This document shows positions 1 through 64,000 of a DNA stretch of 64,000 nt, one piece after another. The position numbers were made by a program, and so were the translations under genes. Below the pieces are notes generated by a model, which saw only the letters and a list, made by a program, of their open reading frames with translations, ran no database searches and was not told where the DNA came from. This stretch comes from Acidithiobacillus ferrooxidans ATCC 23270. Its GTDB lineage: Bacteria > Pseudomonadota > Gammaproteobacteria > Acidithiobacillales > Acidithiobacillaceae. Within the stretch, counting starts at the first letter, position 1. Each line of letters starts with the position of its first letter. The stretch lies in NCBI RefSeq assembly GCF_000021485.1, contig NC_011761.1, forward strand, positions 2,896,501 to 2,960,500. The letters run 5' to 3'.

Positions 1-768
1 CAGGTTCGTCTGAATGATTTCGTGGGTGCGGGCGTTGGTGTGGGTGATGTGGCAGGCCAGTTGTGGCACACCGATACGCCGGGTCATAAAGGAAAAAGCG
101 GGCGGTGGCGCATCGCCGGGTTGGGCCTCCAGCACCCCATAGTCGATGCTGCGGCCGTCGATGCGCGGCGGGGTACCGGTTTTCAGCCGCGCCACCGGGA
201 AGGCCATCTCCCGCAGGCGCTGGGCCAGAGCGTTGGATGGCGGGTCGCCGGCGCGGCCGGCGGGGTAATTCTGATCCCCCATGTGCACCCGGCCACCCAA
301 AAAGGTGCCTGTGGTCAGAACGACCTGTGCGGCACGCAGCACCAGGCCGGTTTCCAGAATGACGCCACCCAGCCGGTCGCCTTCCATGAGCAGATCGCCG
401 ACCATGCCCTGGAATAGTTGCAGGGCGGGTATGTCTTCGAGCAAACGGCGTACGGCACGTTTGTACAGACTGCGATCGGCCTGGGCGCGGGTCGCGCGCA
501 CCGCCGGACCTTTGCTGGCGTTGAGGGTGCGGAACTGGATGCCCGCCTGATCGATGGCGAGAGCCATGATGCCGCCGAGCGCATCGACTTCTTTGACCAG
601 ATGACCTTTGCCGATGCCACCGATGGCCGGGTTGCAGGACATCTGGCCGATGGTATCGAGATTCTGGGTAAGCAGAAGCGTGCGCACGCCGAGACGGGCG
701 GCTGCGGCAGCCGCTTCCGTCCCGGCGTGACCGCCGCCGACTACGATAACGTCAAATGAGTTTTGCAT
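1..768 (-). CDS. mnmG: tRNA uridine-5-carboxymethylaminomethyl modification enzyme MnmG, N-terminal part
   Basis: FAD-dependent subunit of the MnmE-MnmG complex that installs the cmnm5 group on wobble uridine 34 of several tRNAs in the cytoplasm. The first 256 codons are present and the gene runs off the window start. The protein begins [16 protein letters not shown], the Rossmann FAD-binding GxGxxG signature. It continues with the family hallmarks [16 protein letters not shown] and, further on, [11 protein letters not shown]. The ATG at 768 is the natural start because it lies directly before the FAD fold. It is the last visible gene of a compact minus-strand group (moaB, methyltransferase, lipoprotein, mnmG). 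Identification is firm; the C-terminal MnmE- and tRNA-binding part is outside the window. Confidence 0.96.
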
Positions 769-786
769 GGCGGGATTATCTGCGTT

Positions 787-1236
787 TCACCGGGGTTTTG
801 GCAATTTTTTCAGGATAAAACGGGCAGCCAGCGGACCCGTGACAGGCTTGCCATCCATGCCCAGTTGGGTGAGCTGGTTTTCACTGACACGGTAGAGAGT
901 CGGCCCACCGCCCATGCCTTCCAGCCGAATGGTGTTGCCGTCGACCCAGGAGAATTGGTTTCCCCGACGAAAAATCTGGTCACCGCGACCCACATACTGA
1001 GTAGTGATCTCCATGGTGAGGTTTTTGTTAAGCGTAATGGTCTCGCGCACACCGGGACAGTCCGCACAGGGCAACACCCCGGCGTAGGTGCCCGCCCAAT
1101 CCAGCACCCTCTGGCTGATATGGGCGGTGTCCGGTTTGGGCACTCCCATGCTGGTTAGCGCTGGGGGTTGGGTGGTACAACCGCCCAGAAGGATGGCAGC
1201 GGAGAGAAACGCGGGGTGCGGCCTCAGCACCGCCAT
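787..1236 (-). CDS. NlpE-like copper-resistance/envelope lipoprotein
   Basis: Predicted outer-membrane lipoprotein of 149 residues. The N-terminus has a short signal sequence ending in the lipobox LLGGC, so Cys20 would be lipidated. The mature part matches the NlpE N-terminal domain: YAGVLPCADCPGVRETITL (about residues 51-69), the fold known from NlpE/CutF. NlpE senses envelope and copper stress in enterobacteria; the C-terminal OB-fold domain of E. coli NlpE is missing, as in many short homologues. I chose the ATG at 1236 because it gives a clean lipoprotein signal, although the frame stays open further upstream inside the methyltransferase gene. It overlaps the end of that gene by 13 bases, suggesting coupled translation. 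The stress role is inferred. Confidence 0.8.
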   Translation of the reverse strand: MAVLRPHPAFLSAAILLGGCTTQPPALTSMGVPKPDTAHISQRVLDWAGTYAGVLPCADCPGVRETITLNKNLTMEITTQYVGRGDQIFRRGNQFSWVDGNTIRLEGMGGGPTLYRVSENQLTQLGMDGKPVTGPLAARFILKKLPKPR

Positions 1237-1766
1237 ACCCCTGCCGCCCGATCCACATCCTCCTGCAATTCCAGCAAAGTCAGTGCCGGAAATGCCCCTG
1301 CCAGCTCCCCCGGCTTGAGACGGTACTCCGGATTTTGCGGCCCGCGCCCGGCGTATGCCCCCGCCCAAGTCTCGTAAAACAGCAGACCGCCCGGCCGCGC
1401 CGCCGCCGCCAGGGCCGGAAACAATGGCCGATGCAGAAAATGCGCGACGACGATCACATCGAAAGATTCCGGCTCCGGAGGGTGAGTGACCACGTCCCGG
1501 CATTCCACCCATAGGGGTAGGCCATCCGCCCGCTGCCGCAGCCCGGCCACCGCACTCTCCGCATAATCCCATGCCCAGGTCTTCAGCCCGCGTCGCGCCA
1601 GAAACAGCGCATTCCCGCCCCGGCCGCAGGCGAGGTCCAGCGCCCGACCGCTGGCAGGCAGCCAATCCGCATGCGCCGCCAGAAAAGGCAGCGGTTCCGG
1701 TGCCAGTGTCTCTGTCTGCGCGTAGCATGCGTGCCAGCGCGCCCGCTTCTCGTCCTCTGCCATCAT
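1224..1766 (-). CDS. SAM-dependent class I methyltransferase (TehB-like)
   Basis: Small cytoplasmic methyltransferase of 180 residues. Motif I is visible as ALDLACGRGGNALFLARRG (about residues 42-60), the SAM-binding loop. An acidic residue ends strand 2 (TWAWDYAESAV) and a motif IV-like SFDVIVVAHFLHR follows near residue 102. This layout resembles the TehB/UbiG-like methyltransferases that act on small molecules; the substrate cannot be read from sequence. Two ATGs stand side by side (1766 and 1763) and either could start translation. The gene lies 6 bases after moaB and overlaps the lipoprotein gene, so all are probably on one transcript. Confidence 0.8.
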   Translation of the reverse strand: MMAEDEKRARWHACYAQTETLAPEPLPFLAAHADWLPASGRALDLACGRGGNALFLARRGLKTWAWDYAESAVAGLRQRADGLPLWVECRDVVTHPPEPESFDVIVVAHFLHRPLFPALAAAARPGGLLFYETWAGAYAGRGPQNPEYRLKPGELAGAFPALTLLELQEDVDRAAGVWRC

Positions 1767-1772
1767 GCCCGC

Positions 1773-2315
1773 TCAGTGCTCATACCGGATGCGCGGCAGC
1801 AGTTCGCTCAGATTGCAGGGGGCGTGCCGGATGTCCAGTTGCGGGATGATGATGGCCTCCATGCCGAGGCGAACGCCGCCGGTGGAACCAGGGAGGAGAA
1901 AGACGATGGTGCCATCACAGATGGCGGCTTCGGCACGGGATTGGATGGTGCTGGTGCCGATCTCCTGAAAGGAGAGCATGCGGAAGAGTTCGCCAAAACC
2001 GGGGATGGGCTTGCTGATGAGAGGGGCGAGGGCCTCGGGAGTGACGTCGCGACCAGTGACGCCGGTGCCACCGGTGGCGATGATCACGTCGATGGCGGGG
2101 TCGGCGATCCAGTCGCGCATTTGCGCGCGCAGGGTTTCGGCATCATCGGCGATGATCTGACGGGCGGCGATCTGGTGTCCGGCGTGGCTGGCGAGTTCGG
2201 CAACTTTGTCGCCGGATTTGTCGGTTTCCGGCTTGCGGCTGTCGGAAACCGTGAGGATGGCGATGGCGAGAGGTAAAAAGGCTTTGCCTTCGGGTGATTG
2301 CTGCGCGCTGCTCAC
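1773..2315 (-). CDS. moaB: Molybdenum cofactor biosynthesis protein MoaB
   Basis: MoaB/MogA-family protein of 180 residues that acts in molybdopterin adenylation or a related step of molybdenum or tungsten cofactor synthesis. Diagnostic motifs are AILTVSDSR near the N-terminus, [20 protein letters not shown] (the MPT-binding core) and [17 protein letters not shown] near the C-terminus. The frame stays open for 150 codons upstream, but the family match begins about 15 residues after a GTG at 2315, which is taken as the start; AGGGAA lies a few bases upstream. It is the first gene of the minus-strand group and is divergent from the CorA array, with about 150 bases of shared upstream region. Confidence 0.9.
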
Positions 2316-2463
2316 GGCGGTATTCCCTTTACAGGATGACGGAAAGTCCAGTATAAGAGGCTCCGTCCTACGGTCCAAGGGGCACGACGTGCGGCGCTCC
2401 TCATGGGCGCTGATTTTCCGGACGTCGGCACCGAAAAAGTCCGCTTCTGACCAGGAGAGCGTC

Positions 2464-3399
2464 ATGGATGTGTCCCTGCCAGCAGATCCGTACCATCCCC
2501 CCGCATCGAGCTCCGCGCTGGTGAACGGGGGCGGCTGGCAGCATCTCACGGCGCCGCGTCCGACGGACTGGGAACGGGCGGGGCAACTGGCGGATGACTG
2601 GGACTTTGCCCAGGATATCCTCGATCCCGATGAACGCTCCTGGCTGCGCCGCGATGGCGGGCACGTCTTCATCACCTTGCAGTTCCCGGTGAAAGGGGGT
2701 GACGCGGATGCGGATAGCTGGGAGCAACGGCCCCTGGGCATCATCCTGCAAGGGCCCCGGATTACCACGGTGCTGGCGCGGGAACTTGCGCCGCTGTCGC
2801 CTTTTTTCGGTCAAATGGAACATCTTTCCAGTCCACCGGAAAGTGTCGAAATTCTCGCCGCCATCCTCAAGATTCTGGCGCAAAGTTATGAAGACGCACT
2901 GCACCAGCTCAATGCCGCCATCCACGATAACGAGCAGCAACTGGACTGGACCCAGAGCAACGGCGACTTTTTTACCCTGCTGGAGATCAGCAAGAGCCTG
3001 ACCCGCTTCGAGGTCGCGCTGGTCGGCAATATTGCAACGGCGTTCAAGATTTCCCGTCTGCCGGAAATCCGCGACGACCTGCCCGCCGCCCGCCAGATCG
3101 ATACTGCCCTGCTGGAACTGCAGGTAGCCCATGAACGGGCGCGGGTTTATGCCGGGACCGGCACCTCCATGATGGATGCCTACGCAGGTATGGTACAGAA
3201 CAATATCAACCATGGTCTGAAGGTGGTGACGGTGCTGGCCATGATCTTTTACGTGCCCAGCCTGCTCGCCACCCTCTACGGGGTGAATACGACCCTGCCT
3301 TTTCAGAATACCCACTGGATATTCTGGGTGATACTGGGTCTGGGAACGAGCGTGTCTGCCGGGCTGGCACTGATTTTCAGGCGGAAGGGCTGGATATGA
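2464..3399 (+). CDS. CorA-family divalent cation transporter, paralogue 1 of 4
   Basis: Inner-membrane protein of 311 residues with the CorA layout: a soluble N-terminal domain, a long helical region and two C-terminal transmembrane helices. The canonical GMN signature at the end of TM1 reads GVN here (residues 273-275, in YGVNTTLPF), a conservative change at the selectivity position. The conserved [10 protein letters not shown] stretch precedes TM1 and the protein ends RRKGWI. The ATG at 2464 follows an AGGAGA ribosome site at the right distance; the frame is open upstream but runs into the divergent moaB region. It is the first of four same-strand paralogues. CorA proteins carry Mg2+, Co2+ or Ni2+, and ZntB relatives move Zn2+; the ion here is not known. 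Confidence 0.85.
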
Positions 3400-3429
3400 A
3401 CAGACTGACGGGCGCACGGAGGGGTCGGT

Positions 3430-4371
3430 ATGCTGCACTGGTTTGACGAAAAAACGGATGCTCCGTTGGAAGTCACGGCGGATTTTCACTGGCCGCCGAC
3501 CGCAACCTGGATTCAGGTAGTGACCCCCACGACCGCGGAGCTGGATTTTGTCGCGAAGCACTTGCAGGTGCCCGACTACCTCTTTCAGGACGTGTCCGAT
3601 GAGGACGAGCGCCCGCGCCTGGAGCGGGAAGGAGATATTGCGCTGATCATTCTCAAGGTGCCCGCTCCCATGCAGGCCGACGCCGAGTTGCGCTTCCGGA
3701 CACTGCCCGTGGGACTCTGGTTGCTGCCCCACCAGATGGTGACGGCGAGCGCCCAGCCCCTGGCGCTTTGGGATGAATTGCGCGGACAACGCCAGCGGGG
3801 CAAGGCACTGCACGTACGGGGGCTGCTGGCGGAGATTTTTCAGGCCATCGCCAGGGACTATCTGCGCGCCTTGCGCCTCATCAACGCCGAAATCGCCGCC
3901 ACCGAAAAAATACTGCGCGACTCCCAGAATAACAACGAGTTTTTTCGGCTCCTCGCCCTTAACAAAAGCCTCATCCTTTTTTCTTCGGCACTCAAAGGCG
4001 ACATCTCGGTGGCCCAGCAAACCCTGCGGCTGCCGCTGCTGAAACAGGACGAGGGCGATCTGGAAGATATCGCCGATGCCCTGATCGATCTGCAGCAGGC
4101 GCGGGACATGACCGAAATTTACGCCTCCACCATTACCAATATGATGGATGCCTATGTCGGCGTGCTGCAGAACAACATCAGCAACACCCTGAAAATCATC
4201 ACAGCCTGGACCGTGGTCGTGGCCGCACCCGCGACGGTGGCGAGCATTTACGGAATGAACGTGCCCCTGCCCCTGCAGCACTGGGCCTATGCGTGGCCCG
4301 TGCTCATGGGGGGAGGATTTGTGGTATCCGGCATGCTGTTCATGATTTTCCGCAAGAAAGACTGGATCTGA
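3430..4371 (+). CDS. CorA-family divalent cation transporter, paralogue 2 of 4 (GMN intact)
   Basis: Inner-membrane protein of 313 residues and the only member of the array with the full GMN ion-selectivity motif (residues 275-277, in IYGMNVPLPL). An acidic, charged N-terminal domain is followed by long helices (about residues 130-240), the LQNNISNTLK segment and two membrane helices, ending RKKDWI. The loop between the two helices reads VPLPLQHW rather than the usual MPEL, as in many proteobacterial CorA-like proteins. The ATG at 3430 is preceded by GGAGGGG. It starts 30 bases after paralogue 1 and 7 bases precede paralogue 3, so the four genes look like one operon. It could serve as the pore-competent subunit; that is inference. 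Confidence 0.87.
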   Translation: MLHWFDEKTDAPLEVTADFHWPPTATWIQVVTPTTAELDFVAKHLQVPDYLFQDVSDEDERPRLEREGDIALIILKVPAPMQADAELRFRTLPVGLWLLPHQMVTASAQPLALWDELRGQRQRGKALHVRGLLAEIFQAIARDYLRALRLINAEIAATEKILRDSQNNNEFFRLLALNKSLILFSSALKGDISVAQQTLRLPLLKQDEGDLEDIADALIDLQQARDMTEIYASTITNMMDAYVGVLQNNISNTLKIITAWTVVVAAPATVASIYGMNVPLPLQHWAYAWPVLMGGGFVVSGMLFMIFRKKDWI

Positions 4372-4378
4372 GCGCGCC

Positions 4379-5278
4379 ATGGGCTGCCAGTTTTACGACA
4401 AGGCCGCAGGCGCCTGGACAGCCGCCGAGCACTATACGGCGGATGGCCTGTTTCTGCTGACACCGGAGGCTGTTTATCGCTGCCCGCAACTGGAAGCGGT
4501 GCTGCAGCACTGCTCGGAACAACGTCTTTACTGCCAAAACACCGAGATCACCCTACGCCTGCCCGTGGCGTCGCTGGAGCAGGACGCACGGTTTGGCACG
4601 GTGGCACGGATGGCGCACCTGACCCTGCATCATACTCCCCGGAGTCTTGCCATTCTGGGTGAAGAAGCGTTGATCCCTGCACTGCAGCGGGACTGGCTCG
4701 GGGACTTGCGGCATAGCGCCATGGACGAACTGCTGCAGCGCGTGCTGCTGAGCAGCATCTATAGTCACGAGCGGGTGGCGCGGGTGCTGGTGGAACGCCT
4801 GCAGGTGCTGCGCATGGCGCTCAAAACCGCCATGGGTAACGTGGAACTACGCCAGATTGTGGTTCTGAATCGCGACCTTGGTGAACTGGTCATTGCCCTG
4901 CGGGAAACTGGCCTTATTCTGCGCGATGCGCTGCGCGCCACCGCCGGCGAGTCACCGGTCTACCCCCTGCTGGACGCGGCGTTACGTGAACAACGCCGGA
5001 TAGAGGATGGCGTAAATCTGATTCACCAGCGCTATCTGGCCGTGACGAACGCCTATAACGGCATCATCCAGAACAATGCCCATACCGTGATGAAGGTCAT
5101 GACCGTATGGCTGGCCCTGCTCATGATGCCCATCGCTTTCATTATGCCCTGGCACATGATGACGCCTTTGCCCTTGGAGCACTGGCATTATCTCTGGTTC
5201 GGACTGCTCGCCTATGTCTTTGGCGTGACCTGGTTGTTCGCGCGCTGGGCCGGTAAGCACGGCTTTTTTTCCATGTGA
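4379..5278 (+). CDS. CorA-like membrane protein, paralogue 3 of 4 (GMN lost)
   Basis: Protein of 299 residues with the CorA fold pattern but no GMN motif: the end of TM1 reads MPWHM (about residues 256-260), followed by the shared loop TPLPLEHWHY. The pre-membrane helix carries the array-typical IQNNAHTVMK. The N-terminal domain is strongly diverged from its neighbours and the C-terminus (AGKHGFFSM) lacks the basic RKxxWI end of paralogues 1 and 2. It starts 7 bases after paralogue 2, suggesting translational coupling. A protein without GMN is unlikely to form a normal CorA pore alone; a regulatory or mixed-oligomer role is possible but unproven. Confidence 0.75.
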   Translation: MGCQFYDKAAGAWTAAEHYTADGLFLLTPEAVYRCPQLEAVLQHCSEQRLYCQNTEITLRLPVASLEQDARFGTVARMAHLTLHHTPRSLAILGEEALIPALQRDWLGDLRHSAMDELLQRVLLSSIYSHERVARVLVERLQVLRMALKTAMGNVELRQIVVLNRDLGELVIALRETGLILRDALRATAGESPVYPLLDAALREQRRIEDGVNLIHQRYLAVTNAYNGIIQNNAHTVMKVMTVWLALLMMPIAFIMPWHMMTPLPLEHWHYLWFGLLAYVFGVTWLFARWAGKHGFFSM

Positions 5279-5293
5279 GGGGAGGATAGCTCC

Positions 5294-6208
5294 ATGATGC
5301 GCATCATCCGCGATTCCCTGCTGTCCGGGAACGCCAACCGGCGGAGCTGGATGGCTTTGACCGATCCCTCCACCAGCGAACTGACGCAGGCGGCAGCGAC
5401 TCTGGACATCCCCGAGAGCTTTCTGCGCAAACGCCTGGAGGGCGAAGCATCCCGCCCCCTGATCAAGGAAGAGCGGCTGATTTCTCTGCAATTCCAGGTA
5501 CCCATGCCGGAAGCGGGCGCGGCGGGACAATTTACCCTGGTGCCCCTGAGCCTGTATTTCGTACCCGGTTATTTCGTCACCCTGGCCGAGCGCGAGATTC
5601 CCTTCCTGAACCGGCTGATCGATCCGCGGAAGCCGCGCAAGCGCTGGGAACTGGTCCTGCGCATCATTGCCGAAGTCACACGCAATTACCTACCCACCGC
5701 GCGCTCGGTAACCCGGGAAATGACCGTAGTGGAGCGGGACCTGCGCCAGGCCCAGCGCCATGATGTGGTGTACCGCGGACTGGATATCAACGACCGTCTG
5801 CTGGCGTTGGATCTGGGACTACTGCAACTCGAATACGTGGTCAGTGAAATCGCGCATTTTCTCCCCGCCGGAGACACGTTCCTGATGGAACTCCACGAAG
5901 ACACCAGGGTTGAGCTGTCCCAAGTGCGGGACCAGGTGGACAGTGATCAGGCGACCCTCAGCGAACTGCTGGAATCTTATGCCTATGTGGTGCACAACAA
6001 TGTCAATCACCTGTTCAAATTCATGGCGGCATTGATCATTCTCGCAACGATTCCGCTCTTCATTCCCGGAGCGGTCGCCATGAACGTGCCCCTAGGACCT
6101 TTGCCGCACTGGCGTTACGGCTTTGCGGCGGTGACCGGCGGGCTGGTGCTGGTGGAGATGCTGACGGCCGGGGTGTTTTACCGCATGGGGTGGCTAAAGC
6201 TGGATTAA
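5294..6208 (+). CDS. CorA-like membrane protein, paralogue 4 of 4 (degenerate GMN)
   Basis: Protein of 304 residues, last of the four-gene array. The region matching GMN reads AMN (residues 262-264, in PGAVAMNVPLG), so Met-Asn is kept but the glycine is replaced. The pre-membrane segment VHNNVNHLFK and the loop PLGPLPHW follow the same pattern as the other three. The start is the first of two adjacent ATGs, behind GGGGAGGA. It is separated from paralogue 3 by 15 bases. The intergenic stretch after it (6209-6288) leads to the end of a convergent gene and shows no obvious terminator. Family assignment is good; transported ion unknown. Confidence 0.8.
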   Translation: MMRIIRDSLLSGNANRRSWMALTDPSTSELTQAAATLDIPESFLRKRLEGEASRPLIKEERLISLQFQVPMPEAGAAGQFTLVPLSLYFVPGYFVTLAEREIPFLNRLIDPRKPRKRWELVLRIIAEVTRNYLPTARSVTREMTVVERDLRQAQRHDVVYRGLDINDRLLALDLGLLQLEYVVSEIAHFLPAGDTFLMELHEDTRVELSQVRDQVDSDQATLSELLESYAYVVHNNVNHLFKFMAALIILATIPLFIPGAVAMNVPLGPLPHWRYGFAAVTGGLVLVEMLTAGVFYRMGWLKLD

Positions 6209-6288
6209 GGCACACAGGGTTCATCCCGTTAACATACGCGCCCAACGACTGGCTCAAACGGCCCTGCCATGACCGACCCCATCCTGGG

Positions 6289-7359
6289 TTAAAGCGTTTC
6301 CTGTCTGACCGCCCATTGCTCCAGTTCCGCCGCCAGCGCCAGATAGCGCTGGGCGTCACGCAGCCCGGTGATGAAACGACGGGGAATTCCCTCCAGACCT
6401 ACCTGGGCACCCACGAGCGCGCCCGTCAACATCGCGCGGGACATGTTTTGTCCACCCCCGTTGATGGCGTGCAGTACGGCTGATTCATAATCTTCCCGGA
6501 AACGACTGGCCAGGTAGTAAGCCGCCGGCAGTTGGTGGTAAATGGCGCAGGGCATGCCGTAAACCAGGCTCACCTTCCAGGCGGGCTCAATGACGATGTC
6601 GGGATCCGCGGCGGCCAGCGCGGCGTATCCGGCCGTGAGCAGGGCGTCGGGCGACGTGAACTGACCGACCTGCATCCTTTCGCCACCCTGCGGCGGTGGC
6701 TGCAAGTGGCCTTGGGTAACCATGTGGAATGGCAGGGCTCCGCTGCGCACCTGCGCCATGAGCGTGGCGCCAATCTGCGGCGTCAACGAAACGCCAGAAA
6801 CCAACTGGGCCAGAACGGCGTTGAAGGCGACGCTCATGGCGACAATGGCCGGATCATGCTGGGTCAGGATGATGTTGCTACACACGGCCTCCGCCATTTT
6901 TTTCGGCTGCAGGGCATAAAGAGCAGCGATGGCAACGGCGCGTTCGGCACCCTCCGTCGTGTCCGCATCCCCGGCGCATTCTCCCCATGGGCGATGCTCT
7001 GGCACGCGCTTACGCCAGGCCTCCCGAATGGATTGGTTGGTGTAGCCCCCCGGTCCCTGCATGGGCGTGCCATCCAACTGCGGGAACAGTTCCGTATCCA
7101 GCCGACGGGTGAAATCGTCCTCCTCATAACCCGCGCAGTGCACCAACGACTCCATCAGCATGACCAGCAGCAGTCCGGTTTGCGAGATGTCGCCGGCACG
7201 CAGGCCACCGTGATAACGGTCGGGGCGCGGCGTGAGATAGTCGGTAATCCAGGGGCCACATTCCCGCCGCAGTTCGGCAAGGTCGTAGTACCAATGACAC
7301 CCCAAAGCCAGTGCATCACCAATCAGGGCGCCCATCACGGCACCCGCTACGCGTTGCAT
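6289..7359 (-). CDS. ADP-ribosylglycohydrolase family protein (J1-crystallin-like)
   Basis: Protein of 356 residues of the DraG/ARH superfamily, which removes ADP-ribose from modified targets with a di-Mg2+ centre. The N-terminus MGALIGDALALGCHWYYD matches the family opening (GDALG in classic members). GDISQTGLLL gives an Asp-containing second block, and GECAGDADTTEGAERAV supplies the downstream acidic cluster. Near residue 290 the segment AVLHAINGGGQNMSRAMLTGALVGAQVG corresponds to the conserved C-terminal metal block (usually GGDTDT), here with N and Q where Asp is expected, so catalytic competence is uncertain. This is seen in J1-crystallin-like members. It stands alone, convergent with the CorA array. 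Confidence 0.82.
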   Translation of the reverse strand: MQRVAGAVMGALIGDALALGCHWYYDLAELRRECGPWITDYLTPRPDRYHGGLRAGDISQTGLLLVMLMESLVHCAGYEEDDFTRRLDTELFPQLDGTPMQGPGGYTNQSIREAWRKRVPEHRPWGECAGDADTTEGAERAVAIAALYALQPKKMAEAVCSNIILTQHDPAIVAMSVAFNAVLAQLVSGVSLTPQIGATLMAQVRSGALPFHMVTQGHLQPPPQGGERMQVGQFTSPDALLTAGYAALAAADPDIVIEPAWKVSLVYGMPCAIYHQLPAAYYLASRFREDYESAVLHAINGGGQNMSRAMLTGALVGAQVGLEGIPRRFITGLRDAQRYLALAAELEQWAVRQETL

Positions 7360-7749
7360 GCTTCACCTCCTCCCGCCCATACCACCCTGGGCACCCCGTG
7401 TTCCGGGAAACTGGCCGATGGAACCGCCACACTGAAAGTATCAAACCAGTTAAATCCGCCCTGCACCCGTTATTTGAGTGCAGGACAGGTTTTGTATCTT
7501 TCCGTCCCATTATAGCAGCCCACGACAGGGTGGACCGTCTCCAGGCCGCCACAGGAGTTCTATGCTTTCGTATTGGTCCATGCCGCGCCCTCTCCGGGAT
7601 TGGTCAGAGAATTCCAATCCATAGCCGGGTTAGGCCATGCCACCTCTTTCCAGGGCTGCCTGGTAGTAGTTACCTGATAGTACCTACTTTACAAGATATA
7701 CTAACCGTCTTTACTCTTGGGCAATATTGGCCAACACGAGGAGACCATC
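7360..7749. other. Divergent intergenic region with promoter elements and an inverted repeat
   Basis: About 390 bases without a credible gene. On the minus strand a TATAAT hexamer (plus coordinates 7509-7514) could serve the ADP-ribosylglycohydrolase gene, but no good -35 was found. Arms CCTGCAC (7460-7466) and GTGCAGG (7478-7484) form a 7-bp inverted repeat with an 11-base centre inside the likely leader of that gene; it may be an operator or an RNA hairpin. The right part carries the promoter and operator of the wrbA-like gene, listed separately. Confidence 0.4.
7666..7702 (+). promoter_or_regulatory. Promoter with overlapping palindromic operator for the wrbA-pirin pair
   Basis: A 22-base imperfect palindrome (7666-7687) follows the pattern GTAG-N-TAC-N6-GTA-N-CTAC. 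Its centre is a possible -35 hexamer CTGATA (7674-7679), placed 17 bases before a good -10, TATACT (7697-7702). A repressor bound here would block the polymerase. GTAG/CTAC half-sites of this kind are typical of HxlR/YodB-type quinone- or electrophile-sensing repressors, which often control quinone reductases; the regulator itself is not in the window. The pattern is seen directly; the regulator class is inference. Confidence 0.45.
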
Positions 7750-8202
7750 ATGAGCAAAATGCTGGCGCCATATCACAGCCTTTCGAGGCATATCGAAACC
7801 ATGGCCGGGGCCATCGCCGATGGCGCACGGGATGACTCTGGCGCGACGCGGAGCGGGAAAATGCGTAATTTTCTCGACCGTACCGGCAATCTCTGGCAGG
7901 AAGGTAAACTGGTCGGCAAGATTGGCGGCGTTTTTGCCAGCACGGCCACGCAGCATGGTGGTCAGGAAACCACCATCACTTCTTCCCACACTTTCCTATT
8001 CCATCAGGGGATGACCGTGGTTGGTGTCCCCTACATCTGCCAGGAACTGATGAACATGGGCGAAATCAGCGGAGGTACACCCTATGGTGCCACGACACTA
8101 TCCAAAGGAGATGGCAGCCGTCCGCCCGGTGCCAACGAGCTGGCCATCGCCCGTTTTCAGGGGTGGCAAGTGGCCGAAATTACCCAAAAGCTGGGAGTAT
8201 AA
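7750..8202 (+). pseudogene. Internally deleted WrbA-type NAD(P)H:quinone oxidoreductase
   Basis: The reading frame of 150 residues matches WrbA, which is normally about 200 residues. The N-terminus ([19 protein letters not shown]) aligns with the FMN phosphate-binding loop region of WrbA, and the C-terminal part from MRNFLDRTG through [19 protein letters not shown] is well conserved. About 50 residues that should lie between positions 28 and 33 are absent, including the segment with the FGTPTRFG-type flavin contact. The deletion is in frame, and the gene keeps a ribosome site (AGGAGA) and stop, so a shortened protein is probably still made. FMN binding should be impaired. It lies 3 bases before the pirin gene, an association common for quinone reductases. 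Confidence 0.7.
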
Positions 8203-8205
8203 CCC

Positions 8206-9078
8206 ATGGAGAACATCGGTTTGCCATCGGAATCCGTCCGTCGCTCGAGGACGATTGAGCGTATCGTGGCGGGACAGGCCACCTCTGACGGCGCGGGCGT
8301 TCAATTAACCCGGGTTTTAAACCAATCCTTGCAGCACCGGCTGGATCCCTTTCTGATGCTCGACGCTTTCGGTAGCGACGATCCAGGTGACTACATTGCC
8401 GGGTTTCCCGATCATCCGCACCGCGGCTTCGAGACCATCACGTATATGATATCGGGCAAAATGCGTCATCGTGACAGTGCGGGACACGAAGGGTTGCTCG
8501 AAAGCGGAGGCGTGCAATGGATGACCGCAGGGCGAGGCGTGATTCACTCGGAAATTCCGGAACAGGAAAAAGGCGTCATGGAGGGATTTCAGCTCTGGCT
8601 CAACCTGCCGAGCCAGGACAAGATGGCACCGCCGTGGTATCGCGATTTCTCTGCCGCAGATTTACCGCGCTTTGTGACTCAGGAAGGAGTCGTCGTCACG
8701 GTAATTGCCGGAGAGAGTCATGGAGTCACTGGCGCGGTAACGCGGGAGAGCACAAATCCACTCTATCTGGACCTGCAATTGCCGGAAGGCGCACATTTCA
8801 AACAGCAACTGCCGGCTGATTACAACGCCTTTCTTTATGCATATCGCGGAACCCTGGAAATCGTCGGCACACCTGTGTCTGTCCAGCGCATGGCCATACT
8901 CGAGAATGGCCCGGAAACCGACGGTGTGGACATCAAGGCGCTTACGAGTGCACGCTTACTGCTGATTGCGGGCCAGCCGTTGCATGAGCCAATTGTCCAG
9001 TATGGACCATTTGTCATGAATACTCGGGAGGAAATATACCAGGCTTTTGAGGATATGAAGGAAGGCCGGTTAGTCTAA
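8206..9078 (+). CDS. Pirin family protein (cupin, possible quercetinase)
   Basis: Cytoplasmic bicupin protein of 290 residues. The metal-binding signature is clear: FPDHPHRGFETITYM (His pair near residues 70-72) and GRGVIHSEIP (His and Glu near residues 115-117), the usual Fe-binding set of pirins. The C-terminal cupin follows (YLDLQLPEGAHFKQQLP). Bacterial pirins have been reported as quercetin 2,3-dioxygenases or as regulators of metabolic enzymes; the physiological substrate is open. It begins 3 bases after the wrbA remnant and should share its promoter. Length and domain order are normal, so this gene seems intact although its partner is damaged. Confidence 0.9.
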   Translation: MENIGLPSESVRRSRTIERIVAGQATSDGAGVQLTRVLNQSLQHRLDPFLMLDAFGSDDPGDYIAGFPDHPHRGFETITYMISGKMRHRDSAGHEGLLESGGVQWMTAGRGVIHSEIPEQEKGVMEGFQLWLNLPSQDKMAPPWYRDFSAADLPRFVTQEGVVVTVIAGESHGVTGAVTRESTNPLYLDLQLPEGAHFKQQLPADYNAFLYAYRGTLEIVGTPVSVQRMAILENGPETDGVDIKALTSARLLLIAGQPLHEPIVQYGPFVMNTREEIYQAFEDMKEGRLV

Positions 9079-9201
9079 TGCGTATTAGATTCACGCTTTG
9101 GTAATCCCAAATTTGTCTAGTTAGAGATGCCGCCAATGGCATTGCCCTACTTCATACTTCACAGTACCGTAAACCTTTCGTCACTTGAGGGGAATCGAGA
9201 A

Positions 9202-9288
9202 ATGGGCATGATCCTGAACAACCCGACAGACATTTCCATGTTGCAGGCGCAATTTGCGCGGGACAGGCAGGCGGCGGAGGCAGCATGA
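9202..9288 (+). CDS. Possible 28-residue leader peptide coupled to the SIMPL gene
   Basis: A short frame starting at an ATG with GAGGGGAA upstream encodes 28 residues (begins MGMILNNPTDIS, rich in Ala, Gln and Arg at the end). Its TGA overlaps the ATG of the next gene in an ATGA arrangement. The overlap and ribosome site argue for translation; the short length and lack of known homology argue against a functional protein. It may be a leader or the remains of a longer upstream gene. Confidence 0.3.
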   Translation: MGMILNNPTDISMLQAQFARDRQAAEAA

Positions 9289-9962
9289 GGCGCACGCATA
9301 TGCTGTGGCTGCTTTTGGGGTTGCCGGGCCTGGCTGTGGCGAAGGTGCCGACGCTGGCCCTCACCAGCGTCCATTTCCAGGTGATGACACATTATCGGGC
9401 GCCCAGGACGGTATTGCATGCCGACCTGCAGGCGGAGGCATCGGGGAGAAGCCCGGCGAAGTTGGCCGCCATGGTCAATCAGGACGTGTCCTGGGCAAAA
9501 GCCCGGCTGCAATCGGTGCCTGGGATTACCTGGCGTAGCGCCGGGTACCAGACGCAGGCGACAGGCCAGACCGATGCACCCTGGCTGGTACGGGAAGATC
9601 TGGCCGTGCAAAGCCCGGATCCGGCGGTGTTGCTCCCCTTGCTGGGCACGCTGCAATCCCGGTTACACTTGGTCGGGATGCAGTATGCAGCACCTTCCGT
9701 CGCTATACACAAGGCGCTGAGAACGGCCGAGCTGCGGGGACTGCGCCGGTACCGGAAACAAGCACAGCAGAATTGCACGGCGCTGGGCTACCATGGCGCG
9801 CGTCTGGGGCAGGTATTCATCAATACGAATGTCGTCCCATTGGCGCGGCCGATGCCAGTCATGGCGTTAGCCGCCAAGGTCGTCCCTGGGCCCGTAGTCG
9901 GCCGGGGCGGGACGGAAAGGGGCAGGGTAGTGGTTGAAGGAAATGCTTATTGCGAGAGGTGA
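9285..9962 (+). CDS. SIMPL (DUF541) domain periplasmic protein
   Basis: Protein of 225 residues with a Sec signal peptide (MRRTHMLWLLLGLPGLAVA, cleavage likely after residue 19). The rest has the features of the SIMPL/DUF541 family: paired Ala-rich helices (AKLAAMVNQDVSWAKARLQ), a WRSAGYQTQ strand, and the C-terminal VVVEGNAYCER that resembles the usual VxGNAYC ending. SIMPL proteins are periplasmic or outer-membrane associated (BP26, YggE); YggE is linked to oxidative stress, but the molecular function is not settled. The ATG overlaps the stop of a 28-codon frame. No downstream partner on the same strand. Confidence 0.72.
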   Translation: MRRTHMLWLLLGLPGLAVAKVPTLALTSVHFQVMTHYRAPRTVLHADLQAEASGRSPAKLAAMVNQDVSWAKARLQSVPGITWRSAGYQTQATGQTDAPWLVREDLAVQSPDPAVLLPLLGTLQSRLHLVGMQYAAPSVAIHKALRTAELRGLRRYRKQAQQNCTALGYHGARLGQVFINTNVVPLARPMPVMALAAKVVPGPVVGRGGTERGRVVVEGNAYCER

Positions 9963-10400
9963 GGTATGGAACAGCTGCCGTTCGACTCTGGAAATTCACC
10001 AGGGTCATCCACGGATTCTGTCCGATCTGGGTCTTGCTCTGGGTGATGAGGAAGAGCCTGACGTTGTAGCCCGCGAAGAACGCGGTGGCATCCTGGAAGA
10101 TGTCCATTTTCCCCAGACTCGGGGACTCGTCCATCAGCATAGAGCACGTGACAGATCACACTGGTCAGCAGGGGCAAAGCCCGTTTTTTTGGTGGTGATC
10201 ACTGAGGCTCTTTCCGTTCTGGTCCACGATCATCATGGCGATGTTCATGACATCCCTGACTTCCCATTCGGTCCCCACGCGCACCTCTTCCAGAGGATTG
10301 AAGTGGCAGCATATGAACCTCTGTGCCCATGCGGCCACTATAGGCCTCGACAAGTGACTTTCAACCCGGCAAATGCGCGAATCGCCTCATCCTGAGGCAG
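9859..10400 (-). pseudogene. Remnant of a TraG/VirD4-type conjugation coupling protein
   Basis: Pieces of one family lie in three segments on the minus strand, read from high to low coordinates. First, 10353-10165 encodes FNPLEEVRVGTEWEV followed by MIVDQNGKSLSDHHQK, matching the conserved TraG block after the Walker A region. Next, in another frame near 10177, PLLTSVICHVLYADG matches the adjoining TraG segment. Then, in a third position below 10140, LMDESPSLGKMDIFQDATAF matches the Walker B block (DE followed by PSLGK). Frameshifts and missing stretches separate the blocks and both ends are gone. This is a dead relic of a conjugative or mobilisable element. The motif order supports the call; boundaries are approximate. 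Confidence 0.7.
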
Positions 10401-10602
10401 GAAGTGGGCGCCACAGGTCATATCCCGACCAAAGAGTTAGGACCAGATCATGCGTCATTTGCAGATCCAAGCCAAAGAATAATGAAAACCACTCATCACT
10501 GATCGGCGTCTTGCTACAACAGATCAACCAATCGCCAAAAATGCCATAATAATCCTCCTCATTCACCCCATTCTGGCGGGATTTTTATGAGAAAAGTTGA
10601 AA

Positions 10603-10658
10603 ATGTCACGAGAATGTCATTCCAATTTCATCATACTGTCACAGTGTTACGTTATTCT
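10603..10658 (+). promoter_or_regulatory. Tandem Pho boxes (four PhoB half-sites) and -10 of the TonB receptor gene
   Basis: Four seven-base direct repeats occur exactly 11 bases apart: ATGTCAC at 10603, ATGTCAT at 10614, ATTTCAT at 10625 and CTGTCAC at 10636. This is the architecture of two adjacent Pho boxes (seven-base half-sites like CTGTCAT with four-base spacers). Ten bases after the last half-site stands TATTCT (10653-10658), a suitable -10 at the distance seen in PhoB-activated promoters, which lack a -35. The pattern predicts activation of the downstream receptor and phosphoesterase under phosphate limitation. PhoB itself is not in the window. Confidence 0.75.
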
Positions 10659-10711
10659 TGTCGATAAGGCAGTTAGCCACAGATACAGCATCGCGCAAGG
10701 AGATAACAGTT

Positions 10712-13018
10712 ATGATAGATTTCCATCATCGCCCACTGCTCTTGGCCCTGGCCAGCGTTGGAATGATTGCCCTGATGCCCCAGGCCTATGCGCAAGGAGA
10801 CAACGGGGAAACCGCTATTCAGGTCGGCCAAGTATCCCAAAAGGCAAAGGCTATCGCCAATAAGAAGAACGTCCCCTTAAAGGCTACCTACTCGGAGCAC
10901 GTCATTAGTGCCAAAGCGGTGCGGCGCGCCTCGCCGATGCAGAATGCCCAAACGATTCTCGCCACGAAGCCGTCGATAAACGCATACAGTACCGGTCCCA
11001 ACGGCGTGCGCAGCACCATCACCTTCCGCGCCTTCAACAGTGGGCAGTTCTCCGAGACCTTCGACGGCATCCCTCTCAATGACATGTTCAACGGCGGAGC
11101 CACGAATCAGGCATCGAATCGCAACGCCATTCCCCTGACCCTCAACGATATTTCCGGCATCAACATCTACAACGGGATCAACAATCCTTCGGTCAACTCG
11201 TACAACTCCCTAGGCGGCACCATCAATTATCAGCCGCGCAAACCGAGCAAGACCATGGGCGGGTCGGTAGGCGCAGGTTACGGCAGTTTCGGCACCTTTC
11301 AGTGGAATGCCTCATTCAACACCGGGTCCATCGACGGCTTCCGTTCTCTGTTCGCGTACAATCGGCAGACCAGCAACGGCTGGCTGCAAAATTCCGGCAA
11401 CCAGAACACCAACTACTACTACGCCGGGATCCTGCCCTACGACCACGGTATGTCCCGAATGTCGGCGTATGTGATCGTCAACCGCAACGTGGGTTATACC
11501 CCGCATAGCGTGCCGCAGGCCCTGATTTCGCAATATGGTTACAGCTACCAATGGCCGTTGAATTATTCCACCACCTCGAATACCGATACCGAACTAACGG
11601 CCATCCTGGGCGATAAGAGCGTCATCAACCGCCATGTGATCCTGGGCGCAAAGGTATACGTGCAAAACAACAACTACCATCGCACCTCCTATGCGAACCC
11701 GGCTTTCGATCAAAGTGCCACTCAGCCTTACTACCTCCCCAACCAGAGTACCGGCTATCCCTTCTGGCTCTCCTATCCAGTTCCTCCCACCTATGATCCC
11801 AGCGCCATCTTCGGGTCGACCCACTATGGCACCAATTATCACCTGTACGAAGACATCTCCAACGGCCTTGGTTTTTCCCCCAAGGCCCAGTTCCTCCTGC
11901 CGCACAATCGGGTAACTCTCGGCGGCAATGTTTCCTACGGGATGCTCCACAGTGCGGAATACTGGTACGGGTCTTATGCCATGCCGAAGGTGTCTCAGTT
12001 CAACAGTGCCTGGGATGAACATGACACTCGCCTGCTCTCATCGGTCTATATCCAGGACAACATCAGCCTGCTGGGCGGCAAGGTGCATATCACCCCGGGC
12101 ATAAAGTATCTGTATGCTTATACGACAAGCTCCGATAACATCGGCTTCTATTACCCGATCGGCGGGACCGTAGCGAACAGTCAGGCATTTACCTCTCCGA
12201 CCATTGGCATCAGCTATGTCCCCCTTCATGGCCTGAGTTTCTACGGCTCTTGGGGCCGAAACATCAAGTTCCCGAATATTGGCGCCTATTACGGCAACAT
12301 TGCCGAACAGAACAATGCCGGTCAATACGTTGTGGTACCCGTAACCGTGCAGCCGGAATATGTCACGGATTATGAACTCGGGATGCGTTACCGTCATCGG
12401 GGATTCGTGGGCAGTCTCAACGCCTATCGGGAACAGTTTCAGAATACCTTCCTCACGAACACCAATGCTTCCGGAGTGAGCAATACTTATAACGGCGGCA
12501 GTTCGCGGTACGAAGGGGCGGAATTGGCCCTGGAGCAGCGTCTCGGTCACTTCCTACTGGGCCATTGGACGGCCTTTGCGAACTACTCCTATAACCAAGC
12601 GGTATTTACCTCTTCCTTCAACTCTAGCTATGCCGGCAACGTTCTGGCCGGACAGCCCTTGGCGAATGTTCCGAAAAATATGTTCAATGTGGGCCTGGAC
12701 TGGGGATACCATCATTTGCACGCGCATATCGATGGAAAATACATTTCCAGTCAGTATATCAACCAGCAATTTGCCGGCACCCCGACCAGCCAGACCATAC
12801 CGCCCTATTTCCTGCTGAACCTGGGTGTAGAGGACACGATACCGGTCCACGCCGATTATGTGAAAAATGTGAAGTTGGCGCTGAATATCGACAACCTGCT
12901 GAATCGCCGGTATTTTCCTAAGGGTTCCAGCAATACCGATTATTATGGCAATACCTACCTATCCGTCCTGGAAGGCATGCCGCGCTTCGTGTTCGGCAGC
13001 GTGACGGTGAAGTTTTAG
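10712..13018 (+). CDS. TonB-dependent outer-membrane receptor, probably for a phosphorus compound
   Basis: Protein of 768 residues starting at the ATG at 10712, behind AAGGAGAT. The signal peptide ends around PQAYAQ (residues 23-28). A plug domain follows (residues about 55-175, with SITFRAFNSGQ-like and FDGIPLNDMF segments typical of TonB receptors). A long beta-barrel ends in VTVKF, the terminal aromatic needed for outer-membrane assembly. No ferric-siderophore signature is obvious. A standard TonB box is not clear; AIQVGQV near the mature N-terminus is a candidate. The tandem Pho boxes upstream and the secreted phosphoesterase gene 85 bases downstream suggest uptake of phosphate esters or related ligands rather than iron. 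Substrate is inferred from context only. Confidence 0.88.
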   Translation: MIDFHHRPLLLALASVGMIALMPQAYAQGDNGETAIQVGQVSQKAKAIANKKNVPLKATYSEHVISAKAVRRASPMQNAQTILATKPSINAYSTGPNGVRSTITFRAFNSGQFSETFDGIPLNDMFNGGATNQASNRNAIPLTLNDISGINIYNGINNPSVNSYNSLGGTINYQPRKPSKTMGGSVGAGYGSFGTFQWNASFNTGSIDGFRSLFAYNRQTSNGWLQNSGNQNTNYYYAGILPYDHGMSRMSAYVIVNRNVGYTPHSVPQALISQYGYSYQWPLNYSTTSNTDTELTAILGDKSVINRHVILGAKVYVQNNNYHRTSYANPAFDQSATQPYYLPNQSTGYPFWLSYPVPPTYDPSAIFGSTHYGTNYHLYEDISNGLGFSPKAQFLLPHNRVTLGGNVSYGMLHSAEYWYGSYAMPKVSQFNSAWDEHDTRLLSSVYIQDNISLLGGKVHITPGIKYLYAYTTSSDNIGFYYPIGGTVANSQAFTSPTIGISYVPLHGLSFYGSWGRNIKFPNIGAYYGNIAEQNNAGQYVVVPVTVQPEYVTDYELGMRYRHRGFVGSLNAYREQFQNTFLTNTNASGVSNTYNGGSSRYEGAELALEQRLGHFLLGHWTAFANYSYNQAVFTSSFNSSYAGNVLAGQPLANVPKNMFNVGLDWGYHHLHAHIDGKYISSQYINQQFAGTPTSQTIPPYFLLNLGVEDTIPVHADYVKNVKLALNIDNLLNRRYFPKGSSNTDYYGNTYLSVLEGMPRFVFGSVTVKF

Positions 13019-13103
13019 CATGGGAGTGGTAATAATATGAACGCGGTTGATGTGGCGGTGCATCTTTCCGCCCACTCTCGATAAATGATCAGGATATACT
13101 GCC

Positions 13104-15899
13104 GTGAAAAAATGGAATTCCATCGTAGCATTTGCTGTTGGTTCCACCGTGATGTTTTCAGTGCCGACTTTCGCCTATGTGGGGCTTTCAAATACACGCG
13201 ATATCAATGCCCCGATTCATGTCCATACGGCGAACCAGGACCGGGTGACCCATGTGTTGCCCACGGGGCGGATCGTCAGCCCCGTGGGTCTTGTCAACGG
13301 CGCCCCCAATTTTGTGACCGCGGTCGTGCCTGTGGGGCATTATGTGGCGGCCATGGCAAACGGCGCGACCCGGGCGCAGACCATTACGCTCTACAAACAG
13401 AAGACCTTGGAACAGGTGGCTGAGATCGCCGCATACAAAAAGGGTGCCCCAAAAGAGGCCCCCCTGCCTACGGACGCCACGAATCTGCGCGACAACGTCA
13501 TTGGCCATCAAAGCTTTTTTCAGGGCATGGCGGTCGGACCCGATCACACCATTTACGTTGCGGGGGGTGGCGGCAGCGACGTCGCGGCATTCACCGTTCA
13601 GGACGGTAACCTCAAACTTCTACGCCGCTATCCCCTGGCTTGGCAGCCTTTCCCCAAGGCCCAGTATCCTTATACATACCAGGGACACCATATCGGTAAG
13701 CCGCGACTCTTTTATCCGGACTCCATCGCCGTTGGGCACCGGGGTAGACACCTCTATGTGACGGGTATGCTGTCCAACAGTCTGGCCCGTATCAACCTCC
13801 AAACTGGCAAGACCGATTACCTCAATGTTGGACCCTATCCCTTCGCAGTGACTTTTGCCGATGGCGGAAAGAAGCTGGTGGTCAGCCTGTGGGGTGGTAA
13901 TGCCGTAGCGGTAGTTGATCCCGAAACCATGAGGCTGCTGGGTACGGTTCGTGTCGGACCTCCGACAGGCCCTAACAATACCCAGGCGGGTGTGCATCCG
14001 ACCGCTCTAGCGGCGGTACCCCATTCGCCCTATGTGTTCGTAGCGCTGGCCAACATCGACCGGGTGGCTGAGATCGATAGCGCCGATTTGCGGGTCAAGG
14101 GTTTCATCAACGACAGCCCCTATCCCGATGCGCCGCCGGGCAGTTATCCGGACGGATTGACCATTACGGAGGGCAATCTCTTTGTGGCCAACGCCGGCAA
14201 CAACGATGTTGCCGTCTATAACGATCAGACGGGTAAGAACCTGGGACTGATCCCCACGGGCTGGTATCCCACCGCCATCACGCATGCGCATCATGCGCTG
14301 TACATCGTCGCCGCCAAGGGTCTCGGCTCTGGTCCCAATGTGGAGCACCAGTGGGTCGGGAACATGATGGATGGTCTGGTGCAAAGAGTCCGCCTTCAGC
14401 ATCTCATGTTCCATCTTCCCGCATGGACCCAGGAAAGCCTGCAAAACGATGGCTTTACTCCCGCGCAGCAGGAGACACGTCACACAGAGGATGTGAAAAC
14501 AGACGCCTTCCTGCGCAAGCATATCCACTACGTCGTTTTCATCCTGCGCGAGAACAAAACCTTCGATGAGGATTTTGGCGATGACCAGACGGCAGGCGCC
14601 TGGGCCGATCCGCATCTGGATCTCTACGGATCCCAAGAGTTGCCGAACCTCTATCACCTCGCCCATCACAATACGCTCTTCGTGAATTTCATGGCCGACG
14701 GTGAGGTAACCGCCCAAGGCCATCAGTGGACCACATCGGCATCGGATTCGGATTTCGTGCAACGCACCTGGCCGGAGTACTACTCCGGTCGCGGACTCGT
14801 GGCCAATCCCGGCTGGACCCAATCTCTGGTTCCCGGCGGGGCGACGGGTACGGGTGGGGTGCCCCTGGGTGTCGACAATCCCTATGCCATCTATGAGAAC
14901 CTCTCGGCACTGGGCAAGTGGTCCAATCCCTGGATCAGCTTTCCGGCCCGTCTCTTTCTCTTCAACGACCTGCTGAGCCACCAGGTATCGTTCGAGGACT
15001 TCGGGGAGTTTGTCTCCCGTTCCCAAGCAGGCAACATCTCCAAGGCCATGGACCAGCATCTCGCGACGGGTTTCCCGGGCTGGGACCGGATGATCCTCGA
15101 CACCTATCGGGAAAAGATGGCGGTAAACTGGCTCAAGGCCCACCCCGGTTCGAAATTCCCGCACTTCATCTATATCTGGTTACCGGATGATCACACTGCG
15201 GGACGCAAATCCTGCTACTACACGCCGGATTACTATGTGGCCAATAATGACTATGCTACGGCAAAGTTCATTCATTATCTTTCCACGACACCCGAGTGGA
15301 GGCATATGGTGGTGTTTTTGACCGAAGACGACGCGCAGTCCGGCGCCGACCACATCAACGCCCACCGGACCTTCGCTTTGGCCATGGGACCCTGGGTGAA
15401 AAAAGGCTATCTCGAAACCAGTCTCTATTCCCAGGTGAACATCCTCAAGACCACCGAGGCCATCTTCGGCCTGCCGCCCATGTCTCAGTGGGATCAGAAT
15501 GCCGGCGTATTCTCGGGGATATGGACGAACCATCCGGACTTCGCGCCTACCCAGGTTTTGCCCATGCAGGTGCCAGTCACCTTCAATGCGGGGAAATGTG
15601 ATCACTATACGTTGCTGCGCCGCGAGGCGGGCGCCACCGGACATTACCTGACCGCCAACGAGACGGCCTGGTACAAAGAACATCAGACCCCAAACGGCGC
15701 AGGTCTTCCCGCCCCGAGCAAGGCCGACACTTATACGCCGACCACGCTGCTCAAGGTTCCCGGTCCAGAGCAGATGAAACAGGAGTGGATCGCGAGCAAG
15801 GGGCGCAAATCCTACGCGCGGGTCATGGCCTACCTCAAGGCCTATTCCGCGCAAAAAGATGCGCCGGTAAATGCCTATCAGGCCGGTGAGAAAGAATGA
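13104..15899 (+). CDS. Exported YncE-type beta-propeller fused to alkaline phosphatase-family phosphoesterase
   Basis: Protein of 931 residues with a signal peptide (MKKWNSIVAFAVGSTVMFSV..., cleavage after FA at about residue 24). Residues about 100-420 form YVTN/YncE-like propeller blades (for example VVSLWGGNAVAVVDPETMRL, LFVANAGNNDVAVYND). From about residue 475 a phosphoesterase domain begins with ILRENKTFDEDFGD, the ENxTFD signature of the phospholipase C/acid phosphatase family. It continues with IWLPDDHTAG and FLTEDDAQSGADHINAHRT, which carry the metal-binding Asp and His residues. The start is a GTG at 13104, fitting the signal peptide. It likely acts in the periplasm or outside the cell, releasing phosphate or a ligand imported by the adjacent receptor. 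The bifunctional architecture is known; the substrate is not. Confidence 0.88.
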   Translation: MKKWNSIVAFAVGSTVMFSVPTFAYVGLSNTRDINAPIHVHTANQDRVTHVLPTGRIVSPVGLVNGAPNFVTAVVPVGHYVAAMANGATRAQTITLYKQKTLEQVAEIAAYKKGAPKEAPLPTDATNLRDNVIGHQSFFQGMAVGPDHTIYVAGGGGSDVAAFTVQDGNLKLLRRYPLAWQPFPKAQYPYTYQGHHIGKPRLFYPDSIAVGHRGRHLYVTGMLSNSLARINLQTGKTDYLNVGPYPFAVTFADGGKKLVVSLWGGNAVAVVDPETMRLLGTVRVGPPTGPNNTQAGVHPTALAAVPHSPYVFVALANIDRVAEIDSADLRVKGFINDSPYPDAPPGSYPDGLTITEGNLFVANAGNNDVAVYNDQTGKNLGLIPTGWYPTAITHAHHALYIVAAKGLGSGPNVEHQWVGNMMDGLVQRVRLQHLMFHLPAWTQESLQNDGFTPAQQETRHTEDVKTDAFLRKHIHYVVFILRENKTFDEDFGDDQTAGAWADPHLDLYGSQELPNLYHLAHHNTLFVNFMADGEVTAQGHQWTTSASDSDFVQRTWPEYYSGRGLVANPGWTQSLVPGGATGTGGVPLGVDNPYAIYENLSALGKWSNPWISFPARLFLFNDLLSHQVSFEDFGEFVSRSQAGNISKAMDQHLATGFPGWDRMILDTYREKMAVNWLKAHPGSKFPHFIYIWLPDDHTAGRKSCYYTPDYYVANNDYATAKFIHYLSTTPEWRHMVVFLTEDDAQSGADHINAHRTFALAMGPWVKKGYLETSLYSQVNILKTTEAIFGLPPMSQWDQNAGVFSGIWTNHPDFAPTQVLPMQVPVTFNAGKCDHYTLLRREAGATGHYLTANETAWYKEHQTPNGAGLPAPSKADTYTPTTLLKVPGPEQMKQEWIASKGRKSYARVMAYLKAYSAQKDAPVNAYQAGEKE

Positions 15900-16045
15900 C
15901 GCTATTATGTGATGGCGCGCGGGGAGCATCGATTATCAGAAACTTGTGAACAAGATGGCTGGATGGTCCAACGCTTGATCCGTCTGGTCGGCCATGATGA
16001 CCAACTCACGGCGTTGTGTGGCGGTTTTTTTGTCCGGCAACACGT

Positions 16046-16261
16046 CTACTTCATAGCACGCAGGGCATCAGCAAGACAGAAGTGTCGGGCTTCTACGCGC
16101 TGGCAGGCTTCTTCGAGGGTCTGTCGATCCAGCTCGGCTCCTTTCATGAGTGCCCAGGCCGTGGCTTCGGCCTTGGTATCAAAGGTGGCTGACAGATACG
16201 GGTAGCCCAGTTTGCGGATCGGCACCCGCCAATACTCGCCACGGCGATTGATGGTCGCCAT
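16046..16261 (-). pseudogene. N-terminal stub of a phage-type tyrosine integrase
   Basis: A 71-residue frame begins MATINRRGEYWRVPIRKLGY and continues with FDTKAEATAWALMKGAELDR. These are the typical N-terminal arm-binding residues of tyrosine recombinases of prophage and island type (MATIRxRGxxxWxAxVRxKGY, TFxTKxEAxxWA). The core-binding and catalytic domains with the RHRHY residues are absent, so it cannot recombine. It starts about 200 bases from the 3' end of tRNA-Met, the normal place for an island integrase. It is a relic of integration at this tRNA. Confidence 0.72.
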
Positions 16262-16462
16262 TCACCCGTCTTGTTCTGATGGATTTCAGACAAGGAAATA
16301 GGGGCTGTGCCAAACTCAAGCGCAGACACATCCGACGGTTACAGGGGTTTTGCTACGACACGAGGATTTTTTGTCCACCGAGCCAGAAGGGTTTTACTGT
16401 GCCACCCATCTGTGCCAATGGTTTTTTCCGCAAGGTTTATGTGTGTAACTTATTGATTTGTA

Positions 16463-16539
16463 TGGTGGCGCTTCAGGGACTCGAACCCCGGACACGCGGA
16501 TTATGATTCCGCTGCTCTAACCAGCTGAGCTAAAGCGCC
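16463..16539 (-). tRNA. tRNA-Met (CAT anticodon)
   Basis: The minus strand folds into a complete 77-base cloverleaf. Acceptor arms GGCGCTT and AAGCGCC pair perfectly, and a D-arm with AGCTCAGCTGGTTAGAGC follows. The anticodon stem GCGGA/TCCGC encloses the loop ATCATAA, giving anticodon CAT. The T-arm contains GGTTCGAGTCC, and the CCA end is encoded in the DNA. The extended D-loop and the A at position 37 fit elongator methionine; a lysidine-modified isoleucine tRNA with the same anticodon cannot be excluded from sequence alone. An integrase stub lies just beyond its 3' end. Confidence 0.93.
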
Positions 16540-16552
16540 CCGCGAGACGCAG

Positions 16553-16581
16553 ATTAAAACGTTTACAGACGTTTCTGTCAA
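16553..16581 (-). promoter_or_regulatory. Sigma-70 promoter of tRNA-Met
   Basis: On the minus strand a perfect TTGACA (plus coordinates 16576-16581) and TTTAAT (16553-16558) are separated by exactly 17 bases. The predicted start site lies a few bases before the tRNA 5' end at 16539. The 5' leader would be very short, as is usual for single tRNA genes. The remaining stretch up to 16825 shows no gene. Confidence 0.75.
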
Positions 16582-16825
16582 GTTGCATGTGACCGAAATG
16601 GCGCAACCTTCCCTGGCATGTCGAGGGCGAAGAATCCAACGCCTGGGCTCTACAAATCGTTATCTACAAAAAGTGGGAAGTTATAATAGACTTCGGGCTT
16701 CATGCTTCCACTATGCCGCGGTCCCCGACATAGTGTGCCGGGACGGAAAAAAGAAAAGAGCACGCTATAGCCGTACACAATTTCTCGGTACGCCCCCCAC
16801 CGAGAAATCAGCGATTGTCGAGTTT

Positions 16826-17422
16826 TTATTTCCGGCTGGGATTAGGGTCCTCGGCTTTTAACTGTTGTGCCAGAGCCTGCAGTTTTTGCAGGGCAGGCAT
16901 TTCCGGTTGCTGAACCGTCTGCATAGTTGCTTGTGGCAATACGATCGGGCAGTCCGCTGCGATCCAGCGCCCACGCTGGGTAAAATGCTCGTCCAATACC
17001 GGTGTTGCTGAAAATTTCAGGTCGCCGGAACCGGTCATGGTGGCGCGATGCAGCCTGCTGCGATCGTCACTGAAGATCATTTTGATGTCCTGGGTTACGG
17101 TCCCATTAGGTATGGTTTGTAAACTGTGAATAAGCACCGTTGTATGATTGGCCGAGTTCGTGACCGTATTTTCGGTTTCCGTGAATTTGGTTTTGCCGAC
17201 ATTCGGGATAAATGCTTGCGCGCTGCCGGTACGAGCATTCCAGCAGGCTTCCTGGGTGAGTGTAGCGTGCTGCTGCATGGGGCCGTGAATATCCGAGACA
17301 ATTCGCCAAAGACCAGGAGCGATCATCAGTGCAGAGCCTTTAGCGGCAACAGCTACCCCCGCAGGCAGGATACATAATCCGACGAGTGATAGTGCCCAAA
17401 GCGCCGCTGTACCCATCCCCAC
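16826..17422 (-). CDS. DUF3617-like exported protein
   Basis: Protein of 198 residues with an N-terminal hydrophobic signal (WALSLVGLCILPAGVAVAA, cleavage near residue 27). The next residues, MIAPGLWRIVSDI, match the opening of DUF3617 proteins (PGLWE...), and the pattern continues with a central conserved Cys (EACWNA) and a late WIAADCPIV, giving the two cysteines typical for the family. DUF3617 proteins are periplasmic and of unknown function. It stands alone on the minus strand upstream of the ABC exporter genes, separated by about 90 bases. The family assignment rests on motif pattern and is moderately sure. Confidence 0.6.
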   Translation of the reverse strand: MGMGTAALWALSLVGLCILPAGVAVAAKGSALMIAPGLWRIVSDIHGPMQQHATLTQEACWNARTGSAQAFIPNVGKTKFTETENTVTNSANHTTVLIHSLQTIPNGTVTQDIKMIFSDDRSRLHRATMTGSGDLKFSATPVLDEHFTQRGRWIAADCPIVLPQATMQTVQQPEMPALQKLQALAQQLKAEDPNPSRK

Positions 17423-17510
17423 CCCTCTGTCAAATTATTTGACCGTGAGTATCAAGGGGAAATATTTTCCCGTCAATATGTTCCAATGCGATCCAGAAGT
17501 CGGGTGCGAG

Positions 17511-18287
17511 TCAGCGCAGCAACCGGCGACTGAGCAGACGCCACCCAAGCACATAGGCCACCAGGGTGTACAGCAGCAGCACGCCCGTGTGGTACAGCAC
17601 CTCATGGGGCAGATGCCCGGTCAGCAGCGGCCGCAGCAGGGCCACCGCATGGGTCAGCGGCAGCACCTCTGCGATGTCCTGAGCGAAGGGCGGCAGCGAT
17701 TGGAGGGGGTAGAAAACGCCGCAGAAGAGAAACATCGGCGTCACCGCCAGAGTGAAATAATACATGAAAAAATCATAACTGCGTGCCAGTGCCGTGATGA
17801 CCAGCGCCACCCCGCCGAAGCTCAGCCCCGCGAGCAAAATGACCGGCAGCGTCAGGATCACCCAGGGGCCCTGTATGGCGTCAAAAAGACTGGCGACGAT
17901 GATGATGGCCACGGCACTGATCAGCCCTTTGACGGCGCACCAGGCCACCTCACCGGCGAGGATGTCGCTGACCCGCAAGGGGGTAGCCAGCATCGCTGCG
18001 TAGGTGTGCTGGGCGCTCATCCGGGTAAAGGCCGAGTACAGACCCTCGAAGCTGGCGGTGTTCATCACGCTGCTGGCGACGATGCCCGAGGCGATGAAGG
18101 TGATATAGGGCATTCCGTCCATCTGCCCGACGAAGTGCCCCAGGCCGTAACCCAGCGCCAGCAGATAAAGGAGCGGGTCACCGAAGTTGCCGAGCAGGCT
18201 CGGCACCAGCAACTTGCGCCAGACACCGAAGTTGCGCTGCAGTACGGCCAGCGCCCCGGCCCCCGGCAAGGCGTCACGTATCGGCAT
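17511..18287 (-). CDS. NodJ-type ABC-2 exporter permease
   Basis: Inner-membrane protein of 258 residues with six predicted membrane helices. It carries typical ABC-2/NodJ segments: VLQRNFGVWRKLLVPSLLGN at the start, DPLLYLLALGYGLG, and the C-terminal GVFYPLQSLPPFAQDIAEVLPLTHAV. This is the amphipathic motif that marks the NodJ/DrrB subgroup. Its partner ATPase gene ends at the same base where this gene begins, so they are translated together. NodIJ pairs export lipo-oligosaccharides in rhizobia; in other proteobacteria the cargo is usually unknown and probably a lipid or glycan. Confidence 0.88.
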   Translation of the reverse strand: MPIRDALPGAGALAVLQRNFGVWRKLLVPSLLGNFGDPLLYLLALGYGLGHFVGQMDGMPYITFIASGIVASSVMNTASFEGLYSAFTRMSAQHTYAAMLATPLRVSDILAGEVAWCAVKGLISAVAIIIVASLFDAIQGPWVILTLPVILLAGLSFGGVALVITALARSYDFFMYYFTLAVTPMFLFCGVFYPLQSLPPFAQDIAEVLPLTHAVALLRPLLTGHLPHEVLYHTGVLLLYTLVAYVLGWRLLSRRLLR

Positions 18288-19216
18288 TATTCGGTTTCCT
18301 CCCGCAGATCGCGTCCCGTCAGGCGCAGGAACACATCCTCCAGGCTGGCGGGACGCTGTATCCAGCGATAGGCCGGATCATCGCCAAAGTGCGTCAGCAG
18401 CGGGGTCAGATTCGTCCCGTAGCAAATCAGGGTGTCGCCCACGCGCTCACTGAAGCTCACCCACTGGCGATGCAGATCCTGCGGGTCCGGCAGATCACCA
18501 TCCACCCGGCGCAATTCGACGACACCCCCGGGGATATGGGTGGCGATCAAGCCACGTGGACTGTCTTCCGCCAGAATCCGGCCATGATCGATGATCCCGA
18601 CCCGATCCGCCAGACGTTCCGCTTCGTCCATATAATGCGTGGTCAGCAACAGGGTGGTGCCCTGTCGCCGCAATTCGCGCAGACGCTGCCAGATGAGATG
18701 ACGGGCCTGAGGGTCGAGTCCCGTGGTGGGCTCGTCCAGCAGCAACAACTTGGGGGCGTTGATCAGAGCGCGGGCGATGGTCAGGCGGCGCTGCATACCA
18801 CCGGACAGGGCATGAATCGGCTGAGTGGCGTAGCCGCTGAGGGCCATGAACTCCAGTAACTCGGCGCTGCGCTGGCGGATCAGCGCTTTCGGCAGGCCGA
18901 AGTAGCGGCCGTAGGTCCAGAGGTTTTCCTGTACGGTAAAATCGGGGTCCAGGTTATCCGTCTGGGGCACCACCCCCATGCCCGTCCGCGCCGTGCGTCC
19001 CATTTCTGCGAGCGTCCGGCCATCGATACGAACCTCTCCGCCATCGGTTGGCGTCAGCCCCTGGATCGCCCGTACCGTAGTGCTTTTACCCGCCCCGTTG
19101 GGGCCGACCAGGGCGAAGCATTCCCCGGCGGCGACGGCGAGGTCTACCCCGCGCAGCACCTCGCGCCCGCCATAACGCTTATGCAGCGCCCGTAGTTCAA
19201 GAAAAGCTGGATTCAC
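18287..19216 (-). CDS. NodI-type ABC exporter ATPase
   Basis: Cytoplasmic ATPase of 309 residues pairing with the NodJ-type permease. Walker A is LVGPNGAGKSTTVRAIQG (about residues 37-54), the signature LSGGMQRRLTIARALI, Walker B KLLLLDEPTTGLD and the switch histidine in LLTTHYMDEAERL. The C-terminal extension of about 80 residues is typical of the NodI/DrrA group. It overlaps the preceding hydrolase gene by 20 bases and the permease by one base, so hydrolase, ATPase and permease may be one operon. Transported substrate unknown. Confidence 0.9.
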   Translation of the reverse strand: MNPAFLELRALHKRYGGREVLRGVDLAVAAGECFALVGPNGAGKSTTVRAIQGLTPTDGGEVRIDGRTLAEMGRTARTGMGVVPQTDNLDPDFTVQENLWTYGRYFGLPKALIRQRSAELLEFMALSGYATQPIHALSGGMQRRLTIARALINAPKLLLLDEPTTGLDPQARHLIWQRLRELRRQGTTLLLTTHYMDEAERLADRVGIIDHGRILAEDSPRGLIATHIPGGVVELRRVDGDLPDPQDLHRQWVSFSERVGDTLICYGTNLTPLLTHFGDDPAYRWIQRPASLEDVFLRLTGRDLREETE

Positions 19217-19925
19217 GACAGGGGCTGCTGACTCCCATCTCGCTTACTTCTTCACTGAGGGACGCCAACAGTGCCCCTTGCAGCGCATTGAGCTGACCAT
19301 GAAAGAAGTGGTCTGCGGGAAGCAAAATTTGCCTGGGCCGGACGGGCAGTGTATCAACCCAGTTTTCTACGCTCGTGGCGGGTACCAGTTCGTCCAGTTC
19401 GCCCTGAATCAGGGTCCACGGGCAGGAAGGTGCTGGCAGCACCGTGAAATCAAAGAGATTGACGGGCGGGGCGACGGTCAGAAGACGGCTGATACGTGGA
19501 TGGCGGTGCACGCTGCGGTAGGCCACATACGCTCCGAAGGAAAATCCGGCGAGCCAGATATCGAAGCCGGGGCGGCGCTCCTGCACCCAGTCGAGCACCG
19601 CCAGGCAATCCTCGGTTTCACCACGGCCATCATCATAGACGCCCGTACTCCCGCCCACCCCGCGAAAATTGAAGCGCAACGACGGGACGCCCAGCTGATT
19701 GCAGGTTTTGCTGAGATAATACACGACCTTGTTGTTCAAGGTACCGCCGTAAAGGGGGTGCGGATGGAGAATGACCGCCACCGCACCGCGTGTCTCTTTG
19801 TCGGGGCAAGCTGTGACACCCTCCAGATCACCCGCGGGACCCGGAATGATGACCCGCTCGCCCACACATTCCGGGCTAGCGAGTTCACCACCATCATAGA
19901 GATGACTTCGATCGATGGGCAGCAT
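19197..19925 (-). CDS. Alpha/beta hydrolase (COG2945-like)
   Basis: Cytoplasmic hydrolase of 242 residues. The nucleophile elbow is GFSFG (in IWLAGFSFGAYVAY), the acid is probably Asp in QGELDELVPA and the catalytic histidine lies in PADHFFHGQL. The early HPHPLYGGTLNNKVVYYLSK and RFNFRGVGGSTGVYDDGRGE are hallmark stretches of the COG2945 group, for which no defined substrate is known. Its ATG overlaps the stop of the ferredoxin-like gene by one base and its end overlaps the ABC ATPase gene by 20 bases, so the four genes are probably cotranscribed. Confidence 0.85.
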   Translation of the reverse strand: MLPIDRSHLYDGGELASPECVGERVIIPGPAGDLEGVTACPDKETRGAVAVILHPHPLYGGTLNNKVVYYLSKTCNQLGVPSLRFNFRGVGGSTGVYDDGRGETEDCLAVLDWVQERRPGFDIWLAGFSFGAYVAYRSVHRHPRISRLLTVAPPVNLFDFTVLPAPSCPWTLIQGELDELVPATSVENWVDTLPVRPRQILLPADHFFHGQLNALQGALLASLSEEVSEMGVSSPCRESSFS

Positions 19926-20242
19926 CAGATCCGCAACCGTTCGACGGGTACGCCGTCGCGCAGGTGAGACTCGACGATCTCGCGAATATCGTCGGCATCC
20001 ACGTAGGTGTACCAGACGGCATCCGGGTAGACTACGGCAATCGGGCCCTCATCACAGCGCCCCAGACAGCCGCAGCGGTTGACGCGCACCTGTTTTTCAC
20101 CGTGAATGCCGAGCGCTTTGGCGTGCTGCTTCGCCGCATGAAACACCTCTTCGGCGATGCCGCTGTTATTGCAGGCGCGCTCGCCGTTCTCGCGCTGATT
20201 CAGGCAAACGAACAGATGCCGTTGATAAAAAGCACCATCCAT
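19925..20242 (-). CDS. Thioredoxin-like [2Fe-2S] ferredoxin domain protein
   Basis: Small protein of 105 residues beginning MDGAFYQRHLFVCLNQRENG. Four cysteines lie in the pattern of thioredoxin-like 2Fe-2S ferredoxins: one after HLFV, one in ERACNNSG, and the pair of the RCGCLGRCDEGP block, a motif shared with the NuoE/HoxE family. The protein probably carries electrons, partner unknown. I chose the ATG at 20242 over an in-frame ATG at 20263 because GAGGG stands at the right distance before it. The next gene overlaps its stop codon. Confidence 0.85.
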   Translation of the reverse strand: MDGAFYQRHLFVCLNQRENGERACNNSGIAEEVFHAAKQHAKALGIHGEKQVRVNRCGCLGRCDEGPIAVVYPDAVWYTYVDADDIREIVESHLRDGVPVERLRI

Positions 20243-20314
20243 AAGCGTTGACCCTCTATCCATAGAAGGACATCATACCCTAATTAATCCTTACTGACAG
20301 CGTGCGGAGGTGTC

Positions 20315-20941
20315 ATGTTCAGCGATCAAGTCATTGCCAATATCGATAACGCCTTGCGTACCCTGACCGGACAGCAGGTGGGCAGTGATCGACCCTATCC
20401 GGCCAGGGATATTCCCGATACCCTCCTGCGCCCCTGGGAGCGACAACGGGCCGGACGCATGATGCGGGTAAACCACGCGGGCGAGATCATGGCGCAGGCA
20501 CTCTATACCGGCCAGGCAACCGGCACCGATGACCCTGAATTACAGGTGCAACTGCAGCGAGCGCGCACCGAGGAAGAAGACCATCTGCGCTGGTGTGAAG
20601 CCCGCCTGCGGGAGTTGGACAGCCGCCCGAGCTTGCTTGCTCCGCTCTGGTACGGTGCGGGCTGGAGCATGGGTTTTCTCGCCGCCCGGCGTGGCCGCGC
20701 CAGCAATCTTGGCCTGGTCGTTGCGGTAGAAAACCAGGTGGAAGAACATCTCAACAGCCATCTGGATGAACTCTCTGCCGACGATGGCCGCAGTCGCGCC
20801 ATCGTGGCGCAGATGCGCGATGACGAAGTCGGGCATGCTGCAAAAGCGGAAGAAATGGGCGCGGAAAAACTCCCCATGCCCATCCGCCTGGCGATGGGGG
20901 TTTTTTCGAAGGTTCTGACGCGGGGGGCGCTATGGATCTGA
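20315..20941 (+). CDS. coq7: COQ7-type 5-demethoxyubiquinone hydroxylase
   Basis: Di-iron enzyme of 208 residues that adds the C6 hydroxyl in ubiquinone synthesis, an oxygen-dependent alternative to UbiF. The ferritin-like metal ligands are visible: Glu in NHAGEIMAQ, ExxH in EEEDHLRW, Glu in VVAVENQVEEHLNSH and ExxH in RDDEVGHAA. Length and start (ATG after CGGAGG) are normal for the bacterial form. It is a single plus-strand gene between two minus-strand groups. Its presence fits a respiratory proteobacterium with ubiquinone; downstream the convergent Rrf2 gene ends 4 bases away. Confidence 0.93.
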   Translation: MFSDQVIANIDNALRTLTGQQVGSDRPYPARDIPDTLLRPWERQRAGRMMRVNHAGEIMAQALYTGQATGTDDPELQVQLQRARTEEEDHLRWCEARLRELDSRPSLLAPLWYGAGWSMGFLAARRGRASNLGLVVAVENQVEEHLNSHLDELSADDGRSRAIVAQMRDDEVGHAAKAEEMGAEKLPMPIRLAMGVFSKVLTRGALWI

Positions 20942-20945
20942 TGGC

Positions 20946-21434
20946 TCAGGAAAAACCATTGCCGGATGTCGGCGCCGGGCGGATATGCAGTTGGGCCCCA
21001 CCCGCCAAGTGGATGCGATAACGACCGGCCATTACGGCCTCGGCCATGCTGGCGATGGTCTGCCTGCCGAGCAGGTCGATTACCTCCGCCTTGAGCGGCT
21101 TCCACTGGGTATGCACGGGGCAGGCGGTTTCATCCGCGCAGGCCTTGAGGCCGAGTACGCAGCCCTGACCAAACGGCTGTCCTTCCACGATCTCGATGAT
21201 GTCGAGGATGTTCATCTGTCCTGCTCCGGGGCGCAGGACAAAGCCGCCGCCGCGGCCCTTGAAGGAATCGAGCACCCCGCGCTTGGCCAGATCCTGCAGG
21301 ATCTTCGCCAGATACTGGGCGGGGACGTGTAGATAATCGGATATGTCCCGACTCAGCACCGGCTCCCCGGATGGCTGTGCCGCGAGGTAGATCAGGGCCT
21401 GTAAGGCGTATTCGCTGGTTTTACTCAGTAGCAT
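20946..21434 (-). CDS. Rrf2/IscR-family Fe-S transcriptional regulator
   Basis: Winged-helix regulator of 162 residues. The N-terminus MLLSKTSEYALQALIYLA and the helix-turn-helix followed by GRGGGFVLRPG are diagnostic for Rrf2 proteins. Three cysteines at C-x6-C-x5-C (in GCVLGLKACADETACPVH) can bind an Fe-S cluster, as in IscR, NsrR and RirA; which signal it reads (iron-sulfur status, NO or redox) is not decided. A longer frame is open to 21473, but the ATG at 21434 follows GAGGA, fits the family start and removes an overlap with the OsmC gene upstream. No isc or suf genes are nearby. Confidence 0.88.
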   Translation of the reverse strand: MLLSKTSEYALQALIYLAAQPSGEPVLSRDISDYLHVPAQYLAKILQDLAKRGVLDSFKGRGGGFVLRPGAGQMNILDIIEIVEGQPFGQGCVLGLKACADETACPVHTQWKPLKAEVIDLLGRQTIASMAEAVMAGRYRIHLAGGAQLHIRPAPTSGNGFS

Positions 21435-21444
21435 GGAGGCATCC

Positions 21445-21870
21445 TCAGCATTCTTCTCGAATCTCATAGTCATGGGTGATCGCCGCAGTTTTACCCAACA
21501 TGATGCTGGCCGAGCAATATTTTTCTGCGGATAGGCCGATGGCGTGACTTACCCGCTTGGGATCGAGCGCCTTGCCGGATACCACAAAATGCAGATGAAT
21601 CCCGGTGAACACCTTCGGGTCCTGCTCCGCCCGCTGGGCCGCCAGCTCCACCACACAGCTGCGGATATCCTGCCTGGACTTCTGAAGAATCATCACCACA
21701 TCGATACTGGAGCATCCGCCCAGGCCCATCAGCAGGAGCTCCATGGGGCGCGGGCCGAGATTACGTCCGCCGATCTCGGCGGCGCCATCCATGACCAGGG
21801 CGTGACCGCTGTCGGCATCGGCGACGAAGCTCATCTGCCCGGGACCCATCCATTGTACGCGTGCTTCCAC
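21445..21870 (-). CDS. OsmC family protein
   Basis: Protein of 141 residues of the OsmC/YhfA type, peroxidases that reduce organic hydroperoxides with two cysteines. The first is in MGLGGCSSIDVV and the second in AEKYCSASIMLGK; both are present, as is the upstream GPRPMELLL stretch. Start: a GTG at 21870 behind AGGGAG fits the usual length and first strand (VEARVQW); an ATG 51 bases upstream would add an unlikely tail. It lies 10 bases before the Rrf2 gene, so the regulator may control it, a plausible redox-stress unit. Confidence 0.87.
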   Translation of the reverse strand: MEARVQWMGPGQMSFVADADSGHALVMDGAAEIGGRNLGPRPMELLLMGLGGCSSIDVVMILQKSRQDIRSCVVELAAQRAEQDPKVFTGIHLHFVVSGKALDPKRVSHAIGLSAEKYCSASIMLGKTAAITHDYEIREEC

Positions 21871-21940
21871 TCTTTGCTCCCTATTCCCGGAAACTACCGA
21901 TTCCCATTTAATGACAATCAACTAGCCGTGTAAACTGCGT

Positions 21941-22732
21941 TTAGTCAAAAAACAGGTGTTGCAGGGCGTCTCCCGGCTGGGCGGTGCGCATAAATGCCTC
22001 GCCCACGAGAAAGGCACCGACTCCCGCGGCGCGCAGGGTGGCCACCTCCTCCCGGCTGCGGATGCCGCTTTCGGTGACGACGATCCGCTCTCGGGGAATC
22101 TCGGGGAGCAGTTTCAGCGTGGTTTCAATTTCGGTGACAAAACGCCGCAGATCCCGGTTATTGATGCCGATCAGTGGGGTACGCAATTTTAGTGCGCGCT
22201 GTAACTCGGCTGCATCATGCACCTCCACCAGCACCGCCAGATCCAGGCTCTGCGCCGTTGCCTCCAGACTCTGCAGCTCGGCATCGCTCAGGGCCGCAAC
22301 GATGAGCAGGATGGCGTCGGCCCCAATGGCCCGTGCTTCCCAGACCTGATAGGGATCGATGCAGAAATCCTTGCGTAGCACGGGCAGTGGGCAGGCCTCA
22401 CGGGCGGCGGCGAGATAGAGGTCGGCGCCCTGAAAATAGTGTTCATCGGTCAGAACCGACAGGCAGGCTGCGCCATGGGCGGCGTAGTCTTGGGCAATGG
22501 TCACCGGATTGAAGTCTTCGCGGATTACCCCCGCCGACGGCGATGCCTTTTTGATTTCGGCGATCACTGCGGGCTGTCCCTGGGCCATTCTGGCGCGAAC
22601 GGCGCCGACGAAGTTGCGCGGCGGTGCCGTCAGGGCCACTGCCGCCTGCAGCTCCGCAAGGCCCAGACGGGTTTGGCGCTCCACCAGCTCCTCCCGCTTA
22701 TGGGCAATGATTTCCTGAAGTATGTCGGTCAT
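21941..22732 (-). CDS. trpC: Indole-3-glycerol phosphate synthase
   Basis: Cytoplasmic TIM-barrel enzyme of 263 residues that closes the indole ring, the fourth step from chorismate to tryptophan. It begins [16 protein letters not shown] and carries the family signatures [49 protein letters not shown] and VTESGIRS (phosphate binding). Length is normal and no PRAI domain is fused. It starts 3 bases after trpD and is the last gene of the long minus-strand operon; beyond it the OsmC gene follows after 70 bases with its own ribosome site. Confidence 0.97.
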
Positions 22733-22735
22733 GTC

Positions 22736-23752
22736 TTATCCCTGTGAAGTCCTGCCCAACAAAGCCTGCCACTTATCCCAGGCGGCGCCGGATTTGAGCA
22801 CAGCCCGGGCGACCACCACGCCCACCGCCATATCGGGGACCACGTCCGCCGCATAGAGGGCGGCCCCGGCATTGAGCAGAACTACGTCACGACGCGGGCC
22901 GGGGCGATTCTGCAATACTTCTTCCGCCGCCGCCAGAGCGGCCGCCACGCTGTCGATTTGCAGGGTCGCCAGCGGTGCTGATGACAGCCCGAAGTCCTCC
23001 GGCTGAATCCGGCTGCGACTGATCATCCCGTCCTTTAACTCCGCTATGTCTGATGGCCCGGACAGGCTGATCTCATCCAGGCCATCGTGCCCATGTACCA
23101 CCAGCACATGGCGTGATCCCAGTTCCCGGGCGGCTTCGGCCATGGGAATCAGCCAGCGCTCGGCATAAACGCCGAGTACCTGATGCGGCGCCCCCGCCGG
23201 GTTGCTCAGTGGTCCCATGAGGTTGAACAACGAACGGATGGCGAGCTCCTTGCGCGGACCAACGGCATAACGCATGGCGCCATGGTGCGCCGGCGCGAAT
23301 AGAAAACCGATACCGATGCGCTCGATACTGTCGGCGACTTCTGCGGGGCTCATGTCCATGCGCAGACCCGCGGCTTCCAGCACGTCAGCGCTGCCGCTGC
23401 GGCTGACCATGGAACGGTTGCCGTGTTTGGCCACCCGCGCCCCGCCGGCCGCCGCCACCACCGCAGACACCGTCGATATGTTGAAGGTGCTCAGTGCGTC
23501 ACCGCCGGTACCGCAGGTATCCAGCAGGTGATCGGTAGAGACTTCTACCCGCGTCATACAGGCGCGCAAAGCCTGGGTGGCGCCCACCAGTTCCTCGACC
23601 CGCTGCCCCTTCATGCGGAGTCCCATGAGCAGAGCACCGATCTGCGCGGGAGTCCATGCTCCGGCCATGATAGCGGCGAAGACCGTTTCCGTCTCTTTGC
23701 GCGACAAGTCCTGCCCCGCCACGATTTGCTCCAGTATGTCCCGGACGATCAT
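22736..23752 (-). CDS. trpD: Anthranilate phosphoribosyltransferase
   Basis: Enzyme of 338 residues that joins anthranilate to PRPP. The PRPP site is [18 protein letters not shown], followed by [21 protein letters not shown] and FAPAHHGAM, all characteristic. The N-terminal helical domain is complete. Its ATG overlaps the trpG stop by 4 bases and trpC follows after 3 bases, so trpG, trpD and trpC are tightly coupled. No fusion to trpG, unlike enterobacteria. Confidence 0.97.
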
Positions 23753-24321
23753 CGCGCGCCCCCTTGCAGAAAGTGTTGCAGCAAGGTCTTGCCATGTTCG
23801 CTGAGAATGGACTCGGGGTGAAACTGCACGCCCTCCACATCCAGGGTACGGTGGCGCAAGCCCATGATTTCTCCTGCCGCGGTCCAGGCCGTCACCTCCA
23901 GCGTATCCGGCAGAGAGGCGCGCTCGACGATCAGGGAGTGATAACGGGTGGCGGCAAAAGGGTCGGGTAAGTCGCGGAAGAGTCCTTTGCCGTCATGGAA
24001 AATGGGTGAGGTCTTGCCATGCATCACTTTGTCGGCACGGACGACTTTGCCGCCGAAAGCCTGACCGATGGCCTGATGCCCGAGACAAACGCCGAGCAGC
24101 GGGATTTTTCCGGCGAAATGACGAATGACCTCCAGAGAAATGCCCGCTTCGTTGGGCGTACAGGGGCCGGGCGAAATGCAGATGCGGCTGGGAGCCAGTT
24201 GTTCGATAGCCGCCACGTCGATGGAATCATTGCGCTCGACCCGCACTTCCGCCCCCAGTTCGCCGAAGTATTGCACCAGGTTGTAGGTGAAGCTGTCGTA
24301 GTTATCAATCATGAGCAGCAT
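23749..24321 (-). CDS. trpG: Anthranilate synthase glutamine amidotransferase subunit
   Basis: Class I glutaminase of 190 residues that supplies ammonia to TrpE, and possibly to PabB as well since many bacteria share one subunit. The nucleophile is Cys in [17 protein letters not shown]. The catalytic His-Glu pair stands in [13 protein letters not shown] and the glutamine site in [11 protein letters not shown]. The start [14 protein letters not shown] is typical. It overlaps the end of trpE by 17 bases, suggesting balanced subunit production. Confidence 0.96.
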
Positions 24322-25822
24322 GATCTGCCCTCCCTTCGGGGTCGAGGCCGTTTTCGGCCAGTGCTACGGCGCGGAACATGGCACGGCGTTTGTTCATGGT
24401 TTCTTCCCACTCCGCCGCGGGTTCCGAGTCGGCGACAATGCCGCCGCCCGCCTGGATATGCAGCATGCCATCCTTGATGACCGCGGTGCGAATGGCGATG
24501 CAGGTGTCCATATTGCCATTCCAGCCCCAGTAGCCCACCGCTCCGGCATAGACGCCGCGCGCTACCGGCTCCACCTCGCGGATGATTTCCATGGCGCGAA
24601 TCTTGGGCGCACCGGAAACCGTCCCGGCCGGAAAGGTCGCTCGCAAAGCATCCATGGCGTCCAGTTCCGGGCGCAATCGTCCTGTTACCTGCGAGACGAT
24701 GTGCATGACATGGGAGTAGCGTTCGATACCGAACGAATCGGTCAACCGCACCGAACCGGTGTCGGCGATACGCCCCACATCGTTGCGCGCCAGGTCGATG
24801 AGCATGAGGTGTTCGGCGCGCTCCTTGGGGTCGGCGAGAAGCTCCTGCTCCAGCGCCTCATCTTCGGCGGGAGTCTTGCCGCGCGGACGGGTGCCGGCGA
24901 TGGGGCGCACCGTGACCTGATCCTCTTCGACGCGCACCAGTATCTCCGGCGAGGAGCCCACCAGATGGGTATCACCCAGGTCCACATAAAACATGTAGGG
25001 AGAAGGGTTGATGCCACGCAGGGCGCGATAGAGATCCAGCGGGTGCGCGGTCAGCGGAGTGGACAGGCGTTGGGAGGGCACCACCTGCATGACGTCGCCA
25101 GCGCCGATATATGCCTTGATGGTGCGCACCGCCGCCATATACCCCTCACGACTGAAGCTGGCGGTGAAATCTTCCTCGCGGACGTGTCGGGTGCTCACCG
25201 GCGGTGAGGATGGCGGTACCGACTCGCGCAGCCGCTGCTGGAGCTCCCGCAGGCGGGCGGCGCCACGCTCCCAGGCTTCGGGTTGGGCGGGGTCGGCATG
25301 CACCAGCAGGCGGAGGGTCCCGCGCAGGTTATCGAAGATCAGCAGTTCGTCGGCCACCAGCAATTGTATTTCCGGCAACCCCAGCGGGTCGGGCAAGGGC
25401 GTGCTGCGGGCGAGGCGGGGTTCGATGCTGCGGACGATGTCGTAGCCGAAATAGCCCACCAAGCCACCGCTGAAGCGCTCATCGGCATTTTCCAGTGGTG
25501 CCACACGGAAGCGTCTGCGGAAGACGCTGATCCATTCCAGGGGGTCCGCCGGGGTCGCTCGCTCGGTCTCGACGCCATCCACATGAACAGTGACAACACC
25601 CTGGGTGACTCGCAATATCTGCTGTGCCGGAAGACCGATGATGGAATAACGGCCCCATTTCTCGCCGCCCTGCACAGACTCCAGCAGGTAGGCATAGGGA
25701 CCATCGACCAGCTTGAGATAGGCCGACAAGGGAGTATCGAGGTCGGCGATGACCTCACGGGAAAGGGGTATACGGTTGTAGCCCTGGCGCGCCAAAGCCT
25801 CAAAGGTTGCTTTTGGAATCAC
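24305..25822 (-). CDS. trpE: Anthranilate synthase component I
   Basis: Large subunit of 505 residues converting chorismate to anthranilate. Recognisable are the N-terminal feedback region with [18 protein letters not shown] (the Ser/Glu tryptophan-binding LLES motif), [12 protein letters not shown] and the catalytic block [15 protein letters not shown]. Further along are [15 protein letters not shown] and [18 protein letters not shown], and then [12 protein letters not shown]. The presence of LLES predicts allosteric inhibition by tryptophan. It starts 110 bases after gph; I saw no trp leader peptide or attenuator there, so expression seems tied to the Calvin-cycle genes upstream. Confidence 0.97.
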
Positions 25823-25932
25823 GGATCACCTCGTTAGAGCGATAGATAAGGAAGTCACTGCCTTTCAGCAGCAACGCCATCGTCTCTCCCACCGCAGTGT
25901 TTTCCGCATGGTGCTTCTGACCCCTCGCAACG

Positions 25933-26616
25933 CTACGCCAGAATATCCAATAATTCGCTCATGTTGTCCAGCACCGCATCGGGCTCCAGGCAATGGACGG
26001 GCTCATCGCCGTTATAACCGTAGGTCACGCAGGCAACGGGCATACCCGCCGCCCGCGCCGCCTCAGCGTCGTTACGTGAATCGCCGACCAGCAGGCAGTT
26101 CTCCACCGGCTGATGAAAGTGTTCAGCCGTATGGGTCAGGGGTAACGGGTCGGGCTTTTTCCGTGGCAGGCTGTCGCCCGACAAGATCAGGCCGAAAAAA
26201 TCGTAGAGGTCCAGTCGCTGGAGCAGCGGCACGGTGAAGGCGGCGGTCTTGTTGGTGATACATACCAGTTCCCGGCCCTGAGCCTGCAAGGTCTCCAGCG
26301 TTCTGCGCACGCCCGGGTAGATCACGCTATGATCCAGCAGATGCTCTCCGTAGTACTTGCTGAAATCGACCATGGCCGCATCCAGTTCCACTTCGCTGGG
26401 ATCGCTGTGGATCGCCAGCGCGCGACGCATCAGTTCACGGACACCGTTACCGATGAAGCCACGAATGACCGGCATTTCGGCGGGCGCACGCCCGAGTTTT
26501 TGCAGCACATGGTTGGCCGCGCCAGCCAGGTCCGGCGCGGTATCTACCAGCGTGCCATCCAGATCGAGCAGGACGACGCGCGCGGTAAACCGCGTGCCGG
26601 CATTCAGCGTTGCCAT
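25933..26616 (-). CDS. gph: Phosphoglycolate phosphatase
   Basis: HAD-superfamily phosphatase of 227 residues (CbbZ) that removes 2-phosphoglycolate formed by the oxygenase reaction of RuBisCO. Motif I is LLDLDGTLVDTAPDL, motif II CITNKT, and the Lys and DD-type motif are in KKPDPLPL and LLVGDSRNDAEAARAAG. GFIGNGVRELMRRAL in the cap is typical for Gph. It starts 4 bases after rpe, an order known from Calvin-cycle operons, supporting the photorespiratory role. Confidence 0.93.
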   Translation of the reverse strand: MATLNAGTRFTARVVLLDLDGTLVDTAPDLAGAANHVLQKLGRAPAEMPVIRGFIGNGVRELMRRALAIHSDPSEVELDAAMVDFSKYYGEHLLDHSVIYPGVRRTLETLQAQGRELVCITNKTAAFTVPLLQRLDLYDFFGLILSGDSLPRKKPDPLPLTHTAEHFHQPVENCLLVGDSRNDAEAARAAGMPVACVTYGYNGDEPVHCLEPDAVLDNMSELLDILA

Positions 26617-26619
26617 GAT

Positions 26620-27282
26620 TCAGCCCGCCAGGGCTTTGCGGAAAGCGGCAATGGTCGCGGCGTAGTCGGGGGTGTTATAGATGGCGCTGCCCGCCACGAA
26701 GACATCGGCGCCGGCATCGGCGACCCGCCGCACATTGTCCACCTTGACGCCACCATCCACTTCCAGTTCGATAGCCTTGCCGGTCGCCTCGATGCGCTTG
26801 CGGATCGCCTCGATCTTGCGCAGGGTGTACTCGATAAAGCTCTGCCCGCCGAAACCGGGGTTGACGCTCATCACCAGCACCAGGTCAAGACTCTCCAGGA
26901 CATAGTCCAGCACATCGAGGGGCGTGGAAGGATTGAGGGAAACGCCAGCCTTACAGCCCAGGCTGTGGATCAACTGAATAGTACGGTCCAGATGGATCGT
27001 CGCTTCGGGATGCACGGTAATGATATCGGCGCCGGCCTTGGCGAAATCGGGAATGATGCTGTCCACCGGTGAGATCATGAGGTGGACATCCAGCGGCTTT
27101 TGGGTGTGGGGCTTGATGGCGGCCGCCACCAGCGGTCCGATGGTCAGATTGGGGACGAAATGGTTGTCCATGACGTCGATATGGATATAGTCGGCACCCG
27201 CCTCATCGACGGCGCGCACTTCCTCACCCAGACGGGCAAAATCCGCCGAAAGGATGGAGGGGGAAATCTTGAACTGGGTCAT
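26620..27282 (-). CDS. rpe: Ribulose-phosphate 3-epimerase
   Basis: TIM-barrel epimerase of 220 residues that interconverts ribulose 5-phosphate and xylulose 5-phosphate in the Calvin cycle and pentose phosphate pathway. Metal-binding and catalytic blocks are [51 protein letters not shown] and [13 protein letters not shown] took the ATG at 27282 ([11 protein letters not shown]) behind GGAGG rather than an in-frame ATG 30 bases earlier. A strong hairpin lies in the 64-base gap to fba upstream. Confidence 0.96.
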
Positions 27283-27291
27283 TTTGCCTCC

Positions 27292-27323
27292 AAAACAGGG
27301 CGAGAGCGCCATGCGCCCTCGCC
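27292..27323 (-). terminator. Terminator-like hairpin between fba and rpe
   Basis: Reading the minus strand, GGCGAGGGCGC and GCGCTCTCGCC pair around a three-base ATG loop, giving a nearly perfect 11-bp stem, and CTGTTTT follows directly. It lies inside the operon, after the fba stop and just before the rpe ribosome site. It could act as a partial terminator that lowers downstream expression, or as an RNA-processing or stability element. The T-run is short, so complete termination is unlikely. Confidence 0.45.
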
Positions 27324-27346
27324 AGTCGACCGGTAGGTAGCGTTAT

Positions 27347-28417
27347 TTAGACGCCGGTGACGCGGGGGTCGAGTTCACCCTTGCTGTAACGCCTGAACAT
27401 GGTATCCAGCGGGATGGCCTTGATCTTGCTGGCCTGCCCGGCGCTACCGAAGGCCTCATAACGCTGACGGCAGATATCGCGCATGGCATCGAGGGAGGCG
27501 GTCAGGAACTTGCGAGGATCAAAGTTCTTGGGATTTTTGGCCAGACTCTGACGCACCGCGCCGGTTGCCGCCAGACGCAGATCGGTATCGATATTGACCT
27601 TGCGCACGCCGTACTTGATGCCTTCCTGAATTTCCTCTACCGGCACACCGTAGGTTTCGCCGATGTCGCCACCGAATTCGTGGATGATCTTCAGCCAGTC
27701 CTGCGGCACCGAGCTGGAGCCATGCATGACCAGATGGGTATCCGGGATGCGGGCGTGAATTTCCTTGATCCGGTCGATACGCAGGACCTTGCCGGTCGGC
27801 GGCCGGGTGAACTTGTAAGCGCCGTGGCTGGTGCCGATGGCGATCGCCAGGGCGTCCACTTTGGTGGCTTTCACGAATCGGGCCGCTTCTTCGGGATCGG
27901 TCAGCATCTGGTCATGGCTCAGACAGCCCTCGGCACCGACACCGTCCTCTTCGCCCGCCATGCCGGTTTCCAGGGAGCCGAGGCAGCCCAGTTCGCCCTC
28001 GACGGTCACACCGACGGCGTGGGACATCTCCACGACCCTGCCGGTCACAGTGGCGTTGTAATCATAGCTGGCGGGGGTCTTGGCGTCCTCCAGCAGAGAA
28101 CCGTCCATCATCACGCTGGAGAAGCCGGAGCGGATGGCCTGGATGCAAACCGCCGGGCTCGCGCCGTGATCCTGATGCAGGACGACGGGGATGTCGGGAT
28201 ACTCTTCGATGGCGGCCAGAATCAGATGGCGCAGAAAGGGTTCGCCGGCATACTTGCGGGCGCCGGCAGACGCCTGAAGGATGACCGGCGCGTCGGCGGC
28301 AGCTGCCGCTTCCATGATCGCGCGCACCTGCTCCAGGTTGTTGACGTTAAAGGCGGGGATGCCGTAGCTGTGTTCTGCGGCATGATCCAACAACTGACGC
28401 AATGAAACCAGGGCCAT
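27347..28417 (-). CDS. fba: Class II fructose-bisphosphate aldolase
   Basis: Zn-dependent aldolase of 356 residues (CbbA), which makes fructose 1,6-bisphosphate and sedoheptulose 1,7-bisphosphate in the Calvin cycle. It begins [27 protein letters not shown]. Metal ligands are in [27 protein letters not shown] and [14 protein letters not shown], and the phosphate-binding stretch includes GSSSVPQDW and [10 protein letters not shown]. Length and the long C-terminus match the Calvin-type subgroup. ATG follows AGGAGAAG. It is 107 bases after pyk, the largest gap within the central block. Confidence 0.97.
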
Positions 28418-28524
28418 AACACTTCTCCTAAATGTGAATAAAAATGGATTGGGTCTTGAGCAATCGTATAGAGGAGCCCCCCAAACCGCAAGCCGGGCCC
28501 CGGAACGGTCGGGATTGGCCAGAC

Positions 28525-29964
28525 TCAGGCGCGGTGCGTGACATCGCCGACCCGCACCAGCTTGAGGGTATTGGTGCCACCCGGAGCGCCCATGGGCTCA
28601 CCGATGGTGATGAGGATCAAATCTCCGTCGCGAACGACGCCGCGCCGCCGCAGTTCATCCTCGGCCGCATGCATCACCTGCAGGGGGTCATCATGGCGAC
28701 TCTGGGGGAAATTGACCGGGTGGACACCGCGATACAAAGTCACCTTGCGCCGGGTATAGACCTGGGGAGTCAGCGCGTAGATGGGCACCCGGGGATTGGC
28801 ACGGGACAGCCACAGGGCCGTGGAACCGCTCTCGGTAAAAGCCGCGATGGCCACGATGGGCGCGCGCATGGTGGCCAGAATCGCTGCCGCCGCGATGGTT
28901 TCGTCCATGCGTTCCAGCGGCCGGTCGATGATCTGCACGGTACCGGTGAGCGGCGCCTGGCGCTCGGCTTCGCGACAGGTACGGTCCATGGCGGCGACCG
29001 CCTCTACCGGAAAGGCTCCGCTCGCCGTTTCGGCGGACAGCATCACCGCATCCGTACCGTCGAGGACCGCATTGGCCACATCGGAAACTTCGGCGCGGGT
29101 AGGAATCGGCTGGTGAATCATGGACTCCATCATCTGCGTCGCCGTGATCGTCAGACAGTTGTACTTCTGCGCCAAGGCGATAATCCGCTTCTGCACCGGA
29201 GGCACCGCCGCATCGCCGATCTCAACGCCGAGATCGCCCCGCGCCACCATGACGGCCTCGGACACCGCCAGAATCTCTTCGATGGCCTCTACCGCCTCGG
29301 CCCGCTCGATTTTGGCAACCAGGGCGCCGTGACCACCCGCTTCGCGGAAGAGACGACGCGCTTCTTCCATATCGGCGGCGCTGCGCGGAAAAGAGACCGC
29401 CAGATAGTCGGCCTCGAGGCGCGCCGCGGTGATGATATCCGCCCGGTCCTTATCTGTCAGCGCCGGCGCCGTCAGGCCACCACCCGCCCGGTTGATGCCC
29501 TTGCTGTTGGAGAGTTCACCACCCTGCACCACCCGGGTGTGAATTTCGGGGCCCTGCACCTTTTCCACCCAGAGCACGATCATGCCGTCATTGAGCAGCA
29601 GGGTTGCCCCCCGATCCACATCATTGACCAGTTGCGGGTAGGTCACGCCAACCCGCGTCTGATCGCCAATGGCGCACGTGGCATCGAGAATAAAAGGCTC
29701 GCCTTCCCGGATATGGATCTTGCCTTCGGCAAATTTGCCGATGCGGATTTTGGGTCCCTGCAGATCGGCCAGCACCCCGACAGCCCGGCCGTGAGCGCGC
29801 GCCCTTTCCCGGACCATCTCCGCACGCTTGACGTGATCCTCTGCCGCGCCATGGGAGAAGTTGAGGCGAACGACATCAACACCCGCCTCGATCAGACGAT
29901 CGATGACCCGCACATCAGAACTGGCGGGACCCAGGGTTGCGACGATCTTCGTCCGGCGTATCAA
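28525..29964 (-). CDS. pyk: Pyruvate kinase
   Basis: Enzyme of 479 residues converting phosphoenolpyruvate and ADP to pyruvate and ATP. The start [32 protein letters not shown], the catalytic-lysine block [26 protein letters not shown] and [18 protein letters not shown] are all diagnostic. The C-terminal allosteric domain is complete. Its ATG overlaps the pgk stop by 4 bases. Its place in a Calvin-cycle operon directs fixed carbon toward pyruvate and biosynthesis. Confidence 0.97.
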
Positions 29965-31166
29965 GTGTGTGTACCTCGTGCACGTTCTTCCAGCATGGCT
30001 ACGGCGGGCAGGGTCTTGCCTTCGAGAAATTCCAGAAAGGCACCCCCACCCGTACTGATGTAGGAGACCTTATCTTCGATATGGAATTTGTTGATCGCCG
30101 CAATGGTGTCCCCCCCCCCGGCAATGGAAAAGGCGCTGCTTTCCGCCACCGCCCGAGCAATGGCCTCGGTGCCGCCGGCGAAGGCGTCAAACTCAAATAC
30201 GCCCACCGGGCCATTCCAGACGATGGTACCCGCCTTGCGCAGGATATCGCCCAGCGTTTTGGCGGTGTCGGGACCGATATCGAGCACCATGTCATCGGCA
30301 GCGATATCATCCACCCTGCAGGTTCGCGCCGGGGCCGTCTCGGAAAATGCCTTGGCGACCACCACGTCGCTGGGCAGCGGGACATCGCCGCCCTTGGCCC
30401 TGGCTGCGGCGATGATGGCTTGGGCATCAGGCACCAGATCCGCTTCACAGAGGGATTTGCCGACAGAATGACCTGCGGCGAGGATGAAGGTGTTGGCGAT
30501 GCCACCACCCACCACCAGTTGATCCACCTTGTCTGCCAGGGACTTCAGGATGGTCAGCTTGGTGGACACCTTGGACCCGGCGACAATGGCGACCAGAGGA
30601 CGCCGGGGGTTCTGCAGGGCCTTGCCCAGCGCGTCCAGCTCATTGACCAGCAGCGGACCGGCGCAGGCGACGGGAGCGAACTTGCCGACCCCGTGGGTGC
30701 TGGCCTGGGCGCGATGGGCGGTACCGAAGGCGTCCATCACAAACACGTCACAGAGGGCAGCCATCTTTTTGGACAGCGCCTCGTCGTCCTTGCTTTCGCC
30801 AGTATTGAAACGCACGTTTTCCAGCACGACGACATCGCCATCCTGAAGCTGCGCAAGGCGATCCTTACCGGCATCCAGCCAGTCCCGTACCAACGGCACA
30901 TCGCGGCCCAGCAACTGGCTGAGGTGGGCGGCGACCGGAGCGAGGCTGGCCTTTTCGTCGAAAACGCCTTCCTTGGGACGCCCCAGATGGGACATCAGCA
31001 TCACCCGTGCGCCGCTGGCCAGCGCGGCGCGAATGGTGGGCAGGCTGGCGCGGATGCGGGTGTCATCGGTGATAGCCCCCGCATCATTCATGGGGACGTT
31101 GAGGTCCTCACGAATCAGCACCCGTTTGCCCTTTAATGGCACATCCATCATACGCAGGACATTCAT
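29961..31166 (-). CDS. pgk: Phosphoglycerate kinase
   Basis: Two-domain kinase of 401 residues that phosphorylates 3-phosphoglycerate in the Calvin cycle. It starts [26 protein letters not shown]; the substrate-binding [19 protein letters not shown] and the nucleotide-site GGGDTIAAI near the C-terminus are present. The ATG at 31166 has GAGGAGGAA ahead of it; an in-frame ATG upstream lies inside gap and is rejected. It follows gap by 14 bases and overlaps pyk by 4. Confidence 0.97.
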
Positions 31167-31180
31167 GGTCAGATTCCTCC

Positions 31181-32197
31181 TCAGCGGGCCTGACCCATCA
31201 TGGCGAGGGCGGTATCCACCATACGATTGGAGAAACCCCACTCGTTGTCGTACCAGGAGCAGACCTTGACCAGCTTGCCCTTGACCTTGGTCAGTGAGGA
31301 CTCATAGGTGGAGGAGTGCGGATTGTGGTTGAAGTCGATGGAGACCAGAGGCTTGTCGTTGTAGCCGTAGACACCCTTGAGCGCGCCTTGGCTGGCTGCT
31401 TTCATGGCGGCGTGGATTTCATCGACGGAGACCTCCTTGTTGACGATACAGGTGAGGTCAACGAGGGAGACGTTATGCGTGGGCACGCGGATAGCGAAGC
31501 CGTCCAGCTTGCCTGCCAGCTCCGGCAGTACCAGGCCGATGGCCTTGGCGGCACCAGTGCTGGTGGGGATCATGCTCATGCCGGCAGCGCGGGCACGGCG
31601 CAGGTCTTCGTGATAGACATCGATGATGCGCTGATCATTGGTCATGGAGTGGATGGTGTTCATGGTCCCCGCCTCGATGCCGGCGAGATCATTAAGGGTC
31701 TTGGCCAGGGGTGCGAGGCAGTTGGTGGTGCAGGAGCCGTTGGAGACGATGTGGTGCTTGGCGGGGTCGAGCAACTGGTGGTTGACGCCGTAGACGACGG
31801 TGAGGTCGACCGCATCTTTTGCCGGTGCGGAGATCAGCACTTTCTTGGCGCCGCCCTTGAGGTGCAGGGCCGCCTTTTCGCGGGAGGCAAAGAAGCCGGT
31901 GCACTCCAGCACCACGTCCACGCCCAGATCGCCCCAGGGCAGCTTGGAAGGATCGCGTTCGGCAAGCACCTTGACCCGGTCGTCGCCGATCAGCATGTCG
32001 CCGTCGTCAACGTTCACCGGGAAAGGAAATCTGCCATGCACGGAATCATACTGTGTCAGGTGGGCGTTGGTTTCGGGGCTGCCCAGGTCATTGACCGCGA
32101 CAATCTGAACTTCGGCGGTGCGGTCCGCCTCATAGACGGCCCGCAGGATGTTCCGTCCGATACGCCCATAGCCGTTAATACCAATACGCAGTGCCAT
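31181..32197 (-). CDS. gap: Glyceraldehyde-3-phosphate dehydrogenase, type I
   Basis: Enzyme of 338 residues that reduces 1,3-bisphosphoglycerate in the Calvin cycle. The Rossmann start [20 protein letters not shown] and the catalytic Cys in [17 protein letters not shown] are clear, followed by [22 protein letters not shown] and [12 protein letters not shown]. Cofactor preference is not fixed by eye; an Asp-containing NDLG after the second strand suggests NAD is possible. It sits between tkt and pgk, 34 bases after tkt. Confidence 0.97.
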
Positions 32198-32231
32198 AAT
32201 GTGAACTCCTCAACGTTTTAGAATGAATGAT

Positions 32232-34229
32232 TTACAGTGCCTGGAAGTGCGCGACGACGTTATCCGCCGTAAAGCCGAACTTCTCGAACAGGACCGGGGC
32301 CGGGGCCGAGGCGCCAAAGTGGTCGATGCCGATGACCGCGCCGTGCAGACCCACATACCGGTACCAGAGCCCCGTGGTGCCCGCTTCGATGGCCACACGC
32401 TTGGTGATGCTGCTTGGCAGGACACGTTCCTGATACGCCGCGTCCTGCGCCGCAAAGATATTCATGCACGGCATGGAAACCACGCGCACGTGATGTCCCT
32501 GCTCCGCCAGTTTGGCCTGGGCCGCCAGCGCCAGCTCCACTTCGGAGCCGGTGGCGATCAGGATACCCTCGGCCTTGCCGTTTGCGGCCTCCTTGAGCAC
32601 ATAGCCGCCGCGCCGGGCATTGGCCACGGTCTCGTCGGTGTGGGGCAGCGCCGGGAGGTTCTGCCGGCTGAGGGCCAGCAGGGACGGCGTCCGCTCCAGT
32701 TTGACCGAGGATTCCCAGGCGATGGCGGTTTCCACGGCATCCGCCGGGCGCCAGACATGGAGGTTGGGGATCAGACGCAGGCTGTTGACCTGCTCGATGG
32801 GCTGGTGAGTGGGGCCGTCTTCGCCGAGACCGATGGAGTCATGGGTCATCACATAGATCACGCGAATACCCATCAGCGCCGACATCCGGATCGCATTGCG
32901 GCTGTAGTCGGAGAAAATCAGGAAGGTGCCGCCGAAGGGCAGGAAACCGCCGTAGAGAGCGACGCCGTTCATGATGGCGGACATGCCGAATTCCCGCACG
33001 CCGTAGTGGATGTAGTTGCCCATCAGGCGATGGGGGCCGATGTCGATGGCTTCCTTCCAGCGCGTGTTGTTGGAAGGCGTCAGGTCGGCGGAACCACCGA
33101 TAAATTCGGGCAACTTCGGTGCAAGGGCCTGAATGCACTGACCGGATGCCACGCGGGTAGCGATTTTGGGCGCCGTCTTACGGAAATCGGCGATGAGCAC
33201 CGCCACCGCCGCATCGAAATCGCTGGCGGGGGTGCCGGCCAGGCGCCGCTCGAGCTCCGCCGCCTCTTCGGGATAGAGTTCCCGGTATTTGGCGAAACGG
33301 GCCTTCCAGTCGGCCTCCGCGGCCTCTCCTTTGGCCCGGGCATCATAGGCGCGGTAGACGGCCTCGGGGATCTGGAACGGCTCCGCGGACCAGCCCAGGT
33401 TTTCCCGGGTCAGGCAGACTTCTTCGGCACCCAGAGGCGCGCCATGACAGTCATGGCTGCCGGCCTTGTTGGGGGAGCCGTGGCCGATGACGGTTTTGCA
33501 GCAGATCAGGGTGGGCTTGTCGGTCTGCTTGCGGGCGTCCACGATGGCCATTTTGATGGCTTCGGGGTCATGTCCGTCGACGTGACGGATCACATGCCAG
33601 CCGTAAGCCTCGAAACGCGCCGGGGTGTTGTCGGCGAACCAGTCACCCACATGACCGTCAATGGAGATGTTGTTGTCATCGTAGAAACAGATGAGCTTGC
33701 CCAGCCCCCAGACGCCCGCCAGGGAACAGGCCTCATGAGAAATGCCTTCCATGAGGCAGCCGTCACCGAGGAATACATACGTGTAGTGATGGATGATTTC
33801 ATGATCGGGGCGGTTGAAGTGACTGGCCAGCATACGCTCCGCCAGCGCCATTCCGACACCGTTGGCAAGGCCCTGACCCAGGGGGCCAGTGGTGGTTTCA
33901 ATGCCTGGAGTGTCGCGGTACTCCGGATGACCGGGGGTCTTGCTGTGCCACTGACGGAAGTTTTTGAGGTCTTCCATGGAGACATCGTAGCCGGTGAGAT
34001 GGAGGAGCGCGTACTGCAGGAGGGAGCCGTGTCCATTGGACAGAATGAAGCGGTCGCGGTTGGCCCAATGGGTATTGGCGGGGTTGTGGACCAGAAAGTC
34101 GTTCCACAGCACTTCGGCGATGTCCGCCATGCCCATGGGCATGCCGGGATGGCCGGATTTTGCCTTTTCCACGGCGTCCATGGTGAGAACGCGGATGGCG
34201 TTCGCCAGATCAGTACGGGTCACAGTCAT
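32232..34229 (-). CDS. tkt: Transketolase
   Basis: Thiamine-diphosphate enzyme of 665 residues (CbbT) that moves two-carbon units in the regenerative half of the Calvin cycle. It starts [20 protein letters not shown] with [10 protein letters not shown]. The ThDP-binding [13 protein letters not shown] to NNISIDGH stretch, [20 protein letters not shown] and the C-terminal [11 protein letters not shown] are present. I use the ATG at 34229 behind AAGGAG; an upstream in-frame ATG would overlap glpX. It is 25 bases after glpX. Confidence 0.97.
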
Positions 34230-34254
34230 AACATACTCCTTAATAATATAGAAA

Positions 34255-35199
34255 TCAGTCGATGCGCTGGTGGGTACGGACCCGGCGCAGAATGCCGTCG
34301 TGACCAGAAATAACCAGGCTCTCACTTTCCACAAAGTAGTGAGAGCGGGTTACGCCATCGAGGATGTCGCCGGAAGTCAAGCCGGTGGCTACGAAGAGCA
34401 CGTCATCGCTGGACACCAGTTCATCACGCCCCAGCCACTGCCCGGCCTTGAGGCCGGCGGCGGCAATGGCTTCTGCTTCGCCAGGTTTCTGCGGCGCGAG
34501 GCATCCAAACATGTCGGCGCCCATGGCGCGGGCGGCGCAGGCGGAAATGACGCCTTCCGGAGTGCCACCGATGCCCATCATGGCGTCCACCTTGGTGCCG
34601 AGGGCGGCCATGATGCCACCGCTGACGTCGCCGTCTGTCTGTAGGCGCACGGTGGCGCCAGCGGCCTGAATTTCGCGGATCATAGCCTCGTGACGCGGCT
34701 TCTTGAGCAGGAAGATGCGCAATTCACGGACGTCCTTGCCGACGGCGCGAGCCAGGTCGTGGAGCTTATCCTTCATGGGTGCAGCGGGATCGATTTTGCC
34801 GCGGGCCGGGGCCGGGACGATCAGCTTGTCCATATAGAAGGCTGGACCGGGCTGGAACATGCTGCCTTTGGGAGCCGCGGCCAGCACACAGATGGAGCCG
34901 GGCATACCCTGGGCCAGAAAGGTGGTTCCTTCGACCGGGTCAACGGCAATCTCTACCTCTGGACCAGCACCCGAGCCCACCACCTCACCATTGTAGAGCA
35001 TGGGCGCTTCGTCCTTTTCGCCCTCGCCGATGACCACCACCCCACGCATGGGAACCTGGGCAATGGCGATGCGCATGGCGTCCACCGCGGCACCGTCGCC
35101 GAGTTCTTTTTCACCGCGGCCGATCCAGCCGCTCGCGGCACGGGCCGCGGATTCAGTGACGGGAAGCAGGGACAGTGCGAGATTACCTATGGAGGCCAT
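34255..35199 (-). CDS. glpX: Class II fructose-1,6-bisphosphatase
   Basis: GlpX-type phosphatase of 314 residues (the cbbF position of the operon) hydrolysing fructose 1,6-bisphosphate and in autotrophs often sedoheptulose 1,7-bisphosphate. Signature stretches are [40 protein letters not shown] and [14 protein letters not shown]. It is unrelated to the class I enzyme by fold detail but shares the Li-sensitive phosphatase superfamily with the gene just upstream. Start ATG behind GAAGGAAAAG. The upstream 58 bases are AT-rich and could hold a second promoter. Confidence 0.95.
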
Positions 35200-35257
35200 G
35201 CGATTCTTTTCCTTCAGTGACGGGTTCGTTGAGAGAGATGAATTGTTTTAGCATAAA

Positions 35258-36085
35258 TCAAAGGGCTGCCTTTGGGAACTCAGCAGGCGTTTCACCGACC
35301 GCTTCCAGCCACCGTGACCAACTCTGGTGCAACCGCGGATCGAGGGTGGCGAGCACGGAGCGCGTTTGCAGATCGTTTTCGCTGAGGCTGCCGCCGTTGA
35401 ATTGCGTGGCCCTGCCGCCCGCCTCATGCAGTATCAGGGCGCCTGCGGCGCGATCCCAGAGCTGTTGCGCGCCGTGCAGGTAAAAATGATAACGTCCGGC
35501 AGCGAGCCAGCACCATTCGAGGACGGAAGCGCCGAAGTTGCGTTGGCTGTGGAAGGGCCGTTCGTCGATCAGGCGCAGGGCGAGAGCGCGATCGAGCCTT
35601 TTGTAGTCTACGACGCCGACGCATTGCCCGAGCGCCGGTGCCTGTCGAACCGCCATGCGAACGCCGTCCACCCGTGCGCCGCTCCCCTTTGCTGCGGAGA
35701 AGAGCTCGGCGCGCACCGGGTCGTACACCCATCCGAGCACCGAGTGCCCACCTTGCAGTAGCGCCAGGGAGATACCGAAGATCGGGACGCCGGCGGCAAA
35801 ATTGCTGCTGCCATCCAGCGGATCCAGGCACCAAAGGGCGTCGGCCTCGTGCAGCAGGCGGGTTTGTTCCGTTGCACTCATTTCTTCTCCCAGCAGGGGA
35901 ATGTCGGGATAACGGGCCGTGAGCATGTCCTGCAAAAAATTCTGGCTATCGATATCGGCGCTGGTGACGATACTGCCATCGGGTTTGCGGCTGGCGCTGA
36001 CGGCGTGGAAACGGGGCAGAACGAAGCGTTCGGCACTGGTGCGCAGCAGTTTGCCGACCCATTGCTGGTCGATTTCCGGTATCAT
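35258..36085 (-). CDS. Inositol monophosphatase family protein (SuhB/HisN-like)
   Basis: Li-sensitive phosphatase-fold protein of 275 residues. The metal site is built by GEEMSATEQ (Glu) and CLDPLDGSSNFAAGVP (the DPxDGTxNF motif with Ser in place of Thr), with the later WDRAAGALILHEAGG supplying the third Asp. The family includes inositol monophosphatase, histidinol-phosphatase HisN and CysQ; residues alone do not tell them apart. It precedes glpX by 58 bases, and in A. ferrooxidans a suhB-like gene is described at this place of the cbb3 operon, so a sugar-phosphate phosphatase is plausible. Confidence 0.85.
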   Translation of the reverse strand: MIPEIDQQWVGKLLRTSAERFVLPRFHAVSASRKPDGSIVTSADIDSQNFLQDMLTARYPDIPLLGEEMSATEQTRLLHEADALWCLDPLDGSSNFAAGVPIFGISLALLQGGHSVLGWVYDPVRAELFSAAKGSGARVDGVRMAVRQAPALGQCVGVVDYKRLDRALALRLIDERPFHSQRNFGASVLEWCWLAAGRYHFYLHGAQQLWDRAAGALILHEAGGRATQFNGGSLSENDLQTRSVLATLDPRLHQSWSRWLEAVGETPAEFPKAAL

Positions 36086-36108
36086 GGTCGTGCCTCCCGT
36101 AATCTATC

Positions 36109-36546
36109 TTAGATATCAGGCCCCGGGTCCCGGCGGGGTAGGATATCCAGCGCGATCACCCGGGCAGGATGGTGTCTTTTTTCTGCGGACTTTTTGATGG
36201 CGTTATTCAGGGCCTGATGAAACTCCATGGGCAGGCGACGCAGGATTTCCTCCCCTGCCGGGCTGAAAAGATCCATCTGGCAGGTCACACCGTCGTGCAG
36301 GTTTTCCCTGGACTGGTGGTCGAAGTGATGCCAGACGCTGACGGCAACACGGCCGCCGATGTAGTCACAGAACACCCACTCGCGTTCCAGCAGGATTGCC
36401 ATGACCGAGACGTAACGCAGGGGAATGAAAACGGGGCCGGTAGCGGCGTGCTGCAGAATGAGGGCCTGATTATATATCCAGGCCGGGACCAGCCCGGGTC
36501 GCGTCTGCCAGACCGGTGGGCGACGGCAATCGGAGTCTTTGATCAT
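36109..36546 (-). CDS. Hypothetical protein, first gene before the Calvin-cycle block
   Basis: Protein of 145 residues starting MIKDSDCRRPPVWQTRPGLV. No signal peptide or membrane helix. A hydrophobic beta-rich middle (GPVFIPLRYVSVMAILLERE and CDYIGGRVAVSVW) leads to a basic C-terminal part (NNAIKKSAEKRHHPARV). I do not recognise the family. It ends 23 bases before the inositol-phosphatase gene, so it is probably the first cistron of the operon and its upstream region, shared with the divergent rsmE, would hold the main promoter. The frame is open for another 26 codons upstream into rsmE control DNA, which I discount. Confidence 0.6.
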   Translation of the reverse strand: MIKDSDCRRPPVWQTRPGLVPAWIYNQALILQHAATGPVFIPLRYVSVMAILLEREWVFCDYIGGRVAVSVWHHFDHQSRENLHDGVTCQMDLFSPAGEEILRRLPMEFHQALNNAIKKSAEKRHHPARVIALDILPRRDPGPDI

Positions 36547-36573
36547 GCGCCACCTGCGCCAGCGCCACGATGA

Positions 36574-36579
36574 TATAAT
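36574..36579 (+). promoter_or_regulatory. Possible -10 of rsmE in the divergent region
   Basis: A perfect TATAAT stands 35 bases before the rsmE ATG in the 67-base gap between divergent genes. The sequence 17 bases upstream (CACCTG) is a poor -35, so the assignment is tentative. No clear LysR-type CbbR site could be picked out by eye for the opposite, Calvin-cycle direction. Confidence 0.4.
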
Positions 36580-36613
36580 CCCACCTGTGTTCTCCTGCCC
36601 GATATCGTAACCT

Positions 36614-37339
36614 ATGCCGCGCATTCACTTATACGCCGATTCCGACCTGCCCGAAAGCGGCCCCTTTTTGCTGCCGGCAGGTGCCAGCCATCATCTGCTC
36701 AAGGTGTTGCGCGCCCGCCATGGCCAGGAGCTGACCCTGTTCAATGGCGATGGCTGGATGTATCAGGCGTCCCTGACCGGGATTTCGGGGGCGCAAGCGC
36801 AGTTGGCGATCCGGGGGCGGCAACCGCGATCGACCGGTTCGCCGCTGGCTATTCAGGTGTTTTTGCCACTGACGCGCGGCGAGCGCTGGGACTGGAGCCT
36901 ACAGAAGGCAGTGGAGCTGGGGGTGCGGTGGATTCAGCCGGTGGCCTGCCGCCACGGAGTGGTGCAACTGAGTGAAGCACGCGGGGAGAAACGTCTGGCG
37001 CGCTGGCGGGATATCGTCATTGCGGCCTGCGAGCAAAGCGGCAGCACGACGATTCCCGAACTCGCTCCGCCGGTTGCGCTGGAAACCGCATGGGCGGGTG
37101 TGCGGGGAGCCGCCTTCGTACTCGACCCGGAGGGTGGGCAGCGCTTTACCGATCTTGGCCATCCGGGGCCGGAGATCACCCTGCTCAGTGGCCCCGAGGG
37201 TGGGCTGGCAGCAGAAGAGGTAGCCGCCGCGCAGGCCCACGGCTTTCGCTCGTTGCGCATGGGACCGCGCATCCTGCGCGCGGAGACTGCCGCCATTGCC
37301 GCTATCGCCGTCGCCCAGGCGCTGTGGGGCGATCTCTGA
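36614..37339 (+). CDS. rsmE: 16S rRNA (uracil-1498-N3)-methyltransferase
   Basis: SPOUT-class enzyme of 241 residues. It opens MPRIHLYADSDL with GASHHLLKVLRARHGQELTLFNGDG (the PUA-like domain). The trefoil-knot SAM site is ITLLSGPEGGLAAEEVAAA and LRMGPRILRAETAAIAAI. EQSGSTTIPEL and QKAVELGVRWIQPV are further family blocks. It modifies the small ribosomal subunit in the cytoplasm. It is divergent from the Calvin-cycle group and followed after 88 bases by ispH. Confidence 0.95.
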   Translation: MPRIHLYADSDLPESGPFLLPAGASHHLLKVLRARHGQELTLFNGDGWMYQASLTGISGAQAQLAIRGRQPRSTGSPLAIQVFLPLTRGERWDWSLQKAVELGVRWIQPVACRHGVVQLSEARGEKRLARWRDIVIAACEQSGSTTIPELAPPVALETAWAGVRGAAFVLDPEGGQRFTDLGHPGPEITLLSGPEGGLAAEEVAAAQAHGFRSLRMGPRILRAETAAIAAIAVAQALWGDL

Positions 37340-37427
37340 GTCACCACCGGAATAGCCAACCTGCGGTGGTTGACAGGGCCGGCGGCAGGACGGACCATTC
37401 CCCCTGGTCAACTTCGGGAATCTCAGC

Positions 37428-38378
37428 ATGGATATTTTGTTAGCCAATCCGCGTGGTTTCTGCGCGGGGGTCAACCGGGCGATTCAGATCGTCGATCGCG
37501 CCCTGGAGCTTTTCGGTGCGCCTATCTATGTGCGTCACGAGGTCGTTCACAACCGTCACGTCGTCGAAGACCTGCGCGCCCGTGGCGCCATTTTCGTCGA
37601 GGAGCTGGATGAAGTACCGGACGCGGCTACGGTCATTTTCAGTGCCCATGGCGTGCCCATCGCCGTCCGTGAGCACGCGGCGGCGCGGGGTCTGAGCGTC
37701 TTCGACGCCACCTGCCCGCTGGTGACCAAGGTGCATATGGAAGTCAAGAAATACAGCCGGGACGGTATGGAAATGGTGCTCATCGGTCACGCCGGACACC
37801 CGGAGGTGGAAGGCACCATGGGTCAGGTCGAGGAGGGCATGATGTATCTGGTTTCCAATGTCTCCGATGTGGCCACCCTGGCGCCCCGCAACCCGGACAA
37901 GCTCGCCTACATCACTCAGACCACCTTGAGCATGGATGACACCGCAGAAGTGATCGTCGCCTTGCGCTCACGTTTTCCCCTCATCGAAGGCCCGAAAAAA
38001 GATGATATCTGTTATGCCACCCAGAACCGCCAGGACGCGGTGAAGTCGCTGGCCCCTGATGTCGACATCCTGCTGGTGGTGGGTGCGCCGAACAGTTCCA
38101 ATTCCAGCCGTCTGGCAGAACTGGGGACGCGGCTGGGGACGCAGACCCATCTCATCGAGGACGCTCAGCAGTTGCGCCGCGAATGGTTCGAAGGTGTGGG
38201 GAAGATTGGTATCAGTGCCGGGGCTTCGGCGCCGGAAAGCCTGGTCCAGGAGATTATGGACACCCTCCGGGGCTGGGGCGCCAGAGTGCCCCAAGAAATG
38301 CCCGGCGTAGAGGAAAAGGTGACTTTCAGCCTGCCTCTGGCGCTGATACAGGCGCAGACGCGGCGGGAAGGCGCCTGA
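37428..38378 (+). CDS. ispH: 4-hydroxy-3-methylbut-2-enyl diphosphate reductase
   Basis: Iron-sulfur enzyme of 316 residues (LytB) for the last step of the non-mevalonate isoprenoid route. The three cluster cysteines are in [26 protein letters not shown] and [12 protein letters not shown]-adjacent [10 protein letters not shown]; catalytic Glu lies in [11 protein letters not shown]. Length is normal. The start [14 protein letters not shown] is certain from homology. Convergent with rmuC, 38 bases away, with no obvious terminator between. Confidence 0.96.
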
Positions 38379-38416
38379 CCTTTCTTCGCTCCGCCTGCGG
38401 GTGATCTCCGGGTAGC

Positions 38417-39955
38417 CTAGCGTTGGTCCGCAAGCGGGGCTGTGGCCTCCGGTCCGATGAATTCTTCAGCCTGAAGGAGGCGCGGGACCCGTTCCACGGG
38501 GTCCATGCCGGGTAGTTCCCTTGCCTCGGGCGTAGCCTTGAGGTCGCGGAACTTGCGCGCGGAGACCAGTACCCGGCTTTCCAGCGACCCCGTCGCGCTG
38601 TTGTAGGCCTCCACCGCCTGCCCCAGCCCCTTGCCCACCCGCGCCCAGTGCCCTGCCAAAATGCTGATACGATCGTAAAGCTCTTTGCCGAGATCGCTGA
38701 TGGCACGGGCATTTTCAGCCAGCGATTCCTGCCGCCAGCCATAGGCCACCGCCCGCAGCAGGGCGATGAGGGTGGTGGGGCTGGCAACGATCACCTTTTG
38801 CTCGACGCCGTATTCGATGAGCGACGGGTCTTCCTGGAGGGCAGCGCTGAAGAACACCTCACCGGGCACGAACAGGACAACGAACTCCGGGGTCGGCTGG
38901 AACTGTTCCCAGTAGGATTTTTTGCTGAGCTGGGTCATGTGGGTGCGCAGTTCGCTGGCATGCTTGTGCAGAAAATGTGCGCGTTTCTGCTCATCATCGG
39001 TTTCCATGGCCTCCAGATAAGCACTCAGTGGCGCCTTGGCATCGACGACGATGCGTTTGCCGCCGGGCAGGCGCACCAGCAGATCGGGACGCTGCTGACC
39101 CGAATCGGTATTGACTCCCTCCTGCTCCGTAAAGTCGCAGTAAGCCAGCATCCCGGCCATCTCCACGACCCGCTTGAGCTGCATTTCGCCCCAGCGCCCC
39201 CGGGCCGCGGGCTGGCGCAGGGCCTTCACCAGCGCCGCGGTTTCCTGATGCAGGCGCGGCAGGTGGTCCTGGACGAGACCACGGATCTGCTCATTGAGGG
39301 CGCCGTAGGCATCGATGCGGGTCTTCTCCATGGCATCGATGCGGGTGCCCACCTTCTCCAGGGACTCACGGATAGGCTCCACCAGTTGCCCTACAGCCTT
39401 TTGTCGGCCCTCCCAGTCGGTTTTCGCGCTTTCCTGGAAACGCTCCAGATTCTCCCGCGCCAGCTCCAGGAAGGACTGGTTGTTGCGGCGCAGGGCCTCT
39501 GCGGACAGGGACTGGAAGGCGTCGCCGAGACGTTGACGGGCATCTTCCAGCAGCGCCAGCTTCTCTGTACCACGCAGACGCTCCTGTTCCAGCCGCTCAC
39601 CCAGTTCTGCCAGCTGACCCCGAATGGCGCTGTTTTCCGTTTGCAGGCGCGCGGTATTGCCGCGTTCCGCCACCAAGGCATTTTCCAGCGCCGGGATACG
39701 ACGGCTTTCCGCTTCTGCAGCGGCCCTGCTTTCACTCTCGTGGCGGAGGATTTCCTGCTGTTCCCGAGCCTGTTGCCGCAGAGCATTTATTTCGTGCTGC
39801 AGGCTCTCCGTCCGGGCTGCGCTGGCCTGCTGTCCTTCCCGGAGTGCCGCGCTGATATCCTGCTGACGCTGGATCATGCTGCGCGCTACCAGTCCGGCGA
39901 CCATCAGACCGAGCACGACACCGATAATGAGGTAGAACAGGTTTTCCCAGATCAA
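38417..39955 (-). CDS. rmuC: DNA recombination protein RmuC homologue
   Basis: Protein of about 512 residues. An N-terminal membrane helix ([20 protein letters not shown]) is followed by a long coiled coil rich in Gln, Glu and Arg (about residues 30-200). The RmuC nuclease-like domain comes next: [45 protein letters not shown] and [17 protein letters not shown]-like [14 protein letters not shown]. RmuC limits inversions at short repeats in E. coli. The start is uncertain: the frame is open across mscL, so I chose a TTG at 39955 with AGGAC upstream, just before the membrane helix. It lies about 30 bases after mscL. Confidence 0.87.
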
Positions 39956-39983
39956 TGGCCGGTCCTGAGTGTGGGGAGCATTT

Positions 39984-40439
39984 TCAGGACTCCAGTTGCG
40001 AGGTGCAGTTGGGACAACGTATCGCGGCCAAGGGAATGGCGGAGGCACAGAAGGGGCAGGTTTTGGTGGTCGTGGCGGGGACGGGTTTGGGGTAGAGCTT
40101 GTTGATCGCCCGCACAATGGAAAATATCACCAGGGCGATGATGAAAAAGCTGATCAGCGAGGTAATGAAGAGGCCGTAGTTCACGGTCACGGCGCCTGCC
40201 TTTTTGGCGGCTTCCAGGGTCAGGTAAGGGCCGGGAACGGTGCCTTGCTTCAATAGGATATAGAGGTTGGAAAAATCGACCCTGTCGAGCAGCATGCCGA
40301 TAGGCGGCATGATCACGTTGCTGACCAGCGAAGTAACGATGGCGGAAAATGCCGACCCGATCACAAAAGCTACGGCGAGATCGATGACATTACCGCGCTG
40401 CAGAAATGTTTTGAAATCCTGGACGAATTTTTTGAGCAT
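39984..40439 (-). CDS. mscL: Large-conductance mechanosensitive channel with C-terminal zinc ribbon
   Basis: Inner-membrane channel of 151 residues that opens under strong turgor. [31 protein letters not shown] is the classical N-terminus and TM1; TM2 is [20 protein letters not shown]. After the usual cytoplasmic helix region the protein adds about 30 residues with two CxxC pairs ([19 protein letters not shown]), a small zinc-ribbon-like knuckle absent from E. coli MscL. Such tails occur in some other bacterial MscL proteins; their role is unclear. It lies upstream of rmuC on the same strand. Confidence 0.95.
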
Positions 40440-40549
40440 GAGGACCTCCCTGTGTGATCACCGGCTGTTGATAACGTATCGATTCCAGTACCCTGGTGCA
40501 CCAGCATAATTCAGTTCATCCGGGGATGGAAACCAGCAATACCTGATCC

Positions 40550-41062
40550 TCAACGGCTGCAGAAGCGGTTTACGACATTTTTATGGTCGTCCATCTGCTG
40601 GTGGCCGGATGCGGCGGAGCAGGCTTTCTGGCCGTCCTGACAGGTAATGGCCCAACCCTGAGCCAGGTCAAAAAAACGTGCCGCCTGCGCCGCCGGCGTG
40701 GCGTAGGCACCCTCCTGGAAAAGGGGGGCCAGGGCATGGAAATAGCGGCTCTCTTCCTGCGTCCATTGAGACACCGCCTGCCAGCAGGTGGCCTGTTCAC
40801 CGAGCGGCATTCGCGCGCAACCCATGGCGTTGCGGCGCGCCTGGCCGAGCGCCTGCCGCCAGTTCGGGCAGAATTGCTGTTCGGCCCCGGCGCGCTGGGC
40901 GGCGACGGCGGCAAGGCGTTGCTGTGCCGCTTCGGCATCACGGTTGGCCATCGCGACGCTCCGTGCGGCGGCGCTGGCCGTGGCAGTGGACGAAGGTGGT
41001 TGCAGGGACGCGCAGCCTGACAGGGCAAGCACGAGCAGGAGAAAAAGAATTTTTGCGGGCAT
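40550..41062 (-). CDS. Hypothetical lipoprotein
   Basis: Protein of 170 residues. MPAKILFLLLVLALSGCASLQ is a clear lipoprotein signal with lipidation at Cys17. Ser at position 19 or so argues for outer-membrane sorting. The mature part has an Ala- and Gln-rich helical region (RDAEAAQQRLAAVAAQRAGAE) and five further cysteines in a C-terminal half (CPNWRQAL, GCARMP, TCWQAV, TCQDGQKAC), which could form disulfides in the periplasm. No known family recognised. It stands 34 bases downstream of the RND pump gene and may be the tail of that operon. Confidence 0.7.
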   Translation of the reverse strand: MPAKILFLLLVLALSGCASLQPPSSTATASAAARSVAMANRDAEAAQQRLAAVAAQRAGAEQQFCPNWRQALGQARRNAMGCARMPLGEQATCWQAVSQWTQEESRYFHALAPLFQEGAYATPAAQAARFFDLAQGWAITCQDGQKACSAASGHQQMDDHKNVVNRFCSR

Positions 41063-41095
41063 CTTCCGGGCCTCCCGGGTGTTGGTCTTTGCCCG

Positions 41096-44000
41096 CTATA
41101 TATCACAATTTGGCGAAATTGCAGAACCGACACCTTCCGCCGCCGGTTCCGAAACCACCATATGGCCCTTCCAGCGCCCTTTCCATCCCTCAAAGAGGAC
41201 GTAGAACGCCGGCGTCACGTAGAGCGTGAGGAATTGCGACACGATGATACCGCCTGCCACCGCCACGCCCAGGGGCACCCGGGATTCGGCACCCGCGCCA
41301 ATGCCGATGGCGATGGGCAGAATTCCCAGCACCGCCGCGAGGTTGGTCATCATGATGGGACGAAAGCGGGTGATACAGGCATCGACCATGGCGTCCACCG
41401 CCGTGGCGCCCTCGCGGCGGCGGTGGACGGCAAAGTCCACCATGATGATACCGTTCTTTTTCACCAACCCCACCAACATGATGATGCCGACGAAGCTGAA
41501 CAGATCCAGTTCCTGATGAAAAATCCAGAGGGCCAGCAACGCACCAAAGCCAGCCAAGGGCAGGGCGGTGAGGATGGTCAGGGGATGGATGAAATCTTCA
41601 TAGAGAATGGCCAGAATGGCGTAGATCAGCGCTACCGTCGCCAGCAGCAGCATGGGCAGACTGCCCGTGGACTGAGAGAATGCCGCCGCGGACCCTCCGA
41701 ATTCCCCCTGCACATCCGCAGGCAATATTTTTGCCGCCGTATCCTGCACCGCCTGGGTGGCGTTGCCCAGGGAAACGCCGGGCGCCAGGTTAAAAGAGAT
41801 GGTCACACTGGGCAGGCCGTTGTAGTGGCTGATGCTCAGGGGGCCGACACCATAGGCGAAGTGCGCCAGTGCGGCCAGAGGCACCAGCCCGGCACTGCCC
41901 GGCACGGTGATGGCGGCAAGCGCGCCGAGATTCGTCTGAAACTGCCGCGCCAGGTCGAGAATGACCTCATATTGGTTGGTCGAGGCATAGATAGTGCCCA
42001 CCTGGGTGCCACCGAAAGCAAAGTTCAGCGCCTGTTCGATGATTTCCGGGGTAACGCCCAGCGCCTGCGCCCGCTGATGCAGGATGTGTACCTCGATCTC
42101 CGGATTGGCCAACTGCAGGTCACTGTTGACGGCCTGCAGTCCGGGTACCTTGCGCAGGGCGGCTACCAGTTTGGGCGCCGCCGCGTTCAGGCTGTCCTGG
42201 TCTTCACTCTGCAGAATATATTGATAATTGGACTGGGAGGAGACCGGCCCCATCTGGATAGCGGGCGGCAACTGGAAACTCGCCTGCACCCCGGCGAAAT
42301 GGCTGACGGCCTGGCGCAATTCCGCAATGACCTGGGTTCCCGACGGCCGCTCACCCAACGGCTTGAGACGGATGATCAGCCGCCCGCTGTTGCCGGAACC
42401 GAAGGCACCGGCACCCTGCCCGGCGCTGGACATCACCGTCTGCACCGCCGCGTTGTGGCCGACGGCAGCAGCGATGGCCTGCTGAGTCTTTTCCAGTTGG
42501 GCAAAGGAAATACCCTGGGGATACTCCAGGTTGCCCATGATCATGCCGCTGTCTTCGGTGGGGATGAAGCCCTTGGGGAGAATGATGAAAAGCCCGATCA
42601 TGGCCAGCAGACTCAGCAAGGCGCCGCCATATACCCAGCCGCGATGTCCAAGCATCGTCCGCAGGCTGCGTCCATACCAGTCACGCAGTCGGATGAAACC
42701 ACGCTCGAAGCGGCTCTGTCCCTGGTGTTTCACCCGCAGATAGCGGGCGCAGAGCATGGGTGTCAGGGTCAGGGAGATCAGCCCGGAGAGCAGGATGACC
42801 ACGGCGATGGTGATACCGAATTCGCGAAACAAACGACCGATGATGCCACCCATGACCAGAAAGGGCAGAAAGACCACCGCCAGCGACAGGGTCATGGAGA
42901 TCACCGTGAAACCGATTTCCCGGCTGCCCACGAACGCTGCCTGATAGGGCTCTTCACCATTTTCCTCGTGACGGGCGATGTTCTCCAGCATGACCACCGC
43001 ATCGTCCACCACAAAGCCCACCGACAGGGTCAGGGCAAGGAGCGTCAGCGTATTCAGGGTGTATCCCAGCTCATAGATGATGGCGAAGGTGCCGAGGATG
43101 GAGGCGGGGATTGCCAGCGCGCCGATCAGGGTCGGGCTGCCGCGGCGGAGGAAGAGCCAGAGCACCCCGGCCACCAGTATGGAGGCGAGCAACAGGGTGA
43201 CCTCGACCTCTTCCACCGCCGCACGGATATAGTCTGCCTTGTTGTACACCACGGTCATGTGGGCACCGCCGGGCAGACTGGCGCTCAGCAACGGCAAGCG
43301 CTTCTGGATGGCGTCGGAGATAGCCACGGTATCCGCGTCGGGCTGGCGAACCACGGCGAGAATGAGGGCGCGCTGACCACCGATCCAACTGGCGATCTGG
43401 TCATTGTCCACCCCGTTGCGGACCTCGGCGATATCGGCCAGCGGCACCACCGCACCGTTGGCGAAAGTAATGGGCATGCCCGCAAAGGCTTCGGCGTCGT
43501 GGAGTTGTCCATGCACGTTCACCGCATAATTGCGCACCGCACCCAGCACCGTACCCTGGGGCAGGTTGACGTTATGACTGGAAATGGCCTGGGTAAGGGC
43601 CTGCAGCGATATCCCGTGCGCCTGCATGGCGAAGGGGTTGGCGTGAATGCGCACCGCATAATTCTGCTCCCCGAAGACCTGCACCTGGGCGACGCCGGGA
43701 ATACCGGAAATGGCGGGCACCACCTTGTCCACCGCATACTGATTGAGCTGGTAGATGGGCATATTGGGCGCAGCGAGGGCGATGAACTCGATGGGCGCCG
43801 CCGACGGATTGAGCTGCTTGACGAAGGGCAGGCTGGGCATGCCCGGCGGCAGCAGGTGAGAAGCCTGGGTGACCGCGTTTTGCACATTCTGGGTGGCGAC
43901 ATCGATGTTCTGGCTGAGGTCGAACTGCAGAATGACCCGCGTCGAGCCCTGATTGTTCACCGAGCTCATGGAGGAAAGACCAGGAATGGAGGAAAACTGC

Positions 44001-44206
44001 TTTTCCAGCGGTGTCGCCACGGCGCTGGCCATGGTCTGCGGGCTTGCTCCCGGCAGACTCGCCGCGACCAGGACCGTCGGAAAGTCCACGCTGGGCAACA
44101 GGGCCACTGGCATGTTCGTGAAGGAAAAAATGCCATAGAGCACCAACCCGAGGACCAGTATGACCGTCATCACCGGGCGGCGAATGAACAGGGCGGAGAA
44201 ATTCAT
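41096..44206 (-). CDS. RND-family efflux pump inner-membrane subunit (MdtB/AcrB-like)
   Basis: Proton-driven transporter of 1036 residues. MNFSALFIRRPVMTVILVLGLVLYGIFSF starts TM1; two large periplasmic loops are each followed by five helices. The proton-relay pair Asp-Asp is in SVGFVVDDAVVMLENIARHEE. The HAE1-type signatures LPSVDFPTVLVAASLPGASP and GIIMLVGLVKKNGIIMVDFA support a drug or hydrophobe exporter rather than a metal pump (CusA). Its ATG overlaps a TGA that once ended the adaptor gene; an IS110 element now separates the two, so translational coupling and possibly cotranscription are lost. A weak GGGGAAAAGG could still recruit ribosomes. Confidence 0.94.
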   Translation of the reverse strand: MNFSALFIRRPVMTVILVLGLVLYGIFSFTNMPVALLPSVDFPTVLVAASLPGASPQTMASAVATPLEKQFSSIPGLSSMSSVNNQGSTRVILQFDLSQNIDVATQNVQNAVTQASHLLPPGMPSLPFVKQLNPSAAPIEFIALAAPNMPIYQLNQYAVDKVVPAISGIPGVAQVQVFGEQNYAVRIHANPFAMQAHGISLQALTQAISSHNVNLPQGTVLGAVRNYAVNVHGQLHDAEAFAGMPITFANGAVVPLADIAEVRNGVDNDQIASWIGGQRALILAVVRQPDADTVAISDAIQKRLPLLSASLPGGAHMTVVYNKADYIRAAVEEVEVTLLLASILVAGVLWLFLRRGSPTLIGALAIPASILGTFAIIYELGYTLNTLTLLALTLSVGFVVDDAVVMLENIARHEENGEEPYQAAFVGSREIGFTVISMTLSLAVVFLPFLVMGGIIGRLFREFGITIAVVILLSGLISLTLTPMLCARYLRVKHQGQSRFERGFIRLRDWYGRSLRTMLGHRGWVYGGALLSLLAMIGLFIILPKGFIPTEDSGMIMGNLEYPQGISFAQLEKTQQAIAAAVGHNAAVQTVMSSAGQGAGAFGSGNSGRLIIRLKPLGERPSGTQVIAELRQAVSHFAGVQASFQLPPAIQMGPVSSQSNYQYILQSEDQDSLNAAAPKLVAALRKVPGLQAVNSDLQLANPEIEVHILHQRAQALGVTPEIIEQALNFAFGGTQVGTIYASTNQYEVILDLARQFQTNLGALAAITVPGSAGLVPLAALAHFAYGVGPLSISHYNGLPSVTISFNLAPGVSLGNATQAVQDTAAKILPADVQGEFGGSAAAFSQSTGSLPMLLLATVALIYAILAILYEDFIHPLTILTALPLAGFGALLALWIFHQELDLFSFVGIIMLVGLVKKNGIIMVDFAVHRRREGATAVDAMVDACITRFRPIMMTNLAAVLGILPIAIGIGAGAESRVPLGVAVAGGIIVSQFLTLYVTPAFYVLFEGWKGRWKGHMVVSEPAAEGVGSAISPNCDI

Positions 44207-44274
44207 GGCCTTTTCCCCGGCGTCCCTGCGGGTTGGACGGCAGGCCCGCCCGTGCCGCTCAGCGCCACCCTAAC
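44203..44274 (-). pseudogene. Displaced 3' end of the RND adaptor gene
   Basis: These bases encode the original C-terminal 22 residues of the adaptor (starting RVALSGTGG, ending GKRP) and its TGA, which overlaps the pump ATG as ATGA. Joining this piece at TAAC (44271-44274) to TAAC at 45827-45830 restores a continuous frame LYPGVRVALSGTGG. This is the tail cut off by the IS110 insertion; it has no start of its own. Confidence 0.8.
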
Positions 44275-44524
44275 GGACATTGCGACTCGCGCCACCCCAG
44301 AGGATGAAAGAGAATGGGGGGTGAGGAGATGGCGGATTGAGGTCGAGCAAGTTTTTGGTGATTCCATCCCGACTCTAACGTGACCCGCCAGGCCGACTCG
44401 TACCCCGGATTGCCTCCCTTGAGAGCGCACATTAAAAGGGCCGCCTGAGGCTTGCCACAGGCTGGTGATTTCGGCGCTGGCATTCGCCATCTCTCCCTTT
44501 GATAGTAATTGGAGAGACGTCGTT
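44275..44524 (+). ncRNA. Candidate bridge RNA region in the left end of the IS110 element
   Basis: The long noncoding left end before the transposase gene is where IS110-group elements encode the bridge RNA that pairs with target and donor DNA. Within it GCGCCACCC (44289-44297) repeats the left target flank (44262-44270), CCCCGGAT (44403-44410) repeats the right flank (45831-45838), and CTAAC occurs near 44377. These could be parts of guide loops, but both long matches are in the same sense, whereas one guide should be complementary. Position and family support an RNA; exact ends and fold are not determined. Confidence 0.45.
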
Positions 44525-45751
44525 ATGGAACTGCAATCCCTCTTTCACCGGGTTATCGGACTGGATGTTCATCAGGCCCAGGTCACCGCCTGTGCCATTC
44601 TCACGGACCCTGACGGAAACGTTACGATTGAGCGCCGGCAATTTGGTGCTTTTCAGAAGGACCGGAAGGCATTGGCCCTGTGGTGTGCCTCCCATCGGCC
44701 CGATACGGTGGTCATGGAGAGCACCGGGATCTACTGGAAGAGTCCCTATGCGGCCCTGGAAAAGGTGGGGATCCAGGCACAGGTCGTGAACGCCAGGCAC
44801 GTCAAACAGGTCCCCGGTCGCAAGACCGATGTTGGGGATGCAGAGTGGCTCGCCACCCTGGCTCGAGCCGGACTGCTGCGGGGTTCCTTCGTTCCCCCGG
44901 CACAACTGCGGGAGCTGCGGCTGATCGCCCGACAGCGGCAAAATCTGGTGGGCATGCTCTCGTCGGAGAAAAACCGCTTGCACAAGGTGCTGACCGATGG
45001 CGGAATTCGACTGGGGGTGGTGGTCAGCGATATCCATGGGCAATCGGCCCGGGCCATGATCCAGGCCCTGATTCAGGGGAGTCCCCCGGAGGCCGTACTC
45101 CGACTGGCCAGCCGACGGCTCAAAGCCAGCCAGGAGGAGATCCTGGATGCCCTGCAAGGCGAGTTGAGTGCCAGTCACCGCTTTGTCCTGGACGAGACGC
45201 TCCGCCATATCGAGTCTCTGGAGGCCCAAATCGCGCGCTTCGATGTCCAACTGCTGGAGGGCTTGAAGCCGCAAAAGAATGCTCTCGAACTCCTGCAGAC
45301 CTTGCCGGGCATCGATACCGTGGGTGCTGCCTTGCTGCTGGTCGAAATCGGAGACGACATGAGCGTCTTTGGGAGCGCCGATCGACTGGCCTCCTGGACC
45401 GGCCTTTGTCCCGGGAACAATGAGTCTGCCGGAAAACGGAAAAGTGGGCGAACCCGCAAGGGCAACCCGTATGTCCGTCGGATCCTCTGCGAATGCGCCC
45501 ACGCCGCCAGTCGTACCCACTGCGCCCTGCGCTCCAAGTTCCAGAGTCTGGTCGTCCGTAGGGGGCACAAGCGCTCCATCATCGCCCTGGCCCACAAAAT
45601 GCTGCGCATCATCTACTTCATGCTCTCACACGGCAAGTACTACCGGGATGCCGATACGGACTATGAGGCACTGAGTGTGCAGCGCAATGCTTCTCGCTGG
45701 ATCAAGAAACTGATCAAATTCGGCTTCCTGCCGCAGCATCAGCCAGCGTAG
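44525..45751 (+). CDS. IS110-family transposase (DEDD recombinase)
   Basis: Protein of 408 residues starting MELQSLFHRVIGLDVHQAQV. The RuvC-like N-terminal domain shows the DEDD acidic residues in GLDVHQ, VVMESTGIYW and GRKTDVGDAEWLATL. A coiled-coil region follows, then the Tnp20 domain with LLQTLPGIDTVGAALLLVEIGD and SWTGLCPGNNESAGKRKSG, where the conserved serine sits. The gene is intact with a ribosome site (TGGAGAGA), so the element could be active. It lies opposite to the efflux operon it interrupts. Confidence 0.95.
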   Translation: MELQSLFHRVIGLDVHQAQVTACAILTDPDGNVTIERRQFGAFQKDRKALALWCASHRPDTVVMESTGIYWKSPYAALEKVGIQAQVVNARHVKQVPGRKTDVGDAEWLATLARAGLLRGSFVPPAQLRELRLIARQRQNLVGMLSSEKNRLHKVLTDGGIRLGVVVSDIHGQSARAMIQALIQGSPPEAVLRLASRRLKASQEEILDALQGELSASHRFVLDETLRHIESLEAQIARFDVQLLEGLKPQKNALELLQTLPGIDTVGAALLLVEIGDDMSVFGSADRLASWTGLCPGNNESAGKRKSGRTRKGNPYVRRILCECAHAASRTHCALRSKFQSLVVRRGHKRSIIALAHKMLRIIYFMLSHGKYYRDADTDYEALSVQRNASRWIKKLIKFGFLPQHQPA

Positions 45752-45755
45752 AGCG

Positions 45756-46889
45756 TCACTTCGATCCCAATATGGCCACCCGATGGCCAGGGATTGCCGT
45801 GCCCATTCCACGGATTTCTTTCACATTAACCCCCGGATAGAGCCGTGCGGGGAGGGGATAGATAACCCGAACACCCGCGTCTATCCCCTGCACCACCGCA
45901 TCCGTGCCCGACTCCCAGAGCACCTGCACCGGCTTGTCCAAGGCCGTGCCATCTTTCACCGTATAGATAAAGGGCCCGGTACTGCCCTGCTGTATGGCGC
46001 CCACCGGCAGCACGGTAGCCCGCGCCAACTGCTGGATCGGCATCTGCACCTGCACATACTGTCCGGGCCAGAGGCCGAAGTTGGCGTTGGGTACGGTGGC
46101 CTGCAGGCTGATGGTGGCGGTCCCCGCGCTCACGCTGTTGTCGATGAAGGTGAGCTTGCCCTGAGCGAGCACCGTACCACCCTTCTCATCCTCGATCGGC
46201 AGCGGAATGGCCTGCTGTTGGGCCAGCCGCGCCGCCGAGAGCAGGCTCTGGGGAACGCTGAAATTCACGGTGATCGGTGCAATCTGGTTGATGATCGCCA
46301 ATTGCGTCTGGTTGGCGACAACCAGATTGCCAGCCTTGACCTGGGCCAGGCCGATACGGCCGCTGATGGGGGCGGTGATGCGGGTGTAAGAGAGATTAAG
46401 GCGGGCCTGCGCCAGGGCGGCCTGATCCGCCTGCACCTGCGCCGTTGCCGCCTGCGCCTGGGAAACCGCCTGATCGAAGCTTTGGACGGTGATGAAATCC
46501 TTTTCCGCCAGTGGACGGTCCTGCTCCACGATATTGCGGTTATAGCGCGCAGTGGCCTGATCCGCCACCAGCTTGGCCCGGGCCTGGGCAAGTGCTGCCT
46601 GCATCTGCGCCGGGTCGATGGTGAACAGGGTTTGTCCCTTGTCTACCATGCTCCCCTCGGTAAACTGCACGCTCTGCAGGATGCCGGAAGTCTGCGGCAC
46701 GATGGTCGCCGTCTGCAGGGGCGTCACCGTACCCAGAAAACCTTCATAATGGGTCATGGGGCGGGTGCTGGCGCTGACCAGGCTGACCTGCAGGGGCGGC
46801 ATTTCATGCTTGGCCTTGGTCTGGCAACCGCTCAGCATCAGGGAGAGGGTCGCCAGCATCAGCAGAAGGACAACGGGGGAACGGGTCAC
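45756..46889 (-). CDS. RND efflux periplasmic adaptor, C-terminus replaced by IS110 sequence
   Basis: Membrane-fusion protein of 377 residues. The N-terminus is a lipoprotein signal (LATLSLMLSGCQTKAK), followed by the biotinyl-lipoyl half-motif TIVPQTSGILQSVQF, a coiled-coil hairpin (about residues 100-165) and ITAPISGRIGLAQVKAGNLV. The beta-barrel domain follows. Residues up to LYPGV are genuine; the last 23 residues are read from the right end of the inserted IS110 element, and the true tail of 22 residues lies at 44203-44274. The replaced part is beyond the core domains, so the adaptor may still work. It overlaps the outer-membrane gene upstream by 4 bases. Confidence 0.92.
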   Translation of the reverse strand: MTRSPVVLLLMLATLSLMLSGCQTKAKHEMPPLQVSLVSASTRPMTHYEGFLGTVTPLQTATIVPQTSGILQSVQFTEGSMVDKGQTLFTIDPAQMQAALAQARAKLVADQATARYNRNIVEQDRPLAEKDFITVQSFDQAVSQAQAATAQVQADQAALAQARLNLSYTRITAPISGRIGLAQVKAGNLVVANQTQLAIINQIAPITVNFSVPQSLLSAARLAQQQAIPLPIEDEKGGTVLAQGKLTFIDNSVSAGTATISLQATVPNANFGLWPGQYVQVQMPIQQLARATVLPVGAIQQGSTGPFIYTVKDGTALDKPVQVLWESGTDAVVQGIDAGVRVIYPLPARLYPGVNVKEIRGMGTAIPGHRVAILGSK

Positions 46890-48316
46890 GGTGTATTCTC
46901 TCCCAAAGGCATGCCGACGGCCTGACTGAGCTGTGCCAGGGCAACATAACTGTTAACCAGATTCTGAATCAGGGTGTAGCGCGCCTGCGCCAGGGTGGAT
47001 TCGGCGAGGAGGACATCCTGAATGGTAGCCTGGCCGACGCGATACTGGGCCTGTACCACCTCCAGCGCCTTCCTGGCATTTTCCAGACCGCTCTGTGCGC
47101 CGGGGTAGGCCGCAACCGCGCCCTGGAAGTTGTGAAAATCCTGCCAGACCGTCGCTTCGGTGCTGCTGCGACTGGCCGCGAGGTTGGATTGGGCCTGATC
47201 CCTCAAGGCCTGCGTCTGGCGAATCTGATAATGGGTGTTGAAGCCGGTGAAGAGGGGTACGGTCAGGGTAAAACCCACGGTCCAGGTATCGCCGGGCAGA
47301 TAGCCGTTCTGAAAGGCGTAGCCGTAGGAACTGCTAACCCCCAGACTGGGCAGCCCGCTGGCCTCGGCGCTGCGGACATTGGCCTGGGCTACGGCGACTT
47401 GGGCCCGCGCCTGCTGCAAAGCGGGATTGGCGGCAAGGGCTGCTTGCATCAACGTCTCAGCGGCGCTGTGGAGTTGAGGCGGTTTCTGCCCCAGTTTGAG
47501 GGACGCTATCCTCAGCGAGGTCTGGGGACCCAGGTTCAGGGTGCTGGCCAGCAACCCTTCGCTGCTGCGCACGGTCTGGCGTTGCGCGGCGAGGGTGGAC
47601 TGCGCCTGCGCCATGGCGGCCCGGGCCTGATAGAGGGCGCCGATGGTGGCTTGCCCGGCACGATGCAGGACTTCGGCGGCCTCCAGGTTTTTCCGGTTTT
47701 CCGCAACGGTCTTTTCATCGGCCAGCAACAGGGATTGATTGCCGAGGAGCTGGTAATAGGCCTGCGCGACGCTGAAGGCCACGGCCTGGATGCTCTGGTT
47801 CTGGGTGAAGCCCGCCACCCATTCCTGGGCGCGGGCAGCATCCACCTTGGCGGCGCGCAGGCCAAAGTCCCACAGGGTGTAACTCAGGGTCAGATTGGGG
47901 TTGGCGCTGTTGCGTGCCGGCACCGTGAAGCCGATGGTGGAAACCGCCTGCCGACGACTGAAACCGGTATTGAGGGTGAGGCTGGGCAGCCAGGCGCTTT
48001 CCGCTATTCCCAGGCCGGCGGCCTGGGCGCGCAAACCATCCCAGGCGGCGGCGGTCTGCGGGTTGTGGGCGAGGGCATATGCGGTGAGTTGCGGCAGCGT
48101 CCAGACCTGGCCCTGCTCTGCCGCAGGGAGGGTTTGGGGCTTGGGGACTCCGGGGAGTCTGCGAGGCGCTGTCCACGCTTGGGCGGGGCTGGCGCTCATA
48201 CCGCTTTCGGTGTCCAGAGGGTCCGCCAGCCACGCTCCGACGCTGGCTTGCGCCAGCGCGCCTTGAGCCACACAGAAGACGGTACAGACAGCCAGCGAAA
48301 ACACTTTGGGGGGCAC
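46886..48316 (-). CDS. TolC-family outer-membrane efflux channel
   Basis: Protein of 476 residues with a signal peptide (VFSLAVCTVFCVAQGALAQ). Two OEP repeats of Gln- and Ala-rich helices follow: the first around TLPQLTAYALAHNPQTAAAWDGLRAQAAG, the second around ALAANPALQQARAQVAVAQANVRSAEASGLPSLGVSSSY. These build the trimeric barrel and periplasmic tunnel. The start is a GTG at 48316, fitting the signal peptide. The ATGA overlap with the adaptor gene shows that channel, adaptor and pump formed one operon before IS110 entered. Confidence 0.92.
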   Translation of the reverse strand: MPPKVFSLAVCTVFCVAQGALAQASVGAWLADPLDTESGMSASPAQAWTAPRRLPGVPKPQTLPAAEQGQVWTLPQLTAYALAHNPQTAAAWDGLRAQAAGLGIAESAWLPSLTLNTGFSRRQAVSTIGFTVPARNSANPNLTLSYTLWDFGLRAAKVDAARAQEWVAGFTQNQSIQAVAFSVAQAYYQLLGNQSLLLADEKTVAENRKNLEAAEVLHRAGQATIGALYQARAAMAQAQSTLAAQRQTVRSSEGLLASTLNLGPQTSLRIASLKLGQKPPQLHSAAETLMQAALAANPALQQARAQVAVAQANVRSAEASGLPSLGVSSSYGYAFQNGYLPGDTWTVGFTLTVPLFTGFNTHYQIRQTQALRDQAQSNLAASRSSTEATVWQDFHNFQGAVAAYPGAQSGLENARKALEVVQAQYRVGQATIQDVLLAESTLAQARYTLIQNLVNSYVALAQLSQAVGMPLGENTP

Positions 48317-48965
48317 GGCTCAGGCTCCTCGGCAGTGGAGCCGCCATTCTCCCGGAAAGCGGGATCATAAGGAAGATATGGGCGCCAAGGAAATTGTTGC
48401 AAAATGTTACAGCGGGCATGCTGGTAGGACAAGATCGCCCTTGGCTATGGACGGTGTGAGAGCGGCCGCAGGGAGTGGGTGCCTGAAGCGCGGCGGCAAC
48501 CGTCTTTGGCCTCTTGCGACATGCCTTGTCTACAGGCGACGGGGTGCTGTAGTACCTTGCGGAGCGAACGGCAGTGCCAGACTGATTGCAGACATTCAAC
48601 AGCGGAAAGCCAATGACATCATCCGACCCTCTGCCGCCATTCGCCCTCTTGACGCGAACGACGGCATCACAGCGTTTTCTGAATACCTGCCCCCACCGTA
48701 TTCATCGACCATCAAGGCAACCCCGCCAGCCCCAACTCTTCCAAAAGCCGATTATGCCGCTTCTTATCCATCTCCGACTCTTTGAGTAACGGCGCGATCG
48801 CAGCCTGAGTGGCCTGGCAGTCATGCTCCGGCCCTTGCTCTGCTGTGCTCACCTATCGGGAGATGTTCGGGTTATAACCGTTTCTCCCATCTCCTGAATG
48901 GCTACCGAATGAGCTAGGCGGTCCTCTTCTTGGCCTTTGATGACTATACCGTGCCGCCCAAAGAA
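48317..48965. other. Intergenic accessory region without a confident gene
   Basis: About 650 bases separate the efflux operon from the YaiI gene. No RNA gene, repeat or recognisable protein was found by reading all frames, apart from one small minus-strand frame listed separately. On the minus strand just upstream of that frame, codons for a further short peptide (ending AIQEMGETVITRTSPDR) suggest decayed coding DNA. Confidence 0.4.
48712..48852 (-). CDS. Possible small protein of 46 residues
   Basis: A minus-strand frame from a GTG at 48852 encodes 46 residues ending KKRHNRLLEELGLAGLP, charged and probably helical. The composition looks protein-like (acidic N-terminal half, basic centre), but the ribosome site is weak and I recognise no family. 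It could be the tail of a decayed larger gene. Confidence 0.25.
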   Translation of the reverse strand: MSTAEQGPEHDCQATQAAIAPLLKESEMDKKRHNRLLEELGLAGLP

Positions 48966-49409
48966 TCATGCGCGGACCAGTAGCTGGTCCAGTGCATTCG
49001 CAAATGCCTGGCGGTCCGCTTGGCTCAGGGCAGCGGGGCCACCAGTGCGCACGCCGGAGTCCCGGAGTTGCTCCATCATGTCACGAATCCGCAGGCGCTC
49101 GTGAATGGTTTCGGGGGAATAACGCTCCCCGCGCGGGCTGAGGGCATGGCTGTTTTTTTCTAGCACGGCGGCGGCCAGCGGAATATCGGCGGTGATTACC
49201 AGATCACCCGCTACGATGTGCCGAACGATTTCCTCATCGGCCACATCAAAGCCCCTCGGCACGACCACAGTGCGGATATAGGCGGAGCGGTGTACGCGCA
49301 GAGCTTGATTGGCTACCAGGGTCAAGGGCAGTTTCAGACGATCGCTGGCGCGATACAAAATGTCTTTAATGACGTTGGGACAAGCGTCGGCATCAACCCA
49401 GATATGCAT
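48966..49409 (-). CDS. YaiI/YqxD family protein (DUF188)
   Basis: Protein of 147 residues. The start [18 protein letters not shown] and the later [28 protein letters not shown]-type block ([25 protein letters not shown]) define the family, which has a PIN-like fold with acidic residues resembling a nuclease centre. The cellular role is unknown. The C-terminus [26 protein letters not shown] is also typical. It is a single gene; its upstream region leads to the toxin-antitoxin pair on the other strand. Confidence 0.9.
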
Positions 49410-49576
49410 GTGACGGCTCTTAGGAATTTTTTGAGTGGGAACACCATGTCACAGATGTGACTTCCCGACAATGTGTGCCCCCACGGAGGGCATTCACCCG
49501 AGTCTCCCAAACGCCGACTAATTCAGTAATGTGGTGGCACAGATTCGATGCCGGATTGATCTTGGCATGGCACGAG

Positions 49577-49596
49577 ACCATAATGATCATTATGGT
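49577..49596. promoter_or_regulatory. Perfect 20-bp palindrome, likely operator of the Phd/PIN pair
   Basis: ACCATAATGATCATTATGGT is its own reverse complement. It lies 17 bases before the antitoxin ATG and overlaps the expected promoter area. Phd/YefM antitoxins bind such palindromes with their N-terminal domain to repress their own operon, so this is the natural autoregulatory site. Direct evidence is the symmetry; binding is inferred. Confidence 0.6.
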
Positions 49597-49612
49597 TAAT
49601 GAGGGTGATGCC

Positions 49613-49906
49613 ATGATTACGGAAACCAACGCGGTCAATTTTCGCCAGAACCTGGGAGAAATGCTCAACCAGGTGCAGTATCGCCACGACAGCGTGATGA
49701 TTAACAAAGATGGGAAACCCGTTGCCGTGCTCATCGATGCTCGTCTTTTCGAGCGCATTCGCCGGATGCAGGGTCGCTTTGATGCGCTGTGCCAAAGGAT
49801 CGAAGCGGGATTTTCGCAAGTACCCGAATCTACAGGGATAGCGGAGATCGAGGCGGCCGTCGCTCAAGAACGGCGGGAATCGTCCATTTCCGCTGAGGAT
49901 CACTAA
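49613..49906 (+). CDS. Phd/YefM-family antitoxin
   Basis: Protein of 97 residues. MITETNAVNFRQNLGEMLNQVQYRHDSVMINKDGKPVAVLI is the DNA-binding Phd/YefM fold; the C-terminal part (RIEAGFSQVPESTGIAEIEAAVAQERRE) is the toxin-contacting tail, expected to be disordered without its partner. The ATG has GAGGGTGATG in front and follows a 20-bp palindrome. It ends 6 bases before the PIN toxin gene. The pair is a type II toxin-antitoxin module; Phd-type antitoxins with PIN toxins are a known combination. Confidence 0.87.
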   Translation: MITETNAVNFRQNLGEMLNQVQYRHDSVMINKDGKPVAVLIDARLFERIRRMQGRFDALCQRIEAGFSQVPESTGIAEIEAAVAQERRESSISAEDH

Positions 49907-49912
49907 CCGTTC

Positions 49913-50344
49913 ATGGCGGCATTGCGGGTGGTACTGGACACCAACGTGCTGCTTTCCGGCATAGCATACCCGGCCAGCGTGCCGGGCAAGATCCTGACCG
50001 CGTGGCGACATGCTTCCATCGAGGTACTGCTATCAGACTATATCCTCGATGAACTGCGCCGGGTACTGCCCCGTCTGGCGCACCGCCATGGGCTGACGGT
50101 GGCCGAGATGAGCGATCTGGTAGATATTCTGGCCATCCAAGCAGAACTGATCGCCCCATGGCCTGGGTTGGACCCGCACTTGCGCGACGACAAGGATCAA
50201 CCGGTGCTGCACACTCTGCTGGCCGCTCTCAAGACGTCTGGTGCTGACTACCTCATCACGGGAGACAAAGACCTTCTGGCGTTGGCTGATCGATATCCTA
50301 TAATCACCCCAATGGAATTCTGGCGGACGCATGGGGGAGTGTAA
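49913..50344 (+). CDS. PIN-domain toxin (putative ribonuclease)
   Basis: Protein of 143 residues of the PIN toxin subgroup typified by MAALRVVLDTNVLLSGIAYP. The four acidic residues of the Mg2+ site are Asp in VVLDTNV, Glu in ILDELRRVL, Asp in LRDDKDQPVL and Asp in YLITGDKDLLAL. PIN toxins cut tRNA, rRNA or mRNA; the target here is unknown. It is translated directly after its antitoxin. All catalytic residues are present, so it appears functional. Confidence 0.9.
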   Translation: MAALRVVLDTNVLLSGIAYPASVPGKILTAWRHASIEVLLSDYILDELRRVLPRLAHRHGLTVAEMSDLVDILAIQAELIAPWPGLDPHLRDDKDQPVLHTLLAALKTSGADYLITGDKDLLALADRYPIITPMEFWRTHGGV

Positions 50345-50640
50345 CTCCGTGAATAGGCGGTTAGCGCTGCCCTGCCGCCGTTGAGCCCTGATGGTCGGCA
50401 GCAGACTGTAAGCGGACATTGGATTCGGCTAGAATGACCTAACTCGTGACCGGCATGAAATTGTGAAATTCACTGCTTTGTCTCATGTTTTATCGCGAGC
50501 GAAAACGTCAAAAAATCAATTTGATAGGGTTTTTATGGCAACAGAAACATGAGGCACACTGACGCATTGTGTCCTAACCCACAGGAAGGTCATCCAATAT
50601 TATGTGACATACCCCCTTGTTATGCTGCACCGACGTAGCA
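50345..50640. other. Spacer between the toxin-antitoxin pair and the GHKL-protease cassette
   Basis: About 300 bases, AT-richer in the second half (50455-50545). A GTTGAGC matching the GTTRRRY end of attC sites occurs at about 50380, but no paired left arm at a suitable distance was found, so the upstream border of the cassette is not fixed. No coding frame is credible. The promoter of the downstream gene is expected here but not clearly recognisable. Confidence 0.35.
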
Positions 50641-52176
50641 ATGAAGAAATTTGACCTGAACATCGACCGCATGCTTGAAAACTGGGATGCATTCCATGCC
50701 ATTCGGGAAATCATTGCCAACGCGCTCGACGAGCAGATATTGACTGGCACGCGGGAAATTGCCATCTCCCGCGACGGCGACGGTCAGTGGCGCATCAGAG
50801 ACTTCGGCCGTGGCCTCCGGCACGAGCACTTCACGATGAACGAGAATCAGGAAAAGCTTGACCATCCCGGCCTCATCGGAAAGTTCGGCGTGGGCTTGAA
50901 GGACGCTCTGGCCACATTCGACCGCTTGGGCATCGAGACTCGCATCCGCTCCAAGTTCTGCGATGTCGCCTTCGACCGCTCCGAGAAGCATGATTTCTCT
51001 GATGTCATCACACTGCACGCCTGCATCTCCGATCCGTCCGATCCTGCATTCGTCGGAACCGAATTCATCCTGAAAGGTTGTTCTATTGAGGACATCGAGA
51101 AGGCGAAGCGTCTGTTCTTGAGGTTCTCCGGCGAGGAACGCCTAGAAGAAACCCAATACGGACAAGTCCTGCGGAAAGCAGGCAAGGTCTCCTTCATTTA
51201 CATCAACGGCATTCGCGTCGCCGAAGAGGAAAACTTCCTGTTCTCCTACAACATCACTTCGCTGACGGCCGCCATCAAGAAGGCTCTCAATCGCGAAAGG
51301 ACCAATGTCGGGAGGGTCGCCTACTCTGACCGGGTGAAGTCCATCCTGCTCGCTTCCTCTTCGAAAGCAGTCGCCAAGGCTCTCGTCGATGACCTCGGCA
51401 ACTTCGGAGGCGGCACGCTGCATGATGAGATGAAATGGACGGATGTCTCGGTGCATGCGTCGAAGATCACCAACGCATTGGGAAATGTCCTGTTCCTAAC
51501 GGATGAGGAGATTATGAATGCTCCGCGTTTCGTCGAGGAGGCTCGGGCGAGCGGGCGGCAGATCATCACGATCCCGAGCACCGTCAAAGAGAAGCTGTCG
51601 GGACAGGTCGATATGGAAGGCAACACGATACAGGATTTGGGCAATTTCGTTTCCGAGAGGAACGATTGCTTCGAGTTCAAATTCGTCCCGCCCGAAAAGC
51701 TCGTGCAGGCCGAAAGATCGGTATTCAACATGACCGGAAGGCTTGCCGATCTCATCGGAGGGCTTCCTTCGAGGGTTCAATCGGTGAAGATTTCGGAGAC
51801 GATGCGCCCCGAGACCGGAAGCTTCTCGGAAGCCTGCGGGCTTTGGACTGGCATGGAAATCATCATCAAGCGTAGCGAGCTCGCTTCCGTCGAGAGCTAT
51901 GCCTCCACTTTGCTCCACGAGATCGCTCACGCCCGAAGCGGAGAAACCGACATCACTATCGGTTTCGAGCATGAGTTGACCTCGCTTCTTGGGATGGTCG
52001 CGTCTAAAGTGCTACGCAGAGCTTCCGCCGACACCCAATTGCTGCAAGAGCCGACAAAGGCTCGAACCCCTGAAATCCGGGCCGCATCGCGGCAGCCACA
52101 AGCAGCGAGCCGTGACCCCGCTCCCGCGAAGAAGGCTGGGTTCTGGGCTAGGTTGTTAGGCAATCCTTCAAGGTGA
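50641..52176 (+). CDS. GHKL ATPase domain fused to an HEIAH metallopeptidase-like domain
   Basis: Protein of 511 residues of unknown function. The N-terminal third has the Bergerat ATP-binding fold. The N-box is EIIANALDE (residues 23-31), the G1 motif is DFGRG (54-58), the G2-like loop is GKFGVGLK (80-87) and GTEF stands at 139-142; this resembles Hsp90/MutL/MORC-type ATPases rather than a kinase. A middle region without known signature follows. Near the C-terminus LLHEIAHARSG (425-434) is an HExxH zinc site, with a possible third ligand in the FEHEL segment (442-446). A Pro- and Ala-rich linker leads to a basic aromatic tail (KKAGFWARLLG). The gene is directly followed by an attC-like site, so it is probably an integron cassette. 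ATP-controlled proteolysis, possibly in defence, is a hypothesis. Confidence 0.78.
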   Translation: MKKFDLNIDRMLENWDAFHAIREIIANALDEQILTGTREIAISRDGDGQWRIRDFGRGLRHEHFTMNENQEKLDHPGLIGKFGVGLKDALATFDRLGIETRIRSKFCDVAFDRSEKHDFSDVITLHACISDPSDPAFVGTEFILKGCSIEDIEKAKRLFLRFSGEERLEETQYGQVLRKAGKVSFIYINGIRVAEEENFLFSYNITSLTAAIKKALNRERTNVGRVAYSDRVKSILLASSSKAVAKALVDDLGNFGGGTLHDEMKWTDVSVHASKITNALGNVLFLTDEEIMNAPRFVEEARASGRQIITIPSTVKEKLSGQVDMEGNTIQDLGNFVSERNDCFEFKFVPPEKLVQAERSVFNMTGRLADLIGGLPSRVQSVKISETMRPETGSFSEACGLWTGMEIIIKRSELASVESYASTLLHEIAHARSGETDITIGFEHELTSLLGMVASKVLRRASADTQLLQEPTKARTPEIRAASRQPQAASRDPAPAKKAGFWARLLGNPSR

Positions 52177-52185
52177 CGTAATGAT

Positions 52186-52253
52186 GCCAAACCCATCATT
52201 CCACCGGGCCTGCGCAAAAAAGCCGCGTAGGCCCGTGAATTCAGGCGTTAGTC
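52186..52253 (+). repeat. attC-like integron recombination site 1
   Basis: Ten bases after the stop of the GHKL gene. Outer boxes are GCCAAAC (52186) and GTTAGTC (52247), each one base off the RYYYAAC/GTTRRRY consensus but with the essential AAC/GTT kept. The arms pair through CGGGCCT and AGGCCCG, and the right side reads TTCAGGCGTTAG as in classical cassette attC sites. Length is 68 bases. Position right behind a gene stop is what a cassette requires. Confidence 0.62.
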
Positions 52254-52397
52254 ACTTACGTTGATTAACAAATCATCGTGAATACCAAATAGTCATTGAA
52301 ATAAACGGCACAATAAAAATCTGCACGACTATGGATTAGACATTGACACGGCCGTTAAACCGTCTAATCACTGAGTTGGAGGTGATGAAAGCTAAGA

Positions 52398-52691
52398 TTG
52401 GCCATACTAGCTGAAGATTGGGATACAGACGATCTTTTTGACAAATGGATTTCGCCAAAACAATCGGAGAATGATATAGTGAAATATATAACAGAAGCAC
52501 AACTAACTGAACATATCAATCAACAGTTGAGCAAATATAAATGCTCTATATCTAAAATTAGCAAAATAACCTGCATCGACAACAAAGGTAAAAACTGGAC
52601 AGCCTCATTAACTTGTAGTGATGAACAAATAAAAGATGAATCGTTTGAAATTGTAAATAAATTTAAAGAAAGTTATTCAGCTGTATGGTAG
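52398..52691 (+). CDS. Hypothetical small AT-rich protein
   Basis: Protein of 97 residues, acidic at the start (EDWDTDDLFDKWISP) and Lys-rich later, without signal peptide or membrane helix. I recognise no family. The start is uncertain: a TTG at 52398 is used here, with GGAGG somewhat far upstream; an ATG next to that GGAGG is in another frame and stops after nine codons, so a frameshift near the start is possible. Base composition is much more AT-rich than the rest of the window, indicating transfer. Its end overlaps the next gene by 7 bases. Confidence 0.5.
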   Translation: MAILAEDWDTDDLFDKWISPKQSENDIVKYITEAQLTEHINQQLSKYKCSISKISKITCIDNKGKNWTASLTCSDEQIKDESFEIVNKFKESYSAVW

Positions 52692-53125
52692 CTTTTCGTT
52701 ATTTAGTGATCGTTATAACCGCTCTAGCTCTTGCAGGGTGCGGAGGTTCTAGATCTTCTGGTAATAACTATATTAATGCTAACACAAATGCGCGTAACAC
52801 CTCTCATATCATTACAAACATTCAAGCCAAAAATTTATTAAGATCAGCCCTGCATGGTAATAATATTAGCCTTCATAAACTTAAGGTATATGCTCACGAT
52901 CGAAATAAATATGCTGAAATGTGGCTAGGTCAATACTATTTCCTTAGAAGGGATTATGATGAAACATACTACTGGTACAGAAAATCAGCCAGACAAGGTG
53001 ATTCATATGCGTATTTAGGTTTATTTGATCTTTATTCACACGGTCAAGGAGTTACTCAAAACATGGGGAAGGCCGAACAGTGGCTTAAAAGAGGCATGTT
53101 AGCTAGTGAACACTCCACCGGCTAA
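52685..53125 (+). CDS. Sel1-repeat lipoprotein
   Basis: Protein of 146 residues with a lipoprotein signal (VIVITALALAGCGG, lipidation at Cys19). The second half has tetratricopeptide-like Sel1 repeats: KYAEMWLGQYYFLRRDYDETYYWYRKSARQGDSYAYLGLFDLY and GVTQNMGKAEQWLKRGM (read in two pieces). Sel1 proteins are adaptors for protein contacts. Like its neighbour the gene is strongly AT-rich. The pair lies between two attC-like sites, so it may be a cassette cargo. Function unknown. Confidence 0.75.
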   Translation: MVAFRYLVIVITALALAGCGGSRSSGNNYINANTNARNTSHIITNIQAKNLLRSALHGNNISLHKLKVYAHDRNKYAEMWLGQYYFLRRDYDETYYWYRKSARQGDSYAYLGLFDLYSHGQGVTQNMGKAEQWLKRGMLASEHSTG

Positions 53126-53457
53126 AGCCGGATCGGTCGGCACTACGGACGACTAGCGTACAATTTTTTCCGAATTCTGAAGGGACCATGATAATCCGTT
53201 CTCACAACCGACCGTTTTTGAGAGTCTTCGGCTGGTGATGGTTACCTCCTCATAGTTAATCAATGTGTTGCAATTCTCGAAAATCATGCTCAAAAATCGG
53301 TTACGTTTTCCCGCCATGATGACGAATTTTGAGAGCTTGCTGGCCAAGTCCCCGAACGTCCGCTCCCGCCCGGTCCTGGGCTTGGGCGCCGATAGCCCGA
53401 ATTCGCCAAGAGAGATGAAAAGATATTTCTAGGGGGAATCGTTCAAAAACCGGGCTC
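53126..53457. other. Noncoding or decayed stretch within the cassette region
   Basis: About 330 bases between the Sel1 gene and attC-like site 2. It begins with a short hairpin (CCGGCT and AGCCGG around AA) overlapping the gene end. A 64-codon minus-strand frame at 53153-53347 has no ribosome site or recognisable domain and is not called as a gene. The rest shows no repeat or RNA. Confidence 0.4.
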
Positions 53458-53520
53458 GTCCAACAACCGGCTCAGATCGTGGCTCGCTTCGCGATCACGA
53501 TCTAACCTTAATCGTTAGGC
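53458..53520 (+). repeat. attC-like integron recombination site 2
   Basis: A 63-base imperfect palindrome. Outer boxes GTCCAAC (53458) and GTTAGGC (53514) fully match RYYYAAC and GTTRRRY. Inside, AGATCGTG pairs with CACGATCT and then TCGC with GCGA around a TTC loop. The CGCTTCGCG core and the right end closely resemble the classical aadA-type attC in the plus orientation. This is the stronger of the two sites. No integron integrase gene is in the window. Confidence 0.75.
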
Positions 53521-53528
53521 ACCGCAGG

Positions 53529-53747
53529 TCAGAATTCTACGGCGTACGTAATTGCGTCACTTTTCTTGAAAACCTCAAGCGCGAATGGTGTTGACCATGT
53601 GTATAGGTCGTGGATTGAGTAGTCCTTGCCTGGAGTTGCGCCAGCTTCAATTAGCGAATGCTCCATGTTCTTGGCCATGATAAGAAGAAGATCTTCTAGG
53701 GTGCTGGGATCTGCTTTGTCGACTTGGCGAAGAAGTTGTGTAGTCAT
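53529..53747 (-). CDS. Hypothetical protein of 72 residues
   Basis: Begins MTTQLLRQVDKADPSTLEDL with AAGGAGC at the right distance before the ATG; an in-frame upstream extension has no ribosome site. The protein is soluble, acidic and probably helical at first, then ends with mixed aromatic residues (YTWSTPFALEVFKKSDAI). No family recognised. It ends 9 bases from attC-like site 2, on the opposite strand to the cassette genes; it may be a cassette in reverse orientation or the next cassette. Confidence 0.55.
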   Translation of the reverse strand: MTTQLLRQVDKADPSTLEDLLLIMAKNMEHSLIEAGATPGKDYSIHDLYTWSTPFALEVFKKSDAITYAVEF

Positions 53748-54260
53748 AAGTGCTCCTTGATGGCTAACGTGAATACAACTGCAGCTGGTTAGCAGCATAA
53801 CACCCGACGTTACTCTATAACATTTCTGGATCTCCTCGGCTACAACCATCCTACTTTTTTCGTTCTACACCAATCCACCCAAATTTGAACGTCCGCTTCA
53901 GCTGCATACCTGCCACTGGAGATAAAGAGCATACCGGGGGGCGGAGAACCTGCGAGACGTCAGGATCAGACTTTTTGCTTAGGAAAGTCGTTTATAATTT
54001 TTTTGACATAATGATCCATGGTGAAACCTTTTTGTTACTCGACAGGTGGCTCTGTTCATTTTGCATTGGGAGTACCGCGCAATCCCATATAGGGTTGCTA
54101 TTCCTCAGGAGTGGACCGCCATGCGCGTCCATAGCGACAAGCAATCATCCACCATTCACAATTCTTGACACTTTGCCGCTGGCATCCGCCGCGGCGGCGC
54201 GCTAACTTGTCTGGCACGGAAAGGGTGCACCTTTCCCCCTGAGTGATGAGGAGCAGAGTA
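53748..54260. other. Intergenic region before the Spy-like gene
   Basis: About 500 bases. Near 53765 a six-base inverted repeat GCTAAC/GTTAGC with a 19-base centre precedes the small hypothetical gene; it is too short for a full attC. A perfect TTGACA occurs at 54165-54170 but no -10 stands at the right distance. A GGAAAGG/CCTTTCC hairpin is listed separately. No credible gene. Confidence 0.4.
54218..54236 (+). promoter_or_regulatory. Hairpin in the leader of the Spy-like gene
   Basis: GGAAAGG and CCTTTCC pair around a five-base GTGCA loop, 24 bases before the ATG and shortly before the ribosome site. In RNA it could affect translation or end a small upstream transcript (no T-run follows); in DNA it could be an operator for the response regulator encoded downstream. 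Only the symmetry is directly seen. Confidence 0.3.
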
Positions 54261-54815
54261 ATGTTAACATTCAAGCATGTAGTATCGGGATTGATGGTCG
54301 GAACGATGGCGCTGGCGGCAGTGCCTGCCTTTGCGGCAGTTGCAGAGACTCCGCCGGTCATGAATGGTGGCCCCATGGGACCGGGCATGATGCAAGGCCA
54401 TCCTTGTCCGGGGGGATGGCGGCATGGGCCCATGCGCAAGGGTGGTTGGATGCGGAACGCACCCGTGCCCATGCTGATGCCCATCGTCTGGCGGCATGCG
54501 GTGGACCTCAAGCTGACCCCCGCGCAGGAAACGGATCTGAAAAACTGGCGTGCCCAGCAGCTAAAGGAAATGCCCACCTGGCGTCAGAATATGCAGGTTC
54601 ACAACGCCGCGCTGCGTGATGCGCTTCTGAACGGTGAATCGGGCAGTGCCATCGTCCCCTTGCGGGAAGCGGTCCTCAAGGATCATGCCACGATGCTCGA
54701 ACACGGCATTCAGCAGGTGAATTATCTCCATAAGATACTGACGCCTGTGCAGTGGCAGAAAGCCACCGCGCTCTATAAGGAAATCGGGAGCAGGCGGGGA
54801 CCCTGGGGCAAGTAA
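54261..54815 (+). CDS. Spy/CpxP-like periplasmic protein (LTXXQ family)
   Basis: Protein of 184 residues with a signal peptide ending AVPAFA (about residue 25). A Met-, Gly- and His-rich stretch follows (GGPMGPGMMQGHPCPGGW), a possible metal-binding segment. Two copies of the LTxxQ motif typical of Spy and CpxP are LTPAQ (near residue 78) and LTPVQ (near residue 160) in a helical domain. These proteins are chaperones or stress sensors in the periplasm. The ATG follows GAGGAGC. It precedes the response regulator with no gap, so it is likely both target and modulator of that system, as CpxP is of CpxAR. Confidence 0.82.
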   Translation: MLTFKHVVSGLMVGTMALAAVPAFAAVAETPPVMNGGPMGPGMMQGHPCPGGWRHGPMRKGGWMRNAPVPMLMPIVWRHAVDLKLTPAQETDLKNWRAQQLKEMPTWRQNMQVHNAALRDALLNGESGSAIVPLREAVLKDHATMLEHGIQQVNYLHKILTPVQWQKATALYKEIGSRRGPWGK

Positions 54816-55553
54816 ATGACGGAAGGCGGTAAAATCCTGCTGGTCGACGACGACCCCCGACTGCGCACCATGCTGGTGCGCTACCTGGAAGGGCAGGGTT
54901 TCATCGTCCACGCCGCCGCCTCCGGTGTGCAGATGGATCGCCAGTTGGAGCGGGAATACTATGACCTGCTCCTGCTGGATGTCCTTATGCCCGGCGAAGA
55001 CGGCTTCAGCATCTGTCAGCGTCTGCGGGTGCAGGAACCACATTTGCCCATCATCATGCTGACTGCCCGGGGGGACTTGGCCGACCGGGTACAGGGCCTC
55101 GATGTGGGCGCCGATGACTATCTCTCCAAGCCCTTTGAGCCCCAGGAACTGGTTGCACGTATCCGCGCCGTGCTGCGCCGCAGTCAGGATCTGCGCAGCA
55201 GCGACCCAACCCCGGGCGCCATCATTTTCGGCCCCTTCCGCCTCGCTCTCGATAGTCGCAGTCTCTGGCGGAATGACGAGAAAATCTCCCTTACCGACAG
55301 CGAGTTTTCCATTCTGCACGCGCTGGCCAGTCATCCCTGGCAGCCGCTCTCGCGGGACCGCCTGCTGGCCATGACCCATGGCAATGAGGACGCCACACCC
55401 AGTTCACGGGGTATTGATGTGTTTATCTCGCGCTTGCGGCGCCTTGTTGAAGACGATCCCGGCGAACCACACTATATTCAGACCGTCTGGGGGCGGGGGT
55501 ATGTGCTGGTGCCCGATGGCGGAGATGCCACACCCAGGGAAGAAGGCACTTAA
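54816..55553 (+). CDS. OmpR-family response regulator
   Basis: Regulator of 245 residues. The receiver domain contains KILLVDDDPRLR, phospho-acceptor Asp in LLLLDVLMPGEDG, LTAR and the Lys of YLSKPFEPQEL. The C-terminal winged helix has LTDSEFSILHALASHP and the recognition region SRGIDVFISRLRRLVEDDPGEPHYIQTVWGRGYVLV. Closest in style to OmpR. Its ATG follows the Spy-like stop directly and the kinase gene begins 5 bases after its own end, so all three are one operon. Stimulus and targets are not known, though the Spy-like protein suggests envelope or metal stress. Confidence 0.93.
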   Translation: MTEGGKILLVDDDPRLRTMLVRYLEGQGFIVHAAASGVQMDRQLEREYYDLLLLDVLMPGEDGFSICQRLRVQEPHLPIIMLTARGDLADRVQGLDVGADDYLSKPFEPQELVARIRAVLRRSQDLRSSDPTPGAIIFGPFRLALDSRSLWRNDEKISLTDSEFSILHALASHPWQPLSRDRLLAMTHGNEDATPSSRGIDVFISRLRRLVEDDPGEPHYIQTVWGRGYVLVPDGGDATPREEGT

Positions 55554-55558
55554 CCCGG

Positions 55559-56821
55559 ATGAATAAATCGCACCTCTGGCCGGATACGCTGTTTACCCGG
55601 ATGTTTCTCATCATCGCCGGGCTACTGCTACTGAGTCAGCTTGCGGTGTACTGGTTTTTCAACATCTATCAGGCCAACCCGCAGGCCGAGCGTCTGGCGC
55701 AGAACTGGGCGCAAATTCTGACCCTGAGTGAAACCCTCACCCCAGCCCAGCGTCAGGAGACGGAGTCCGTGCTGCTGCACCAAGGCCTCCGCATCGTTCC
55801 TGCCGGTGCGGTGCGCGGCCACAATCCCCGTCTGCCGGTACTGGCCAACGCCCTGCAACTGCTGCACCACATGGGCTGGCCGCAGGCACAACTACGCGTG
55901 GACGGCCAACGCCGGATGCTCTGGTTGCAAACCCGGCCCGATGCAACCCTGGCGCTGGCCATGCCCATGCTCCATCCACCGGGGCTGCCGTTGCCCTGGT
56001 TCAAGCTGGCGGCGATTTTGCTGCTCTCCTGGCTGGGGGCGTATCTGGCGGTACGCCAGGTCACCCGGCCCCTCACCCGGCTCATGCAAGGGGTGGCACG
56101 TTTGCGCGGCGGCGATACCCCGGCGGATCTGCCCGAGGCGGGTCCGGCCGATCTGCGGCGCCTGGCCGAACGCTTCAACCAGACCCTGCGCGATTTGCAT
56201 CGTCTCTGGAAAGAGCGGGAGATGGTGCTGGTGGGGGTCTCGCATGATCTGCGCACACCGCTCACCCGGATGCGCCTGAGCGCCGAATTCCTGCCGGCCG
56301 AGGAGGAGGCCCGCAGCGAAATCATCGCGAACATTCAGGAGATGGACAAGGTCATCCACCAGTTTCTCGATTACGCGCGTAGCGGCGAACAGGAAGCGCT
56401 GGTGGCGACCGACCTGGGTCTCTGGCTGAAGGCGTTCATTCTACGCCAACCGGCTGGCGTGGTGTGGCACCCCCCTGCAATCGCGCTGCCGAAAATACCC
56501 ATACAGGAAGTGGGCCTGGCCCGTGCCCTGCAGAACCTCGTCGACAATGCACAGTCTCATGGTGGCGCTCCCATAGAGGTCAGCGCCGAACCCGCCGCAG
56601 ACGGCGTGCTGATCCGCGTCCGCGATCACGGGCCGGGCATTGCGGAGGCGGAGCTGGAAGCGGTGCGCGCCCCTTTTGCGCAAGCCGGTAAGGGCGGTGG
56701 GGTGGGGCTTGGACTGGCCATCGTCGAGCGGATCGTGGCCTATCACCATGGGCGCTTCGTTCTGGTCAACGCGCCCGGCGGTGGCCTGGAGGCGCGCATA
56801 GTCCTGCCTCCGGCGCCCTGA
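55559..56821 (+). CDS. EnvZ-type sensor histidine kinase
   Basis: Membrane kinase of 420 residues. TM1 is MFLIIAGLLLLSQLAVYWFF (residues about 13-32), a periplasmic sensor domain of about 100 residues follows, and TM2 lies around LAAILLLSWLGAYLAV. The HAMP linker begins RQVTRPLTRLMQGVARLRGGD. The phosphorylated His is in VGVSHDLRTPLTRMRLSAEF; N-box RALQNLVDNAQSHGG, G1 VRDHGPGI and G2 GGGVGLGLAIVERI complete the catalytic domain. Architecture and HDLRTPLTRMRL motif are those of EnvZ. Cognate of the adjacent regulator. Confidence 0.93.
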   Translation: MNKSHLWPDTLFTRMFLIIAGLLLLSQLAVYWFFNIYQANPQAERLAQNWAQILTLSETLTPAQRQETESVLLHQGLRIVPAGAVRGHNPRLPVLANALQLLHHMGWPQAQLRVDGQRRMLWLQTRPDATLALAMPMLHPPGLPLPWFKLAAILLLSWLGAYLAVRQVTRPLTRLMQGVARLRGGDTPADLPEAGPADLRRLAERFNQTLRDLHRLWKEREMVLVGVSHDLRTPLTRMRLSAEFLPAEEEARSEIIANIQEMDKVIHQFLDYARSGEQEALVATDLGLWLKAFILRQPAGVVWHPPAIALPKIPIQEVGLARALQNLVDNAQSHGGAPIEVSAEPAADGVLIRVRDHGPGIAEAELEAVRAPFAQAGKGGGVGLGLAIVERIVAYHHGRFVLVNAPGGGLEARIVLPPAP

Positions 56822-56832
56822 GGCCGGGCGCA

Positions 56833-57159
56833 TCAGGGCTGTTTGGGCGCCGCCGGCGGGCAAAGTTTTCGGAGGTGCGCCACCTCGGAAGGGCTGAGAT
56901 CGTGCCATGCGATATTGCCGCACCTGCCGCTGAGTGGGCCTTCCAGTGTGCCCTCCTGCGAAACCGCTCCGCCCACCGGAAAATTGGCCACGGATTGCGT
57001 CGATATGGCGGGTCCTACGGTCTGCGTCGCCCCCGTCGTCTGCACAGGCGCTCCGGTCTGCTGATTCTGCCACCAGAAGAACAGCACCACCGCGAGGATC
57101 AGCACCAACAACAGCACGACCAGCCAGCGCCAGCCATGCGTCTTTTCCGCTTCGTCCAT
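56833..57159 (-). CDS. Small membrane-anchored hypothetical protein
   Basis: Protein of 108 residues. One N-terminal membrane helix (WRWLVVLLLVLILAVVLFFWW, read as about residues 10-30) anchors a short periplasmic part with Thr/Val-rich linker. The C-terminal segment SGRCGNIAWHDLSPSEVAHLRKLCPP carries two cysteines that may form a disulfide. ATG at 57159 is preceded by GGGAG. Family not recognised. It is convergent with the kinase gene and divergent from argH. Confidence 0.65.
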   Translation of the reverse strand: MDEAEKTHGWRWLVVLLLVLILAVVLFFWWQNQQTGAPVQTTGATQTVGPAISTQSVANFPVGGAVSQEGTLEGPLSGRCGNIAWHDLSPSEVAHLRKLCPPAAPKQP

Positions 57160-57302
57160 GCATTGCACTCCCACGTGTCGGCTCCATGAAGACTTTAGCA
57201 AGAGCGGGGGAGGAATGCCAAAGGGCCGCCGCCCCGACCGGGAATACTGGCGAACGACACCCCCTTTTCGCTATAGTCGCGGGCAGGACAGGAGGTGTGG
57301 GC

Positions 57303-58691
57303 ATGAGTGAAAAAATGTGGGGTGGGCGCTTCGCGGCGGGCACCGACCGTCTGGTCGAGGCCTTTACGGCATCCATCCAGGTGGACCGTCGTCTGTACGC
57401 GGAGGACATCCGTGGTTCCATGGCTCATGCCCGCATGCTGGGCCGGGTGGGCGTGCTGACGGAAGCGGAGGTGGAGGCCATCGTCACCGGGCTGGCGCAG
57501 GTGCGGCAGGAGATCGTCGAAGACCGGCTGCCTTTTGTGGATGCCCTGGAAGACATCCACATGCACGTCGAGTCGCGCCTCACCGAAATCATCGGCGACG
57601 TCGGCAAGAAGCTCCACACCGGCCGTTCCCGCAACGATCAGGTGGCCACCGACCTGCGCCTTTATACCCGCGGCGGCCTGGATGACCTCGTCCGGGGGCT
57701 GCAGCACCTGCAAAACGTCTTCATCGACCTCGCCGAGCGGGAGGTGGAGACCATCCTCCCGGGTCTGACCCACATGCAGGTGGCCCAACCGATCAGCTTT
57801 GGTCACCATTGTATGGCCTACGTGGAGATGTTCCACCGCGATACCCAGCGTCTGCTCGATGCACGACGGCGGGTGAACGTGCTGCCCCTGGGCGCGGCGG
57901 CGCTGGCGGGGACGACCTTTCCCATCGACCGCTGGGACGTGGCGCGTCAGCTCGGCTTTGAGGCCGTCGCCGAAAACAGCCTCGATGCCGTCTCCGACCG
58001 CGACTTTGTGATGGAAGTGTTATCGGATCTGGCCATCCTCGCCGTCCACCTCTCGCGGCTGTCGGAAGAGTTGATCCTGTGGATGTCGGCCCCCTTCGGC
58101 TTCATCGACCTGCCCGACGGCTTCTGTACCGGCTCCAGCATCATGCCACAAAAGAAAAACCCGGATGTCGCGGAAATCATTCGTGGCAAGAGTGGGCGGG
58201 TGATCGGCGATCTTGTCGCTATCCTCGTTCTCATGAAGGGCCAGCCCCTCGCCTACAACCGCGACAATCAGGAAGACAAGGAAACCCTTTTCGACGCCCT
58301 TGACCAGATGCGCGCCAGCGTGGAGATCATGGGCCGGATGCTGCCGGGCCTGCAGACCCGTCCCGACGTCATGCGCGCGCAGGCGGAACGCGGCTTTGCC
58401 ACCGCCACCGATCTGGCCGATTATCTGGTGCGCAAGGGACTGCCTTTCCGTGATGCCCACGCCGTGGTGGGCCGTGCCGTGCGCCTGGCCCAGGAACGCC
58501 ACATCGGCCTGGAGGCCCTGCCGCTGGCGGATTTGCAGGCGCTGTCACCGCTCATCGACGGGGAGGTCTATGCGGTGCTGGTGCTGGAAGGCTCCCTGGC
58601 GGCGCGGGATCACTTGGGCGGTACGGCACCCCGGCAGGTGCAGGCCGCCATCCAGCGCGCCCGAGAGCGCCTGCAGCGGGAGGCCCTGTGA
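57303..58691 (+). CDS. argH: Argininosuccinate lyase
   Basis: Fumarase-superfamily enzyme of 462 residues for the last step of arginine synthesis. It starts MSEKMWGGRFAAGTDRLVEAF, with AGGAGGTG upstream. Signature blocks are IHMHVESRLTEIIGDVGKKLHTGRSRNDQVATD, GLTHMQVAQPISFGHH and GSSIMPQKKNPDVAEIIRGK (the flexible catalytic loop), given here as separate stretches. The frame stays open far upstream but the family start is unambiguous. Its TGA overlaps the GTG of the next gene. Confidence 0.97.
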   Translation: MSEKMWGGRFAAGTDRLVEAFTASIQVDRRLYAEDIRGSMAHARMLGRVGVLTEAEVEAIVTGLAQVRQEIVEDRLPFVDALEDIHMHVESRLTEIIGDVGKKLHTGRSRNDQVATDLRLYTRGGLDDLVRGLQHLQNVFIDLAEREVETILPGLTHMQVAQPISFGHHCMAYVEMFHRDTQRLLDARRRVNVLPLGAAALAGTTFPIDRWDVARQLGFEAVAENSLDAVSDRDFVMEVLSDLAILAVHLSRLSEELILWMSAPFGFIDLPDGFCTGSSIMPQKKNPDVAEIIRGKSGRVIGDLVAILVLMKGQPLAYNRDNQEDKETLFDALDQMRASVEIMGRMLPGLQTRPDVMRAQAERGFATATDLADYLVRKGLPFRDAHAVVGRAVRLAQERHIGLEALPLADLQALSPLIDGEVYAVLVLEGSLAARDHLGGTAPRQVQAAIQRARERLQREAL

Positions 58692-58873
58692 ATCGCATTC
58701 GCGCCCTCTTTCTCCTCCTGCTGCTAGGCCTCGCCCTGGGCGGTTGCGGCCGTAAAACGGCCCTGACCCTGCCGCCCGCCCACAGCGTTACCCCCGCCGC
58801 ACCGGCGGCCCCCGGCCAGAACCCCGCATCCGCCGGGCCCACGGCGCCTGTTCAGAGCCCTGCCGCCCCATGA
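58688..58873 (+). CDS. lptM: LptM/YifL-type small lipoprotein
   Basis: Lipoprotein of 61 residues. The signal LFLLLLLGLALGGCGRKTALTLPP has lipidation at Cys20 followed by GRKTALTLP, the defining stretch of LptM (CGxKGPLxLP), which helps the LPS translocon LptDE mature. The remainder is a Pro/Ala-rich tail. The GTG start overlaps argH and the TGA overlaps lysA (ATGA). Position just before lysA is the standard genomic context of this family. Confidence 0.85.
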   Translation: MNRIRALFLLLLLGLALGGCGRKTALTLPPAHSVTPAAPAAPGQNPASAGPTAPVQSPAAP

Positions 58874-60129
58874 ATACCTTCCACTACCGCGACCACGCCC
58901 TGTACGGCGAAGACCTCCCCTTGCAGGAAATAGCGGCGCATTACGGCACGCCCTGCTACGTCTATTCCGAAGCGGCGCTGCGTGAACGCTATCACTCCTT
59001 CAGCGCCGCCCTCGGTGACAACACCCGGGTCTGTTATGCGGTCAAGGCCAACAGCAATCTCGGTATCCTGCGGATTTTTGCGGAGATGGGCGCGGGCTTC
59101 GATATCGTCTCCGGCGGTGAGCTGGAGCGGGTGCTGCGGGCGGGCGGCGATGCCGGCACCATCGTTTTTTCCGGTGTCGGCAAATCCAGCGTCGAAATCC
59201 GCGCCGCCCTCGGTGCCGGTATCTTCTGCCTCAATGTCGAGTCCGCCGCCGAACTCTGGCGCATTGCGGACATTGCTGCCGACATGGGCAAACGTGCGCC
59301 CGTCGCCCTGCGGGTCAACCCCGACGTGGACCCCGGCACCCATCGCTACATCGCCACGGGGCTGAAAGAGAGCAAGTTCGGCATCCCCATGGATCAGGCC
59401 CGCCACCTCTACCTGCAAGCCGCGCAGCACCCGGCGCTGGAGCTGAAGGGTATTGCCTGCCATATCGGCTCCCAGTTGCTGGACCTGACGCCCCTGGGCG
59501 AGGCCGCAGGGCGGGTGCGCGCGCTGTATGACGAGCTGGCGGCCCATGGGATTGCCCTCCAGCATCTGGATCTGGGCGGCGGTGTGGGCATTCGCTACCA
59601 CGACGAAATCCCGCCCAGCCCCGCCGACTACGCCTGGACGCTGGATCAGGCTTTGCAAGGCGTAGCGGTACGGCGGGTAGTGGAACTGGGCCGGGCGCTG
59701 GCGGGCAACGCCGGCGTGCTGCTGACCAAGGTGGAATACCTCAAGGACAACGGCGGCAAGCAGTTCTGCGTGGTGGATGCGGCCATGAATGACCTGTTGC
59801 GTCCCGCGCTGTACGGTGCCTGGCACGACATCCTGCCCCTGCACCAAAGTGTCGGAACAGGACCAGCCATGGATGTCGTCGGCCCGGTCTGTGAAAGTGG
59901 CGACTTCCTCGCCAGAGATCGTCCGCTAGCGGCCAAAGCCGGTGACCTGCTCGCCGTCATGAGCGCCGGGGCCTACGGTTTCGCCATGAGCAGCAACTAC
60001 AACAGCCGCCCCCGTCCTCCTGAAGTGCTCATCAGCGGCCACCAGCACCGCCTCATTCGCCGCCGCGAGACCCTCGCCGATCAGTTGTCGCTGGAAGAAA
60101 ACCCGCCCTCCAGGAAGTCTCCCTTATAA
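58870..60129 (+). CDS. lysA: Diaminopimelate decarboxylase
   Basis: PLP-dependent enzyme of 419 residues forming lysine from meso-diaminopimelate. The cofactor lysine is in VCYAVKANSNLGIL, the PLP phosphate-binding glycines in LDLGGGVGIRYHDE, and the second active-site block PVCESGDFLARDR carries the Cys/Glu pair from the neighbouring subunit. KESKFGIPMDQA and GAYGFAMSSNYNSRPRPPEVL are also characteristic. It is coupled to lptM by an ATGA overlap and ends the argH-lptM-lysA group. Confidence 0.96.
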   Translation: MNTFHYRDHALYGEDLPLQEIAAHYGTPCYVYSEAALRERYHSFSAALGDNTRVCYAVKANSNLGILRIFAEMGAGFDIVSGGELERVLRAGGDAGTIVFSGVGKSSVEIRAALGAGIFCLNVESAAELWRIADIAADMGKRAPVALRVNPDVDPGTHRYIATGLKESKFGIPMDQARHLYLQAAQHPALELKGIACHIGSQLLDLTPLGEAAGRVRALYDELAAHGIALQHLDLGGGVGIRYHDEIPPSPADYAWTLDQALQGVAVRRVVELGRALAGNAGVLLTKVEYLKDNGGKQFCVVDAAMNDLLRPALYGAWHDILPLHQSVGTGPAMDVVGPVCESGDFLARDRPLAAKAGDLLAVMSAGAYGFAMSSNYNSRPRPPEVLISGHQHRLIRRRETLADQLSLEENPPSRKSPL

Positions 60130-60270
60130 GGATCGCCAGTCAACGGATCCGTCGCCACCACCGACTATCTGCTATTCTTAGGCGGTAATGGGATATTTCT
60201 GTGGGCTTGGCCGTATCAGAGACCATCGCAGCACCCGGCCAATCGCCCGCACACCTGTGAGGAGGCCACC

Positions 60271-60822
60271 ATGGCAGAGATGAAGGTATTTAGCACCGGC
60301 ATCGATCCCGACGACTGGATCGCCAGACGTTTCACCCAAACCGGCGACGGGCGCACCCCGCCCATCTTCTGGCAGCATCTGCCAACCGACACCAAGAGCC
60401 TGATCCTGCTCATGGAACATCGTGAGGCGGAACCGGGGCGCAAGGTCCAGTGGCTGATCTACGACCTGCCGCCCGCTGCGGAAGGCATCCACGAAGATGG
60501 CCCGTTGCCCGATGGCGCCAGGCTGGGGCGCAATGACTTCGGGACCATGGCCTACCGCCCGCCGGAGGCAGGTGCCGACCATCAGCTTCAACACTACGAC
60601 TTTATCCTGATAGCGACCGACCTGCCCACCCTCGGGCTCGCCGAAGGCGCCAACTGGGAATCGGTGAAGGGAAGGCTGCGCAAGGGAGGTCAGGACAGCG
60701 ACCAACTCGGACCACCCCCCGCCGCGGACCCCCGCGCCCGTGAATTCCATCCGCTCGGTCACATCCTTGACCATGCGGAGTTTTCTGGGCATTTCGCGCT
60801 GGATACGGACAAGCACGTTTGA
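60271..60822 (+). CDS. YbhB/YbcL-type PEBP family protein
   Basis: Protein of 183 residues similar to phosphatidylethanolamine-binding/Raf kinase inhibitor-like proteins. The order fits: DDWIARRFTQTGDGRTPPIFWQHLPTDTKSLILLMEH (start of the ligand pocket), then WLIYDLPPAAEGI, GRNDFGTMAYRPPE and HHYDF-like LQHYDFILIATDLPTLGLAEGA. These proteins bind small anionic or lipid ligands; no physiological role is established. The ATG at 60271 follows GAGGAGG. It lies between lysA and the hydrogenase genes and ends 31 bases before the maturation protease. Confidence 0.82.
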   Translation: MAEMKVFSTGIDPDDWIARRFTQTGDGRTPPIFWQHLPTDTKSLILLMEHREAEPGRKVQWLIYDLPPAAEGIHEDGPLPDGARLGRNDFGTMAYRPPEAGADHQLQHYDFILIATDLPTLGLAEGANWESVKGRLRKGGQDSDQLGPPPAADPRAREFHPLGHILDHAEFSGHFALDTDKHV

Positions 60823-60853
60823 ACGATTTTGCTCCGCCCACTACGGGGAAACG

Positions 60854-61330
60854 ATGGGAAGCATACTGGTTCTGGGGCTGGGCAATGTCCTGCAAGGAGA
60901 CGATGGGGTGGGTGTGCACATCGTCCGCTGGCTCGCCGGACAGGCACCCATGACCGGCGTCACGATCCTGGATGGGGGCACGATCGGCGCGTCGCTGCTG
61001 GTTGAACTGGAGGGAGTGGATGCTTTGCTGGTGGCGGATGCCGTGGAATCGGGACGAGAGGCGGGGCAAGTAACCCTCTTCCAGGGAGAAGCGATGGACC
61101 GGCTCCTGACCCGTCCCAGGGCCGGCAGCGTTCACGAAGCGGGTCTGGCCGAATTGCTGGACATGGCGCGTCTGCTGGGTTGTCTTCCGGCCCGACGGGC
61201 CTTGCTCGGCATTCAGCCCCAGACCATCGCCTGGGGCGACGCCCTGAGTCCGCCGCTGGCCCGGTCCCTGCCCGAAGCAGGGTATCGCGCGCGAGCGCTC
61301 CTGGAGGAATGGCGACGTGAAGATGCTTGA
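60854..61330 (+). CDS. [NiFe]-hydrogenase maturation endopeptidase
   Basis: HyaD/HoxM-type protease of 158 residues that removes the C-terminal peptide of the large subunit after nickel insertion. ILVLGLGNVLQGDDGVGVHIVRW holds the first Ni ligand (Glu/Asp position in QGDDG), LLVADAVESGREAG the second Asp and AGSVHEAGLAELLDMA the His. The frame extends upstream into the PEBP gene; the ATG at 60854 is chosen for homology and GGGGAA. It overlaps the next gene by 14 bases. It implies a large subunit downstream, beyond this window. Confidence 0.92.
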   Translation: MGSILVLGLGNVLQGDDGVGVHIVRWLAGQAPMTGVTILDGGTIGASLLVELEGVDALLVADAVESGREAGQVTLFQGEAMDRLLTRPRAGSVHEAGLAELLDMARLLGCLPARRALLGIQPQTIAWGDALSPPLARSLPEAGYRARALLEEWRREDA

Positions 61331-61733
61331 TATCATTCCCATCCATCCTGCCCCCAGCCCCGCCGCCAACGCGCCGGCCTTGCTGCAGGAGATCGCCGCG
61401 GCCCTGGACGTCTTGCTCCTCTCGGGGCGGCGGCACTGCATCGACCTTGGCTCCTTGCCCCTTTCCCCCGCCGACCGGGATCTGCTCAGAGAGACCTTGG
61501 GGACGGGAGAGATCCGCATGGAACTGGAAGCCTTGGGAAACTCCCGCATCGAGGAAACCGGGGTGCCGGGTGTGTGGTGGGTGCGCCATTCCAGCGAGGA
61601 CGGGATCCTGCTGACGGAGTCGCTGGAGGTATGCCACGTGCCGGAGATCGTTCCGGCCGATACCACAGACATCGCCATTGGGCTGCGACGGTTGCGGCAA
61701 CGCATCGCCGTTCCCGAATCAGGAGGACACTGA
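61317..61733 (+). CDS. HupH/HyaF-like hydrogenase expression protein
   Basis: Protein of 138 residues similar to the C-terminal domain of HupH/HyaF, which assist assembly of the small subunit Fe-S clusters or expression of uptake hydrogenases. Recognisable are CIDLGSLPLSPADRDLLRETLGTGE, IRMELEALGNSRIEETGVPGVWWVRH and LEVCHVPEIVPAD. It is only about half the length of full HupH, lacking the N-terminal domain. A GTG at 61317 behind GGAGG is used; an ATG two codons later is also possible. Its stop overlaps the small-subunit ATG. Confidence 0.82.
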   Translation: MKMLDIIPIHPAPSPAANAPALLQEIAAALDVLLLSGRRHCIDLGSLPLSPADRDLLRETLGTGEIRMELEALGNSRIEETGVPGVWWVRHSSEDGILLTESLEVCHVPEIVPADTTDIAIGLRRLRQRIAVPESGGH

Positions 61734-62833
61734 TGGACGAGACCATCCTCGACGCATTCCGGCAAAACGGCCTGAGCCGCCGCGCCTTCCTGAAGTTCTG
61801 CGCCGCCACCGCCTCCCTGCTGACCCTGCCCCCTGCCGCCGCCGCGGCCATGGCGGAAAAGCTGGCGGGCACTCTCCGCCCCACGGTGATCTACCTCTCC
61901 TATCAGGAATGCACCGGCTGTCTGGAATCCATGACCCGCTCCTTCTCGCCCACCATCGAGCACCTCATGTTCAACAACATCTCCCTGGCCTTCAACGACA
62001 CCCTTCAGGCCGCCGCCGGGGAGGCCGCCGAGGCGGCCCGGAAGGAGGCCATGCGCAAGGCCTGGGGCAAGTACATCCTCATCGTGGACGGGGCCGTGCC
62101 CATGGGAGCGGGCGGCGCCTACTGCGTGGCCGCGGGCCAAAGCGCCGTCGACGACCTGCGCCATGCCGCCCAGGGGGCGGCGGCCATCATCGCCGTGGGG
62201 ACTTGCGCCGCCTTCGGCGGCGTGCCCTACGCGGCGCCCAATCCAACCGGCGCGGTGCCGGTTTCCGAGGTCATCCGCGACCGCCCCATCATCAACGTCT
62301 CTGGCTGTCCGCCCATTCCCGAGGTCATGACCGGGGTCGTCGTCTATTACCTGAGCTTCGGGATGCCCGCCCTGGACCGCCAGGGGCGGCCGTTGACGTT
62401 TTACGGCAACAGCATCCACGACCGCTGTTACCGTCGGCCTTTCTATGATGAAGGTCGTTTCGCCCACACCTTCGACGACGAGGGGGCGCGCAACGGCTGG
62501 TGCCTCTATGAGCTGGGCTGCAAAGGGCCGGTGACCTACAACGCCTGCGCCACCCTGAAATGGAACCAGGGGACCAGCTTTCCCATCCAGTCCGGCCACG
62601 GCTGCCTGGGCTGCTCCGAGCCGGACTTTTGGGACAAGGGCGGATTTTACCGGCCTCTGCCCGCAGCCACCGGCCACTGGCCGCGCGGAGAGGTTTTGGG
62701 CGGTGCGGCGCTAGGGGGAGCGGTGGTCGGGGTGGGAGCGGCGGCGCTCGCCCGCTCCCGTCAGCACGCGGTCGCGAAAAGCGCCAAAGAGGCAAGCAGC
62801 CCGCCCCCAAGGGAGGATTCCCATGAGCACTGA
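61733..62833 (+). CDS. hynS: [NiFe]-hydrogenase small subunit, Isp-associated type (HynS)
   Basis: Electron-transferring subunit of 366 residues. The Tat signal SRRAFLKF (twin Arg at residues 16-17) is followed by a hydrophobic stretch. Fe-S ligands: proximal cluster ECTGC (59-63), GTCAAFGG and SGCPPIPE; medial and distal ligands in HDRCYRRPF, WCLYELGCKGPVTYNAC and GCLGCSEPDFW. A C-terminal hydrophobic segment (GGAALGGAVVGVGAAALA) anchors the enzyme facing the periplasm. The order small subunit, isp1, isp2 is that of group 1e hydrogenases known from A. ferrooxidans and purple sulfur bacteria. It oxidises H2 and feeds electrons to Isp1/Isp2. Confidence 0.94.
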   Translation: MDETILDAFRQNGLSRRAFLKFCAATASLLTLPPAAAAAMAEKLAGTLRPTVIYLSYQECTGCLESMTRSFSPTIEHLMFNNISLAFNDTLQAAAGEAAEAARKEAMRKAWGKYILIVDGAVPMGAGGAYCVAAGQSAVDDLRHAAQGAAAIIAVGTCAAFGGVPYAAPNPTGAVPVSEVIRDRPIINVSGCPPIPEVMTGVVVYYLSFGMPALDRQGRPLTFYGNSIHDRCYRRPFYDEGRFAHTFDDEGARNGWCLYELGCKGPVTYNACATLKWNQGTSFPIQSGHGCLGCSEPDFWDKGGFYRPLPAATGHWPRGEVLGGAALGGAVVGVGAAALARSRQHAVAKSAKEASSPPPREDSHEH

Positions 62834-63488
62834 GACAGACCTGCTGGATTTCGCTCGCGGCCCCGCCCTGGAGGCGGCGCTGATCATCCTGGTCTTCGGC
62901 ATGTTCTGGCGGCTCGTCGGGGTACTGGCCCTGCGCCGGACCCGCGATCTTTCGGAACCCCGGGTGCGCCATGCCTGGCTGGGGGGCGTCAGGACCATTT
63001 TCACCCGCATGTGGCCGCGCCGGGAGTTCCGGCCCCGCATCCTGCACTGGGAGATGGTGAGCTATGTCTTCCACGTCGGCTTGGCGGTGGTGATCCTGGG
63101 GCTGCTGCCCCACATCCTTCTCATCCGCGACATCACGGGTCTGTCCTGGCCGGGTTTGCCGACGGGGGTGATTACCTTCGCCGCAGGTGTCGCCCTGGTC
63201 AGCCTCCTCGCCCTCCTCGCCCATCGCGCCACCCACCCGGTGCTGCGCCGGATCTCCAATTTCGATGACTATTTCAGTTGGCTGCTGGTCTTTACGCCGC
63301 TGCTCACGGGACTCATGGCCTATTACCATCTGGGTGGTCGTTACGAAGACCTGCTGGCCCTGCACATGCTGAGCGCGGAACTCCTGCTGGCGTGGTTGCC
63401 CTTCAGCAAGCTCGCCCATACGGTGCTCTTTGCCTTCTCCCGCGGCGTCACCGGAACGATCTACAGCCGCCGGGGGGCACGGACATGA
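62823..63488 (+). CDS. isp1: Isp1, cytochrome b-type membrane subunit of the hydrogenase
   Basis: Integral membrane protein of 221 residues with about five helices, similar to NarI/HdrE-like cytochrome b subunits. Candidate haem ligands are His in HWEMVSYVFHVGLAVVI and in GLMAYYHLGGRYEDLLALHMLSAELLLAW (given as two helices). It should move electrons between the periplasmic small subunit and the cytoplasmic Isp2. Its start overlaps the end of hynS by 11 bases and its TGA overlaps the isp2 ATG, so stoichiometric translation is likely. Confidence 0.92.
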   Translation: MSTETDLLDFARGPALEAALIILVFGMFWRLVGVLALRRTRDLSEPRVRHAWLGGVRTIFTRMWPRREFRPRILHWEMVSYVFHVGLAVVILGLLPHILLIRDITGLSWPGLPTGVITFAAGVALVSLLALLAHRATHPVLRRISNFDDYFSWLLVFTPLLTGLMAYYHLGGRYEDLLALHMLSAELLLAWLPFSKLAHTVLFAFSRGVTGTIYSRRGART

Positions 63489-64000
63489 CCGACACGGATA
63501 CACAGTTCCCCCTGGAGTTGAACCAGCCTCGTCTGAGCATCCAGAAACCCGAACCACGTTACGACAAGCAGGGCGAGATGGCCGACGCCGAGCGGCTCGA
63601 CCGGGCCATGCGCGGCTTCGTCAAGGACTTCGGCGCCACCGCTGCCCTCTACATGGAGTCCTGCGTACATTGCGGCCAGTGCGCCGAGGTTTGTCAGTAC
63701 TATGTGCAGACCGGCGACCCCAGGTACACTCCCATCTGGAAGCTGGAGCCCTTCAAACAGGCCTACAAACGGGAAACTGGGCCTTTTGCGCCCTTTTTTC
63801 GCCTCTTCAACCTCAAGCGCCGCGTCACCGTGCAGGAACTGGAAGACTGGCAGGATCTGATTTACGACAGTTGCACCCAATGCGGGCGCTGCACCATGGT
63901 CTGCCCCATGGGCATCGATATCGCCAGCCTCGTGGGTCTGGCCCGGCATGGCATGGCCGCCGCCGGGCTGGTGCCCCATGAACTCTGGGCGACGGTGGAG
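63485..64000 (+). CDS. isp2: Isp2, HdrD-like Fe-S subunit of the hydrogenase (N-terminal part)
   Basis: The first 172 residues of a cytoplasmic iron-sulfur protein are present; the gene continues beyond the window. Two [4Fe-4S] motifs are complete: ESCVHCGQCAEVCQYY (near residue 60) and DSCTQCGRCTMVCPMGI (near residue 138). This matches the heterodisulfide-reductase-like Isp2 of Isp-type hydrogenases. The CCG domains expected further on are not visible. The next gene should be the large subunit hynL. Confidence 0.92.
   Translation, partial: MTDTDTQFPLELNQPRLSIQKPEPRYDKQGEMADAERLDRAMRGFVKDFGATAALYMESCVHCGQCAEVCQYYVQTGDPRYTPIWKLEPFKQAYKRETGPFAPFFRLFNLKRRVTVQELEDWQDLIYDSCTQCGRCTMVCPMGIDIASLVGLARHGMAAAGLVPHELWATVE

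Follow-up and report, generated by a model that had tools for sequence, protein, structure and literature searches.

A TonB-dependent receptor gene and the propeller-phosphoesterase gene next to it on the chromosome of Acidithiobacillus ferrooxidans ATCC 23270 probably form a PhoB-controlled two-gene operon that scavenges phosphorus from nucleotides, a reading that we hold with moderate confidence. The window, i.e., the whole stretch of 64,000 nucleotides analysed here (NC_011761.1, positions 2,896,501 to 2,960,500), is part of a single 2,982,397-base chromosome. Predicted Pho control of the pair is well supported by its promoter sequence, and the role in phosphorus acquisition that a preliminary description had ascribed to receptor and enzyme is likewise supported. 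The substrate, left open in that description, is narrowed by gene context, which points to nucleotides: the closest relatives are found among nucleoside-breakdown genes, so that the pair most likely obtains phosphorus from nucleotides, rather than importing iron. The elements of the locus, in window coordinates, are:

10603-10642, + strand: PhoB-type box, four 7-base half-sites in an 11-bp register (by pattern score; near-identical in loci L081 and L126)
10653-10658, + strand: -10-like hexamer TATTCT, starting ten bases past the box (consensus-like only)
10697-10702, + strand: AAGGAG, ribosome-binding-site-like, ahead of the receptor ATG (read directly in the sequence)
10712-13018, + strand: TonB-dependent receptor, plug and barrel, 768 aa (by Pfam; its clade is linked to nucleoside-catabolic genes)
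13104-15899, + strand: YncE-like propeller (about residues 60-431) and PF04185 phosphoesterase (about 470-820), 931 aa, GTG start (by Pfam and structure match)

The half-sites, ATGTCAC (10603), ATGTCAT (10614), ATTTCAT (10625) and CTGTCAC (10636), are spaced by exactly 11 bp, and direct counting thus confirms the four 7-base repeats, with a -10 ten bases further on, that had been reported previously. The box agrees with four CTGTCAT units in 22 of 28 letters, the top place on both strands of the 64-kb window; none of 1,535,040 first-order Markov positions of window composition scored above 19, nor did any of the same number of positions simulated at the local AT-rich composition. PhoB-activated promoters consist of a box followed by a -10 hexamer, without a -35 partner, and the window promoter matches this layout. 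A search for a sigma-70 -35/-10 pair at the promoter listed none, and the same was true of a terminator-like site in the 85 bases between the end of the receptor gene and the start of the enzyme gene.

We scanned the genome for four TGTCAY units, tolerating no more than 3 mismatches and using the pattern read backwards as a control, and obtained 13 four-unit places against 0 backward ones; the window site, with 1 mismatch, ties for the best. Two of the 13 (C1:2018240 and C1:2057396), which stay in the count, have no convincing same-strand gene behind them. The genes behind the boxes code for a PstS-like binding protein, TonB receptors, an OprD-type porin and ExbB, and one boxed operon comprises a PhoB-like protein, ExbB, TonB and a PF04185 phosphoesterase. 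The genome also encodes PhoB, above the NCBIfam cut-off. The earlier identification of the repeats as a Pho box is therefore upheld by an exact register beyond chance, by the excess over the backward control and by the same box at pstS-type genes.

A scan of 17 genomes of the genus, this one included, allowed at most 2 mismatches and classed sites by the first downstream gene. The 44 strongest sites precede genes for 18 TonB receptors, 9 PhoB-like regulators, 6 PstS proteins, 4 OprD-like proteins, 1 window-type enzyme and 6 products unassigned by local profiles, one of which, a Porin_O_P phosphate porin, has its N-terminus in common with four of the others. With the pattern read backwards, 16 of the genomes yielded nothing, and G008 produced 6 matches, on the reverse strand. 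Those boxed PhoB-like regulators that were read adjoin ExbB/TonB genes. Pho-like control of TonB genes thus appears to be a genus-wide theme, with the window site among its best examples. In the 80 enzyme loci (1.25 Mb), there were 59 sites with at most 6 mismatches, against 0 with the backward pattern, and such sites lie upstream of 7 of 11 ExbB genes, 9 of 51 receptors, 3 of 78 enzymes, 0 of 10 TonB genes and 11 of 751 other genes; their rarity at relatives of the receptor and the enzyme counts against a nucleotide-scavenging pair.

Three full-length PhoB-like regulators of the same genome (G000:C1 2022379-2023032, 2057455-2058099 and 2620176-2620856; loci L100, L101 and L107) lie behind Pho-like boxes and adjoin TonB/ExbB genes or receptors. 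All three have lost the receiver acidic pair and lysine, with Gly replacing the phosphorylated Asp in two, and, judging from these replacements, they are possibly phosphorylation-independent. An island at about 2018-2060 kb of G000:C1 (L100, L105, L101) combines two propeller-phosphoesterase paralogs and further PF04185 enzymes with four receptors, TonB and ExbB; it also has several Pho-like boxes and, by appearance, phn genes. In L107 (5089-6741 and 9154-9936), a Pho-boxed TonB receptor gene is apparently split by three small ORFs, maybe an insertion sequence.

Conservation of the box at orthologous receptors, which had been suggested as a check, was found in some species and not in others. 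In A. sulfuriphilus (L081), where the receptor downstream is 96% identical, and in the congener G003 (L126), where the enzyme is 90% identical, box and promoter are almost the same as in the window. The latter genome (L178/L126) represents a natural receptor loss: box and enzyme are intact, and the receptor is cut to its last 75 residues. Retention of box and enzyme without a working receptor counts against the proposed nucleotide pair. A. ferrianus (L007) has a weak site, with 5 mismatches, 324 bp upstream, and a box is absent upstream of the orthologs in L018, L020 and L042; strong boxes do stand before various TonB receptors of the genus, at 18 of the 44 sites.

The enzyme proved to be the YncE-phosphoesterase fusion recognized in the preliminary description. 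The best structural match of residues 60-431 is E. coli YncE (Z 34.8, 302-309 residues, 2.5-2.8 A, 12% identity), with other propellers trailing by about 2 Z units or less; one YncE entry among the propeller matches was solved with DNA, which speaks for a nucleotide substrate. The following domain matches Phosphoesterase, PF04185, at 7e-9 in Pfam, and E483, N484, D488, D696, H697, D742, D743 and H750, which are conserved metal-site residues of that family, do not vary among 82 enzymes; of these motif groups, the first and the last align with AcpA. By fold, this domain (model pLDDT 71, with a long middle segment poorly modelled) is closest to non-specific phospholipase C (PLC; Z 20.0), PlcN, glycerophosphoethanolamine phosphodiesterase and AcpA (Z 17.6), and NPP nucleotide phosphodiesterases match it at Z of about 14-15. 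The solved structures nearest to it belong to phospholipases C, a glycerophosphodiesterase and AcpA; that no nucleotidase is among them counts against nucleotides as the substrate. The enzyme is predicted to be exported, on the basis of a signal-like N-terminus seen by eye and a model helix at residues 5-16, and on gene context we propose that it is a periplasmic nucleotidase.

The gene context is that of nucleoside salvage. Phosphorylases, cytidine deaminase, a nucleoside permease or a cytosine/purine permease are encoded in 11 of the 80 enzyme loci. On the enzyme tree (82 rows), all 11 fall into a 27-row clade together with the window enzyme (support 99), and 0 into the other 55 rows; the nucleoside label needs 4 changes on this tree, at least 3 of them forced by strong branches. 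Cytidine deaminase adjoins the enzyme in 7 MAG loci, and NUP in two. On the receptor tree (62 rows), the 34-row clade of the window receptor (support 99) takes in 15 of 15 nucleoside-linked receptors, against 0 of 28 elsewhere, where linkage means a match within 8 kb and L173, L176 and L177 are counted as unlinked. This tree leaves out rows of at most 600 aa (loci up to L107) or 450 aa (islands), as well as the receptors of L010, L011, L012 and L017, the same genomes being present as L171, L175, L169 and L174. Fisher values for clade against nucleoside linkage ignore relatedness. The DeoC neighbours in Planctomycetes were rejected as nucleoside evidence, as those loci hold histidine-synthesis-type genes (IGPD, aminotransferase).

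Closer to the window, genes for the receptor, a PNP-like protein with a signal-like start and the enzyme follow one another on one strand in G001, G009 and G013, and in G005, where the PNP-like gene is broken; in three of these four genomes, the row is preceded by a permease and cytidine deaminase. A receptor fragment 83% identical to the window receptor (residues 4-486, ending at the contig end) is encoded by the last gene of a nucleoside-catabolic operon in G014, with the order permease, cytidine deaminase, DeoC, uridine-phosphorylase-like, PGM/PMM, PNP-like, receptor, several of the genes overlapping by a few bases. Enzymes 76-81% identical to that of the window are tied to nucleoside operons in congeners. 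The nucleoside island of G009 (L169) also has genes resembling both dihydropyrimidine dehydrogenase subunits. Elsewhere in the A. ferrooxidans genome (L167 7286-18200), a 34%-related receptor, ExbB, ExbD, TonB, a purine-type permease, an amidohydrolase, adenosine deaminase and a NUP-like gene stand in a row, likely a TonB-driven purine system, and in L028 and L039 a window-clade receptor adjoins genes for polyphosphate kinase and exopolyphosphatase, and the Pho-like sites there are weak.

With as many as 5 mismatches allowed, no Pho-like site turned up in any of the 12 nucleoside-island stretches L166-L177; conversely, no nucleoside genes lie beside the window pair, and no relative of the exported-PNP-like protein is found in its genome. 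These observations, too, count against a nucleotide-scavenging pair, and from the same two facts, islands free of Pho-like sites and a window pair free of nucleoside genes, we infer that this lineage brought the module under PhoB. Under low phosphate, PhoB would turn on the receptor-enzyme pair. Nucleotides or short oligonucleotides would cross the outer membrane through the receptor, powered by TonB-ExbB-ExbD, whose genes lie elsewhere and in part behind Pho-like boxes; once in the periplasm, they would be bound or presented by the propeller, the phosphoesterase would release phosphate, and the Pst system would take it into the cell. In sister species, the operons that hold orthologs of the enzyme or the receptor are nucleoside-catabolic and lack a Pho box. 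The pair therefore resembles a nucleotide-salvage module rewired to the Pho regulon, one that would use the phosphate rather than the nucleoside. A conjugative coupling protein fragment (T4SS-DNA_transf; 9859-10140, - strand) lies just upstream of the pair and tRNA-Met (16463-16539, - strand) downstream; with such flanks, the pair may have been brought in by a mobile element.

The strongest competitor, which we nevertheless regard as unlikely, holds that the Pho-controlled pair handles other phosphoesters. The enzyme would then be a PLC-like or broad acid phosphatase/diesterase acting on glycerophosphodiesters, phospholipid head groups or phytate, the receptor would import the same compound, and the nucleoside neighbours of relatives would reflect a different specificity. 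The fold neighbours listed above speak for it, as do PLC-type genes adjoining related receptor-enzyme loci (L081, L170) and the PF04185 enzyme in the Pho-boxed operon of the same genome; however, the neighbouring PLC genes encode separate proteins, and in congeners a receptor 83% identical and enzymes 76-81% identical to those of the window go with nucleoside operons.

The ATG at 10712 is the best start for the receptor, and the assignment of this protein as TonB-dependent was substantiated by the Pfam barrel (TonB_dep_Rec_b-barrel, 6.1e-36) and Plug (2.3e-8) models, both over the cut-off. It falls below the cut-offs of the siderophore and heme subfamilies (TIGR01783, 116.8 bits vs 223.5; TIGR01785, 55 vs 316.85). 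An identification as YncD/PqqU was dropped, because that receptor led with the mixed profile A2 and was absent at E 0.001 with A3, the profile of the window's own clade; A2 mixes at least two receptor families, which limits conclusions drawn from it. It is improbable that the pair serves iron uptake, with a ferric-chelate receptor, a phosphatase supplying phosphate as an iron chelator, and control by Fur along with PhoB. The available portions of two 2008 papers do present 11 A. ferrooxidans receptors as ferri-siderophore transporters (PMC2631029, PMC2621215), uptake of iron chelated by phosphate is proposed in one of them (PMC2631029), and the solved receptor nearest to the window clade by sequence is FecA (5.8e-15). 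Yet the promoter carries a PhoB box, and its best Fur-like matches, 12 of 19 letters (reached in 0.39 of simulations) and 11 of 15 (0.22), are not above chance, on which ground Fur control of the window promoter was rejected; moreover, boxes of the genus precede PstS, the phosphate porin and TonB receptors alike, and the relatives of the receptor lie in nucleoside operons. Least of all do we expect that the box is read by a degenerate PhoB-like regulator, with a signal that may not be phosphate: the three paralogs with altered receivers and the 9 of 44 genus sites ahead of PhoB-like genes would suit this, but the same box precedes PstS (6 of 44 sites) and the Porin_O_P gene, and a true PhoB is encoded in the genome.

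Nucleotide scavenging under PhoB bears on a wider proposal, which we put forward tentatively and rate a little short of an even chance: that an acidophile clade of receptors annotated as siderophore receptors consists of TonB-dependent nucleoside/nucleotide importers which, with a nucleic-acid-binding YncE propeller-nucleotidase, make up an outer-membrane nucleotide route, here placed under PhoB, so that extracellular nucleic acid is a phosphorus source for a chemolithoautotroph. With Pho boxes ahead of 18 receptors of the genus and, in one clade, 15 receptors that have nucleoside genes next to them, a direct and testable answer to an existing puzzle presents itself: many such receptors may import phosphorus or nucleoside compounds. 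If so, the fused YncE-phosphoesterase family would gain a function, and the pair would exemplify how a salvage module can be shifted between carbon/nitrogen and phosphorus use. In biomining, the supply of phosphate is important, since iron precipitates it. The puzzle itself, many 'siderophore' receptors in acidithiobacilli despite an iron-rich habitat, is stated in the available text of the 2008 papers (PMC2631029, PMC2621215).

Several known systems resemble the window pair in part. Members of the AcpA/phospholipase C family PF04185 (2d1g, 8k3g, 9gy2) have the ENxTFD and DD...DH motifs and the alkaline-phosphatase-superfamily fold in common with the window enzyme, which, unlike them, carries its phosphoesterase behind a propeller and has the poorly modelled middle segment. 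E. coli YncE (3vgz, 3vh0), for which a DNA complex has been solved, has the propeller fold but no phosphoesterase. E. coli YncD/PqqU (6v81, 9c4o) comes first with the mixed receptor profile alone and does not do so when the profile of the window's own clade is used. Gene pairs of a beta-propeller phytase and a TonB receptor were reportedly described by Lim et al. in 2007; there, too, a phosphate-releasing propeller protein lies beside a TonB receptor, but the window enzyme has no Phytase match in Pfam at E 0.01, and its catalysis would sit in the separate PF04185 domain. The view of the preliminary description that no system of this composition had been characterised needs amending: in its available portions, PMC2631029 already links such receptors of acidithiobacilli with phosphatases, 'surface layer proteins', phn genes and PhoB-like regulators, interpreted as phosphate-chelated iron uptake. 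Its 'phosphate-associated Fe(III) uptake' clusters, from acidithiobacilli and leptospirilla, are like the window in genus and in combining a receptor, TonB/ExbBD, a 'surface layer protein' (probably the window propeller family), a phosphatase and a PhoB-like regulator; they differ in being read as iron uptake and, in the portions available, in lacking a nucleoside linkage. Neither PMC2631029 nor PMC2621215 uses the term 'pho box' in its text. Pho-controlled receptors as such are already known, as the PhoB regulon of Caulobacter crescentus includes TonB-dependent receptors, along with nucleotide-degrading enzymes (PMC11208175); the available text of that paper describes no receptor/YncE-phosphoesterase operon, and no description of such a Pho-controlled pair was found in the open-licence literature. 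The receptor/YncE-phosphoesterase pair with its nucleoside connection is a new variation on this known theme.

Follow-up and report, generated by a model that had tools for sequence, protein, structure and literature searches.

What kind of protein combines, in a single chain, the motifs of a GHKL ATPase with that of a metallopeptidase, and what would such a protein be used for? This question is raised by a 511-aa CDS (50641..52176, + strand), the only copy of its gene in the genome, in the stretch of 64,000 nucleotides of Acidithiobacillus ferrooxidans ATCC 23270 analyzed here (hereafter the window). A preliminary description of this DNA had singled out GHKL motifs and a HEIAH motif in this one ORF, and all of them are present where it placed them, i.e. 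EIIANALDE with the N-box residues E23/N27 (50707-50721), DFGRG (D54-G58) with the G1 residues D54/G56/G58 (50800-50814), GKFGVGLK (G80-K87) with the G2 box G80-G85 (50878-50895), and HEIAH at residues 426-430 (51916..51930), all on the + strand. The profile searches of the two halves that it envisaged had different outcomes: the GHKL half gives sub-threshold Pfam matches (HATPase_c, E=0.004; HATPase_c_3, E=0.018), one homologue giving a stronger one (1e-6), and the protease half gives no Pfam match. The SprT-like profile PF10263 does not match the window protein (P0001), and PADLOC 2.0.0 profiles matched it in 0 families. Outside Pfam, residues 2-250 match PHROG 6077, a phage protein family of unknown function (E=1.6e-20), a RIIA PHROG matches weakly and within the GHKL part only (E 0.02-0.05), and the NCBIfam sacsin N-terminal domain matches with an E of 1.6e-4. 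An Rfam search gave no match, and the scores of a promoter scan were no better than those of shuffles.

Structure prediction divides the protein into three parts. A full-length AlphaFold2 model built from 40 alignment rows (pLDDT 83) comprises a GHKL (Bergerat) ATPase domain (residues 1-162, 50641..51126), a middle region (residues 163-328, 51127..51624) that on its predicted secondary structure consists of an S5-like part with a conserved NRER (217-220) and an alpha/beta part, and a zincin domain (residues 329-470, 51625..52050), with a low-confidence and predicted disordered tail from 469 to 511. The N-terminal domain aligns with the Hsp90 N-domain (VIA-align Z 10.9, rmsd 3.8, 139 aligned residues), Foldseek matches of the ATPase half also include GyrB, ParE, and MutL, and phage RIIA folds are among the best viral matches of the N-terminal part. 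Profile comparison with HtpG gives a probability of 90.7%, the N-domain alone being aligned, and there is a weak profile match between residues 241-339 and the middle segment of Hsp90 (E 0.0085). The invariant NRE (217-219) resembles the SRE loop of Hsp90. With its N-box E/N, G1 DxGxG, G2 GxxGxG, and predicted Bergerat fold, the N-terminal half belongs to the GHKL superfamily. Membership of the Hsp90 family itself is ruled out, since PF00183, which covers the Hsp90 middle and C-terminal domains, does not match the protein at E<=1.

Foldseek with the whole model returned GHKL proteins only, and the zincin was therefore folded separately. Residues 329-470 alone give a compact zincin with a pLDDT of 91.9, and the VIA-align ranking is led by the Wss1 proteins of the budding and fission yeasts (Z 9.4-8.2, just above a background of middling Z), with a YbeY-type protein (7.8), SPRTN (7.3), and abylysin (7.0) next. 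The Foldseek E-values are weak, the best being 0.004 for abylysin, and when the domain profile was compared with PDB sequences two Wss1 chains ranked first without reaching significance (E 0.11-0.12). Comparison with the SprT profile gives a probability of 11%, and weak Pfam matches at E<=1 are scattered among the homologues described below, SprT-like in 17 of 42 members (best 7.8e-4) and WLM in five of 42 (best E 0.015). The invariant HExxH, the downstream D437/E443, and the predicted fold assign the domain to the zincin superfamily (clan MA). Prediction thus shows an ATPase fold of the Hsp90/MutL/GyrB kind and, beyond the middle region, a zincin fold, in agreement with the previously proposed order of ATPase and metallopeptidase. 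A predicted structure lacking a zinc site at HEIAH was to count against that proposal; the fold predicted there is a zincin. The middle region, a ligand candidate at Asp437, and a second cassette farther downstream had not been part of that proposal.

HEIAH supplies two putative zinc-ligand His (H426 and H430) and a catalytic Glu (E427), and the candidates for the third ligand are Asp437 (51949..51951, + strand) and Glu443 (51967..51969, + strand). In GtgA, the motif 182-HExxH-186 is joined in the site by Asp193 (PMC6166728). D437 lies seven residues past H430, the same spacing as Asp193, and an Asp is kept at this position in all four distant homologues that were read (L056, L057, L074, and L132). 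The position of E443, invariant in the core family, is occupied by Thr in the homologue of Exiguobacterium phage vB_EalM-132 (L132), in which the Asp stays. Together these three observations favor an Asp site, and the predicted zinc site is most likely His426-His430-Asp437 (HExxHx6D); the gluzincin site with a downstream Glu, as initially proposed, is distinctly less likely. The spacing is all that is shared with GtgA/NleC-type zincins, which are secreted effectors without an ATPase (PMC6166728). The predicted model shares its compact zincin fold with Wss1 (Z 9.4) and SPRTN (Z 7.3), but in those two proteins the third ligand is a His and a GHKL domain is absent. The Wss1-type third His (HExxHx5H) is absent from the fusion protein, position 436 being variable and not His, which rules out membership of the WLM/Wss1 family.

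Is the fusion a property of this genome or of a family? Using tblastn and pattern scans, we found 48 homologue loci in genome contigs and seven nearly full-length homologues on plasmids (40-50% identity); viral contigs yielded six homologues with an alignment query and none with a single-sequence query. Among the groups represented are Pseudomonadota, Bacillota, Bacteroidota, Chloroflexota, Actinomycetota, Verrucomicrobiota, and Campylobacterota as well as haloarchaea, Nitrosopumilus, Thor-/Lokiarchaeota, Bathyarchaeota, and Aenigmatarchaeota. The core alignment comprises 40-42 full-length members from Bacteria, Archaea, and viral contigs; their identity to the window protein is 43-92%, and the mean column identity (42 members) is 50%. 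Across 42 full-length homologues, E23, N27, D30, D54, G56, G58, G80, G83, and G85 are invariant in the GHKL half, and H426, E427, H430, D437, F442, and E443 in the protease half. HExxH, the loss of which in homologues was to count against the original proposal, is kept in every full-length member; a seeming exception (L034) is a frameshift, with HELIH in another frame. A degenerate HExxH is therefore rejected, and a chance juxtaposition or frameshift fusion is ruled out by the presence of the fusion in 40-odd genomes. Since the motif residues of both halves are jointly invariant in 40-42 homologues, neither half is a relic, and the conservation of both active sites together argues that both are used.

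Distant relatives show that the parts can be arranged differently. Two proteins of large plasmids carry repeated modules ahead of a C-terminal HExxH domain: one of 1104 aa from Alkaliphilus (L056:5875-9189) has three GHKL-middle modules (PHROG 6077), and one of 958 aa from Aneurinibacillus (L074:3353-6229) has repeated GHKL modules, their ends reading HEEVH/HEQVH...D..FE. In phages, a 446-aa protein of Moorella phage MTATph1 ends with HETLH...D..FE and a 437-aa protein of Exiguobacterium phage vB_EalM-132 with HETIH...D..FT. Many other phages, e.g. Pseudomonas Ab18, have the ATPase module without a zincin. Side by side, members with and without the zincin suggest that it is one of several ends of a RIIA-related module of phages and cells. 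A Citrobacter braakii plasmid (L055:8007-8354) has the zincin end alone near transposases, as a 115-aa ORF with HELIH...D..FE that is probably a truncated copy.

The fusion ORF was said earlier to be a cassette with its own attC-like site, and comparison with a Comamonas contig confirms this. Nucleotide homology with that contig (92%) is confined to 50634-52250, and its right end (...GGCGTTAG / ...GACGTTAA) coincides with an attC cut point, G^TTRRRY. Judged by its layout, an ORF followed by attC with G^TTRRRY boundaries, the fusion ORF is an integron gene cassette (50620..52247, + strand) that opens with TTATGC... and closes with ...GGCG, a G^TT cut point lying at each end (the left one less certain). 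Its attC (52186..52253, + strand; GCCAAAC ... hairpin ... GTTAGTC) was found by a scan and aligned with the Comamonas attC. The scan, which gave 0 matches in 10 shuffled windows, also detected a second attC downstream (53458..53520, + strand; GTCCAAC ... GTTAGGC). The two attC sites and the boundary of the Comamonas homology indicate that the window holds two cassettes, at 50620-52247 and 52248-53514. The second (+ strand) contains ORFs at 52398-52691 (97 aa, of unknown family) and 52685-53125 (Sel1-repeat lipoprotein-like); it is A+T-rich, with GC down to 34%. Directly behind its attC, a 106-aa antisense ORF without a Pfam family (53529-53849, - strand) is possibly a third, reversed cassette. 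In Comamonas, at least three cassettes with classic attC sites follow one another, and the fusion gene occupies the final one. The cassette that precedes it there encodes a protein that looks DUF4062-like.

No IntI was found near the two cassettes of the window, which sets this locus apart from a complete integron. A broken IntI-like frame lies 2.5 Mb away in contig coordinates (L059, G000:C1:432525-432878, - strand); this remnant of 140 aa, with part missing, scores 108.9 bits to integrase_gron, and the genome therefore probably once had an integron. The cassettes are part of a larger island (48360..54153), since the flanks (47592-48358 and 54154 onwards) are direct neighbors in six divergent congeners. 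The left part of the island contains a DUF188/YaiI-like gene and a Phd-YefM/PIN toxin-antitoxin pair, which form one unit (48674-50424) found in several congeners at about 98% identity; in four of these congeners homology stops at 50420-50424, just ahead of the cassette region. Taken together, the fusion, its two conserved active sites, and the cassette are established at the level of the sequence.

The gene is rare. Only one further genome among the 17 from the genus carries a homologue; its identity is just 44%, and its sequence is divided between two contigs. Among 200 Pseudomonadota genomes two are positive, the window genome included. A tree of 40 members, many of them metagenome bins, mixes phyla and both domains, requiring 19 changes for 16 groups (minimum, 15). 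In addition, relatives are found on plasmids and, as distant versions, in lytic phages. On these comparisons, the gene is widely transferred and patchy, and its mobility is established.

A survey of neighborhoods for defense islands, as the preliminary description had envisaged, gave a mixed picture: some homologues lie in defense loci, but most stand alone, with gaps of at least 100 bp on both sides, and all-against-all clustering of 766 neighbor ORFs found no partner gene in more than four loci. In Salinibacter pSR56 (L053:9962-15204), a type I restriction-modification (RM) operon has the GHKL-zincin gene placed between hsdS and hsdR and also holds a separate SprT-family metalloprotease gene behind hsdR. 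An Epsilonproteobacterium homologue is preceded by a RAMP gene and followed by a type III methylase, one from a Bacteroidota bin lies ahead of PDC-S06, and SbcCD is found near the Croceicoccus homologue. RM neighbors occur at two loci only (L053 and L013). Two Aenigmatarchaeota (L017:7181-10001 and L018:7151-9978) have genes for an SbcD-like phosphoesterase and an LmuB-like SMC ATPase directly upstream, which is possibly a three-gene Lamassu-like system. PADLOC tallies were 309 families for near neighbors and 173 for far ones, near proteins being longer and defense genes occurring in both sets. Considering that genes four to seven positions away also include defense genes (SIR2-HerA, methylases), local enrichment is suggested at most.

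The claim that no characterized protein has this order of domains is in keeping with the open-access literature, which contains no description of a GHKL-zincin fusion (subscription papers and preprints were outside the scope of the search). The closest known design is VcSduA, a GHKL-Shedu protein of V. cholerae with tested anti-phage activity (PMC12137116). Like the fusion protein, it is mobile and stand-alone and consists of a GHKL ATPase, a clamp-like middle, and a C-terminal effector enzyme, which is a PD-(D/E)xK nuclease (DUF4263) in VcSduA and a zincin here. Membership of Shedu is ruled out, as DUF4263 has no Pfam match in the 511-aa protein and the C-terminal domain is a zincin. MORC and paraMORC proteins (PMC2292703), including paraMORC-HEPN (PMC3710099), likewise join GHKL to an S5-type module and are patchy and laterally mobile. 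They are often found in RM loci, whereas most GHKL-zincin homologues are outside such loci, and their C-terminal effectors vary (nuclease, TIR, HEPN), a metallopeptidase being unmentioned in PMC2292703. RIIA-like GHKL proteins of phages (PHROG 6077) share the GHKL-middle module, but most have no zincin, those of MTATph1 and EalM-132 having one. Hsp90/HtpG and sacsin share the N-domain fold, Hsp90 has its C-terminal domain where the fusion protein has the zincin, and sacsin, with three Hsp90-like modules and HEPN, is paralleled by the tandem triple modules of distant plasmid relatives. By analogy with VcSduA and the paraMORC-effector fusions, the GHKL-zincin protein may work in the same manner but through an effector of a new kind.

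In GHKL proteins that have a clamp-like middle domain (Hsp90, MutL, and type II topoisomerases, for instance), ATP drives dimerization, and the dimer closes around DNA or protein. The same argument was made for VcSduA (PMC12137116). As happens in Hsp90, MutL, and GyrB, the N-terminal domain of the fusion protein would bind ATP and dimerize, and the middle region would thereby be closed on a substrate. The substrate would probably belong to an incoming or competing genome and be either a protein-DNA complex or a protein. Closure would bring or release the C-terminal zincin (His426/His430/Asp437 and catalytic Glu427), which would cleave the protein held in the clamp before ATP hydrolysis resets the system. 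As a self-contained cassette spread by integrons, plasmids, and phages, it would most likely serve conflict between genomes, being anti-phage or anti-plasmid in cells and the reverse in phages. What we infer for the protein is ATP binding and hydrolysis, a dimer clamp, zinc binding, proteolysis, a nucleoprotein target, and a conflict role. An ATP-gated clamp protease that serves genome conflict has, in our estimate, a probability of about 45%; an ATP-gated clamp protease with its role left open is reasonably probable. A new class of prokaryotic immune or counter-immune enzyme, in which the ATP-gated clamp would shut around the nucleoprotein of an invader and degrade the proteins bound there, lytic phages carrying the same device, is tentative and on balance doubtful.

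That the zincin resembles Wss1/SPRTN and that some neighbors are SbcCD-like suggest proteins on DNA as targets. An alternative reading is the repair of DNA-protein crosslinks. The clamp would then load on DNA as do MutL and topoisomerase ATPases, the zincin would digest trapped proteins, and plasmids and phages would use it to clear their own DNA, e.g. of relaxases or topoisomerases, not for attack. In addition to the top zincin folds (Wss1 and SPRTN) and the weak SprT-like and WLM matches in 17/42 and 5/42 members, this reading fits the Mre11/Rad50-like genes (SbcD, SbcC-like), which immediately precede the fusion gene in two Aenigmatarchaeota and lie in its vicinity at another two loci, and the DNA-metabolism genes around the distant phage versions. 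However, the third His of Wss1 is missing, SprT profile comparison reaches just 11% probability, and a very patchy distribution with placement in defense loci is atypical of repair. Mobility, rarity, and defense-locus placement point to conflict rather than upkeep; for the distant versions in lytic phages, counter-defense or DNA upkeep fits equally. We consider crosslink repair rather unlikely.

In a protease switch, the GHKL part would be the trigger, and the activated zincin would cleave a single cellular protein or a partner and thereby bring on dormancy or death (abortive infection). Such a switch would be in line with the aspzincin-type HExxHx6D spacing, as found in single-target proteases, and with a stand-alone mobile gene that adjoins a toxin-antitoxin pair in the window. 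That pair is nevertheless a separate unit, present alone in congeners, and the homologues have no conserved partner gene for a toxin, an immunity protein, or a substrate; we regard a switch as improbable. To a chaperone-protease akin to Hsp90 or sacsin, whose Hsp90-like part would hold misfolded clients for degradation by the zincin, we give slightly less credence again. The Hsp90 N-domain fold (Z 10.9), the weak middle-segment match, the sacsin N-terminal match (E 1.6e-4), and the plasmid relative with three clamp modules in one chain, as in sacsin, speak for it, but the Hsp90 C-terminal dimer domain is absent, the host encodes its own HtpG, and the gene is mobile, rare, and found in defense loci.

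The family is well delimited by its invariant residues, its size of 511 aa, and its occurrence as a single gene in a cassette. A conserved protease effector would extend the GHKL-clamp chassis, the known ends of which are nuclease, TIR, and HEPN, to proteolysis. On the predicted model, a Wss1/SPRTN-like zincin would give prokaryotes and phages an ATP-gated counterpart of the eukaryotic proteases that act on DNA-bound proteins. If the immune or counter-immune clamp protease proves true, the Hsp90/MORC clamp would be a shared chassis for nuclease, TIR, HEPN, or protease effectors.
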